From assembly GCA_001304155.1 (NCBI GenBank), contig LJUX01000018.1:1-49438 (forward strand): 49,438 nucleotides of DNA, read 5' to 3'. The DNA is from a candidate division Zixibacteria bacterium SM23_73_3. GTDB taxonomy: Bacteria > Zixibacteria > MSB-5A5 > SM1-73. Position numbers and translations under genes: made by a program. The notes below the pieces were generated by a model. It worked only from the letters and a program-made list of their open reading frames with translations, searched no databases and was not told where the DNA came from. Of this stretch, positions 1-49,438 are shown one piece after another (the stretch's first letter is position 1; every line of letters starts with the position of its first letter).

Positions 1-93
1 TTCTGCGTCCAGATAGCCCCGGGGAGCCTGCGCCGCCCCGCTCATCTTCTTCGCCGTTTCAGCTTGATTAACTGCTCCTGCACCTACCTGGAC

Positions 94-1884
94 TTACATC
101 CTGTCTCTCATAACAAACCCCACCTCCGTCGCCAACTCTTCGGCCGCCAATCTGTAGTCTGCATCCACCAGAAACGAGGTATACTCGGTGATGATCCCGT
201 ATTTCTTGGAGAGTCTAACCACCTCCTCCACCAGTTCCTTGTTCTCTCCATGAAGTCTCAATTGGTCGACCAAGTACCCGATTCTCCTGGTCGCCCAGAG
301 CCGGGGAATGAAATCGTTTCGATCGTCCGACGAAAAATTCACCTCATATGCAAACTTGCGCGTGCTTCCTTGTGTTGATCCGGTCAAGGTCGCTCCATCA
401 TGACCACCATTTCTGTATTTACCAAGCACCAGAAGTTGAGAGCCCTTGAAAATGTCCGGAAGCTCTTTGGGATAGAGGTCGTAAGCTTCCACCTCACCAA
501 AAGAAAGCTTAATATCTGTCAGAATGGGATGGGAAACCTTCTTGTAGAAGCTGGAAACCTTAACCTCGATATCCTCGGATGGGCGCACGTAATCGGAGGT
601 GGCATGATTATCCTGAGCCAGCCTGTCCAAAAGTCGGGTGTTCACGTCATAGCCCACTCCGAAAACAAATATCCTGGTTGAGGATTGATTCGCGCCTTTC
701 ACATTTTTCAGAATGCTGTTTATGTCCGTCTGTCCCACTGTGGGCAGGCCGTCGGTTAGGAAGATAACAAACGAAGCTCCGCTTGCGTCTTCGATGTGCT
801 CCAGGCCGGTGAGGAGTGCCTCATTTATGTTGGTTCCGCCCTCTGCCTCACACCTGTCTACAAAGGAGAGAGCTTCCCTGATATTCTCCCGCTCTGCTCG
901 AACCAGGCCGGTCTTAAAGCTCTCTATATCATCGTCAAAATCGATCACGTTGAACCGGTCGCCTTCATTCAAGCTGTTCAAACAGAAAGAGAGTGCCCCT
1001 TTAGCTTGCCTTATCTTTTCCCCTTGCATGCTCCCCGAGGTGTCTAAAATGAAAATTATGTTTTTGCTTGAAGTCTTGTCTGCGGCAACCTCCACCTCAG
1101 GCGAGATCATGGCCAAGAAATAGCCCTGATGATTTTCGTCTTCAAAGGGGAGAAGATTAAAGCCAATGTCTTTCTCCGAAATGGTGTAATACAAAAGAAA
1201 ATCCTTATCCGGACGGGTGTTTTCCTCCACGTAGGTCACCTTTGCATGGTGATCGTTTTCCTTTTCAACTCTTATATTATGCGAGGGCGAGTAGACGCTC
1301 TTTATCGGCGTTTTCGAATTTATCTCCACGCTGACCTTAACGCTCTGCAACGGGTCTTTGGAGAACTTCTCGGTGTTCAAAGTATAACGGTAGCCGCATA
1401 TCCCTCCCGAAAGTTTCAGGACCTCCGAGTAATAAAGCTTGATGCGAGTCTCGCCGCGAGCCGGAATGGGATAAACCGAAGCCTTAAACATTCCATCCTT
1501 GAAATACTCCAAAAGGGCGGGGTCCTTCTTCCTCCGGACGATGTCCTGATAGATTCTCCTGGCTTCATCTTTGTCTAAGATTTTCCCTTTGATCTCTTCG
1601 CCTCCCACAAACATGGAGAACCTGGAGATGGAAGCATCTTCTGGTATGGGAAAGATATAGGTCCCCTCGATGTCCCGATGATAGTTGTTTATAAAAATCT
1701 GATCCACCGCAGTCTGCGCAATCTGGTTGTCGATCTTTATGTCCACGTGATGATACTTTATGGAAAGATTGGGGGGAAAGGGCCCGTCGGGACGTGGAGG
1801 CATGGGAATGATGAAACCATCAGCCAGCGCAATCCCGCTGAGGGAGAGCACCAAAACCATGCTCAAGCCGAGTATTCTTTTCAT
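94..1884 (-). CDS. VIT domain + VWA domain secreted/envelope protein (inter-alpha-trypsin inhibitor heavy-chain-like)
   Basis: Signal peptide (MKRILGLSMVLVLSLSGIALA), VIT-like N-terminus (YHHVDIKIDNQIAQTAVDQIFINNYHRDIEGTYIFPIPEDASI), VWA MIDAS motif (FILDTSGSMQGEK). Frame stays open past the TAA to window position 1. Confidence 0.9.
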   Translation of the reverse strand: MKRILGLSMVLVLSLSGIALADGFIIPMPPRPDGPFPPNLSIKYHHVDIKIDNQIAQTAVDQIFINNYHRDIEGTYIFPIPEDASISRFSMFVGGEEIKGKILDKDEARRIYQDIVRRKKDPALLEYFKDGMFKASVYPIPARGETRIKLYYSEVLKLSGGICGYRYTLNTEKFSKDPLQSVKVSVEINSKTPIKSVYSPSHNIRVEKENDHHAKVTYVEENTRPDKDFLLYYTISEKDIGFNLLPFEDENHQGYFLAMISPEVEVAADKTSSKNIIFILDTSGSMQGEKIRQAKGALSFCLNSLNEGDRFNVIDFDDDIESFKTGLVRAERENIREALSFVDRCEAEGGTNINEALLTGLEHIEDASGASFVIFLTDGLPTVGQTDINSILKNVKGANQSSTRIFVFGVGYDVNTRLLDRLAQDNHATSDYVRPSEDIEVKVSSFYKKVSHPILTDIKLSFGEVEAYDLYPKELPDIFKGSQLLVLGKYRNGGHDGATLTGSTQGSTRKFAYEVNFSSDDRNDFIPRLWATRRIGYLVDQLRLHGENKELVEEVVRLSKKYGIITEYTSFLVDADYRLAAEELATEVGFVMRDRM

Positions 1885-1983
1885 GACCGACCTCCTTTAG
1901 AAAAAGAGTTCAAATGTTCAATAGTTCAATGTTCAATCCTGCTTTTTATACAAGTCATGAAAAGAAATATTCCTAAAAAATTT

Positions 1984-3168
1984 TCATCTTTGCCTTAGTG
2001 CCTTTATTTTTTTCAATTTGCCGCCCAATTCTTCTTTTACCTTTCGATCTTCGATCTGATCGAGATATTCCTCGATTACCTTCGAACCTTCAGAGATCAC
2101 CGTGGTATCCTGGCTGAGCTTCGCCAGGAGATAGTAGCTCATCGCCACCTGCAGATAGCCCTGGTTGGTCAGCGAGTCGGTTGGATTTTCCTCGATATAA
2201 GCTTTCCAAACCTGTATTGTCCTTCTTAATTCATTTACCTGCGTCAATGTATCATCAGCTGAATAGGGTCGGAAGCCTGTTGTTGGGGAAGGAAGGCTAA
2301 CATCCTTAGGTGTCAGTTTCCCAGCCTCCCTTTTCCTGGAAAGCTCTTTTTCCTCACTAACTTTCTCCTCTTGAACCTGGATTTTTGTTTCCTGAGGCCC
2401 CTCGTCTTTTTTTTCTACTCCAGCTCCAGCCTGATCTGCTTTTGGAGAAACGATTAGTTCTGGTGGCTTTTCAGTTGCTGGAGGGACTCCAGTTGACAAA
2501 TCAGTTATGTAAGCGGGTGCTGGTGTCTCCTCCGAAACTTTGGGCTGGACAGGAGCTTTATCTTCTTTTGGCAAAACCTCCTTTTCGCCCCCTACTTTTT
2601 TCGGAAGAGTGGTCTTTTCTTCCCGTTGAACAGCAGTGGGAGGTTCTTTTTTCATCTCAGGTTTTTCAGAGATTGATTCTATTCCTCTTCTGCCGTCTTC
2701 TATTGGAAATCCCTTCTTCTTTTCAATTTTTGTGATATCAAGCTGAGGGGGTCTTTCCTTTTGAACAACCGTTTTAGAGGGAAATATCTCCTCTCCCCGA
2801 TAATCCACGTACAGCTTTCCGATGATAAAGACGAGCACAACTGATACCAAGCCAGCAGCGACTTTTATCTTCAAAGGAGAAAAAGAAAATATACTCTGTA
2901 AGGCTTTCTTCAGGCCGAATGCAAAGGATTTCTCTTCTCGCTCAATGATTTTCCCCCTTACCCGGCTGGCGAAGTTATCCCAGTATTCCTGTGGAGGCTC
3001 TTTTGCTTCAATTTTTCTCGCCCTGCCTTCCACCGATTCTAAAAGAGCCAGCTTCTTGGCGCATCTTTCGCATTCAGAAAGATGCTCTTTTAATTCCCTT
3101 TCTTTGTCTTGATCCAGTCTCCCGTCCAGAAAGAGGGAAATCAGCTTATCAAATCTTTCGCATTTCAA
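1984..3168 (-). CDS. Anti-sigma factor: zinc-finger (zf-HC2-like) N-terminus, one TM helix, long Pro/Glu/Lys-rich linker, helical C-terminal domain
   Basis: MKCERFDKLISLFLDGRLDQDKERELKEHLSECERCAKKL (HxxxCxxC); TM segment VAAGLVSVVLVFIIGKLYV; immediately downstream of the sigma gene. Confidence 0.85.
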   Translation of the reverse strand: MKCERFDKLISLFLDGRLDQDKERELKEHLSECERCAKKLALLESVEGRARKIEAKEPPQEYWDNFASRVRGKIIEREEKSFAFGLKKALQSIFSFSPLKIKVAAGLVSVVLVFIIGKLYVDYRGEEIFPSKTVVQKERPPQLDITKIEKKKGFPIEDGRRGIESISEKPEMKKEPPTAVQREEKTTLPKKVGGEKEVLPKEDKAPVQPKVSEETPAPAYITDLSTGVPPATEKPPELIVSPKADQAGAGVEKKDEGPQETKIQVQEEKVSEEKELSRKREAGKLTPKDVSLPSPTTGFRPYSADDTLTQVNELRRTIQVWKAYIEENPTDSLTNQGYLQVAMSYYLLAKLSQDTTVISEGSKVIEEYLDQIEDRKVKEELGGKLKKIKALRQR

Positions 3169-3173
3169 CTTTA

Positions 3174-3767
3174 TTACTCCTTGTATTCCTTCAACATCTC
3201 CTGCATCCTTACTCTGGCTCTGAAGAGCCGGGACATCACCGTTCCCAAAGATATTTTCAAGGTTTTGGCAATCTCCTCGTAGCTTAAGTCCTCATATATT
3301 CTCAACACCAACACTGCCTTGTATTTTGGCGGAAGCAAGTCTAAAGCCCTTTCTATTTTATTCTCAAGTTCCTTTAAAGCTAAATGATTAGAGGGATCAC
3401 CAACAGTCGCTTCCCTCTCCAAAGGGCTTGCCTCTTCTTCAAATTGGCTCTCCGGAATTACAAACTTTTGACGCTTAAGGAAATTTATGCTCAAATTCAT
3501 ACATATCCGGTATAACCAGGAATAAAAACTATAACCGGTCCTAAAAGATTTAATGGCAAAGTAAGCATTTATGAAAGTCTCCTGGGTTATATCATCTGCG
3601 GCATCGTGATTTTTAACCATGCGATATGCCAAAAAATAGATCTTTTTCTGATAACGCTTCACCAAAAGATCAAAAGAATATGAATCACCTTTCTGAGCTC
3701 TTAAGATCAGCTCATCGTCATTTTGTTGCTTGAAAGGTGCTTGCCCCTCACTTTTCTTCATCGACAC
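3174..3767 (-). CDS. ECF-type RNA polymerase sigma factor (sigma-70 family)
   Basis: Region 2 (YRMVKNHDAADDITQETFINAYFAIKSFRTGYSFYSWLYRICMNLSINFLKR) and region 4 (LPPKYKAVLVLRIYEDLSYEEIAKTLKISLGTVMSRLFRAR). Confidence 0.93.
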   Translation of the reverse strand: MSMKKSEGQAPFKQQNDDELILRAQKGDSYSFDLLVKRYQKKIYFLAYRMVKNHDAADDITQETFINAYFAIKSFRTGYSFYSWLYRICMNLSINFLKRQKFVIPESQFEEEASPLEREATVGDPSNHLALKELENKIERALDLLPPKYKAVLVLRIYEDLSYEEIAKTLKISLGTVMSRLFRARVRMQEMLKEYKE

Positions 3768-3817
3768 TACCGCCTGATAGAATACAGATTAACTTAAAAA
3801 TTATTCCCAGATTTTTT

Positions 3818-4000
3818 TACCTCACCCCTTTGTCCCCCTCTCCACCCGGACGGGTGGGCTCGAACGAACCCCCGTCTGGGGGCGTCTGCCCATGTAATGG
3901 AGAGGGGGATAGGGAGTGGGTGGGGTCTTTGAGTCATAGGGATCCCACCGTTGGTGGGATGGCTGTCCTGTTTAGACTCAGGACAGGGATTCATCCTGAA
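3818..4000. repeat. Composite palindromic intergenic repeat
   Basis: Outer arms CCTCACCCC..TGTCCCCCTCTCCA / TGGAGAGGGGGATAGGGAGTGGGTGGGG enclose CCACCCGgaCGGGTGG and CCCCCgtctGGGGG; followed by ATCCCACCgttGGTGGGAT and CTGTCCTGtttagactCAGGACAG. Confidence 0.75.
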
Positions 4001-4032
4001 GGACAAGCCCTGACCCAACAGAAATTTCATCT

Positions 4033-5049
4033 TCATAGGTGGCACAAATTATATACCAAAAGTTCCAAAAGCATCCTATCCGGCATTAGATTTGATTTTA
4101 AATCCACATCCGCTTGATATAAAAGGTGCAATCCCTTTTCTAATTCTTCTAAGCTGAAATTCGTCGCTTGTTTTTTGTATTTTGCCAACAGAAAAGGTTT
4201 TGTTTTTAACACAGATACCAATGATCTTCCAGAGTCGGAAGAGAACTCCCTGGTTTGAATGAGCTTCTCTAAGTGTTCGGTCAGCCAGAAGATTATTCCT
4301 CCCGGTTTTTCGCCGGAGAGAGTCAAATTCCTTAATATCTCCAATGACCTTCTACCGTCCCTTTCCCCGATGGCATCAAGTAGCTGGAAAATGGTGTGAG
4401 TTCGGGACAGGCCCACCGCCGATTTTACATCGGATGAAGTTATAAGCTCCCTTTCTCCAACATAGATCACCAGCTTGTCGATCTCTGTGGCTAAATCGGC
4501 AAGATTATTTCCTACAAGATCTTGTAAGATGTGGATTCCATTTCTTTCGATTTTTTTGCCCTGTCCACTTATTCTTTTTGTGATCCAGTCTGAAATCTGA
4601 CTTTCCCATAATCGGCTAAACTGCACCGTGGTGGCAGATTTCTCCAGAGCTTTGTAAAACTTCGTCGTAGAGGTAATTTTGGGCGAAAGAAGGATGAGAC
4701 AAACTGAGTCAGGGAGTTTGGGCAGGAACGATAAGAGCACATCTTTGGAGAAAGTGGACAGCTTGTGTAGATCGAATACCACCACCACCCGTCTTTTTGC
4801 ATTGACCGGAGAGGTGGAAGCACAGTTTATGATCTGGTCCGCACTGATCTCCGCCCCATACAAAAGATCTAAGTTGAAACTTTTTAAATCAACTGGCACC
4901 AGAATGGAGACGATCCTCTTTAAGGCTTCCTCCTTCAAGAAATCTTCTTCTCCAGTGAAGTGGTATAACGACTTTACCTTTTTTCCCCGATCCTCACGCG
5001 TAGACTTAAGCTGGTTTAACAACTGCAAATACGTGATTTTCTCTCCCAT
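4033..5049 (-). CDS. holA: DNA polymerase III delta subunit
   Basis: HolA-like architecture (YHFTGEEDFLKEEALKRI...; LSFLPKLPDSVCLILLS; VGNNLADLATEIDKLVIYVG; FQLLDAIGERDGRRSLEILRNL). Confidence 0.88.
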   Translation of the reverse strand: MGEKITYLQLLNQLKSTREDRGKKVKSLYHFTGEEDFLKEEALKRIVSILVPVDLKSFNLDLLYGAEISADQIINCASTSPVNAKRRVVVVFDLHKLSTFSKDVLLSFLPKLPDSVCLILLSPKITSTTKFYKALEKSATTVQFSRLWESQISDWITKRISGQGKKIERNGIHILQDLVGNNLADLATEIDKLVIYVGERELITSSDVKSAVGLSRTHTIFQLLDAIGERDGRRSLEILRNLTLSGEKPGGIIFWLTEHLEKLIQTREFSSDSGRSLVSVLKTKPFLLAKYKKQATNFSLEELEKGLHLLYQADVDLKSNLMPDRMLLELLVYNLCHL

Positions 5050-5165
5050 ATTCCCTTTCGTTTACCTCTCATTTCATAGTGTATCTGTAAAATGAAAGAT
5101 CCCTGTCGTTTTACATGGAATCGATTTCCTATCAGTTCAAATTAGCGATTCAAAAAATGATTGTC

Positions 5166-5204
5166 AATAAAAAAGAGCCTCCGGGGGATGTTGGAGACTC
5201 TCTT
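5166..5204 (-). terminator. Intrinsic terminator for the RNase H-like gene
   Basis: Minus strand reads GAGTCTCCaacatcccccGGAGGCTCTTTTTTATT. Confidence 0.8.
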
Positions 5205-5230
5205 TGGCAGAAGGGGATGAAGGAGGATTT

Positions 5231-5614
5231 TTATCTGAAAGAAAGCTCGTTTTGAGCCGGATTTTCCTTTTTGGGAATCCAGTTTAAACTATAGGGAATT
5301 TTCTTTTTGTAGACTAAAGCCATATTTCTATAAGTCTCCAGATCCTTGTTGCAGACCATCTGCAGATTTACCTGGTTGACCACTACAAAACTATCGCCCA
5401 ATACCTCCACCGTCTTGTTTTGAAACAAATGGGGATTGATTTCAATAAATTCTAAGAGTGCCAGAAGGCTGGCGTACTCACATTCGACCGGGGTGCCTTT
5501 AAATTTAGCCCGGAAGACTATTCCCAAATCGGGAATAGAAAAGGAAACTACTCCACTATGATGACCATCCTCAATATTTTCATCTCGGATTGTACCGTAG
5601 AAGAAACATTGCAT
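5231..5614 (-). CDS. RNase H-fold (RNase HI / reverse-transcriptase-like) protein with degenerate catalytic residues
   Basis: VECEYASLLALLEFI...VEVLGDSFVVVNQVN...WIPKKENPAQNELSFR follows RNase HI strand/helix order. Confidence 0.65.
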   Translation of the reverse strand: MQCFFYGTIRDENIEDGHHSGVVSFSIPDLGIVFRAKFKGTPVECEYASLLALLEFIEINPHLFQNKTVEVLGDSFVVVNQVNLQMVCNKDLETYRNMALVYKKKIPYSLNWIPKKENPAQNELSFR

Positions 5615-5854
5615 TGAATCCTCCTTATCAATCAGTCGATAACCTTACCTCCTTATTGTTTCCACCCCTTCCAAAAAGCAAAATATATGCCGCTGGGATT
5701 TTGTGGTTTCAAAGGATAGAAAAGGTTAGAAAAAAGAGAAACCACAATGTTCCTTCGAGAACAATAAGATGGGAATTGATTAAAAGCCAATGAGATACTG
5801 AGGTTGCGTTGCAAAGGGCTTTGAAGTGCTTTCAGTCTTTAAAGAAATTGTGTA

Positions 5855-5905
5855 GAAATAAAAAAGGTATGATGCAACCACTTTATGCAAGTGGCTTCAT
5901 ACTTA
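5855..5905 (-). terminator. Intrinsic terminator-like hairpin on the minus strand
   Basis: Minus strand: GTATGAagCCACTTgcataAAGTGGttgcaTCATACcTTTTTTATTTC. Confidence 0.65.
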
Positions 5906-6000
5906 CTGCAACCTGCTACATGGGGAGGAGTTTTTAAAAGAACGCTCAGGCTGGATATGTCTTGCCGGATGCGGGACTTCAGGAGAGCTTATCTGATTGA

Positions 6001-6234
6001 TGGAAACATGGGAGTTTCCGCTACAATGGATCATGTGTAAGGGCGGACCTCAGTGTCCGCCCGAACTTCAGGGTGATGGCAGAGCATCGCCCCTACGGCA
6101 ACGGAAAGCTATGAGGGATTTAGTCTTCCGCTTTGAAGACTTAAAGATTCTCGCTACAATTAAAATAAAAAATGTAGGGGTGGACCTAAAGCTTCACCCA
6201 TCCTAAGGGCGAATCTGAAGATTCGCCCCTACAT
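6001..6234. repeat. Array of at least four different short palindromes
   Basis: GGAAACatgggaGTTTCC; GGGCGGACctcagtGTCCGCCC; AGTCTTCcgctttGAAGACT; GGGCGAATCTgAAGATTCGCCCCTACAT. Confidence 0.75.
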
Positions 6235-6459
6235 CATTTTGCCACATAATCAAGCCCGGACCACTTTGTACCCCTTATTGTCCGGGATAGGCTATGGACG
6301 CTACTTTTCGGGTTCCTCAAATGCCTTGAACCTAAAATAGCCTTTTTCAATTAGTCTATTGTTGCGATGGGATATTGGTTCCCCCCACAACGACATTGGG
6401 CAAATGGTCTTTTGACTGATTTGACCTACTCTCTCATTCTACTTGGAAATGAAACCATT

Positions 6460-7632
6460 CTATTTTTGCCTTTCAAAACAATCCTGGGCTTTCTGCCAAG
6501 CTACCTTGGCTTCTTCGCCCATTCCTTTTTTCGCATAAATAATTGCCAGTTGATTCAAGGCACTGCAATTCGTGCTGTCTTTTTGTACCAAGGGCTCCAA
6601 GATGCCTAGGGCTTGATCGAAATTTCCCTGCTCTTGGCAAACCTGGGCCAGGAAAATTTGAGCCTCCAGATCGGTGCTATCAATTTCCAGCACCTTTTCA
6701 AATGCGGCGTGAGCCGAAGCCAAAAGTTCGTCTTTCTTCTGGGCCAGCTTTTTTACTCTATCGGTTGATTTTTCATCTTTAAGATATTCTCCGGACTCGT
6801 CCTTCAATGAATCAAGCGACATGTTTGTCTGTATGATCTTCTGCAAAAAGATGGTTCCCATGTTGAAGTGACCGTCCTTATAAGTAGGGTCTGTGGCAAC
6901 CAATTTCTTCGAATACGCAAGAGCCTGATCAAAGTCCTTTGCATTGCTGTAAATGGAGACGACGTTTATCAGAACCTCCACGTTACTTGAATCATCTTTT
7001 AGAATTTCATTATAGCTCTGCAAAGCCTCCTGTTGTTTTCCCGCATAAAACAGAGCATCGGCATAACCTCTTAACATCTCAGGATTATCTGGTTCTAATT
7101 TAAGTCCAGTTTGAAGAGATGAGAGCGCCTCTTCATATTCACCCTTTACGGTGTAGGCCAAGCCGGTATACAAAAAGCTCCTGAAGTTAGAAGGATCAAT
7201 TATGCTGCAGGTGGAAAACTTATCTAAGGCTGTATCAAAGTCCTTCTCATTAAAAGCCTCGGCTCCCTGATTGAATACCTGGGTCCATTTCTCCTTCTTC
7301 ATTGTATTGAGCTCATCCATCCATTTGGCTTTTTTGCTTTTTAAGCTTTCCGCCGAGGCAAATTGCTCTCCCATACCTCGATAATTATTCTTGTAATAAT
7401 AAGCCTTTCCCAGGAGGAAATGTATTTCCGCATCATCTTCGTAAAATAGCAGTGCTTCTTCAAGTATCGCCACGGCACTATCATACATCCGATATTCGCC
7501 CTTTAGGTAAATCTTGGCAGTCATTTTGTAGGTGCTGGAATGAAATCTGGGCTTTTGGGGCTTTTCTCCCCTAATTGCACTGCCCATGAAAACTAACAAC
7601 ACTGCTATCAAGATGATCCGTAAGGATTTCAT
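6460..7632 (-). CDS. TPR-repeat protein with signal peptide
   Basis: Repeated TPR motifs (e.g. FRSFLYTGLAYTVKGEYEEALSSLQTGLKLEPDNPEMLRGYADALFYAGKQQEALQSYNEIL). Confidence 0.88.
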   Translation of the reverse strand: MKSLRIILIAVLLVFMGSAIRGEKPQKPRFHSSTYKMTAKIYLKGEYRMYDSAVAILEEALLFYEDDAEIHFLLGKAYYYKNNYRGMGEQFASAESLKSKKAKWMDELNTMKKEKWTQVFNQGAEAFNEKDFDTALDKFSTCSIIDPSNFRSFLYTGLAYTVKGEYEEALSSLQTGLKLEPDNPEMLRGYADALFYAGKQQEALQSYNEILKDDSSNVEVLINVVSIYSNAKDFDQALAYSKKLVATDPTYKDGHFNMGTIFLQKIIQTNMSLDSLKDESGEYLKDEKSTDRVKKLAQKKDELLASAHAAFEKVLEIDSTDLEAQIFLAQVCQEQGNFDQALGILEPLVQKDSTNCSALNQLAIIYAKKGMGEEAKVAWQKAQDCFERQK

Positions 7633-7834
7633 TTAATACTCCTTTATCTTGAAGGTTTAAGTTGTTTTTTCCCCTATTATACAGTTTTTTTAATGGTCTT
7701 CATTATCTCGGAAATAATTTTTTCTTCTGGAACTGCTCTTCCACAGAGAAATTTATTGATCTTTTCAATTTCTCTTCAGGTTAAGGACCATCTCTTCCTG
7801 AGTAAAGAGATGGCGAAAAGATAAAACCATCTTT

Positions 7835-10138
7835 TTACCACCAAGACCACACCTCCACCCTCAGATAACGAACGATCCTTCTGGTCAAAAGAGAGGCCAG
7901 TCTCATCTTACCACAATACACTTTGGCATATCCAGACATGCCCGGCTTTAAAAGATAAGCTTTATTTTCTATTTTGCAAGTAACCGGAAAGATTTTTTTT
8001 GCCACCTCCTCATCAGCCGTTAGCGAGATTTTTGTCACCTTACCCCAAAAGGATAGAAAAGGATAACTTCTAACCTTCAGTTTGGCCCGAAGGCCTTCCC
8101 CCAATACATCTAAATCCTTTTCAGATATATTGATCAAAACCCGCATGGTATCTAAATTGGCGATGCTCAAAAGATTTCCCCCAGAGCTTATGGAGGTAAC
8201 CACACCCTGAATGGGGCTTTTTATCTGGGAGGCGGAGATCTGATCCTCCAAAAACTCAAGCTTTGCATCCAGCTTTCTTATCTCCGCCCTTGCCATGGAA
8301 AGCTCTTCTTCTCTGGCACCATTTTTCATAATTTTAAGCTCATTTTTGGCAATTTTGAGCTGATTTGCCAGCACCGAAACCTCCGTCTGAACTTCTTCCA
8401 GTTCTTGACTGCTGATTAAGTTTTTTTGATGCAGATCGGAAAGTCTGGAAAGCTCTCTTTCTTTGAGCTTGAGCTCACTTTGAATTTGAGCCTCCTTGTC
8501 TTTTGCCTGCTGGATGGCTTCCTTTCTGGCACCTTTTTGAAGCAAGGTATAATATTCTTCTGCCTTTTTTAGGGCCGCTTTTGTCTGGGCTAAATCGGAA
8601 AGATAGGAGGGAGAGGAAAGCTCTGCCACTGTCTCTCCTATTTTCACCTTCTGGCCCTCCTTCACCTTAGTCACCAGGTTTAAACTGGTGTAATCGTCTG
8701 CAAAAAGCCGAAGCAGATTCACCGATTTTTTCTCCTGGCTTCCTCCCTGAAATAACTCGGAGATCACGGTTCCATCCGGAGAGCTTTTCAAGACGAAATA
8801 TTCCAGAGCCTGTATCTCACAGGGGCTGCCTATCTTCAGCTCCAACTTTACTAAAAATAATACAAGCACCAGCGCCACGACTATGGCAGAATAGATTATA
8901 ATCTTTTTGGGAACCAATATCTTCTCCTTTTTTATAAAAAGGAATTGAGATATTCCTGCCAGAGTTACCCTGGCAGGTTGTCTCAAAATAAGAAAAATCA
9001 AAAGCAAAAACAAGATAAATCCGAACCCGCCCAATTGAGAAACTAAAAAGCGCTCCACCTGGATGAAGACGTAGGAGAGGAGTAAAGCCGAATAAAGAAG
9101 AGAAAGAATACCGTACCAGATGTATATTTTTTTTGCCCGGGGGGAGACTTCAATTCTTGAGTCCTTCGGTTTGAGAAATCTTTTCTTTAAAAGTGCGGAG
9201 ATATATCCGAAGGCTTTTTGCCTTAAATTGGGAATCTCCAGATAATCGGTTAAAAGATAGTATCCATCCAACTTTATCAGGGGATTGAAATTGAAAAGAA
9301 CGGTTATTCCGGAGGTGATGACCACTACAAAAAGGAAACTGGAAAGTCCGGTGTCAAGGGCGGTGATCCTCCACAAAATGGTGGCAACTGCCCACACGAA
9401 TATCTGGCAATATGCCCCGGCAAAGGTGACTTGAAGCCTTTTTGATTTCTCCTTGAAAAGATAGGCGTCGCTTACGTTGCAGAAGAAACAGGGCTGGAAA
9501 TAAAGCAAAAGAAAGCCCATCTCATGCACCTCTCCTCCGAAGTATTTACAGGTCAGGGCATGGGCGAACTCGTGCAGGACCACCACCAAAAATATGGCTA
9601 TCCAGATCTTGAAGATGGTGGCGATCTTGAAAATCCCCGAAAAGCTATATCCTAAATCCGCCCAGCTGGAGATGGTGATGGCTGTTGCCAGAAAGATAAT
9701 AAACAAGGAAAAGAACAGAAAGTAGGGGGTAAAAATAAATCTGGTGAACCTTATCATTCTGTTCAGAAGCCGGTCCGGGTCGAATCCTTTCAGCTTTATG
9801 AAAAGGAGCTTTCCCGGAAGGGCCCTTTTCTGATATTGAAGCCGGGCAAGTTCTCTTTCTGAGATCTCGCTCTCTAAGAATCCTAAGCTTTCTAAACGCT
9901 GGATAAATTTTTCCAGAGTATCTAAGGGGAGTCGAATATTGAAATGTGCTTCAAAACTTAAAGCTATCTGTTCAGGCGGGGTTTCTCCGTTAAGCTTCTG
10001 AGTGATGAAATACTCAAATTCTTTGATACGGAAGAACTTTTGGGTGATGGGATCTTTTATCACATAGTAGGTGATCTTCTCAAACTTCTGCTGGCTGATG
10101 ATCAGGTCATCTCGGAATTTTGGATAGCTTTCTTTCAT
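7835..10138 (-). CDS. PqqD-like N-terminus + M50 metalloprotease + HlyD-type membrane-fusion domain fusion protein
   Basis: HEFAH zinc motif, NPLIKLDGYYLL second M50 motif, multiple TM helices, then coiled coil and biotinyl-lipoyl-like HlyD segments (KVKEGQKVKIGETVAEL; IKSPIQGVVTSI). Confidence 0.82.
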   Translation of the reverse strand: MKESYPKFRDDLIISQQKFEKITYYVIKDPITQKFFRIKEFEYFITQKLNGETPPEQIALSFEAHFNIRLPLDTLEKFIQRLESLGFLESEISERELARLQYQKRALPGKLLFIKLKGFDPDRLLNRMIRFTRFIFTPYFLFFSLFIIFLATAITISSWADLGYSFSGIFKIATIFKIWIAIFLVVVLHEFAHALTCKYFGGEVHEMGFLLLYFQPCFFCNVSDAYLFKEKSKRLQVTFAGAYCQIFVWAVATILWRITALDTGLSSFLFVVVITSGITVLFNFNPLIKLDGYYLLTDYLEIPNLRQKAFGYISALLKKRFLKPKDSRIEVSPRAKKIYIWYGILSLLYSALLLSYVFIQVERFLVSQLGGFGFILFLLLIFLILRQPARVTLAGISQFLFIKKEKILVPKKIIIYSAIVVALVLVLFLVKLELKIGSPCEIQALEYFVLKSSPDGTVISELFQGGSQEKKSVNLLRLFADDYTSLNLVTKVKEGQKVKIGETVAELSSPSYLSDLAQTKAALKKAEEYYTLLQKGARKEAIQQAKDKEAQIQSELKLKERELSRLSDLHQKNLISSQELEEVQTEVSVLANQLKIAKNELKIMKNGAREEELSMARAEIRKLDAKLEFLEDQISASQIKSPIQGVVTSISSGGNLLSIANLDTMRVLINISEKDLDVLGEGLRAKLKVRSYPFLSFWGKVTKISLTADEEVAKKIFPVTCKIENKAYLLKPGMSGYAKVYCGKMRLASLLTRRIVRYLRVEVWSWW

Positions 10139-10288
10139 AAAGCTTCACTTATTTGACTGAATGAAAAACCAGTGGGAAATCGCCTCTTCGCCCCTAATTT
10201 AGCATGTTAAAACAAAGCAGGCAAGGCAAATCTTAGAGAGTGGTTTCTCTTCCGAGCACATCGTTTCCTAAATAATGTTACAACAATT

Positions 10289-10403
10289 TGTCATGGCGGG
10301 TCCCGATGAAACCGGGACGAAGTAATCTCATTTAATTCCGACTACTTAGAGATTGTTTCGCCGAGTTCCCTCTCTGACGCTCGGGACAAGCCCCGCGATG
10401 ACA
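10289..10403. repeat. Palindromic intergenic element, TGTCATGGCG...CGCGATGACA family, copy 1
   Basis: Imperfect terminal inverted repeats TGTCATGGCGgg...GAAGTAATCTC / GAGATTGTTTC...CCCCGCGATGACA. Confidence 0.75.
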
Positions 10404-10414
10404 GTTGCTTTTTG

Positions 10415-10545
10415 TGTCATGGCGAACGAAGCGAAGCAATCTTTTAGTAGGGGCGATTCATGAATCACCCCTACATAGTCGAGTTCCATTGCTTGCCCCC
10501 TCACTTCGTTCGGGGCTTCAGTTCGGCATGAATCTCGCCATGATA
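10415..10545. repeat. Palindromic intergenic element, copy 2, interrupted by another palindrome
   Basis: TGTCATGGCGAACGAAGCGAAGCAATCT at left and CGCCATGATA at right; interrupted by GTAGGGGCGATTCATGAATCACCCCTAC at 10447-10474. Confidence 0.7.
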
Positions 10546-10770
10546 GATTAAAATATAATGTTATTCTGGCGATGTTTCATTTGTGGGACCTTCATTTATC
10601 AAACCCGCCAAAGGCGGGGTCGGATGAATCCGACTACCTACTCTCATTTCGTTTTTTAAGAGGAGGTATGCAGGATTCAGGGTGCAACTGAATGCCAAGT
10701 AAAAACTGGTCTAAAGGACAATTTTCGTCCTGTATTGCCAAAAAAAGTGTAAAAATATGCAATTTTTCTC

Positions 10771-10798
10771 TTGACAAGCAGGAGATATGTTGTATATT
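10771..10798 (+). promoter_or_regulatory. Putative sigma-70 promoter for the 1442-aa secreted protein gene
   Basis: TTGACA (10771-10776), 16-nt spacer, TATATT (10793-10798). Confidence 0.6.
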
Positions 10799-10858
10799 AT
10801 ATTCGAAAAGAGCCTATGTAGCAAAGTAATTGTAAAGGTTTTAGGTTTACCCCTTCAT

Positions 10859-10918
10859 AAAAAGACAGGCTGAGCAGAAATTTGTGAATTTCTGGAAAGA
10901 ATGAGTCTGTCTCTTTTT
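10859..10918 (+). promoter_or_regulatory. Structured leader / attenuator-like hairpin
   Basis: AAAAAGACAG...CAGAAATTtgtgAATTTCTG...CTGTCTcTTTTT: two nested stems ending in a T-tract. Confidence 0.5.
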
Positions 10919-11129
10919 ACATATTCCTTTCCTGCTCTACCTTAAGTTGTTGAAATCCACATTGCAGAGGATTTATTAAACTGAAAACTTTTAACAAAAA
11001 TACCGAAAGGAGTTTCTATCGAGTATAAGTTTTGAACAATTGCTATCTAAGGCTCTAAGGCTCTTTTATAGAGGGGGAGTTTGAAGTGATAAAAGATAGC
11101 AGCTATGTTTTTGCATAGGAGGATTTGAA

Positions 11130-14100
11130 ATGAAAAGTAAAACCAAGCTTTTAATCATCTTAGCCATTGCCGTGATGCTTGTGTGGGGAAGCTCTTATCT
11201 GTTCCTGCCAGACACCGGTGCACAGAAATCTGCGGATCAGACAACGGCTTCGCGGGGTGCTTATCCTTATTCTACCGTGGCGGCAAAACCGGACAAAGTT
11301 GAAGGCTATCAGCCTCCGCGCACTGTTCGCTACGGTATAGAGAAACGGGTTCTGCAGAAGCGAGAAGGTGGCGAAGACTGTGCTTCGGCAACCCCCATCA
11401 CCAGCCTCCCTTCCTATACCACCGGTTATACCTGCGACAACGTCAATGACTACGACGAGGTCTGTCCTTATAGCGGCAGCACTGCTAAAGACGTAGTTTA
11501 CTCTTATGCGCCGGGCGCAGATGAGACGGTGAATATTGATTTGGGTGGTTCCTATTATGACACCAAGGTGTACGTATATGAGGACAACTGTGTTTCTCCT
11601 TACTACGCCTGCAACGATGATTATTACCCGGACTATACCTCCGCCATAATGGGATTAGATATCTACGCCGGTCATACTTACTACATCGTTGTGGACGGTT
11701 ACGGCAGTTCCTGCGGTGATTACGTTCTTAGCGTTGAGAGCGTCGAACCTTGCGACGTTGTGTGCCCAGGGGAAGGCATCCCCGAGGATGAACCAGTTTG
11801 CACGGATAACTGGGAGGACATATGGAACGGTGGATGCAATTCGGACCCAAATGTGTTTGAAGACGTCAATTGCGATGACATAATCTGCGGAACCTCCGGG
11901 ACTTATGACTACTATGGATCTAACTACAGGGATACCGATTGGTTCAGGGTCACGCTGACGGATCCAGCTACCCTCACTTGGAAGGTAGTGGCTGAGTTCC
12001 CGTTGTTGATCTTCGTCATAGAGGAGAGCGATTGTGCGGCTCCTATTATTCTCGGCTCTGCCACCGCCGATATGTGCGACACCGCTACGTTGGCCTTCGA
12101 AGTGCCAGCCGGAGTTTACTGGCTCTGGGTTGGTCCATCAGTATTTGAGGGAGTTCCCTGTGGGAAGGAGTATGTGGGTATAGTAGGATGTGAAGTCGCC
12201 GAAACTGGCGCCTGCTGTTATGACCTTGATCCTTACACCTGTACCATGGAGACGCCGGAAGATTGCGCCGCCATGCCCGATCATACCTTCTTAGGTTTGG
12301 GCACAAATTGCGGTCCTCCCAACCCCTGCCTGCCCGGTCCGGATAATGACGACTGCGAGGATGCTGTGCCCGTTACTCCTGGAGTGCCAGTGTACGGTAC
12401 AAACATTGGTGCCACGATCGATTGTCCGGGCGTGTTGGATTGGAATGCAGTGTGGTACACATTTGAGTTGCCTTATGATTGCAACGACCTCTTCATCGAC
12501 TTCTGCCCCACGGACGGCTATATATACACGGTTGGTGTTGTCCTGTATGACGAGTGTCCCCCGGACTGTCCCAACTATATTCTTCGCACCGGCTACCAAT
12601 GGGTGACCTGTACCAGCGGCTGGGATAACCCGCAGATATGGTGGAATAGTCTGCCAGGCGGGACCTACTGGTTCCCAGCTTACGTGGAGGATGAAAGTGC
12701 TAACCCCATGGACTTCGGGTTTGAAATTACCGTTGAGGAATGCCCTGGACCTCCGCCCAATGACGACTGTGTGAATGCCGAAGCAGTGGGTGACGTAGTA
12801 GACCTTGCCTTCAACACCGATGCCGCTACTAACGATGGTGATGGGACTTGTATGTCTTCACCCAACATCTGGTACTGCTATACTGCCACTTGCACCGGCG
12901 ATGCCACGGTCAGCCTGTGTGGTTCTGACTATGACACCAAACTGGCGGTTTATGATGGCTGCACTTGCGATCCGTTAGGCACTGAGATTGAATGCAATGA
13001 CGACTACTGTGGTCTGCAGTCGCAGATCACCTTTTTGGCAGAGGAGGGTCATGAATACCTAGTCGAGGTGGGTGGTTACAGCTCCAATACCGGTGATGGC
13101 ATATTGAACATCTATTGCGTGGGTGCCGACCAAGGCGCCTGCTGCAATGACTTGGAGCCATATGACTGCCAGGTATTGTCGGAAGCAGAATGCAACGTTC
13201 TGCCTGATCACACCTTCTTAGGGGTCGGCACAGATTGCGATCCCAACCCCTGCGTCCCTGGTAACACCTGCGACCTTCCCATAGAAGTCGAACTGCCGTT
13301 GGATCTGCCCTACATGGATCGGGATCAGTATACCTGCGGCAGGGGCGATAACTACGACGCAACCTGCCTGGGCTACTACGATGGCGGCGAAGACATTATC
13401 TACGAGTTGAACGTTACCGAGGCTGTCTCCGTGATGATAACTTTTGATCCGAAAGGCACCACCTGGAACGGAATCGCTCTGGACGATGCATGCCCGCTGG
13501 ATCCGTCAACTTGCCTTTACACGTATACCCAATCTGGCAGTTCGGTCCACAGCTTTGAGTATGACTTCGGCGTGGGCACTTACTACATTCAGATTGATAC
13601 CTGGCCCAGCCCGGATTGTATACCGGATTTCGATCTGACCATCGACCCGCTTGGACCGGAGATCGAGGTGACCCCAGCCAGCTTCGAAGAGGTGCTTAAT
13701 CCAGATCCCCCCAACAACACCGCCGATGAGACCATGAACATAACTAACACCGGATACGAGGATCTCAATTACGATATAACCGAGGATCCGGAAGTTGCCT
13801 GGCTGAGCTGTTCACCCACCTCCGGCACGGTGTTACCCGGTTTGACCGATCCTGTGACCGTCTCTTTTGACGCATCCGGGATGGGCGTGGGCGATTACTA
13901 CACCGATCTGGTCGTGACCAGCAACGCCCTGACAGACCCCGTAGTCACAGTTCCGGTTCATCTGGTGGTGGAGCTACCTCCGGATATCGATGTGGATCCC
14001 TCAATTTCGATGGGAGTCCTCCCCGGATGCAGTATGCCGAAGGGCTTCAGAATTGACAACTTAGGAGAAGGAGAGCTGAGGTATGAGATCTCGGTTGAAC

Positions 14101-15458
14101 AGACTGCTCCTCCACTTGGGGCACCAGGCCCGAACAATATCCACCAAGCCTTGGAGGCTATTCGGAAGGCGGGGAGAACGAACCCCGACCTTGCTCCAAA
14201 GGAAGCCTACAAGATCATCGGCGCTAAGAGGTTGACAGCAGAGCATATCAGCACCGGAGTCTCGGAGGGACTGCTACTCTCTGCTGGCGCTGAGCCGCAG
14301 GCAGACATCCTTCTGGTGGACGACGATGGTGGACTTCCCGGCGGCAGCTACTATGATATCGAAGACATATACATGAATGCTCTGGACGCCGGCGGTTATA
14401 TCTACGATTACTATGTTGTGGACTGGACCAATCCTAACTCCCCTGGCCCTGATATCAGCATCCTGGAGTTATACAACTGCGTGATCTGGTTCTGTGGAGA
14501 GACCTGGGGTTACTACACCCCAGACGACACCTTCATCCCCACCGACGAAGCAAACGTGGCGGCCTATCTGGATGGTGGTGGCAATTTCTTCCTGTCTGCA
14601 CAGGATTACCTCTGGGATGTGTATCCATCTGCGGGATCCTTCTCTCCGGGTCAATTCCCTTACGACTATCTGCATCTGGCTTCCGTATCACAGGATGTGA
14701 TCAACGATCCGTATACCTGTGCCGGTCTTCCGGGATCAGTTGCCGAGGGCATGAGTTTCCAGACCCTGAGATTCACGGATAACCCCGACGTTCCCTTGTG
14801 GACTGACTACCTATATACCCAGTCTGCAGCCGCAGTGGATGTGTTCGACGCCCAGGGAGGAGTCTCAGCCATACAGTACGACGCAGGCAACTACAAGGTG
14901 ATCTTTACCACAACTCCCTTCCCGGGTCTGGTTGACGCCTCACCCAGCACCAGGGCTGAGCTGATGGCCAGCATCGTAGATTGGTTCGGGTGCAGCGTTC
15001 CTGCTTGCCCGTTTATAGTTACTCCGGATGAGGGAACAATCCCACCAGACAGCTTCTTCGATGTAGTTCTCACCTTTGACGGAGAAGCGTTTGAGGAGTG
15101 CGTGGATGACATCATGACCTGTTATCTGGTGATCAGCTCCAACGATCCGATTGACCCTGTGGTATCGGTTCAAGTCGATATGTGGTCTGGCAGAGGAGAT
15201 GTGTTTTACCCACCCGATCCTTGTGTGCTCGACTTAGGAGACGTGCTGTTTTTGATCAACTATGTGTTGAAGGACGGACCTGCTCCTGATCCTCTCTGCA
15301 TGGGTGACTGCGATCCCTCTCATGACGGGATGATAGATTTAGCAGACGTGGTGTATCTGATACAATACCTGTATGAGGGTGGTATGCCACCTGTGGCAGC
15401 ACCTGAGACTGGTCAACCTTCCACCATCAAGCAACCAGCACCAATGGAACGCAAATAA
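11130..15458 (+). CDS. Large secreted Cys-rich multidomain protein: pre-peptidase-C-like domains, duplicated GACC..PDHTFLG..PC modules, HYDIN/BACON-like Ig domains, VDDDGG-type domain, dockerin-like C-terminus
   Basis: Signal peptide; repeats at ~12207-12330 and ~13134-13254; Ig-like IEVTPASFEEVLNPDPPNNTADETMNITNTGYEDLNYDI...; C-terminal LDLGDVLFLINYVL...GDCDPSHDGMIDLADVVYLIQYLYEGG. Confidence 0.88.
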   Translation: MKSKTKLLIILAIAVMLVWGSSYLFLPDTGAQKSADQTTASRGAYPYSTVAAKPDKVEGYQPPRTVRYGIEKRVLQKREGGEDCASATPITSLPSYTTGYTCDNVNDYDEVCPYSGSTAKDVVYSYAPGADETVNIDLGGSYYDTKVYVYEDNCVSPYYACNDDYYPDYTSAIMGLDIYAGHTYYIVVDGYGSSCGDYVLSVESVEPCDVVCPGEGIPEDEPVCTDNWEDIWNGGCNSDPNVFEDVNCDDIICGTSGTYDYYGSNYRDTDWFRVTLTDPATLTWKVVAEFPLLIFVIEESDCAAPIILGSATADMCDTATLAFEVPAGVYWLWVGPSVFEGVPCGKEYVGIVGCEVAETGACCYDLDPYTCTMETPEDCAAMPDHTFLGLGTNCGPPNPCLPGPDNDDCEDAVPVTPGVPVYGTNIGATIDCPGVLDWNAVWYTFELPYDCNDLFIDFCPTDGYIYTVGVVLYDECPPDCPNYILRTGYQWVTCTSGWDNPQIWWNSLPGGTYWFPAYVEDESANPMDFGFEITVEECPGPPPNDDCVNAEAVGDVVDLAFNTDAATNDGDGTCMSSPNIWYCYTATCTGDATVSLCGSDYDTKLAVYDGCTCDPLGTEIECNDDYCGLQSQITFLAEEGHEYLVEVGGYSSNTGDGILNIYCVGADQGACCNDLEPYDCQVLSEAECNVLPDHTFLGVGTDCDPNPCVPGNTCDLPIEVELPLDLPYMDRDQYTCGRGDNYDATCLGYYDGGEDIIYELNVTEAVSVMITFDPKGTTWNGIALDDACPLDPSTCLYTYTQSGSSVHSFEYDFGVGTYYIQIDTWPSPDCIPDFDLTIDPLGPEIEVTPASFEEVLNPDPPNNTADETMNITNTGYEDLNYDITEDPEVAWLSCSPTSGTVLPGLTDPVTVSFDASGMGVGDYYTDLVVTSNALTDPVVTVPVHLVVELPPDIDVDPSISMGVLPGCSMPKGFRIDNLGEGELRYEISVEQTAPPLGAPGPNNIHQALEAIRKAGRTNPDLAPKEAYKIIGAKRLTAEHISTGVSEGLLLSAGAEPQADILLVDDDGGLPGGSYYDIEDIYMNALDAGGYIYDYYVVDWTNPNSPGPDISILELYNCVIWFCGETWGYYTPDDTFIPTDEANVAAYLDGGGNFFLSAQDYLWDVYPSAGSFSPGQFPYDYLHLASVSQDVINDPYTCAGLPGSVAEGMSFQTLRFTDNPDVPLWTDYLYTQSAAAVDVFDAQGGVSAIQYDAGNYKVIFTTTPFPGLVDASPSTRAELMASIVDWFGCSVPACPFIVTPDEGTIPPDSFFDVVLTFDGEAFEECVDDIMTCYLVISSNDPIDPVVSVQVDMWSGRGDVFYPPDPCVLDLGDVLFLINYVLKDGPAPDPLCMGDCDPSHDGMIDLADVVYLIQYLYEGGMPPVAAPETGQPSTIKQPAPMERK

Positions 15459-15491
15459 TTTCTAACCTCTATCCTGAGGATTAGAAAGTCC

Positions 15492-15526
15492 AAGAGCCCC
15501 GCCAAAGGCGGGGCTCTTGTTTTTTA
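15492..15526 (+). terminator. Intrinsic terminator after the 1442-aa gene
   Basis: AAGAGCCCCGCCaaaGGCGGGGCTCTTgTTTTTT. Confidence 0.9.
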
Positions 15527-15579
15527 TCTTCCGGTCAAGAATTTATTTCTTTGAAAGGATGAGTTTCTGCAGGGAGTAA

Positions 15580-15640
15580 ATGTAGCGGCAACCTTTGGGT
15601 TTCCACGTTTTGAATGGAAGGCTGAAGTCTTCCGCTACAT
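15580..15640. repeat. TGTAGCGG...CCGCTACA palindromic intergenic element
   Basis: ATGTAGCGGcaaccTTTGGGTTTCC...GGAAGGCTGAAGTCTTCCGCTACAT. Confidence 0.7.
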
Positions 15641-15804
15641 ACATTTGGAAGATGTGTTTTGTATGCTCTTTTGATTTGGGATGAACCGGATCAGTTAGGG
15701 GATTGAATCAATTTTAAAAATAAGAAGTTATTCTTTCCTCCATCCTGTCGCTTGAGAAGGGGACGTTTCACCTTATGGTGAGATGGTTGATTAGGCGAAA
15801 AATA

Positions 15805-17118
15805 TTAAAATACTAAGAATTTCAGCTTCAGTCCACTGCTAAATTTCCTTATCTTTTGAAGATTTTCTTTTTTCCCTCTTATCTTTAGACGAATGCCCTC
15901 CTTTTCAAATCTGCTTTCCGTTACTATGCCAATTTTGTAAACGCAAGGAAGCAGTTCTGAGTCCCCATCCCGTAGATAAAGCCAAGCTTCTGCCCACTCT
16001 CCTTTTGCGAATTCAGCTATTCTCTCAGCTAAATCAGAAATGCCAATCTGATTCTGGGCTGACACCAAGAGTTCGTCATCTTTCTGCTCAGAATAAGGTG
16101 AAAGGTTAAAAGGATATTTCCCGGAGAGCTTATCAATCTTATTGTAGATAAAAAGAGTAAGTTTGTCCAGTGAGCCAAGCTCGGATAGAACCTGATTGAC
16201 CTTGTTTATATGCTGTAAAAAGTCGGGATGGCTGATATCCACCACATGCAACAAGAGGTCAGCCAGCTTCACCTCGTCTAAGGTGGATTTGAAAGAGGCA
16301 ATCAGATGATGCGGGAGCTTCCTTATGAAACCAATTGTATCGGTGATGACGATCTTAACACCTTCTTTTAGCTTTCCATTATCAGTAACTTTCAAAAGAC
16401 GGGTGGTGGAATCTAAGGTGGCAAAAAGCTTCTCCTCCACAAAGGCTGAAGAGGAGGTGAGTTGATTGAAAAGGGTGGATTTTCCCACGTTGGTGTAACC
16501 CACCAGGGTGACCTTGAATATATCTTCCCTTCTTTTCCTCTGGACGGATCTTTCCTTGTCGATCTTCAAAAGACTTTTCTCCAGTTCCTGAATTTTCTTA
16601 TTCACCCTTCTTTTGTCCATCTCCAGCTGGGTTTCACCAGGACCTTTGGTTCCAATTCCTCCCCACTGCCGGGAGAGGTGGGTCCAGCCCCGGGTCAATC
16701 TGGGGAGCAGGTATTTTAGCTGGGCTAACTCCACCTGCACTTGGGCTTCTTTGGATTTGGCTCTTTTGGCAAATATGTCCAAGATCAACCAGCTCCGGTC
16801 AATTACCTTTATATCCAGATTTTTCTCCAGATTATACACCTGAGCCGGAGTAAGATCGTCGTCGAAGATGATAATGTTTGCCCCCAATCTTTGGGACAAA
16901 TTTTTTATCTGGTCTGTTTTCCCTTTTCCAACAAAGAAGGCGGGATTGAGCTTCTGACGTTCCTGGAGCACAGTATCCAAAACCTCTCCTCCTGCTGTCT
17001 CGGTCAGAAGCGCAAGTTCTTGCAAGGATTCCTGGACGGAGAATCTATTTACCGAGGGAAGTTTTACCCCCACCAAGATGGCTTTTTCTTTTGTCCTTAA
17101 TTTGGCTACTTCGAACAA
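15805..17118 (-). CDS. hflX: Ribosome-associated GTPase HflX
   Basis: HflX N-domain (PAFFVGKGKTDQIKNL; IIFDDDLTPAQVYNLE), GTPase motifs (VGYTNVGKSTLFNQLT; DTIGFIRKLPHHLIASFKSTLDE). Confidence 0.96.
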   Translation of the reverse strand: MFEVAKLRTKEKAILVGVKLPSVNRFSVQESLQELALLTETAGGEVLDTVLQERQKLNPAFFVGKGKTDQIKNLSQRLGANIIIFDDDLTPAQVYNLEKNLDIKVIDRSWLILDIFAKRAKSKEAQVQVELAQLKYLLPRLTRGWTHLSRQWGGIGTKGPGETQLEMDKRRVNKKIQELEKSLLKIDKERSVQRKRREDIFKVTLVGYTNVGKSTLFNQLTSSSAFVEEKLFATLDSTTRLLKVTDNGKLKEGVKIVITDTIGFIRKLPHHLIASFKSTLDEVKLADLLLHVVDISHPDFLQHINKVNQVLSELGSLDKLTLFIYNKIDKLSGKYPFNLSPYSEQKDDELLVSAQNQIGISDLAERIAEFAKGEWAEAWLYLRDGDSELLPCVYKIGIVTESRFEKEGIRLKIRGKKENLQKIRKFSSGLKLKFLVF

Positions 17119-17299
17119 TTTTCCTTTATAATTTAAAATTGACTCTCCATAATATTATACATTTAAAAGGGCAAAAAAGTGAGCAAAAAGTGCTGGAAAA
17201 ATGAAATTGGCTTAAAAATTTTTTGTTCCTCTTCACCTTACGGCTGAGGTTTGCTTAAAACATCTATTACCGTCATTTTTTATAACAAAATCGGCAAAC

Positions 17300-20188
17300 T
17301 TGTTCTTGCCTGATAGACGGTCAATTCGTATATTGATAGTTCAGCCTTTCTGTGAGGAGAACCAGATTTTGGGTGAGAATTGCATCAGAATCAAGGGCGC
17401 TCGGAAGCATAACTTAAAGAACATCGATCTGAAGATCCCCCGGGACAGGCTGGTGGTGATCACCGGTTTGTCTGGATCGGGGAAATCGTCTCTGGCCTTT
17501 GACACCATCTATGCCGAGGGACAGAGACGATATGTGGAGTCGCTCTCTGCCTATGCCCGGCAGTTTCTGGGCATGATGGAAAAGCCGGATGTCGATTTCA
17601 TCGAAGGACTTTCGCCGGCAGTCTCCATTGAACAGAGAAGCTCTGCCAAAAACCCTCGTTCCACGGTGGGGACGGTTACTGAGATCTACGATTACCTCAG
17701 GCTTCTGTATGCCAGGGTGGGCACTCCTTATTGCCACAAATGCGGAAGGAAAATCTCCCAACAGACTGTTCAGCAGATAGTCGATTTGATACTTTCGCTC
17801 CCTAAGGGTAAAAAAATCCAGATACTGGCTCCACTGGTCAAAGGAAGGAAAGGGGAATACAAGGAGGTCTTCGATCAGATCAGAAGGGAGGGTTTTATTC
17901 GCGCTCGGGTGGATGGAAAAATAATCGAGTTGGAGGGCGAGATCAAGCTGGAGAAGTATAAGAAGCATAACATTGAGGTGGTGGTGGACAGGTTGGTGGT
18001 CAACAAGAAAATTGCCAAGAGATTGGCCGATTCTTTGGAAACCGCTCTCAAATTGGGCTCCGGGATGGTGATGGTGGATCTGGTAAGAGGGGAGGAGCTT
18101 TTATTTTCAGAACATTACGCTTGTGTCCATTGTGGAATCAGCTACGAAGAATTTTCACCCAGAATGTTCTCCTTCAACAGCCCTTATGGTGCCTGCCCTA
18201 CCTGCAGTGGGCTGGGAACCAGGATGGAGATTGATCCCGATTTGGTGGTCCCGGACCCAACCATCTCCATCGCCCACGGTGCCATCGCTCCCTGGGGAAC
18301 TCCCATAAGCAACTGGTATTATCATCAACTAAAAAGCTTAGCCGAACACTATAAATTCAGTTTATATGTCGCCTTTGCCGAATTGAACCCGCAGGCTAAG
18401 CAGATTATTCTTTATGGCACCGGTACCAAGGAACTGCGGTTTCGCTGGGAAGGTGAAGGGGGAAAGGGGGAATATTACGGAAGTTTTGAGGGAGTGATTC
18501 CCAATCTGGAAAGACGTTACCGGCAGACTCAATCAGAGGCGGTGAGAGAATGGATCGAAAAATACATGCGAATACTTCCCTGCCCGGATTGCAATGGAAC
18601 CAGACTGAAAAAAGAGAGCCTATCGGTGAAGGTGGGAGGTTTCAACATAGCCCAGTTGACTGAACTCTCGGTAAAAGAGACGGGCAGGTTCTTCGCCAAA
18701 TTGAAGCTCTCTTTGCGGGAACAACAGATAGCAAAGCAGATTCTGAAGGAGATAAAGGAAAGATTGGGCTTTTTAATGGATGTGGGATTGGATTATCTCA
18801 CCTTAGGACGTTCTGCGGCATCACTTTCCGGCGGGGAGGCGCAGAGGATAAGACTGGCCACCCAGATTGGCTCCAGATTAGTGGGGGTGTTGTATATTCT
18901 GGATGAGCCTTCAGTGGGTCTTCACCAGAGGGATAACAAAAGACTTCTGGGCACACTTTTGGGCCTGAAGAATCTGGGCAACACGGTGCTGGTGGTGGAG
19001 CACGACCGGGAGACCATCGAAACCGCAGATCACGTAATAGATTTGGGTCCGGGGGCAGGAAAAGACGGAGGATGGGTGGTGGCACAGGGGACTCCAGAAA
19101 TCATAAAACGGAGCAGAAAATCTCTCACCGGAAAGTATCTTTCTGGAAGGTTATCCATTCCTCTTCCAGCAGAAAGAAAGAATGGAGAGGGCGCTTTTTT
19201 GAGCATAATGGGAGCGAAAGGGAATAACCTAAAGAGGATTCGGGTGGATTTCCCGTTGGGAGTATTCATCTGCGTGACCGGAGTTTCAGGCTCGGGAAAA
19301 TCCACTCTGATCAATGAGACCATCTATCGGATTTTAGCCCAGCATTTTTATAATTCCAAACTGGTCCCCTTGGAATATGAAAAAGCTGTAGGTCTGGAGA
19401 ACGTTGATAAGGTGATTAACATCGATCAATCCCCTATCGGCAGAACTCCCCGATCCAATCCTGCTACCTACACCGGAGTTTTTACTCCCATCCGGGATCT
19501 TTTTGCCCTACTCCCGGAGGCAAAGGTGAGAGGATACAAGCCCGGAAGGTTCAGCTTCAACGTGCAGGGGGGGAGATGTGAAGCCTGCGAAGGAGATGGC
19601 ATTATCAAAATAGAGATGCATTTTCTCCCGGACGTGTATGTCCCCTGTGAGGTGTGTAAAGGAAAGAGGTATAATCGGGAGACCTTAGAAATTAAGTATA
19701 AAGGAAAGAACATTGCAGACGTTTTGGATATGACCGTGGATGAGGCATATGATTTCTTTACCAATATCCCCAAGATCAAAAGGAAGCTTCAAACTTTGAA
19801 GGATGTGGGATTGGGTTACATTCACTTAGGACAGCCAGCCACCACCCTTTCGGGAGGTGAAGCCCAGAGGGTGAAGCTTTCCACCGAGCTTTCCAAGGTC
19901 TCCACCGGCAGAACCTTTTACATCTTGGATGAGCCCACCACCGGCCTTCACTTTGAGGATGTCAAGATGCTGTTGGGCGTCTTAAACAAATTGGTGGATA
20001 TGGGGAATACGGTTGTGGTGATTGAACACAATCTGGATGTGATCAAAACCGCCGACTACATCGTCGACTTAGGACCGGAAGGGGGGGATGATGGAGGTAA
20101 GGTGGTTGCCACCGGAACGCCTGAGGAGGTGGCAAAGATTCCGGGGTCATATACCGGTAAGTTTTTAAAGGGGATTTTAGAAGCATAA
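17300..20188 (+). CDS. uvrA: Excinuclease ABC subunit A
   Basis: Two Walker A motifs ([18 protein letters not shown]), ABC signatures ([24 protein letters not shown]), CxxC zinc motifs. True start is probably downstream of the TTG at 17300. Confidence 0.97.
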
Positions 20189-20288
20189 GAAGATGATTAT
20201 ACTGTTAACTTAGCTTCACAAATTTTAGATATTTTTTGAATAGCACAAGAGTTCAGGCAAAAAGATAAACCATCAGAGGGAACAAGTC

Positions 20289-21386
20289 ATGGCAGAGTCA
20301 GAGAAAACGCCTTTTCACGACATCCACATCAAAAACAAGGCAAAAATCGTGGAGTTTGCAAACTACCTTATGCCCATTCAATTCCGGGGCATGATGGAGG
20401 AACATCTAAAGGTGAGATCATCGGTGGGGCTTTTTGATATCACCCACATGGGAGAGTTTGAAGTGTGGGGAAAGGATGCGGAAAACTTCATTCAGAAGAT
20501 GACCACAAATGATGTCTCCAGGTTAGCCACTTATCAGGTGCAATACTCCTGCATGTGCTATAATCATGGTGGAATTGTGGATGACCTTTTGGTCTATCGC
20601 CTGCCGGATCATTTCCTTCTGGTGGTCAACGGCGCCTGTGTGGAAAAGGATTTTAAGTGGCTTTCCGATCATCTCTCCGGTGACGTAGAGCTGAAAAACG
20701 TAAGTGAACAAACCGCTCTTTTAGCCTTGCAGGGTCCCAAAGCAGAGGATGTATTGAAGAAACTGACGGATGAGAAGCTGTCTGATCTGAGATTCTATTG
20801 GGCAAGTTGGGGGAAGGTGAACGGAATCGAGATGCTTTTCTCCAGAACCGGCTACACCGGTGAGGATGGATTTGAGCTTTATTTTTCCACTGTTCATGCA
20901 GAAAGCATGTGGAATGCCTTGATGGAGGCGGGTGAAGAATTTGACATAGAGCCAATCGGTTTGGGTGCCAGAAATTCGCTGAGATTGGAAATGAAGTATA
21001 TGCTCTATGGTAATGACATTGATCAGACCACCAATCCACTGGAGGCTGGTTTGGGTTGGATCGTGAAATTGGAGGGGGGTGATTTTGTGGGAAAAGAGCC
21101 AACCTTGAAATTGAAGCAGGAAAAACCCAAACGTAAACTGGTTGCCTTTGAACTTTTGGATCAGGCTTTCCCTCGCCAACATTACCAGATACAAAAAGAT
21201 GGCGAAAGAATCGGTGAGGTAACCAGTGGAACTTTCTCCCCCTCTCTGAATAAGGGGATCGGGTTAGGTTATGTCCTAGTGGAACACTCCAAAATCGACA
21301 CCGAGTTGGATATTCTCATTCGGAACAGACCATACAGGGCGATTATAGTTAAGCCGCCTTTTTATAAGAGTTTTACGCATAAGTAG
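20289..21386 (+). CDS. gcvT: Glycine cleavage system T protein (aminomethyltransferase)
   Basis: GLFDITHMGEFEVWGKDAENFIQKMTTNDV; SRTGYTGEDGFELYF; GLGARNSLRLEMKYMLYGNDI. Confidence 0.94.
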   Translation: MAESEKTPFHDIHIKNKAKIVEFANYLMPIQFRGMMEEHLKVRSSVGLFDITHMGEFEVWGKDAENFIQKMTTNDVSRLATYQVQYSCMCYNHGGIVDDLLVYRLPDHFLLVVNGACVEKDFKWLSDHLSGDVELKNVSEQTALLALQGPKAEDVLKKLTDEKLSDLRFYWASWGKVNGIEMLFSRTGYTGEDGFELYFSTVHAESMWNALMEAGEEFDIEPIGLGARNSLRLEMKYMLYGNDIDQTTNPLEAGLGWIVKLEGGDFVGKEPTLKLKQEKPKRKLVAFELLDQAFPRQHYQIQKDGERIGEVTSGTFSPSLNKGIGLGYVLVEHSKIDTELDILIRNRPYRAIIVKPPFYKSFTHK

Positions 21387-21396
21387 AAGAAAATCT

Positions 21397-21467
21397 CCCA
21401 ACAGATTAAACCGATTTAACAGATTACGGATGTGAAGAAATCGACTTAATCTGTTTCATCTGTTGGG
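21397..21467. repeat. CCCAACAGATT...ATCTGTTGGG palindromic intergenic repeat, copy 1
   Basis: CCCAACAGATTAAACCGATTTAACAGATT...AATCTGTTTCATCTGTTGGG. Confidence 0.75.
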
Positions 21468-21508
21468 AATATCTTGAACCAAAGACTAACAAGATGCCCT
21501 AATTTTCC

Positions 21509-21928
21509 ATGGATAGAAAGAATATCTATCGGATCCTCGATGCCAATCTAAATCGTGCCAGAGAGGGAGTCCGGGTGACAGAAGAAGTGGCAAGGCTCTA
21601 TTTTGATGATGCCAAACTGTCGTCGAAGTTTAAAAATCTTCGCCATGAGTTGACCAGAGTTGCCAGGAAGAGCTTCGATTGGGAGAAGTTGCTCTCCTTC
21701 CGGGATAGCGAGAGGGATGTAGGGGCAGACATCATGGGAATTTTGGAGAAGAGACGCGCTGATCTCGCCTCCATCATTCAAGCCAATCTTAGAAGATCGC
21801 AGGAAGCCACCCGGGTTTTGGAAGAATTCGGAAAGCTGATCAATCCCGATTCTGCCAAATCATTCAAAAAGATCCGATTCAGGCTTTACACCTTGGAACA
21901 GAAGATGCTGGGATTGGTAAAGAAGTAA
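21509..21928 (+). CDS. ThiD2-type protein (thiamine-phosphate-synthase-associated N-terminal domain; putative HMP-P kinase type II)
   Basis: RILDANLNRAREGVRVTEEVARLYFDD...LRHELTRVARK...RDSERDVGADI...NLRRSQEATRVLEEFGKL matches the domain often fused to ThiE. Confidence 0.75.
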   Translation: MDRKNIYRILDANLNRAREGVRVTEEVARLYFDDAKLSSKFKNLRHELTRVARKSFDWEKLLSFRDSERDVGADIMGILEKRRADLASIIQANLRRSQEATRVLEEFGKLINPDSAKSFKKIRFRLYTLEQKMLGLVKK

Positions 21929-22006
21929 ACTGATTGTGCCATGCTTCGATTCGAGTATTCGATAATAACGTGGAGTCGGGATCTCGATATCCCGACGCAG
22001 CGCAGA

Positions 22007-23956
22007 TTAGATGCCTTCTGAACTCTCATTTACACCGGTTGAATGGCTGTAAATCAGAGATTCTAAATCGCCTTTTTCCCCTGACTTCACTGGAGTGAGG
22101 TGGGGCGTTAACTTTGAGGGAAGGTGGATTTTGAATGTAGTCCCTTTATCGGGTTCGCTTTCCACTTCTATCTTTCCATCGTGCAGGCTGACGATCTTTT
22201 TGACCAAACTTAATCCCAGTCCGGTTCCTTTTTCTCTGGAGGTGAAGAAGGGATTGAAGATTTTGTCCTGAACCTCCTTTGCTATCCCCCAGCCGGTGTC
22301 GGAAAATTCCACCAGCACCGATTTTTCACCAGAAGTAAACTGTTTTTCACCAATTAAGATGCGAATTTCTCCTCCATCCGGCATAGCCTCTATGGAATTT
22401 TGAATCAGGTTCTGGAAGCACTGCTTTAAAAGAATTGGATCGCCCAGCAGGGTTGGAAGATCAGATTCACAGTCCAGTTTGAACTTTATCCTATTCTCCT
22501 TCAAGGTCTCCTTTACTGATGTGTGACATTCCTCGAGTATTTCTTTTAGATTGATTTTCTTTATCTTTAACTGGAGAGGTTTAGCAAAGGCAAGAAATCT
22601 TTTAAGCAAAGATTCCATGATCATAGCTTCGTTGGTGATTCCGTCCACTGTCTGAGATTGTGAAGAAGGATCATCTTTTCCTTTTTTGAGTAACTTGCTA
22701 AAACCCAGGATAGTTCCCATAGAGTTTCTGAGCTCATGTGCCAGGCCAGATGACATCTCGCCCAAAGCGGCCATCTTGTCCTTGAAGGCGATTTCCTCCT
22801 CCAATTTCTTTATCTCCGTCAAGTCGGTCAAGAAAACCACCACCCCCAGCATCCTGCTCCGCTCATCCTTGACCACAGATGAACTTAAGCTCAAGGGGAT
22901 GCTTTTACCACCCTTTTTTGTTATCTTTATCTCTGGAATAGAATAGGGACTTTGTTCTGTGGAAGCGATCTGGATGGCAGAACAAAGTGGACTTTCTTCT
23001 CCGAAGACGGTTCGGTAGTGTTTACCTAAAACCATATTTTCTGATTTTTTCAGAATCATCTCTGCTGGGTGATTCATGCGGGTAATTTTTCCCTCTTCAT
23101 CTGTGATGATCATTCCATTGGTCATGCTTTTTAAAATATACTCGTTATAGCTGGCTAAGTTTTTCGCTTTGCGATCTGTTTTTTGATAGAGTTCCTGCAA
23201 GGTTCTCTCTTTCTGCTTAAGCTCAGCTATCACCTGTTCAAAGATTCCCACCGCCACATCCAATTCTCCTTCTTTTTTACTTTTCTCTGAGGCAGGGATT
23301 ATCATCTCCTTTTTTGCCTTTTTCACCATTAGTCGATAGGGTCGGAGCAGGTTTTTTATCAACAGCAGGGTGACGAATGCGGCGATGAAGAGTCCACCTA
23401 TTCGAGCCAAAACATTCAATCTGGAGACTTTTTCAATGCTGGCAAAAGCTGAAACCTCTTTTTCCACCATCACCCAGATACTGTTTTCAGCTTCTTTCCC
23501 TTCTAACGGCAGATAACAGGAAAGATAAGTATTACCTAAGACATCGGTGTAGAAATCAGAGAAGAATTTCCCCTGAGCTACCTTGTCTGGCTTTACCCCC
23601 CGAAAGATGTGAAGCTCCTCAGCCGAACGAACCTCTCTGGATGAAATTAAGGCTTCTCCATCTAAGGAGATATATGATATTCGATTGACGCCGGATTCGT
23701 AAGATAGCTCCATCAGATTCTTTTTAAGAGCCGAACCTATGGATCCACCGGATTGCGGGTTCCTCTCCCAGATAAGGCTGGCTGAATGTGCCACGGTGGA
23801 GAGGTATTGATGGGTCTGAAGTTTTAAAGCGTGCTTGGTTTGATGAAAAAGATACTCAGTCCCGAAATTGAATAGTATTAGAAAAAGTATGAAAAATATC
23901 AGTGAGATGCGAATCTGTGATTCGTATCCAAGATGTAAAAAATCTTTAATTTTCAA
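22007..23956 (-). CDS. Membrane sensor histidine kinase with PAS domain (NtrB/AtoS-like)
   Basis: N-terminal TM, extracytoplasmic region, second TM, PAS, H-box (GEMSSGLAHELRNSMGTILG), N/G boxes (NLIQNSIEAMPDGG; FSDTGWGIAKE; GTGLGLSLVKKI). Confidence 0.93.
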   Translation of the reverse strand: MKIKDFLHLGYESQIRISLIFFILFLILFNFGTEYLFHQTKHALKLQTHQYLSTVAHSASLIWERNPQSGGSIGSALKKNLMELSYESGVNRISYISLDGEALISSREVRSAEELHIFRGVKPDKVAQGKFFSDFYTDVLGNTYLSCYLPLEGKEAENSIWVMVEKEVSAFASIEKVSRLNVLARIGGLFIAAFVTLLLIKNLLRPYRLMVKKAKKEMIIPASEKSKKEGELDVAVGIFEQVIAELKQKERTLQELYQKTDRKAKNLASYNEYILKSMTNGMIITDEEGKITRMNHPAEMILKKSENMVLGKHYRTVFGEESPLCSAIQIASTEQSPYSIPEIKITKKGGKSIPLSLSSSVVKDERSRMLGVVVFLTDLTEIKKLEEEIAFKDKMAALGEMSSGLAHELRNSMGTILGFSKLLKKGKDDPSSQSQTVDGITNEAMIMESLLKRFLAFAKPLQLKIKKINLKEILEECHTSVKETLKENRIKFKLDCESDLPTLLGDPILLKQCFQNLIQNSIEAMPDGGEIRILIGEKQFTSGEKSVLVEFSDTGWGIAKEVQDKIFNPFFTSREKGTGLGLSLVKKIVSLHDGKIEVESEPDKGTTFKIHLPSKLTPHLTPVKSGEKGDLESLIYSHSTGVNESSEGI

Positions 23957-24119
23957 TTTTCTCCCTGTATCACGGATGGAAAAAATCTTAGATTTTAAGT
24001 TTCTATTGGATTTATCGGCATAAAAGAATGGGGGGTTAATTTTACGTTAACTGAACAAGAAATCCAACAGCTGGTATTTTGCAGATTAAACATGGGATAT
24101 AAAAAATTGGCTCGTTCTT

Positions 24120-24290
24120 TACCTCACCCCCCCTAGTTCCCCATCTCCATCCTTCGACAACCTCACTTCGTGCCGCACTTCGTTCCCCGCCAGAGGCGGC
24201 GGGGTGTCGAAGGAAGCGCACTCAGTGCGAGGCAGGACGGTGAGCGAAGTCGAACCGCAAAGTGGAGAGGGGGGATAAAGGGAGAGAGGT
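24120..24290. repeat. Composite palindromic intergenic repeat, second CCTCACCCC-type copy with different inner hairpins
   Basis: ACCTCACCCCCCCTAGTTCCCCATCTCCA / TGGAGAGGGGGGATAAAGGGAGAGAGG flanking CCTTCGACAA.../...AGTCGAA and GCGCACTCAGTGCG-type hairpins. Confidence 0.65.
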
Positions 24291-24392
24291 TTCTGGCAAA
24301 GACAGGGTTAATCAGGAAGTTCTTTTATGGCACAAACTATTGGACTATGAGATGAGAAAAATTGCTTTGGGATATAAAACAGAAGCCCGGAT

Positions 24393-25166
24393 TTAAAAGA
24401 AAGCTTTTAAATACGCAGAAATTATTGCATCCCCTGCAAACATGGCGATGACTGCTCCCAAAGCCAAGAAGGGTCCGAAGGGAATTGTCCGGTTTTCTCT
24501 CACCTCCTTTGAGAGGAATAAAGCAGTCCCACCTATCAGACTGCCCAAGAAAGCAGAAAGCAGAAGTACCAAAAGTATATTCTGCCACCCCAAGAATGCT
24601 CCCAGCATCATAGCCAACTTTATGTCTCCTCCCCCCATGCTCTCTTTTTTAAAAAGAAGCTCTCCTAAGATGGCAGCCAGATAAAATATTGCCCCACCCA
24701 CTAAAATTCCTGCAAGCGAATTTAAAACAGATGGCGATTCGACCACAAAAGACAAAAGGAAACCAAGGATGATGCCAGGGAAGGTGAGCACATCCGGAAT
24801 GATCCTGTGCTTTAAGTCGATAAAGAAGGTGGCCACCAGAAGAACGATCAAAATACCCCTCGCCAGAAAACTCCAGCTCAATCCAAAGCGCAGGTAAGCT
24901 AAGATGAGCAAGGCAGAGGTGATAAACTCCACCAGGGGATATTGCAGGGAGATTTTCGCTTCACAATTTCTGCAACGTCCCTTTAAGATGATGTAGCTAA
25001 AAAGGGGAATGTTGTCATAGGTGCGAATCTTTGATCCACATTTAGGACAGAACGAGCTGGGGAAGAGTATGGATTTTCTTTGGGGAATTCTGTAGATGCA
25101 AACGTTTAAAAAGCTTCCCAGGGCTAAACCCATCAGTATAATCAAGATCAGAGTTATAGTGTTCAT
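24393..25166 (-). CDS. pilD: Prepilin peptidase (A24 family, type IV leader peptidase)
   Basis: LGSFLNVCIYRIPQ; CPKCGSKIRTYDNIPLFSYIILKGRCRNCEAKIS; D-motifs FIDLKHRIIPDVLT and SMGGGDIKLAMMLGAFLGW. Confidence 0.95.
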   Translation of the reverse strand: MNTITLILIILMGLALGSFLNVCIYRIPQRKSILFPSSFCPKCGSKIRTYDNIPLFSYIILKGRCRNCEAKISLQYPLVEFITSALLILAYLRFGLSWSFLARGILIVLLVATFFIDLKHRIIPDVLTFPGIILGFLLSFVVESPSVLNSLAGILVGGAIFYLAAILGELLFKKESMGGGDIKLAMMLGAFLGWQNILLVLLLSAFLGSLIGGTALFLSKEVRENRTIPFGPFLALGAVIAMFAGDAIISAYLKAFF

Positions 25167-25357
25167 CTTAATTATTTTATCTTCGTCTATCGGTTTCGAT
25201 GCTCGTATCGAATCTGGTTAGTTGAGGCTCGATGTTCGAAAAACTTCTTCACTTGTCCATAACTTTCGAGTCTCGAGCTTCCGCTGTCGAAACGCGCTTC
25301 CCTACCGCTAAACGAATCTCCTGGTTAGAGGAGAAAAAGATACGGTTGAACCGTAAG

Positions 25358-26098
25358 TTATATTTTTTTCATCTCGAAAAAATACTCATGGTAATCCCGG
25401 AGCGAATGCCGGAATATTTTTCTTAAAATCATCTCAAAATTCGCCACTACTTTGAAGAATATCTTCGGGATCAAACCGAAGTAAATCGGGTAGAGCAACA
25501 AAAAATGACCTTTTCTAATAGGATAATCGGCAACTTTTTTGAAATTATTCTGTTCAAAAAGGTGTAAATATGTTTTTAAGTCTCTTTGCCATCTCTTTTT
25601 GTTTTTGGTGACCTGTTCTATGCAAATAAATTTGCCTCCGGGTTTTAAGCTTTTCTGCACCTCGGAGAGCACTCTATTCAGCAGCGAATCGTCGGTGATA
25701 TACTGGAGCACAGTTACAGAGATGGCGGCATCTACCTTTTCGTCTTTTATGGGAAGATTCAATCCGTCGAACAGGGCGAGACCGATGTCTTTTTGTTCGC
25801 ATTCGTCTTTTGCCAAGTCAAGCATCTCTTTCGTGATTTCCACCCCTAACATAAATTCACATCTTCTGACTAAAAGGTCCGAAAATCTTCCACTTCCACA
25901 ACCAAAATCGAGAATGAATTTCCTTTTTTCCTTTCCCAGCGCTTTTTGGATTGCCCTCTTTTGAAGGATGTCTATATAAAGGTTTTTTCTTCCCTTCAGA
26001 TCGCGCGGATCAATAACCGCGGGCAGTTTCCCTTTCTCTGCAAGCTTTCCCCAGGTTTCACCACTGGTCTGAAAATGCTGTAGTTGCTCTGTTTCCAT
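25358..26098 (-). CDS. Class I SAM-dependent methyltransferase
   Basis: ILDFGCGSGRFSDLLV motif I; FDGLNLPIKDEKVDAAISVTVLQYI. Confidence 0.85.
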   Translation of the reverse strand: METEQLQHFQTSGETWGKLAEKGKLPAVIDPRDLKGRKNLYIDILQKRAIQKALGKEKRKFILDFGCGSGRFSDLLVRRCEFMLGVEITKEMLDLAKDECEQKDIGLALFDGLNLPIKDEKVDAAISVTVLQYITDDSLLNRVLSEVQKSLKPGGKFICIEQVTKNKKRWQRDLKTYLHLFEQNNFKKVADYPIRKGHFLLLYPIYFGLIPKIFFKVVANFEMILRKIFRHSLRDYHEYFFEMKKI

Positions 26099-26101
26099 TT
26101 T

Positions 26102-27121
26102 TTACCTTTTCAAGAATCCGACAGGCTGTTTTATGGCTTCGTCTTTGCTTGTGGGGCGATGAAGGCTCCGCGATGCGGTGTCGTTTTCTCCATGAACGAC
26201 AGAATATAAGTCAACTTCGGCTTTTTTAATCTTCAAGGCGATCAGAAAACAAACCAATTCCCCCAAAGTCATGCACACCCGGATGGCCAAAGGGATCAAT
26301 ATGGCCGTGGAGATGGGGATGAACAAACTCAGAAGATAACTTTGCACTCCCTCTCTTACCCCCAGACCGGCCGGTGCAATGAAGGTTATCATTCCCAAGA
26401 AAACAGCAATAGAGAAAATCCCTGAGAACTTAATTACACCTATCGGATCCAAAATCATGAATGAATTTATTAAAAGATAAGCGCAGGTGGAAAATATCAT
26501 CCGATCTAAGATCAATAACCCGAGAAGGAATAGTACATGCTTATAACTAAACTTAAATTCTAATTTCTCTTTCCTGAGGGATCTTAGAAAAAAGTTAACC
26601 GTTTTGCCCAAAACCTTTGGATGCAAAACAAACAGGAGGAGAAGGGAAAGAAGAGAAATCAAAATGAGAACCAAGCCAGTTGGTACATTCTCCCACAGAA
26701 GGAGAGTGGAAATAAAGAATAGCATAGCTATCCCGTTGTAGGTGACCAACATTAACACCATGCTCACCAAAGTCAATCTTCTGGGTAGCCCCACTTTGTC
26801 GGCTAAATAAATCTGGCTCACATAGGTCCAGATCCTCCCAGGGATGTATTTCCCTGCCACAGAAAGGTAAGTAATCCTAAAACTTTGGGCAAAATTTATA
26901 CTGCGTCCTAACATTTTCAGAATCAAGGTCCAGACGTAAGCAGCAATTGAATAATTTAAAGCCAAAAGGAGAAAAGATGCAAAGAGAAGGGAGTATTTAA
27001 AGTGCCATTCATAACTGAGAAGAGCTTCTATATTTAAATAAAGTATTCTTCCCAATACAAAAAAGATTATTAACACTATCAACGTGCTTAGCGTCTTTTT
27101 AACTGGGCTGATTTTTGACAC
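26102..27121 (-). CDS. Lysylphosphatidylglycerol synthase-TM / flippase-like (UPF0104) membrane protein
   Basis: Multiple TM; SVAGKYIPGRIWTYVSQIYLADKVGLPRR; TFIAPAGLGVREGVQSYLL. Confidence 0.8.
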   Translation of the reverse strand: MSKISPVKKTLSTLIVLIIFFVLGRILYLNIEALLSYEWHFKYSLLFASFLLLALNYSIAAYVWTLILKMLGRSINFAQSFRITYLSVAGKYIPGRIWTYVSQIYLADKVGLPRRLTLVSMVLMLVTYNGIAMLFFISTLLLWENVPTGLVLILISLLSLLLLFVLHPKVLGKTVNFFLRSLRKEKLEFKFSYKHVLFLLGLLILDRMIFSTCAYLLINSFMILDPIGVIKFSGIFSIAVFLGMITFIAPAGLGVREGVQSYLLSLFIPISTAILIPLAIRVCMTLGELVCFLIALKIKKAEVDLYSVVHGENDTASRSLHRPTSKDEAIKQPVGFLKR

Positions 27122-27665
27122 AGCTTAACTCTTCTCTTAAGAAAAGAATTTTCCTTTTCACGCGGGCTGGCACTCCATAAGCTAAAGAATCGCAAAGGAT
27201 ATTTTTAGTAACTACGCTTCCGAGTCCTATTATTGTCCTATCCCCGATTTTGACCCCGGCTTGTATTATGCTACCAGCGCCTATCCAAACTGACCTGCCA
27301 ATTACAACATCCCCTACTTTGCGAGGATAAATCGCGCATATTTCGCTTTTGTGATCCTCTCCGGCATCACTGTGAGTCAAGATTAGTACCTGTGGGGATA
27401 GGGTGCTTTTCTGTTTTATGATTACTTTGCCAGTCAAGTCTATTGTTGTCCCCGGGCCGATATGGACATCATCCTCAATTGCCAAATTTCTGAAACCATT
27501 TGTTAAATTAATAATTCTGGCCTCATATATTCGCACATTTTTGCCTATCCTCGCTCCCAGGAATCTCAAAAGGGTTGACCGGAAGTAAGGACTGATACAC
27601 CACCTCAACAGTTTCTCAATGAGCATATATATGCCAATTTTGACATTTCTTAAAATACGATTCAT
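27099..27665 (-). CDS. Left-handed beta-helix (hexapeptide) acyltransferase
   Basis: GARIGKNVRIYEARIINLTNGFRNLAIEDDVHIGPGTTIDLTGKV...VVIGRSVWIGAGSIIQAGVKIGDRTIIGLGSVVTKNI. Confidence 0.88.
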   Translation of the reverse strand: MNRILRNVKIGIYMLIEKLLRWCISPYFRSTLLRFLGARIGKNVRIYEARIINLTNGFRNLAIEDDVHIGPGTTIDLTGKVIIKQKSTLSPQVLILTHSDAGEDHKSEICAIYPRKVGDVVIGRSVWIGAGSIIQAGVKIGDRTIIGLGSVVTKNILCDSLAYGVPARVKRKILFLREELSCVKNQPS

Positions 27666-28647
27666 CTCCTGCCCCTAAACTGCCCCTAAAGAAATTAACT
27701 GTCGGTAGTAGTAACTGGTAAATGGCAGACCTACTTTTGCTTATATCTCGATGATAATTGAATACAATTTTCTTTTCTGCGCCCCATTTTTCTTTAAACT
27801 GAATCAGGCTAAGCATCTTCTTACTCGACCCCATAAAATCAAAATATGACTTCCCTCTCTCTTTAGCGAGCCGGATGGCATGATGAAACAATAGATCGTT
27901 AGGTCTTTGATGCAGGTGTTCGGTGACCGAGCCGCCATGAAAATAATGAGCGATCTTTTCAGAATAAATTACCACTATTCCAGCTACCGGTTGGTTGTGA
28001 TATTTGGCAAAAAATATATCCGAAAATTCAGGGACCAAAAGATCATATATTTTATAAAAAAGCTGGAGTGGATATTTAGTTAAAGCTCTATTCCTCCTCA
28101 TCGAATCCAGGTAGAGCTGATAAAACGACTCCACCTCCCCCCGTGATCTTATCTTCTCAAAATAAAGATCTGACTTCAGTGCAGTCTTTATATTTCTTTT
28201 CAAGCTATCTTTATAATTTCTCCAGATTAAATCTGTGGATTTGTCTTTCAACTCCAACAGATGACGATACGACTCCACACAGTTAAAATCGGGCAAATCT
28301 TGCTTTTTCTTAATGTCCACTTCAACAATCTGAATGCGTTGAATTTTCTCCTTTTTGGCCCAATGGTTCAAAAGGCCTAAGAATTCAGGGATGTGTTCTC
28401 GATCTCCAATAAACCCGCCATATGGAACCAGCGAATAGAACACTTTGAAGAATCGATTGCCCATCATCATTCCAGGCAAAGCGGAGAGCCAATATCCTTC
28501 CTCTTCGAGTACCAAGTATCGCATACCGCATCCATAACCTTCTTCCACCACCTTCCACCACAGAGAGGTATGGAAGATCAGGTCGGAGTGCAAAAAGACA
28601 AACTCATCCCACTTGTGGTTGGGCTCTTCTAAAACGATCAGATTCAT
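27616..28647 (-). CDS. FemAB/GNAT-like acyl- or aminoacyltransferase
   Basis: SLKRNIKTALKSDLYFEKIRSRGEVESFYQLYLDSMRRN...IAHYFHGGSVTEHLHQRPNDLLFHHAIRLAKERGKSYFDFMGSS. Confidence 0.78.
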   Translation of the reverse strand: MNLIVLEEPNHKWDEFVFLHSDLIFHTSLWWKVVEEGYGCGMRYLVLEEEGYWLSALPGMMMGNRFFKVFYSLVPYGGFIGDREHIPEFLGLLNHWAKKEKIQRIQIVEVDIKKKQDLPDFNCVESYRHLLELKDKSTDLIWRNYKDSLKRNIKTALKSDLYFEKIRSRGEVESFYQLYLDSMRRNRALTKYPLQLFYKIYDLLVPEFSDIFFAKYHNQPVAGIVVIYSEKIAHYFHGGSVTEHLHQRPNDLLFHHAIRLAKERGKSYFDFMGSSKKMLSLIQFKEKWGAEKKIVFNYHRDISKSRSAIYQLLLPTVNFFRGSLGAGDESYFKKCQNWHIYAH

Positions 28648-29792
28648 CTTAAAACTTGGGGGAGAATCTTTTTTATTTTATCACAGACAAAAATAACATC
28701 TTCTTTTTCAAGCAGCGGGTGTAAGGGGAGGGTTACCTGGTGTGCCCCTACATATTCGGTCAAGGGAAGCTTTGTCTGGTTTCCCCTCAGGTTCTTTCGG
28801 TAGTAGGAAAACTTATGAATGGGCGGATAATGTATGCTGGACTGGATCCTCTCTTTTTTCAAAAACTCCATAAACTTTTTTCTGTTTACCTTTTTATTCA
28901 GAAGGATAGGAAAAAGATGATAGGAGGATTTACGAGGATAATCTCTGAACGGAATGGAAAAGCCATCTATCCCTTTTAAATTTGACACATAAAGTTCCGT
29001 CAAGACTTTTCTTTTCTTATTCGCCCGGTGTAATTTCTTTAGCTGCAATATGCCCAGTGCGGCAGATATCTCGGTCATTCGATAATTATATCCCAGCTCC
29101 ACCACGTCGTATGTATAGGTGTGACCTTTGTGCCTGTTCAAGGTCATGCTGGTCATTCCATGGGACCGGAGAAGTTTGAGTTTTCTGGCAAGCCGGTCAT
29201 TATGGGTTAGGATCATTCCTCCCTCACCGGTAGCCAAATTCTTGTTGGAGAAAAAGGAAAAACAGCCGACCTCACCAAGCGTGCCTGCCATTTTTGAATT
29301 TAAGTCCGCTCCGATGGCATGAGCGGAATCCTCAATGACGAAAAGTTTATGCTTTCTGGCGATTCTTTTAATTTCCTGCATATCTGCCAGATACCCGCCG
29401 TAGTGAACCACCACAATCGCCTTGGTCTTGTTGGTGATCTTCTTTTCTAAATCTTCACAGGAGAGATTGAAATCATTCCATCCGCTTATGTCCACAAAAG
29501 TAGGCTTTGCTCCCACATACAGGATGGCGTTGGAGGAGGCAACAAAGCTCAATGATGGGACGATAACTTGGTCTGGGGGTTTGATGTTTAGAGCCCTCAT
29601 AGCCAGATGCAGAGCTGCAGTGCCGCTGGAGACAGTAATGGCATGCCTTGCCCCCATAAAATGGGCAAACTCTTCTTCCAACCTCTCCACGATTTCGCCC
29701 ATGGTGAGCCACCTGTTTTCTATTACCTCATCTACCATCTTTCGCTCACGCTGGTCGAAATTCAGATCAGATAGAGTTACCTTCCATTTCAT
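28644..29792 (-). CDS. DegT/DnrJ/EryC1/StrS-family sugar aminotransferase
   Basis: AITVSSGTAALHLAMRAL; VIEDSAHAIGA; FSFFSNKNLATGEGGMILT (PLP lysine). Confidence 0.93.
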   Translation of the reverse strand: MKWKVTLSDLNFDQRERKMVDEVIENRWLTMGEIVERLEEEFAHFMGARHAITVSSGTAALHLAMRALNIKPPDQVIVPSLSFVASSNAILYVGAKPTFVDISGWNDFNLSCEDLEKKITNKTKAIVVVHYGGYLADMQEIKRIARKHKLFVIEDSAHAIGADLNSKMAGTLGEVGCFSFFSNKNLATGEGGMILTHNDRLARKLKLLRSHGMTSMTLNRHKGHTYTYDVVELGYNYRMTEISAALGILQLKKLHRANKKRKVLTELYVSNLKGIDGFSIPFRDYPRKSSYHLFPILLNKKVNRKKFMEFLKKERIQSSIHYPPIHKFSYYRKNLRGNQTKLPLTEYVGAHQVTLPLHPLLEKEDVIFVCDKIKKILPQVLR

Positions 29793-29820
29793 TTTTTATC
29801 TTGAACCTTTGAATTGAAGT

Positions 29821-29911
29821 TGTAGTTGCCCAATTTATACCGCTTTTAGCGGTATCCCGCCAAAGGCGGTGATTGAGCATTATGTTAAGCTCGATAAATC
29901 GAGCAACTATA
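29821..29911. repeat. TAGTTGCYC two-hairpin element, inverted copy with internal insertion
   Basis: TGTAGTTGCCCAATTTAT[ACCGCTtttAGCGGTatCCCGCCaaaGGCGGTG]ATTGAGCATTATGTTAAGCTCGATaaATCGAGCAACTATA. Confidence 0.7.
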
Positions 29912-29996
29912 CTCTAAAAGAAACCTACAGCTCTTTTCGTGCTCGATATGTTTTTGTTTTGGTAAGCCCGTGATAACGTCGATTTCTTTTTGTTTT

Positions 29997-30707
29997 TTAT
30001 TCCTCGTTCAGGAATTTCTTTCGGTGCTTTTCGAATTCCTCCACCGCCTTTTGATAATCGTCCGGCCTTCCAATGTCCAGCCAGAAATCATCGGAATTGT
30101 ATATCGCCACTTTTTTCTTCTTTTTCAAAAGAAGTTGCATCAAATCGGGGAAATCAAATTTTCCGCCTTTGGGGATGAAATTTAGTATCTCTGGCTCAAA
30201 TACGTATATTCCCATGCTCACTAAGTAGGATAGCTTGGGCTTTTCCATGTATTTGACCAGACTCTCATCTTCATCCTTTTGGATCACGCCAAAGTCGACA
30301 TCCACCCATCTTTTCTGTGCCGCCACGGTGGCAATGGCATTCTGGTTTTTGTGATACTCGATTAAGTTGAGATAATTCAATGTGGTGAGAAGATCCCCAT
30401 TCATCACCATAAATGTTTGATTCAGATTGTTCAGACAGGTCAAGGGACCGACTGTGCCCAGAGGTTTCTCCTCGAAGCTATATTCAATCTTCACCCCCCA
30501 TTTGCTTCCATCACCGAAAAAGGTCTGGATCAGATTACCCAGATGCCCAACCGCCAGAGTGATGTCGACAAGATGGCAATTCTTAAGTTGTCTTAATATT
30601 ACCTCCAGGATGGGAAAGTCTTCTATGGGCATAAGTGGTTTGGGCAAAATTACGGTATAAGGATAAAGTCGCCTCCCTTTACCACCGGCTAAGATTATTA
30701 CCTTCAT
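29997..30707 (-). CDS. Sugar-phosphate nucleotidyltransferase
   Basis: MKVIILAGGKGRRLYPYTVILPKPLMPI; MVMNGDLLTTLNY; FWLDIGRPDDYQKA. Confidence 0.92.
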   Translation of the reverse strand: MKVIILAGGKGRRLYPYTVILPKPLMPIEDFPILEVILRQLKNCHLVDITLAVGHLGNLIQTFFGDGSKWGVKIEYSFEEKPLGTVGPLTCLNNLNQTFMVMNGDLLTTLNYLNLIEYHKNQNAIATVAAQKRWVDVDFGVIQKDEDESLVKYMEKPKLSYLVSMGIYVFEPEILNFIPKGGKFDFPDLMQLLLKKKKKVAIYNSDDFWLDIGRPDDYQKAVEEFEKHRKKFLNEE

Positions 30708-30766
30708 AGTTCGCCTACCTCTGTAAGTTGAAGGCCGAATCCTCAGCGTCTTTTAAAAAATCCGTA

Positions 30767-30828
30767 CCTAAGGACGGGATGAATTCCCGCCCCTAGGAAC
30801 TGACGGAAGTGCACCAGCTTGCTGGTGC
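30767..30828. repeat. Two intergenic palindromes (GGGATGAATTCCC and GCACCAGCTTGCTGGTGC families)
   Basis: CCTAAGGACGGGATGAATTCCCGCCCCTAGG and GCACCAGCTTGCTGGTGCGGTTTT. Confidence 0.7.
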
Positions 30829-30955
30829 GGTTTTCCCTAAAACCAGGTAGTATAGATGTGAAACCATCTGAATTTCATTAAACAGGGAAAGCAAGCTTTC
30901 GCGCTCCAAAAGCCACTTTTTAAATAGCCCTGAAGCTTTAGACTCCCAAAGGGGG

Positions 30956-31945
30956 TTATATATTGTAAATATCCGCTTTGTATCTTCTTAGATTCTTTTC
31001 ATACCAACTTATGGTCTTCTCTATTCCCTGCTTAAGATCTGTTTTGGGATGCCACCCAAAGAGCCTTTTGGCTTTGCGGGAGTCTGAAAAAAGCCTTTCC
31101 ACCTCACTCTTTTCAGGTCGCATTCTTTTCTTTTCTCTTTCAATCTGGATTTTTTTCCCCAGGCAATTTGAAATAAGGTTTGCTATCTGGCTTATCGACA
31201 CTTGGTGACTTGATCCTAAGTTCACCACCTCACCCCCTGTTTTTTCGCATTCGGCAAAGTCGATAAATCCTTTCACCGAGTCCCTCACAAAAGTCAAATC
31301 TCTGGTGGGATAAACAGAACCTAGACTGATTTTTCCTTTTAGCAGTGCCTGCGTAATTATGGACGGGATCACCGCCCGGGCGGATTGTCTGGGACCATAG
31401 ATGTTGAAAGGTCTGATTATGCCCACCGGTAGATCAAATGAGCGATGAAAGGAGAGTGCTAAAAGATCTGCTCCCAATTTACTGGCGGCATAAGGAGATT
31501 GGGGATTTACCGGGTGTTCCTCATCCATGGGTACGTATTGCGCCGTGCCATAAATCTCACTGGTGGAGGTGTGAACTACTTTTTGAGTACCAAAGTCAAG
31601 TGCCGCAGTCAGAATATTAAGCGTCCCGTTTATGTTGGTATCGACCACGTCCCTGGGATTGACATAGGAGTAAGGAATTCCAATTAAGGCTCCCAGATGG
31701 AAGATCACCTGCTGGTCACGGGCGGCTTCTCTGACGCAATCTGCATCTTTTAAATCTCCTGTAACCACTTCAGTCGCATTTAGTATATTCTTTGGCACAT
31801 CTTCCAGCATTCCCCAGTCGTTTCGGGAATTGTAATGAACAAAAGCCCGAACCCTGGCGCCTCTTTTCACTAAAGCTTCCACCAAGTGACTTCCCACGAA
31901 TCCACCAACTCCGGTGACCAAAACCTTTTTACCTTTTATCTTCAA
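30956..31945 (-). CDS. NAD-dependent nucleotide-sugar epimerase/4,6-dehydratase (extended SDR; LegB-like)
   Basis: KVLVTGVGGFVGSHLVEALVKRGARV; STSEIYGTAQYVPMDEEHPVNPQSPYAASKLGAD; IRPFNIYGPRQSARAVIPSIITQALL. Confidence 0.9.
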   Translation of the reverse strand: MKIKGKKVLVTGVGGFVGSHLVEALVKRGARVRAFVHYNSRNDWGMLEDVPKNILNATEVVTGDLKDADCVREAARDQQVIFHLGALIGIPYSYVNPRDVVDTNINGTLNILTAALDFGTQKVVHTSTSEIYGTAQYVPMDEEHPVNPQSPYAASKLGADLLALSFHRSFDLPVGIIRPFNIYGPRQSARAVIPSIITQALLKGKISLGSVYPTRDLTFVRDSVKGFIDFAECEKTGGEVVNLGSSHQVSISQIANLISNCLGKKIQIEREKKRMRPEKSEVERLFSDSRKAKRLFGWHPKTDLKQGIEKTISWYEKNLRRYKADIYNI

Positions 31946-32037
31946 ATCTCATTTCTCCTAACTCTGAATTTGAAATAATAGATAATCAAATCTCCCTCTG
32001 AAAGCAAGTCAAATTGATACCTAAAATTATTGAATTC

Positions 32038-33237
32038 TCAAAGGTCTTGAGATGCAGGTATGTCTTGGAGACTTGATGCATGGACGGGTGAGGATAGGGC
32101 ATGTTCTTTAGGGAGAACAATCTTTAGATAATCATCCACCGCCTTTTCAATATTAAGTAATTTCAAGGCTTTCGGTATATTCCTGGAGTAATCTTTTTTT
32201 TGACAGGCGAACTCGATTATGGCCTGAGATAACTTTTGTACATCTTTTGGGGGAACCACTTTGCCCAGATTAAACCTTTTCACCAGATAACCCATGTCAC
32301 CCACTTCGGTGACAATAAGAGGCGTTCCCATCTGAAGGGCCTCGGAGAAAACCAAAGGAATGCTGTCACTTCTGGAGGGAATGATCAGGCAGTCAACTTG
32401 CTTAATATAGTTAGCCACCGACTTGGTGGATACTTTTCCTACAATTTTGACCTCATCTTCTAATTTAAGTTCTCTTACCAGTCTCTTCATCTTATTTTCG
32501 AAATCACCCCATCCTAAAACATAAAGATTTACTGAAAGCAGTTTATTTTTGACCAGACCAAATGCCTTGATCAAATCATCTAAACCCTTCTCCTTATCCC
32601 ACCGTCCCACATATAAGAAATTAGATCTCGTGGAATCAAGTTGCTCTTCTCCCTCAGAGGCAGATGGAAGCCTTCGCATGCTGGGAAGAAACAAGCACCT
32701 TTTGCCTGCAAGCTTTTCTACCTTTTCCTTCAGATCGAATCCATCGGCAAAGAGATGGTCTGCCCCCTGCAGGACTTTTCTTATGATTTTTCGCAGGACC
32801 GGCTTTTTCCCCCATACATAAATATCCGAACCCAAACACCATACCGAATACGGAATCCCCAGCTCTTTTTTCGCCTGATAAGCAAACCATCCTGAAGGCA
32901 GTGCCCATAAAGCCAGGCAAGAATCGGGATTGGTTCTGTTAAGATGTTCTGAAAGCTGGCTCTTGCCATTTTTCAAAAAAGAGAAAAGCTGAAACAGTTC
33001 TCTGGGATTAAAGAAGTTTAAAGACCCCACCACCTTTTTCCCGCCCTGCCAGTGAAATCGAATTATATCCTCTCTCCACTCCATCCTTTGTGTCTGATAA
33101 TAAGGGGTGAAGACAGAAACAGTCATTCCCTTTTCCTTCAATCCCAGGTGAAAGTCATGCACAAAGGGTGAAGCCACATCGTCAGGATGTGCGGGATAAC
33201 GATTGGTGATCAGGCAGATCTTTTGGGAGGTTAACAT
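32038..33237 (-). CDS. Glycosyltransferase family 4
   Basis: FLYVGRWDKEKGLDDLIKAFGLV; VDCLIIPSRSDSIPLVFSEALQMGTPLIVTEVGDM. Confidence 0.92.
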   Translation of the reverse strand: MLTSQKICLITNRYPAHPDDVASPFVHDFHLGLKEKGMTVSVFTPYYQTQRMEWREDIIRFHWQGGKKVVGSLNFFNPRELFQLFSFLKNGKSQLSEHLNRTNPDSCLALWALPSGWFAYQAKKELGIPYSVWCLGSDIYVWGKKPVLRKIIRKVLQGADHLFADGFDLKEKVEKLAGKRCLFLPSMRRLPSASEGEEQLDSTRSNFLYVGRWDKEKGLDDLIKAFGLVKNKLLSVNLYVLGWGDFENKMKRLVRELKLEDEVKIVGKVSTKSVANYIKQVDCLIIPSRSDSIPLVFSEALQMGTPLIVTEVGDMGYLVKRFNLGKVVPPKDVQKLSQAIIEFACQKKDYSRNIPKALKLLNIEKAVDDYLKIVLPKEHALSSPVHASSLQDIPASQDL

Positions 33238-33277
33238 TTATTTTTTAATTGGTTTTTGCCAACAGATTAAGTAATTC

Positions 33278-33337
33278 CCAACAGGTTGAATGACGAAACA
33301 GATTTTATTACCTTGTAATCTGTTTACTTCTGTTGGG
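33278..33337. repeat. CCCAACAG...CTGTTGGG palindromic intergenic repeat, copy 2
   Basis: CCCAACAGGTTGAATGACGAAACAGATT...AATCTGTTTACTTCTGTTGGG; shares arms with 21397-21467. Confidence 0.72.
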
Positions 33338-33352
33338 AGATTATTTTTTCGA

Positions 33353-34384
33353 CTATTCAGGTGTCTCTGAGGGCAGATAATCCACTTCTTTTTTCTCCAC
33401 TTCAATCTTTGCGGGTAACTTATTTATTTTATCCTCCAAGGCCTTATTTTCTCTTTGTATCTTGTAGATTTCTTTTCTTAAGTGAACTAGTTGTGTCCCC
33501 AAAAATCCAAAAAGGAGCACCTGAATTCCGGCTATGACTAAAAGCACTATCAAGGTCATCAGAGGACGGTTGGGATTTAAGGTTCCCTTCTGCCATAGAT
33601 ATATTATGTAAGTTCCCCCCACAAATCCCAAAGACAGCATGAAAAGACCGATGGCACCGAATAAGATTATGGGCTTTTCGAAAAAGGAAAAGACCAGATG
33701 CGAGACTGCGGTGGCTTTGAATTTGAATTTTGATTCACCTTTAGCTCTGACTTTCAGGATAGCTGGCAGTTCCTTGGCTTTGTATCCCATAGACAGAGCT
33801 TTGGAAAGAATCTCTAAATGTATCTCCTTGCCATCTGATTCCAGCTCCAGTGCGCTTATGCATTCCTTGCGGTATGCCCTTAAAACTCCGGTCACAGTGG
33901 TAAGTTTCCCTCTCATGGCAAATCCTAAAATTTTATTTCCCCATTTACTCAAAAGCAATCTAAATAGGGGGACACCCTCTGTTTTCCCTCCATAAGCATA
34001 GGGCGAGCCGACCACCAGATCGACCTCTGGGTTCAGGTCCAGAACCTCAATCATCTGAAGGATGTATTTTTCATCATAGCTTAAATCAGCGTCAGTGGTG
34101 CATATTATCTTACCCTGGGCTTGGGCAAATCCGACCCTCAACGCTTTTCCTCTTCCCTGATTGACCGGATAAGAGATCAGCTTGATCCAGCGATTTAAAT
34201 GAGAGTAATCCTCCACCACTTTTCTGGTCTTATCCGCGGAGCCATCGTCTACCACAATTATCTCCCATCTTTTGGGAATAGAGTCTAAAGCTTTGGTGAG
34301 CCGATCCAGGGTATCTGGAGCATTCTCCTCCTCGTTGAACATGGGCACCACCACGGAGATGTCTATGTTTTTTTCCCTTCTCAT
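33353..34384 (-). CDS. Glycosyltransferase family 2 with C-terminal TM helices (polyprenyl-phosphate hexose synthase-like)
   Basis: DISVVVPMFNEEENAPDTLDRL; IIVVDDGSADKTRKV; CTTDADLSYDEKYILQMIE; two TM helices. Confidence 0.92.
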   Translation of the reverse strand: MRREKNIDISVVVPMFNEEENAPDTLDRLTKALDSIPKRWEIIVVDDGSADKTRKVVEDYSHLNRWIKLISYPVNQGRGKALRVGFAQAQGKIICTTDADLSYDEKYILQMIEVLDLNPEVDLVVGSPYAYGGKTEGVPLFRLLLSKWGNKILGFAMRGKLTTVTGVLRAYRKECISALELESDGKEIHLEILSKALSMGYKAKELPAILKVRAKGESKFKFKATAVSHLVFSFFEKPIILFGAIGLFMLSLGFVGGTYIIYLWQKGTLNPNRPLMTLIVLLVIAGIQVLLFGFLGTQLVHLRKEIYKIQRENKALEDKINKLPAKIEVEKKEVDYLPSETPE

Positions 34385-34392
34385 TTCTCTCC

Positions 34393-36360
34393 TTAAGTCT
34401 TTTCCAGAAGCTTTCTCGCCTCCAGATTGTATGGCTCCAGCTCCAGACCCGCCTGAAAGAAATCTGAAGCTTTGGCTTTGTCTCCGTTTTTAAGGAATGC
34501 TTTCCCTAGCTGAAAGTAGATTCTGGCATTAGATGGATCCACATCCAGAGCCCATAAAAAATATTCTGTAGACAAAGATGAGCCACCTTTCAGGTCATAA
34601 AATGCACCCAGGTTAAAGATAAGATTCCCCCAATGCCCCTGGGTGATGATATCAAGGTTTTTGTGCGTCAGATTCTTTTTTAAGAAGTCTTTCTGCTCTT
34701 TAATATCTTTATCGGTCAAAATCACCTTTATTGGACAGAACTCGAATAAATATTCAGCTGGACGAAGATGCTGAACAAATAGAGAATGACTGGAGAAGTA
34801 CGTGGAATAGACCGGGAGATTGTTAACATTTAGTTGTGAGACTTCCCATGCGATTTCCCCAAAGTCTTTTTGTTCAAACTTGGGAAGTTTTATATCTGTG
34901 TACTGCTGATTTATCTGCTCTCTATAACTTTTCTGTGTCAGGGCAGATATGCTTACTATCTTGACATCCGGTCTCATACCACAAGACAGGTTCAGATACC
35001 ACAGGGGAGTTAAGGTGTTATCATCGCCCACCAAAATCAAGGCATCTTTTTTAACAGAACTTAGGATCTGGTGGGCATAACTATAAGCTCCATCTTGTGA
35101 CCTCTTATTGCACTGGTGGAGGTTCTTCCACACCTGAAACAGAGGCAGTAAAAGGACTATCGCAAAAAGAACGTATCCAACCGTGTAGCTCACAACCTTA
35201 TAAGTTTCGCTATTTGAATTAGCATGAATGATTCTTGCTTCTTTGAATATCCAGCTTAAGACTGTCTCTAATCCCAAAGCGAACCAGATGGTAAATACAG
35301 AAAGCAAGGGCAAAAGGTAACCCAAAAGATCATAATTTCTTAAAGAGAAATCGACGGCCCAGGTGGCGGTCAATACGTTTAAGATGAAGATTGAAAAGGT
35401 GAATAAGAAAACCCTCCGGCAGGATTTAAACAAAGAAATTGCTCCCACCACCCCCAGCCAGAAAAAAGCCAGACCGAATTGAGCCACCGGAAAGGAGAGA
35501 TTAAACCACAATCGATTCAAATAAGGAAAACTTACACCAGAGGGAGAAACACTTGGCTGAGAGGTTCGGAAAAGATAAGAGAAAAAGCTTGTCCAGGTGT
35601 CCGGTTTTCCCCAGTTGATGGCGGGCGAAAGACTTGATCTAATAGGTAAATAAAAATAAACAGATATTCCCAGTATAATAAAAACAGCCAACAAGATCAG
35701 TCTCTTTGGCTGGAGTAGAAGCTTGAAATCAATGGTCAGACGACCGCCCGGCTGGGCGGAAAAGAAAAATAACATAAAGGCGGGCGCCAGGGTGATGATC
35801 AGAAGTGGGTGGTTGGTCAAAGATAGACCCAGAATAAAAGAGAATAAGAGCAATGTCTTGAAGCCGAGAACAGATTCCTTAAATTGCCCCCATTTTATCA
35901 TAAGAAAAATCAAAAGCAAGGTGAAAAAGATATTCAGAGTATAAACCTCTGCCCTTATGGTCTGCAGCCAGAAGGAGGTGGAAAATGCCAAAAATAGTAT
36001 GCTGGTTGTGGTGGACAATCTCAAAAACGATCGGCTGGATTTTATCCGGTTGAAGATTTCGAGGATCAAAAGATATAAAAGCGAAAGAGCCAGACTGCCC
36101 CAGAGGGCGGACATGAGGTTGGACCTGAAAGCGTGATTTTCGATTGGGATAATTGAAAATACTCTCCCCGAAAGAACATATATGGGAAAACCAGGCGAAT
36201 GAGGAATACCAAGGGTGGAGTTGACCGCAGAGAAAGCGGCTGAATCTTCCCAATAGATAGTGGGGCACAAGGTTAAAATGTATACTCCGAAGGTTACTAT
36301 GAAAATTGCTCCGCTTAGGATAACATTACTTCTTGTGGTGGCTTTGTCGAATCGTTTCAT
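34393..36360 (-). CDS. DUF2723 (GT-C-like) membrane protein with C-terminal TPR, paralog 1
   Basis: LCPTIYWEDSAAFSAVNSTLGIPHSPGFPIYVLSGRVFSIIP; many TM helices; C-terminal ARIYFQLGKAFLKNGDKAKASDFFQAGLELEPYN. Confidence 0.85.
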   Translation of the reverse strand: MKRFDKATTRSNVILSGAIFIVTFGVYILTLCPTIYWEDSAAFSAVNSTLGIPHSPGFPIYVLSGRVFSIIPIENHAFRSNLMSALWGSLALSLLYLLILEIFNRIKSSRSFLRLSTTTSILFLAFSTSFWLQTIRAEVYTLNIFFTLLLIFLMIKWGQFKESVLGFKTLLLFSFILGLSLTNHPLLIITLAPAFMLFFFSAQPGGRLTIDFKLLLQPKRLILLAVFIILGISVYFYLPIRSSLSPAINWGKPDTWTSFFSYLFRTSQPSVSPSGVSFPYLNRLWFNLSFPVAQFGLAFFWLGVVGAISLFKSCRRVFLFTFSIFILNVLTATWAVDFSLRNYDLLGYLLPLLSVFTIWFALGLETVLSWIFKEARIIHANSNSETYKVVSYTVGYVLFAIVLLLPLFQVWKNLHQCNKRSQDGAYSYAHQILSSVKKDALILVGDDNTLTPLWYLNLSCGMRPDVKIVSISALTQKSYREQINQQYTDIKLPKFEQKDFGEIAWEVSQLNVNNLPVYSTYFSSHSLFVQHLRPAEYLFEFCPIKVILTDKDIKEQKDFLKKNLTHKNLDIITQGHWGNLIFNLGAFYDLKGGSSLSTEYFLWALDVDPSNARIYFQLGKAFLKNGDKAKASDFFQAGLELEPYNLEARKLLEKT

Positions 36361-36399
36361 ATTATTATGGTCGGAAACAGGGGTTAAACATTTAGGTTT

Positions 36400-36663
36400 G
36401 ACCTCACCTCTCCACCCACACGCCCTTTGTTCGTCACGGACGCCTTGTCCGTGAGGGAAAAGTAGATGGTAACGGATTCATCCTGATCCAGCCTTTGGCG
36501 GGAGAACGGACGAGGGCGTCTTTTACCAACGAAGAGGAAAATCTTGGGGAGATTTAATCCCCCTTTAAAAAAGGGGGAATTCTGAATAGTCCCCCTTTGC
36601 AAAAGGGGGATTCTCTGCCATAGGCAGATCCGCCTCAAGTTGGGACAGGGGTTGAACCCCTGC
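36400..36663. repeat. Cluster of distinct palindromes between DUF2723 and pilin genes
   Basis: TCACGGACgccttGTCCGTGA; AATCCCCCTTTaaaaAAGGGGGAATT; GTCCCCCTTTgcaAAAGGGGGATT; GTTGGGACAGGGGTTgAACCCCTGCCCCAAC. Confidence 0.75.
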
Positions 36664-36690
36664 CCCAACAAACAAATTGTCCTGAGAAGA

Positions 36691-36724
36691 ACAAAAAAGG
36701 GGACTCAAATCCTTGAGTCCCCTT
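36691..36724 (-). terminator. Intrinsic terminator of pilin gene 1
   Basis: Minus strand AAGGGGACTCAAggatTTGAGTCCCCTTTTTTG. Confidence 0.9.
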
Positions 36725-36748
36725 CTCTCACACAAAAAGGTGAAACCC

Positions 36749-37177
36749 TTAGTCTGTCGCATCATTGCTGGTACAGGTCAAAACGCCGTTGTGAGTCATG
36801 GTCCAGGTATCCACAGTACCATCGTCATCTAAGATGCCCGAAGTAGCGGTTGCGGTAAAGGTGTTCGCGGCTGCAACGATGCTGTAGCTGTAGCGAGCAG
36901 TGGACATGATGTCCACGCCGATGCGGGCAAATCCATCCTGGTCGGCGGCTGAGGCTGATTCACCATTGCCCCAATAGGCATCATACTCCTGACGATACGC
37001 TCGCTCCATAGCGTAAATCTGCTTTAAGATGTTTTTTGCCTCAGACTGCTTGGACTTGGTGGTTGCTCGCATAAATCGTGGGATAGCCAGAGCGGCCAAA
37101 ATTCCGATGATGACCACCACGATCATCAACTCGATCAAGGTGAAACCTTTTTGGCTTCGATGAAATTTGCTCAACAT
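36749..37177 (-). CDS. pilA: Type IV pilin
   Basis: Prepilin motif KGFTLIELMIVVVIIGILAALAIPRFM after a short basic leader. Confidence 0.95.
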   Translation of the reverse strand: MLSKFHRSQKGFTLIELMIVVVIIGILAALAIPRFMRATTKSKQSEAKNILKQIYAMERAYRQEYDAYWGNGESASAADQDGFARIGVDIMSTARYSYSIVAAANTFTATATSGILDDDGTVDTWTMTHNGVLTCTSNDATD

Positions 37178-37254
37178 CCTCTTTCACCCCCTTCATTAGT
37201 TTTAAGTTTTCCTGTTCACATTTTTAACACTTTTCATCTTCCCATAAACATAAA

Positions 37255-37270
37255 TGCAAAAGTCGTGCCA
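37255..37270 (-). promoter_or_regulatory. Sigma54 (RpoN) promoter of pilin gene 1
   Basis: Minus strand TGGCACGacttTTGCA, matching TGGCACG-N4-TTGCW. Confidence 0.85.
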
Positions 37271-37420
37271 CCTGTCTTTTTTGTATTTCCCTTCCTCTTA
37301 ACCTTTTGTTTTAAATCAAGATAACCCTTCTGTTCAAAATTTGATGTTCATTTGTACAGTGCCTTCATTAGTGTATTCTGCTTGTCTTCTTTCAAAACGC
37401 CATGTTTGGTTTCCCCTGGT

Positions 37421-37861
37421 TTAGTCTTTAGAGTCATCAGTGACACAGGTGAAATTACCGGTTTGGTCTACGGTCCAGATATCCAAAGTGGGGTCGTCAT
37501 CCAGCCCGGTGGCGCTTCGGGACCCAGCGGTGGCTAAAAAGGTGAAGGCGTCTCCGGTCACCGAGTAGCTATAATAAACCGCCGGCATTATCTCCACATG
37601 CAAAGGAGCTATGACTCCCCCGGGTTGAGCAACAACAGTGCTTCCGTCACCGGGGTAATAGCTATTCTTCTCCTGCCGGTAAGCCCTTTGCATGGTATAG
37701 ATTTGTTTTAAGATTAGTTTTGCCTCGGTCTGCTTGGATTTCACCGAAGCACGCATAAAACGGGGAATCGCCATCGCCGCCAGGATAGCGATGATAACTA
37801 CTACGATCATTAACTCGATCAAAGTGAAGCCTTTACTTCTCCAACGCCTTTTTAATCTCAT
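37421..37861 (-). CDS. pilA: Type IV pilin (tandem paralog); start re-called at ATG 37861 rather than 37885
   Basis: KGFTLIELMIVVVIIAILAAMAIPRFM; minus strand AAGGAGATtatatATGAGATTA places an SD before the 37861 ATG. Confidence 0.92.
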   Translation of the reverse strand: MRLKRRWRSKGFTLIELMIVVVIIAILAAMAIPRFMRASVKSKQTEAKLILKQIYTMQRAYRQEKNSYYPGDGSTVVAQPGGVIAPLHVEIMPAVYYSYSVTGDAFTFLATAGSRSATGLDDDPTLDIWTVDQTGNFTCVTDDSKD

Positions 37862-37895
37862 ATATAATCTCCTTACTTTCAACAACTAAAAGAAA

Positions 37896-37911
37896 TGCAA
37901 AATCCATGCAA
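37896..37911 (-). promoter_or_regulatory. Putative sigma54 promoter of pilin gene 2
   Basis: Minus strand TTGCATGgattTTGCA: same spacing as the 37255 site, one deviation in the -24 GG. Confidence 0.6.
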
Positions 37912-38072
37912 CTCTGAACCATAACTGCTAAGATGTTTCACACGAGGAGATAAGAGTTTGTTCGTTTTTCGAGCATCTGCCCCGGTGGAGATGTTTCTGC
38001 CTGATTCATCGCAAAATGCAAGCTTCCATCCACCTTGTTTTTTGCTCCTTTCTTTGAGCCACCAAAAGATTT

Positions 38073-39995
38073 TTATCCAGCAGGTTCTGCTTCAATGGGA
38101 GGGGCCTCCGGATGTGGAGTCCCTGATAATGCCTTAAGCGCCTCCAAATTTTTCATCTTCAGGAGAAGTTCTTCATTTTCAGGATCGATCTTTCTCACCT
38201 GGGCGAATCTGTCCAGAGCATGGGAAACCATCCCCTTCCACTGGTAGAAAAGCCCTAACCTATAAAAAGAAAGAGCAAATACCCTCTGGGCGTCCCAATC
38301 TCTATGAAATGTCTCATCCTCTGGATCGAAGGGACCATCAGCACTCCATCTTTTCTGAGATATCAAATCCATTTCCGAGAGTCGATCAATTCGAGCCTTA
38401 CTTACTTCAAAAACGTACCCCTGGGGAATGAGATGGTTCACCAAACCTGAGTCCTTTTCGGAAAATTCGATATAGGTAGGCTTGTCTAAATCTTGGCATC
38501 TTTTCAGAAGCGTTCCAAACAAAGGCTCACCGATCAAGTTATTCTGAATTCCTGAGAATAGGGCTTTTTGCTCTTCCCGTTTCTGCTCCACATACCAGTT
38601 GAAGCCCAAAAGACCACGGTCAATTACGGTCACATCTCGTCTTATCCTTTCTGCATAATGAAGCTCCCGCAAGATGAAATTCAAATTCACGTTGTCCACA
38701 AAAAGAACTGAGTTCGAATCTATATCAGAGATAACGCTTAAGCCATAATCATGAGCAATCCGATTATTAGATAGATTCGCTTCCGGATAGTGTTTAAACA
38801 TAGGGAGAAGGGAAATCGCTCCAAAAGCAATCAAAAAGAGATGCCGGATGAGGGACGATGAATGAGCAATATGGTTTAATACAAAGAAAACGCCTATGCC
38901 ATAAAAGAAAGATAAAGCGAAGAGGGAGAAGATTAAGTAGCCATGCAGGTCGGGGTTGGTGGATATAAATTCTGTGGTTATGAATATCACCACCGCACAG
39001 TTGCCCACAATCAACAAAAGCAGAAAGGCCAAAATCTTCCGGTTATATCGGAACAGGATAAAAAGACCCAGCAGGCTGATGGTGAAGCACAAGAAAGTAA
39101 GTTGATCAGAAAAAAGTGAAAAGATACGTGACGTCTGGGTGATGATACCGGATAAAAATTCAAGGTTCAGATTTCTGATGGTTTCGAGGGCAAAGATGGA
39201 GTTGGCAGAGGAGAAGATGGATTTGACCTCACCCCAGGCTAAAGGTGGATGGGAGAGAGAACGGATGGGCGGATAAAGGTAGACACTCAGTCCCAATAAC
39301 AAAAATAAAGCAAAAAGATGGATTTTCTTCAAATGGGAAAACGATCTTTTTGCAAAAGCTAAGAAAAAAATCACAAATGCAGGAGCGGTTGAAAGGAGGC
39401 TTAAATGATGATTCCCCAACCCCAATCCTAAAATAAAGAAAAAAAGATAGATATGTTTTAGCTTTTCCTTTTTAAGATACAGAATACTTGAGAACAGAAG
39501 CAGGGCAAAAAAAAGAACGTTCAACGAATAAACTTCCGCTCTCACCGCCTGAATCCAAAACGAATAAGTAAAGCCAAGAACCAGAAGGAAAGAGAAACTC
39601 GAAACCATAATTGATTCCATTTTCTTAGCCATCTCCGGAAAAAACAGATTTAGGCTTTTCCCAAAGCTTTTATAGAAAAGCACCAGTGAAAAAGAGGCAA
39701 AGAGGCTGGAGAGAAAATTCACCTTTAAGGCAAAACTCCAGAAAGGGAGAAAGGAGAAAAGTTTACCTAAAAGCACGTAAATGGGAAACCCGGGACGATG
39801 GGGTATTCCTAATACTGCGATGTTGGCAATCAACTCGCCAGAGTCCCACCAGAAAACAGTGGGACACAATGTTATGGTGTAGACTGCAAGGAAGAAAATG
39901 AATACAGAGGCACAAATGGCATTTTCAGACGTAAGCAATCTTCCTTCTTTTCCTCTCTGGTTGAGATATTTGGTCAAGCTTACAATCTTTTTCAT
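38073..39995 (-). CDS. DUF2723 (GT-C-like) membrane protein with C-terminal TPR, paralog 2
   Basis: LCPTVFWWDSGELIANIAVLGIPHRPGFPIYVLLGKLFSFLP; many TM helices; C-terminal TPR-like segment. Confidence 0.87.
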   Translation of the reverse strand: MKKIVSLTKYLNQRGKEGRLLTSENAICASVFIFFLAVYTITLCPTVFWWDSGELIANIAVLGIPHRPGFPIYVLLGKLFSFLPFWSFALKVNFLSSLFASFSLVLFYKSFGKSLNLFFPEMAKKMESIMVSSFSFLLVLGFTYSFWIQAVRAEVYSLNVLFFALLLFSSILYLKKEKLKHIYLFFFILGLGLGNHHLSLLSTAPAFVIFFLAFAKRSFSHLKKIHLFALFLLLGLSVYLYPPIRSLSHPPLAWGEVKSIFSSANSIFALETIRNLNLEFLSGIITQTSRIFSLFSDQLTFLCFTISLLGLFILFRYNRKILAFLLLLIVGNCAVVIFITTEFISTNPDLHGYLIFSLFALSFFYGIGVFFVLNHIAHSSSLIRHLFLIAFGAISLLPMFKHYPEANLSNNRIAHDYGLSVISDIDSNSVLFVDNVNLNFILRELHYAERIRRDVTVIDRGLLGFNWYVEQKREEQKALFSGIQNNLIGEPLFGTLLKRCQDLDKPTYIEFSEKDSGLVNHLIPQGYVFEVSKARIDRLSEMDLISQKRWSADGPFDPEDETFHRDWDAQRVFALSFYRLGLFYQWKGMVSHALDRFAQVRKIDPENEELLLKMKNLEALKALSGTPHPEAPPIEAEPAG

Positions 39996-40026
39996 CTGAG
40001 CAGTGGTATTAATGGTGCATAAAAAT

Positions 40027-40082
40027 TGTAGTTGCTCGATTTATCGAGCTTGACATAAGGCCCAATAAATTGGGCAACTACA
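40027..40082. repeat. TAGTTGCYC two-hairpin element, compact copy
   Basis: TGTAGTTGCTCGATttATCGAGCttgacataagGCCCAATaaATTGGGCAACTACA. Confidence 0.8.
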
Positions 40083-40128
40083 AAGGCAAAAACACCTTTC
40101 CCTGAAGCTTGTCTTCATCCCCGCTTTA

Positions 40129-40196
40129 GTTGCTCGATTTATCGAGCTTCACCAAGTCCAATCTCAAGATCCTGCGGATAAATTGGGCAACTATAA
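40129..40196. repeat. TAGTTGCYC two-hairpin element, copy with CAAGATCCTGCGGA module
   Basis: TAGTTGCTCGATTTATCGAGC...CTCAAGATCCTGCGGATAAATTGGGCAACTATA. Confidence 0.75.
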
Positions 40197-40253
40197 AAAA
40201 CCCCTTTTTCTTTTCAATTTCTTTTATCAGAGTTCACCAACAGGGGAGGTGGG

Positions 40254-41609
40254 TTATTTTAATTTATATTTCTCTATCTTTCTGTATAAGGTGGAGGCGT
40301 CTATCCCCAGAATTGAGGCGGCTTTGCTTTTCTGCCAGCCAGTTTGATTTAATACCCAGAAAATATAAGCTTTTTCTATACTTTCCAGCGTAGGAGCGCT
40401 TGGTTGAACCTCTGTGATTAAATCGATATCCTTACCCTCTTTTACCTTCTGGGGAAGATCCTCTGGGGTTATCTGGTTTCCCTTGGACAACAAAACCGCG
40501 TGTTCGATGGCGTTTTCCAACTCTCTCACATTGCCGGGCCATTGGTAGGAGAGCAATAGCTTCATTGCCTCATCGGTGATAATCTTTTCCTTCATCTGCA
40601 TCTTCTGGCAATATTTGCGGATAAAATAGGAGGAGAGAAGCTTGATATCGTCCCTTCTTTCACGCAGGGGAGGAATTCTTATAGGTATAACATGTAACCG
40701 ATAATAAAGATCTGCTCTGAAGTTTCCGAATTTTACCTCTTGTTCCAAATCGACGTTGGTGGCGGCGATTAAACGCACATCCACTTTAACGGGGGCAGTC
40801 CCTCCCACCGGGGTGATCTCCTTTTCCTCCAGAGCCCTTAACAGCTTTGCCTGAATGGCGGGCGAGGTCATTCCCAGCTCATCTAAAAAGAATGTGCCGC
40901 CATCCGCCACTTTAAACAGTCCCTCCTTGTCCTTTATGGCTCCGGTAAATGACCCTTTCACATGTCCGAACAACTCACTCTCCAGAAGGTTCTCTGGAAG
41001 GGCGGCACAGTTTATGGTGACAAAGGGTTTGTCCGATCTGGGGCTGTGGTAATGTATGGCTCTGGCGATCAACTCCTTGCCAGTGCCGGATTCACCCTCT
41101 ATCAAAACGGTTGAATCTGATCTTGAAATCCTTTCTGCCATCTTCTTTAGCTTGGTTATTTCCTGACTGTTACCGATGAAAGAATCGAAGTCGAATTTGG
41201 TTTGAAGTTCCCTCTTCAAGAAAACATTCTCCCGGGCCATCTTTTTTTGTTCTAAGGATTTCCTCACCGCGATCTTTATCTCGTCCACCTTGAAAGGCTT
41301 GGTTATGTAGTCAAAAGCACCCTTCTTTAAGGCCTCGATGGCAGAGTCCACGGAGGCAAATGCAGTCATCACGATGAAATCAATATCCGGATTAACCGAT
41401 TTGGCCTGAGAAAGAAGCTCAAGTCCGCTCATCTCCGGCATCATCAGATCGGCAATGACTAAGTCGTAGTTTTCACTTTTGACTTGTTCTAACGCTGTGG
41501 GTGCATCCCGGCTGGTGGAGACGTGATAGCCTTCCTTTTTTAGCATGATCTCCATAAACTTACACATGGACTCCTCATCGTCGACCACCAAAATCTTAGC
41601 CTTGTCCAT
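40254..41609 (-). CDS. Sigma54-dependent NtrC-family response regulator
   Basis: Receiver (ILVVDDEESMCKFMEIML; DLVIADLMMPEMSG), AAA+ GESGTGKELIARAIH, GAFTGA loop (GSFTGAIKD), Fis-type HTH C-terminus. Confidence 0.97.
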   Translation of the reverse strand: MDKAKILVVDDEESMCKFMEIMLKKEGYHVSTSRDAPTALEQVKSENYDLVIADLMMPEMSGLELLSQAKSVNPDIDFIVMTAFASVDSAIEALKKGAFDYITKPFKVDEIKIAVRKSLEQKKMARENVFLKRELQTKFDFDSFIGNSQEITKLKKMAERISRSDSTVLIEGESGTGKELIARAIHYHSPRSDKPFVTINCAALPENLLESELFGHVKGSFTGAIKDKEGLFKVADGGTFFLDELGMTSPAIQAKLLRALEEKEITPVGGTAPVKVDVRLIAATNVDLEQEVKFGNFRADLYYRLHVIPIRIPPLRERRDDIKLLSSYFIRKYCQKMQMKEKIITDEAMKLLLSYQWPGNVRELENAIEHAVLLSKGNQITPEDLPQKVKEGKDIDLITEVQPSAPTLESIEKAYIFWVLNQTGWQKSKAASILGIDASTLYRKIEKYKLK

Positions 41610-41696
41610 ATTCCTCCTTGGATTCTTTCGGAAAGATTAATACCGTCAATATTTGCCTATGTGGGATCTCTGAAAAAGTCGAATATAAGAGCTTTG

Positions 41697-41750
41697 CTGG
41701 AGTATCAAGCTTTAGCTTGACCTGTCCCTCAGATCCTGCGGACACTCCAG
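41697..41750. repeat. CTGGAGT...ACTCCAG palindromic element sharing a CAGATCCTGCGGA module
   Basis: CTGGAGTATCAAGCTttAGCTTGACCTGTCCCTCAGATCCTGCGGACACTCCAG. Confidence 0.65.
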
Positions 41751-41909
41751 TTTGCCCCTTTAAAGTTGTTTTAAGAGACCTCCATTTAATATCGGCAGAG
41801 AGGAAGTTCTCTATAAAGGAAAACAGAATTTAGCTCAGTTTTTGCGCTGATATGAACCGTATGATCCACCTTAGCCAGAGGATTGGGTAAGTGCTGATTC
41901 AAACCAGCT

Positions 41910-43130
41910 TCAAGCTATTTTGGACAATCTTAATTTAGAGAGGCAGATTATTACCAGAAAGATCCCGAAGGTTATGAAGGAGAGATACAAAGAAAGATCG
42001 TTGACTCTTCGCCCTACGGTTTCGAAATTGATGGCATTCACCAGAAGAAAAGATAGGGTCAGTAGTATAAAGACGAAGCGATCTTTAAGTCCAGTCCTCA
42101 AAACGTAATAAAGGAGTAGCATGTAAGCTAAAATGGATGAGGAATAATTTTGAAACCAGCCCAGAGGTGAAAAAAGTGCCAAAAAGATCAGAAGAAGCGA
42201 GTATTCTATGCACTCCGGATGTTTAACGAAATTCCCTTCCACAAATTTCGACTTGTGGTTTAAGAAGAGGAGAAAGATAAATAAACCTACGGCTGTGGCA
42301 TATATCAACAGATTTACCGTGGAATGATTCAAATTAAAGAAGTTGACCTGATAGGTGGTGGGTGTGGCAAAACGATAAAAGAAGGCAAAAAGGGATTGAT
42401 TCAAATCCACAGCCAAAAGTGGAGGCGAGGATGCGCTCATGACAGTCTTCCATCCGGAAAGCAGATTCAGATTGCCCCAAAAACTATAAACCAATGAAGG
42501 GATAAAAAGAAAAACAATACACGTAATAGCCATATAGCCGATCAGTCTGAATTTTTTCTTGTATAAAAGATATGGCACGAAGATCAAAGAGGTGGGTTTA
42601 ATCATTAGCGATAAAGCGAGAAAAAGTCCCGCTTTCAGTTCTTTTCCCCCACCCGTGGAGAGAAAAAATAAAAAGATGAAGAGAAGCATCAAAAGATCTG
42701 TTTGCCCCAATCGAATCTCCCGCACCAAGAATTTCGAGGTGAAAAGTATGGTCAATATATATAGATAGGGAGGGGGTGGTTTATCCCCCATTATCATCTT
42801 TTTGCTCCACCTCATAATGAAAAACAGACAAATGCACATTCCAGCAAGCCATATTATCTGGGCTGAGGAGAGAGAAAAAAGCCCCAGTGGAGCAACCACA
42901 ATGGCAAAGACGGGAGAATACTTATACAGATAATGACCATCATCAAAATTATAAAGATTTTCCGTATTGAGAACCCGGGTGGCGGCTCGGTGAACCACCT
43001 CAAAATCATTCATCCCCTTTCGCAGGGTATTCCGGAAAAAGCCCAGAACGACAATTATGAGAATTACGTACAAAGCTATCCGAAAGTAGTCTTTTTTCTT
43101 AAGTTTAGACATTCGCATATAAAGATTCAC
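41910..43130 (-). CDS. DUF2029 / GT87-like integral membrane glycosyltransferase
   Basis: Polytopic; DFEVVHRAATRVLNTENLYNFDDGHYLYKYSPVFAIVVAPLGLFS; LALSLMIKPTSLIFVPYLL. Confidence 0.82.
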   Translation of the reverse strand: MNLYMRMSKLKKKDYFRIALYVILIIVVLGFFRNTLRKGMNDFEVVHRAATRVLNTENLYNFDDGHYLYKYSPVFAIVVAPLGLFSLSSAQIIWLAGMCICLFFIMRWSKKMIMGDKPPPPYLYILTILFTSKFLVREIRLGQTDLLMLLFIFLFFLSTGGGKELKAGLFLALSLMIKPTSLIFVPYLLYKKKFRLIGYMAITCIVFLFIPSLVYSFWGNLNLLSGWKTVMSASSPPLLAVDLNQSLFAFFYRFATPTTYQVNFFNLNHSTVNLLIYATAVGLFIFLLFLNHKSKFVEGNFVKHPECIEYSLLLIFLALFSPLGWFQNYSSSILAYMLLLYYVLRTGLKDRFVFILLTLSFLLVNAINFETVGRRVNDLSLYLSFITFGIFLVIICLSKLRLSKIA

Positions 43131-43172
43131 TCGGGTCCATCCCGGCTACGGTGGAGTGCATTGCTTCGGAGT

Positions 43173-43352
43173 GCGCCAGCTTGCTGGCGCGGTTTTTTTG
43201 AGCTCGAAGAGTTTCTGAGGACGCCGGGATTACATCCCGGCTGTCCTGTTCGGGATACTATCCCGAAGGTCTCATACATGGCAGGGCTGAATGCCCTGCC
43301 CTATTGGTTATAGGTTGCCTTATGCATAGAGGCGGGAATTCATCCCGCCTCT
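43173..43352. repeat. Array of palindromes
   Basis: GCGCCAGCTTGCTGGCGCGGTTTTTTT (43173-43197, terminator-like on +), CCGGGATTACATCCCGG, GGGCAGG-type arms, AGAGGCGGGAATTCATCCCGCCTCT (43328-43352). Confidence 0.75.
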
Positions 43353-43401
43353 AAACACAGCCATTTCACGGATCACGTTCTTCTTCAAACATATGTTCAG
43401 G

Positions 43402-43842
43402 TCATCCGGATAATTCTTTTTTGTGCTTGAATGTCCAGCGGTCATTGATAAAGAAGTTCAACAGAGTGCCACACAGAATGCCAAAGACATTGGAGGCGAG
43501 ATAATATACGTGAAAAACCTCAGTCAGAATCCATAAGATGGACAGGTTGGTCAGCATGGCGGCGCTGGCAGAGACATGATATTGCAACATTCTCCTGAAG
43601 TATTCTCTTTTTCCCTCTTTGCCCCGATCATGCCAGGTCCAGAGATCATTCAGCACGAAGTTGCTTACCAGGGATATCTCAATTGCCCCAATGCTGGATA
43701 AAAGATAATAAACCCCCACCTTCTCGGTCAGAAACCACAAGAAAAACATATTGAGCACAAATCCCGAAGTCCCCACCAGACAGAATTTCACGAAGCGAGG
43801 CATCTGTTTTTCCTGAATAAGGGGGTGTATTTTGTGATTCAA
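43402..43842 (-). CDS. GtrA-family membrane protein
   Basis: RFVKFCLVGTSGFVLNMFFLWFLTEKVGVYYLLSSIGAIEISLVSNFVLNDLWTW; NFFINDRWTF. Confidence 0.92.
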   Translation of the reverse strand: MNHKIHPLIQEKQMPRFVKFCLVGTSGFVLNMFFLWFLTEKVGVYYLLSSIGAIEISLVSNFVLNDLWTWHDRGKEGKREYFRRMLQYHVSASAAMLTNLSILWILTEVFHVYYLASNVFGILCGTLLNFFINDRWTFKHKKELSG

Positions 43843-43936
43843 TTTTTCTATCCTGTGAAAAACGAAGCTCTACGTAATAGGCATAAAAGTAGGAATAACA
43901 ATCGATTTCGTGTGGGACGAACCTTGCATCTGTTAA

Positions 43937-45343
43937 CTAACAGGATTTTCTCTCTAACACATATTTTCCGCTGTTCTCTTCGATCTTGGTGGGGTATTTG
44001 CCGGAAAAACAGGCGACACAGAAATCTCTTCCGTTAAGAGAGTGCATGGAGAGCATCCCCGGCAAAGAGAGATAACCTAAACTATCTACGTCCAAATATT
44101 TTCTGATCTGTTCCACTGATTTGGAGGAACCGATCAGCTCCTCTTTGGTGGGCATATCTACACCATAGAAGCAGGGCGAGATTATGGGGGGGGAACTTAC
44201 TCGAAAATGCACTTCCTTGGCCCCGGCATTTCTTAGCATTTTGATGAGTTTTCTGCTGGTAGTTCCCCTGACAATGGAATCGTCCACAACCACAACTCTT
44301 TGATTCTTTAAAACCCCTCTGACCGGGTTGAACTTGATGCGCGCATCCAGATCCCTTATGGTCTGCTCCGGCTCGATGAAGGTTCTTCCGATGTAGTGAT
44401 TGCGAATCAGACCCACCTCATACTTTAACCCGGATTCCTCACAATAGCCCAACGTAGCAGTGTTAGAGGAATCGGGGACCGAAATCACAATGTCTGCCGA
44501 CACAGGTTTTTCTCTTGCCAGTTGTCTGCCCAATCTCCTGCGGATTTTATCCACATTTTCACTGAAAATGATGCTGTCCGGACGGGCAAAGTAGATGAAT
44601 TCAAAAATGCAAAATGCGTGTCTGACCGGTTTGAAAGGAAAGGGGGACTTGATCCCTTTCTGGTTGATTACCAAAATCTCACCCGGCTGGATGTCCCTCT
44701 GGTATTTTGCTCCAATGATGTCGAATGCGCAGGTTTCCGATGCCACCACCCAGGCGTTTTTAAGCTTACCCAAAGCCAGTGGACGAAATCCGTGCGGGTC
44801 TCTGGCAGCGACAATGGAATTGCCGGTATTGAAGACCACAGAATACGCCCCCTTCACTTTCGAAAGAGCATCCCGAATCATCTCCTCCATGGTCTCTTTT
44901 TTGGAGCGAGCCACCAGATGCAAAATCAGCTCGCTGTCACTGGAGGTTTGAAAAATGGAGCCATTCTTCTCCATAGAGGTGCGAAGGCTGTAGGAATTGG
45001 TCAGGTTTCCGTTGTGAGCTAAAGCTAAATTCCCCTTTTTGTACGTGATAAGAAGTGGCTGAATATTTACTGAAGAGGAGGCGCCGGTGGTGGAGTAGCG
45101 GTTGTGTCCGATGGCTAAATGTCCTTTTAATTGATTTAAGATCTCTTTACGGGAGAAGACCTCATTTACCTCCCCCGGACCTCTATGCTGATAGACTTTC
45201 CCATTGTTGGAGGAAACGATTCCCGCTCCCTCCTGTCCCCTATGTTGCAAGGCATAGAGTCCCAGATAGGTGAGCTCTGCCGCCTTCTTTGCTCCAAAGA
45301 TGCCAAAGATACCGCATTCTTCATGAATCAGATTTTCTAACAT
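43937..45343 (-). CDS. purF: Amidophosphoribosyltransferase
   Basis: CGIFGIFG N-terminal Cys region, LQHRGQEGAGI, IGHNRYSTTG, VVDDSIVRGTTSRKL PRPP motif. Confidence 0.97.
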   Translation of the reverse strand: MLENLIHEECGIFGIFGAKKAAELTYLGLYALQHRGQEGAGIVSSNNGKVYQHRGPGEVNEVFSRKEILNQLKGHLAIGHNRYSTTGASSSVNIQPLLITYKKGNLALAHNGNLTNSYSLRTSMEKNGSIFQTSSDSELILHLVARSKKETMEEMIRDALSKVKGAYSVVFNTGNSIVAARDPHGFRPLALGKLKNAWVVASETCAFDIIGAKYQRDIQPGEILVINQKGIKSPFPFKPVRHAFCIFEFIYFARPDSIIFSENVDKIRRRLGRQLAREKPVSADIVISVPDSSNTATLGYCEESGLKYEVGLIRNHYIGRTFIEPEQTIRDLDARIKFNPVRGVLKNQRVVVVDDSIVRGTTSRKLIKMLRNAGAKEVHFRVSSPPIISPCFYGVDMPTKEELIGSSKSVEQIRKYLDVDSLGYLSLPGMLSMHSLNGRDFCVACFSGKYPTKIEENSGKYVLERKSC

Positions 45344-45542
45344 ATTACCTTCCTGTTGAACATATGGTGTACGAATGAAAAGCTAATTTACAATAAGTGC
45401 CTTCTGGTGTCAAGCAATTTCACAGTCTATACACCAATCAAAAGGTCAAACGACCAGATGTGGGGATTGTCCCTTGCATAAAAAGACAATTTTACACGAA
45501 ATTCTTGACACTACTGACGCAGACCCTCGCCTTACAAAAAAC

Positions 45543-45571
45543 TTGCCAAACAAGGGTATACGCATTATATT
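45543..45571 (+). promoter_or_regulatory. Putative sigma-70 promoter for the cmk operon
   Basis: TTGCCA (45543-45548), 17-nt spacer, TATATT (45566-45571), followed by a GGAGGGGG RBS-like tract. Confidence 0.6.
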
Positions 45572-45598
45572 TATATTTCAGGAGGGGGATTTTTTTAT

Positions 45599-46285
45599 TT
45601 GTATGTTATGGCGAAAAAAATAATTGCCATAGACGGGCCGGCGGCGTCCGGAAAAAGTACCACGGCTAAAATGGTGGCAAAGAGATTAGGCTTTTTGTAT
45701 CTGGATACCGGAGCCATGTATCGCGCCATAACCTTAAAGGCGCTGGAGCTTGGGGTGGACGTAAACGACGAGGAAAAGTTAGAAAATTTGACCAAAAATT
45801 CCGTAATCAATTTTGAAAACAAAGACGGCACAAGCAGAATATGGATGGATGGAAAGGATGTGACCGAAAAGATAAGAGAACCTGAGGTGGACAGAAACGT
45901 ATCCTATGTATCCATGCATGAAAAGGTCAGAAGAGTGTTGGTGAAAATGCAGAAGAGGATGGGGGAGGAGAACGATCTGGTGGCAGAGGGAAGGGATACC
46001 ACCACTGTGGTTTTCCCTCACGCTTTTAAGGTCTACCTGGATGCAGATCTTGAAGAAAGGGCAAAAAGGCGCTTTCTGGAACTCAAGGAAAAGGGGATTC
46101 AAACCTCGCTGAAGGAACAGAGCGAGGAGATATCCCGAAGGGATAAGTTAGATTCAGAAAGGGAACAGAGCCCCCTTCTTCGGGATAAGGATGCGGTGGT
46201 GGTGAACACCACCCATTTGACCATTGAACAACAGGTGGATCGAGTGATCCAGCTGTTTTTGCAGAATGTCGCGGCAGAGGCTTAA
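45599..46285 (+). CDS. cmk: Cytidylate kinase (start TTG 45599 or ATG 45608)
   Basis: IAIDGPAASGKSTTAKMVAKRLGFLYLDTGAMYRAITLKAL; VAEGRDTTTVVFPHAFKVYLDA. Confidence 0.95.
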   Translation: MYVMAKKIIAIDGPAASGKSTTAKMVAKRLGFLYLDTGAMYRAITLKALELGVDVNDEEKLENLTKNSVINFENKDGTSRIWMDGKDVTEKIREPEVDRNVSYVSMHEKVRRVLVKMQKRMGEENDLVAEGRDTTTVVFPHAFKVYLDADLEERAKRRFLELKEKGIQTSLKEQSEEISRRDKLDSEREQSPLLRDKDAVVVNTTHLTIEQQVDRVIQLFLQNVAAEA

Positions 46286-46296
46286 ACAGATTTGAA

Positions 46297-46920
46297 GTGA
46301 GAACTCACTATTATATAGGTTGTCTGATTATCAAACTAATTCTTAAGATTTTTTGGCGCTTCAAAAGAATCGGAGCAGAGAATATACCGAAGATTGGAGG
46401 GGTGATCATCGCCGCCAATCATGTGGCTTACGTAGATCCTCCAGTTATCGGAGCTGTCACTCCCCGGGAACTTTTCTATCTGGCTAAGGCTGAGCTTTTC
46501 TCCAATGCGCTTTTCGGATGGCTGATAAAAAAATACAATGCCATTCCCATCACCCGGGGAGCTTTTGACAGAAAGGCGATCACCAAAGCAGTGGAGCTTT
46601 TAAGAGAAGGAAAGGCGCTTCTTTTCTTCCCGGAAGGCACCAGAAGCAGAGATGGTAAATTTCTGGAACCCAAGTTGGGGTTGGGAATGATTGCGCTAGA
46701 GGCAAAAGTGCCAATAGTACCAGCCTACATTTCCAATTCGGGAAATTTATTTACGTCTTTCCTTAGAAGAAAAAGGTTGGTCATCGGTTTTGACGTGCCA
46801 ATCGAAAAGAACTTTCTGGAAGAGTTGCCCAAAGATAGGGAAGGATACAAAAGCATCGGACTGGAGATTATGAAAAAGATCGGCATGATAAAAGAAAAGA
46901 TAGAAAAATGTAATTTTTGA
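46297..46920 (+). CDS. plsC: 1-acyl-sn-glycerol-3-phosphate acyltransferase (GTG start)
   Basis: AANHVAYVDPPV (NHxxxxD), FFPEGTRSRDGKFLEPKLG. Confidence 0.93.
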   Translation: MRTHYYIGCLIIKLILKIFWRFKRIGAENIPKIGGVIIAANHVAYVDPPVIGAVTPRELFYLAKAELFSNALFGWLIKKYNAIPITRGAFDRKAITKAVELLREGKALLFFPEGTRSRDGKFLEPKLGLGMIALEAKVPIVPAYISNSGNLFTSFLRRKRLVIGFDVPIEKNFLEELPKDREGYKSIGLEIMKKIGMIKEKIEKCNF

Positions 46921-46967
46921 TTTGGTTATTTGAAAAAAACGAGTAAATTAACAAAGTGGATGTGAAG

Positions 46968-47804
46968 ATGAAAATACACGTGGTTAAAGAGGCGGGTTTC
47001 TGCTTCGGAGTGAAAAGAGCCATACGGCTTGCCTCTAATGCGGCAAGGAGTAAAGCAGGAAAAGCATACACTCTGGGGCCGTTGATTCACAATCCGCAAG
47101 TTGTGGAGGACTTAGAGAAAAAGGGAGTGCACGCGGTAAAAGAGATACGAAAGAACCGAAAGGGGACACTGATAATACGTTCGCACGGCGTTCACCCTCA
47201 CATACTCAAACGGATAAGGACTAAAGGAATCAAGGTGGTGGATGCCACCTGTCCCTTTGTGAAAAAGGCTCAGAGAATGGCAAAGCTTCTTCATGATCAG
47301 GGATATCAGGTGGCGGTAGTGGGAGAGGCACACCACCCGGAGGTTCAGGGGATCGTGGGATACGCCGGCGACTCGGCGATGGTGATAAACCACAATCGAA
47401 TGAAAAGGAGCTTCCCCCGTTTCTGGAAACTGGGTGTGATCGCTCAGACGACCCTGAGCATTGACGCGTTCAAACAGATAATAGGAAGGCTCATTGAACG
47501 CACGGAGGAGTTGAAGGTGTGCAACACCATCTGTGATGCCACTGCCCGCACTCAGAAGGCTACCTTAAAGCTAGCAGGGAAGGTGGACATGATGATTGTG
47601 GTGGGGGGGCATAACTCCGCCAACACAACTCGCTTGACCAAGTTGTGCAAGCGTCTGGGCACTTCCACTCACCACGTGGAGACCGCCGGGGAACTGCGAA
47701 AGGTGTGGTTTGAAGGCAAAAAATCCGTGGGCGTCACCTCCGGCACCTCTACCCCGGAGTGGTTGATAAAACAGGTGGTGGAGCGTATAAGGAGTTTCAA
47801 TTAA
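46968..47804 (+). CDS. ispH: 4-hydroxy-3-methylbut-2-enyl diphosphate reductase
   Basis: AGFCFGVKRAIRLA; TLGPLIHNPQVVEDL; VDATCPFVKKAQ; EAHHPEVQGIVGY; GVTSGTSTPEWLI. Confidence 0.96.
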   Translation: MKIHVVKEAGFCFGVKRAIRLASNAARSKAGKAYTLGPLIHNPQVVEDLEKKGVHAVKEIRKNRKGTLIIRSHGVHPHILKRIRTKGIKVVDATCPFVKKAQRMAKLLHDQGYQVAVVGEAHHPEVQGIVGYAGDSAMVINHNRMKRSFPRFWKLGVIAQTTLSIDAFKQIIGRLIERTEELKVCNTICDATARTQKATLKLAGKVDMMIVVGGHNSANTTRLTKLCKRLGTSTHHVETAGELRKVWFEGKKSVGVTSGTSTPEWLIKQVVERIRSFN

Positions 47805-47864
47805 CACCTAAGCAAGAAAAAAATCCCCTTCAGGGGAAATTCAATATAAAGGAGGATCAATTTA

Positions 47865-49438
47865 ATGGTTGAGGAGAAAAAATCAAAAGACGCTTCTGCT
47901 TCCCCCGCAAAGGGGAGCAAGGCGGGCAAAACTTACCAAAAAGGAGGTGAGAAGAAAACTCAGGAGCAAAGAAGAAAGCCCGTTGCCAGAAAAAGAAAAC
48001 CGATAAAGAAGAAATCCACTACCAACAAGGAGAGTGCTGTTGCTCGAAAAAAGGCGACTGCGGCGAAAACAGAGGAGGTTAAGAAACCACAGAAGCCAAC
48101 TCCAAAGGTGGCTGAAGAAAAGCCGTCTTTAATCTCTATGTGGGCTTTGGCGCAAGCCATGGAAAAGGAATATTCCACTGAAGAATTTGAGCAATTTTTG
48201 GAAATGTATGAACCCACACTTAGCGACATCGAGGAGGGAGAGATCGTTGAAGGAAAGGTGATGGGGGTGACCAAAGAGGATGTGATCGTCGATGTGGGGT
48301 TCAAGTCTGAGGGAATCATCCCTATCGCCGAATTCCCGGAGCCTATAAATGTCAAGGTGGGGGATGAAATCGAGGTATACCTGGATGCTATTGAGGATCA
48401 GGATGGTCAACTGGTTTTGTCCAAACATAAAGCTGACTTCATGCGAGTGTGGGATAGAGTTAAAGAGGCGCATGATAAGAAAGAATTAATAGACGGGAAA
48501 ATCATAAGAAGGATCAAAGGCGGAATGGTGGTGGATCTGATGGGGGTAGATGCTTTTCTCCCCGGATCGCAGATAGCCCTCCGACAGGTTCCAGACTTTG
48601 ACGCCCTTTTAGGACAGACCATGCAGTTTAAGGTGATAAAGCTCAACAAAGCCCGCCGAAATATTGTGGTCTCACGAAGATCAGTCTTGGAAGAGGAGAG
48701 ACAAAAACAGAAAGAAAAGCTCCTGAAGGAAATTGAGAAGGGGCAAGTGAGAGAAGGAATGGTAAAAAACATCACCGATTTTGGAGTATTCATCGATCTG
48801 GGTGGGGTGGATGGGCTACTTCATATCACTGATATGTCCTGGGGCAGAATAAGTCACCCCAGCGAACTGGTGGCTTTAGGAGACAAGATCAATGTAAAAA
48901 TCATTGACTTTGACACAAACTCCGGGAGAATCTCGCTGGGACTGAAACAACTGACCCCATATCCATGGGAGAATATCGAGGAGAGGTTTCCGGTGGGGAA
49001 GAAGATCAAAGGGAAGGTGGTGTCCATCACCGACTATGGGGCATTCGTGGAGCTGGAGAAGGGTGTGGAGGGCTTAATTCACATCTCGGAGATGTCCTGG
49101 ACTCAGCATATAAAACATCCCTCCAAACTGATGGCGATTGGGGACATGGTGGAGGCAAAGGTGTTATCCGTGGATAAGGAGAATGAAAAAATCTCCTTAG
49201 GGATTAAACAACTGGAACCGGACCCCTGGGAAAACATTGAGAAGAAATACAAGGTTGGCACCCGGGTAACCGGAAGGGTGAGGAATCTTACTGCCTTCGG
49301 CGTATTCATCGAACTGGAGGAGGGGATTGATGGACTGGTTCATATCTCTGATTTGTCCTGGTCTAAAAGGATTCAGCATCCTTCGGAGGTAATGAAAAAG
49401 GGGGAAAAGGTGGAGGTGGTCGTGTTGAATGTGGATCG
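47865..49438 (+). CDS. rpsA: 30S ribosomal protein S1, partial (continues beyond window); Lys/Ala-rich N-terminal extension
   Basis: SD AAAGGAGGATC before ATG 47865. Open to the window end, with S1 repeats such as GEIVEGKVMGVTKEDVIVDVGFKSEGIIP, GQVREGMVKNITDFGVFIDLGGVDGLLHITDMSWGRISHPSE, GKKIKGKVVSITDYGAFVELEKGVEGLIHISEMSW. Missing from the ORF track. Confidence 0.95.
   Translation, partial: MVEEKKSKDASASPAKGSKAGKTYQKGGEKKTQEQRRKPVARKRKPIKKKSTTNKESAVARKKATAAKTEEVKKPQKPTPKVAEEKPSLISMWALAQAMEKEYSTEEFEQFLEMYEPTLSDIEEGEIVEGKVMGVTKEDVIVDVGFKSEGIIPIAEFPEPINVKVGDEIEVYLDAIEDQDGQLVLSKHKADFMRVWDRVKEAHDKKELIDGKIIRRIKGGMVVDLMGVDAFLPGSQIALRQVPDFDALLGQTMQFKVIKLNKARRNIVVSRRSVLEEERQKQKEKLLKEIEKGQVREGMVKNITDFGVFIDLGGVDGLLHITDMSWGRISHPSELVALGDKINVKIIDFDTNSGRISLGLKQLTPYPWENIEERFPVGKKIKGKVVSITDYGAFVELEKGVEGLIHISEMSWTQHIKHPSKLMAIGDMVEAKVLSVDKENEKISLGIKQLEPDPWENIEKKYKVGTRVTGRVRNLTAFGVFIELEEGIDGLVHISDLSWSKRIQHPSEVMKKGEKVEVVVLNVD

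What the first reader, a model, noticed from the sequence alone, without database searches (positions are those of the whole stretch)
10289..10545. Two adjacent TGTCATGGCG palindromic elements, one interrupted by another repeat family
Both elements start TGTCATGGCG and end in a TCATGACA-like arm. The second contains GTAGGGGCGATTCATGAATCACCCCTAC in its middle. This looks like nested insertion and would make one family younger or mobile after the other. The TGTCATxGCG...AGCAATCT style resembles a palindrome type widespread in environmental bacteria.
Basis: partly seen in the sequence, partly recalled or inferred. Interest (0 to 1): 0.6.

Follow-up and report, generated by a model that had tools for sequence, protein, structure and literature searches.

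The report
Nested palindromic repeat mosaic, Zixibacteria
Between two genes of an uncultured Zixibacteria-type bacterium sits a mosaic of short DNA palindromes in which one known type of bacterial mini-repeat (GTAG type) is embedded in another (TGTC/CGTC type); the combination arose before this copy did and recurs at about nine other places in the same genome, so it is a new combination of known repeat kinds rather than a fresh insertion.

Summary
Two TGTCATGGCG...TGACA-like inverted repeats occur at 10289-10403 (E1) and 10415-10545 (E2), and E2 holds GTAGGGGCGATTCATGAATCACCCCTAC at 10447-10474. They are not two separate elements: both lie inside one frame (10259-10577) whose ends recur at about a dozen loci in this genome. 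I rebuilt the 1.88 Mb host assembly (Ca. Zixiibacteriota by its relatives). The inner palindrome belongs to an independent GTAG-tagged family with stand-alone copies here and, with covarying stems, in relatives. Its presence is not private to E2: 10 of 14 F1-type cores in this genome carry it at the same site, against 0 of 10 in a family-level and an order-level relative. E1 is an uninterrupted sibling. The join is continuous with the uninterrupted spacer up to and including a resident GTAG; about 20 bp of host are missing behind it and no target-site duplication is seen. In six copies a CCGCC hairpin interrupts the GTAG palindrome in turn. GTAG hairpins flank most Y1/RAYT transposase genes of the clade, so RAYT-type capture is plausible but unproven; the mobiliser of the outer frame is unknown. 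New variant of a known kind (CGTC and GTAG REP superfamilies); moderate interest.

The parts
10259..10288 (+). left end of the outer frame F1 (CATCGTTTCCTAAATAATGTTACAACAATT)
   Evidence: same sequence at 9 other loci of the genome with up to 8 mismatches and in G004, G005
10289..10403 (.). E1: TGTC-tagged inverted repeat without inner GTAG palindrome; its spacer is inverted relative to the frame (CTAC at 10342-10345 = GTAG on the minus strand)
10300..10318 (.). tip hairpin of the left arm of E1 (GTCCCGATGAAACCGGGAC); other copies carry other hairpins at this place
10415..10545 (.). E2: TGTC-tagged inverted repeat interrupted by the GTAG palindrome
10447..10474 (.). GTAG-tagged palindrome GTAGGGGCGATTCATGAATCACCCCTAC
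   Evidence: 14 copies within 3 mismatches in the genome; stem variants in relatives
10495..10516 (.). extra hairpin in the right arm of E2 (GCCCCCTCACTTCGTTCGGGGC), shared with five other F1-type right arms and absent from E1
10546..10577 (+). right end of the outer frame F1
   Evidence: same sequence at 9 other loci with up to 8 mismatches
10604..10637 (-). neighbouring CCCGCCAAAGGCGGG hairpin followed by a second GTAG-tagged palindrome (GTCGGATGAATCCGAC, tag at 10634-10637); outside the F1 frame

Best explanation
A non-coding, non-autonomous palindromic mosaic, probably selfish DNA, in three layers: an outer MITE-like frame (F1), a TGTC/CGTC-class head-to-head REP pair inside it, and, in E2, a GTAG-class palindrome at the centre. 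The GTAG palindrome was captured once by an F1 element in this lineage at a GTAG already present in the spacer, most simply by REP-type (Y1/HUH, RAYT-like) single-strand joining, with loss of about 20 bp behind it. The composite then spread, or was copied by recombination, to about ten loci; some copies later gained a further CCGCC hairpin. E1 and E2 are two cores, one without and one with the palindrome, in a single frame. Shown: anatomy, recurrence, absence of the composite in relatives, continuity of the junction through GTAG. Inferred: single capture, RAYT chemistry, selfish status.
For: Frame ends and cores recur. 10 of 14 F1-type cores here carry the palindrome at the same place, 0 of 10 in G004 and G005 (Fisher p = 0.0006, copies not independent). 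F2 and F3 frames never carry it. Spacer and composite agree through CAATCTCTGAGTAG. GTAG is the tetramer most enriched beside perfect hairpins, 65 sites against 5.1 expected. GTAG hairpins lie beside 20 of 30 Y1 transposase genes read in this genome and its relatives, including both of this genome. TnpAREP enzymes need GTAG and cleave at CT beside the hairpin (PMC8266576). The orthologous site lacks the block in G001 and G002.
Against: No Y1 gene with GTAGGGGC flanks was found in the 82%-complete assembly or in the relatives read. The joint is a replacement, not a clean insertion. Fisher counts treat related copies as independent. The mobiliser of F1 is unknown and no target-site duplication is seen. 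Multiplication by recombination between cores is not excluded; hybrid frames exist (C45, C66, C21:4496).
Confidence: 0.6

Rival explanations
1. The palindrome entered the spacer by microhomology recombination or hairpin template switching (shared GTAG, similar ATTCA.TGA), not by transposition; mosaic cores are shuffled the same way.
For: Replacement of about 20 bp by 24 bp instead of a clean insertion; hybrid frames F1/F3 and F2/F1; weak similarity of spacer to palindrome (16 of 5000 shuffles as good, post hoc; 4% in an ungapped test).
Against: The palindrome family disperses on its own (four perfect stand-alone copies), and GTAG hairpins of the clade are tied to Y1 transposases.
Confidence: 0.3
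2. E2 is a recent, private insertion of a young mobile palindrome into an old repeat.
For: Nested anatomy; stand-alone copies are more alike than the composite ones.
Against: Nine further cores carry it at the same junction; palindromes in composites are about 7% and frame ends about 12-14% from consensus, so the palindrome is not much younger than its hosts.
Confidence: 0.05
3. The block is a functional RNA or regulatory element of the flanking genes.
For: Strong folding; stems of GTAG palindromes kept by paired changes.
Against: Missing at the orthologous site in G001 and G002 while the adjacent promoter-like region is kept; paired changes are also expected from transposase recognition or palindrome repair; no Rfam match.
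Confidence: 0.05

Closest known systems
CGTC-tagged REPs (Di Nocera et al. 2013, PMC3733652), which include rickettsial RPE-4/RPE-6 and neisserial dRS3
   Same: TGTC (a stated variant of CGTC) tag followed by AT-starting stem, mostly head-to-head pairs, intergenic, no transposase gene attached
   Different: Each arm has a longer, exchangeable tip hairpin instead of a 4-5 nt loop; no CCA tail (AATCTC instead); the pairs lie in three kinds of conserved outer frames
GTAG-tagged REPs / REPINs with RAYT (TnpAREP) transposases (PMC3733652, PMC2817692, PMC3116915, PMC8266576)
   Same: GTAG directly beside a perfect hairpin, dispersed, species-specific stems; other GTAG hairpins of this clade flank Y1 genes
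   Different: The tag is paired with CTAC so that the whole 28 bp is one palindrome; no cognate RAYT found; embedded in a TGTC element
REP dimers inside larger palindromes in Anabaena variabilis (GTAG-15) and Halothiobacillus neapolitanus (CGTC-1), PMC3733652
   Same: REP units regularly lying inside a conserved longer inverted repeat
   Different: There one REP type per outer palindrome; here a GTAG palindrome inside a TGTC pair inside an outer frame, with a fourth hairpin in some copies
MITEs of bacteria
   Same: About 150-320 bp, non-coding, imperfect terminal inverted repeats, dispersed
   Different: No target-site duplication and no parent insertion sequence found

Membership tests
GTAG-tagged REP (inner palindrome) | GTAG directly beside a short hairpin, repeated in the genome | tested here: met
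   14 copies within 3 mismatches; GTAG most enriched of 256 tetramers
GTAG-tagged REP (inner palindrome) | GTAG at one end and unpaired | tested here: not met
   GTAG pairs with CTAC at the other end in the stand-alone copies and in E2; so filed as GTAG-like, not as a listed GTAG family
GTAG-tagged REP (inner palindrome) | Cognate RAYT (Y1 transposase) flanked by the same repeat | tested here: inconclusive
   Y1 genes of the clade are flanked by other GTAG hairpins, none by GTAGGGGC; assembly 82% complete
CGTC-tagged REP (E1, E2 arms) | CGTC or TGTC tag beside a stem starting with AT | tested here: met
   TGTC-AT at both ends of E1 and one end of E2
CGTC-tagged REP (E1, E2 arms) | Head-to-head pairs predominate | tested here: met
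   Most cores are inverted pairs
CGTC-tagged REP (E1, E2 arms) | 8-9 bp stem, 4-5 nt loop, CCA-like tail | tested here: not met
   Arms hold long variable hairpins and end in AATCTC/AATCTT; so related in type, not filed as a member
MITE | Terminal inverted repeats | tested here: met
   F1 ends are imperfect inverted repeats
MITE | Target-site duplication | tested here: not met
   No duplication above shuffled flank pairs, 11 elements
MITE | Related autonomous insertion sequence | not tested
   F1 end hits seen all lie at short elements, but no dedicated transposase search was made

The most novel reading that the evidence does not exclude
REP families use resident GTAG tetramers inside other palindromes as docking sites, so that hairpin families nest in ordered layers (frame, TGTC pair, GTAG palindrome, CCGCC hairpin) and the composites then move as new units: a stepwise route by which bacterial palindromic mobile elements grow and diversify.
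Probability: 0.2. Interest if true: 0.55.

Novelty: new variant of a known kind. Interest (0 to 1): 0.38.

Why it matters
It joins REP-like units of the two described superfamilies (CGTC-like and GTAG-like) in one recurrent composite, in a group not named in the 2013 survey text that I read, and it gives ordered layers: an outer frame shared at order level, a GTAG capture seen only in this genome, and a third hairpin only in a subset. If the GTAG join is made by RAYT enzymes it would be natural evidence for a target choice so far studied in vitro.

Tried and rejected
Target-site duplications at frame ends: none above shuffles. General preference of CCGCC hairpins for tips of other hairpins: 5 of 49 against 2.5 by shuffling (maximum 8), not supported. 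F1 spacer as an eroded GTAG palindrome: no intact GTAGTTGGAATTCCAACTAC copy, only weak post hoc similarity. Rfam: nothing at gathering threshold in the window; chance-level STnc550 (E = 0.71) near the block. Exact composite pattern in the GTDB species genomes: none, but the own genome may be hidden there and the pattern is strict. Paper searches with the sequences TGTCATTGCGAG and GTAGGGGC gave no repeat papers. Exact empty site in G001 and G002: flanks align but the middle is too diverged for a base-level join.

Full report
WHAT IS THERE. The window is contig C36 of an assembly of 1,882,756 bp in 90 contigs, 82% complete. A flanking protein has its nearest named relatives in Candidatus Zixiibacteriota genomes, 70-82% identity. 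I fetched every contig as stretches and rebuilt the genome to exactly that length. The block lies in the 991-bp space between two divergent genes: a 767-aa protein with HlyD-like and weak M50-peptidase segments (7835-10138, minus) and a 1442-aa protein with Ig-like domains (11130-15458, plus).

E1 (10289-10403) and E2 (10415-10545) are TGTC...GACA-like inverted repeats; the stretch folds far better than shuffles (z = -5.45). TGTCATGGCG is rare in the genome (3 copies, 2 of them here), but the general form TGTCATTGCGAG...GAAGCAATCTC...GAGATTGCTTCG...CTCGCAATGACA recurs at about 20 loci. Arms have tip hairpins that differ between copies (GTCCATATGGAC, GTCCCGATGAAACCGGGAC, GTCCCGCCTTTGGCGGGATGAC).

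OUTER FRAMES. The sequences outside the TGTC tags are conserved too, in three kinds. F1 has ACATCGTTTCCTAAATAATGTTACAATAATT on one side and, read inwards from the other side, TGGAATGTTTCCAAAATAACATTATATTTTAACC. F2 ends begin CTGTTGAAAAACYC, F3 ends AAACGCRCTAAA. E1 and E2 together lie between one F1 left end (10259-10288) and one F1 right end (10546-10577), so the finding is one element with two cores. Hybrids occur: C45 (F1/F3), C66 (F2/F1), C21:4496 (F1/F3). F1 ends are also found in G004 (same family, other genus) and G005 (same order), but not in the two same-genus genomes.

THE INNER PALINDROME. GTAGGGGCGATTCATGAATCGCCCCTAC occurs 14 times within 3 mismatches in this genome; four copies are perfect and stand alone (C7, C12, C29, C34), and order-level relatives G006-G010 have GTAGGGGCAATTCATGAATTGCCCCTAC. 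Stems vary by paired changes. Among tetramers, GTAG has the highest rate of being followed by a perfect hairpin of 8 bp or more in the table of the commonest ones: 65 of 6,980 sites against 5.1 expected. This is the hallmark of GTAG-tagged REPs. Both Y1 transposase genes of the genome (C22, C73) are flanked by GTAG hairpins of other stems, and 20 of the 30 Y1 loci read in this genome and its relatives have GTAG hairpins beside them. None is flanked by the GTAGGGGCGATTC form.

WHO CARRIES IT. In this genome the palindrome lies in F1-type cores at C21 (three), C33, C36-E2, C50, C66, C71, C84 and C90, at the same place; a truncated copy is at C57:2728. E1, C47, C84:12043 and C45 lack it. In G004 and G005, 10 F1-type elements lack it. 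F2 and F3 cores do not carry it. With up to 3 mismatches the join was found in no relative except one 3-mismatch hit in G069, which has a GTAG palindrome but no TGTC core; an exact-pattern scan of the GTDB species genomes found none, although that collection may leave out the own genome. The simplest history is one capture in this lineage followed by spread or conversion. Palindrome (about 7% from consensus) and frame ends (about 12-14%) are diverged to a similar degree in the composites, so E2 is not a fresh event.

THE JUNCTION. The uninterrupted spacer reads CAATCTCTGAGTAGTTGGAATTC in G005 and CAATCTCTAAGTGGTTGGAATTCAATGAGATTGCTTCG in C47. A composite reads CAATCTCTGAGTAG|GGGCGATTCATTAATCGCCCCTAC (C84); several others continue TTCGTCGAG or a close variant. 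So the host is continuous through its own GTAG, and about 20 bp (TTGGAATTCAATGAGATTGC) are replaced by 24 bp. There is no duplication. A RAYT-type reaction is attractive because TnpAREP enzymes need GTAG, may use it as guide, and cut at CT beside the hairpin (PMC8266576). Replacement by recombination or template switching at the shared GTAG fits as well, and the hybrid frames show that such exchange happens. I therefore claim the anatomy and history with more confidence than the enzyme.

A FURTHER LAYER. In six composites the palindrome is itself interrupted between GATTC (or GATT) and ATGAATC by CCCGCCTCTGGCGGGATGTTCCAC (four) or TCCGCCAAAGGCGGATCCACCTNTGGCGGAC (two). CCCGCCAAAGGCGGG-like hairpins (57 copies within 1 mismatch, 49 outside TGTC elements) and GTGAACCGTATGGTTCAC-like hairpins (10 copies, 8 outside) are dispersed in their own right. 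A general preference for hairpin tips could not be shown.

FUNCTION AT THIS LOCUS. In G002 and G001 the orthologous intergenic region is present, with the stretch before 10231 and the promoter-like TTGACAAG...TATATT stretch alignable, but the repeat block is not there. Whether it was gained here or lost there is not shown by this alone. It speaks against an essential role. No Rfam family matches.

COMPARISON. The arms resemble CGTC-tagged REPs (TGTC variant, head-to-head pairs) but lack the short loop and CCA-like tail; the inner unit is of the GTAG type but with a paired tag. Di Nocera et al. (PMC3733652) already describe REP dimers lying inside larger palindromes, so nesting as such is not new; the recurrent GTAG-in-TGTC composite, its outer frames and its layering are additions.

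Noticed in passing
L144, L145, L242-L269 (Y1 loci of this genome and relatives): Zixibacteria-clade genomes carry up to about 10 Y1/RAYT-like genes each, and 20 of 30 loci read have GTAG hairpins beside the gene, each with its own stem sequence: a little described set of REPtrons.
   Followed up: partly
window 6084-6232: Two longer GTAGGGGC...CCCTTAC/CCCCTAC elements with two hairpins each (REPIN-like) lie in another intergenic stretch.
   Followed up: no
window 15498-15512: A CCCGCCAAAGGCGGG hairpin inside AAGAGC...GCTCTTGTTTTTT directly after the 1442-aa gene looks like an intrinsic terminator made from a dispersed repeat.
   Followed up: no
window 10741-11130: The leader of the 1442-aa gene (TTGACAAG...TATATT, then GCAAAGTAATTGTAAAGGTTTTAGGTTTACCCC) is conserved in both same-genus genomes; no Rfam family matches.
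   Followed up: partly
C10:2517, C21:39252, C40:9415, C71:3714, C73:16939, C81:16365 of the genome: A family ACTTCGTC[CCCGCCNNNGGCGGG]RTGTCGAAGG, again a CCGCC hairpin inside a longer repeat.
   Followed up: no
G005 loci L278, L280, L286: Order-level relative has F1 frames with reduced or missing TGTC cores and a shared 17-bp insert GCGGAAGCATCAAGAGA in the right end.
   Followed up: no
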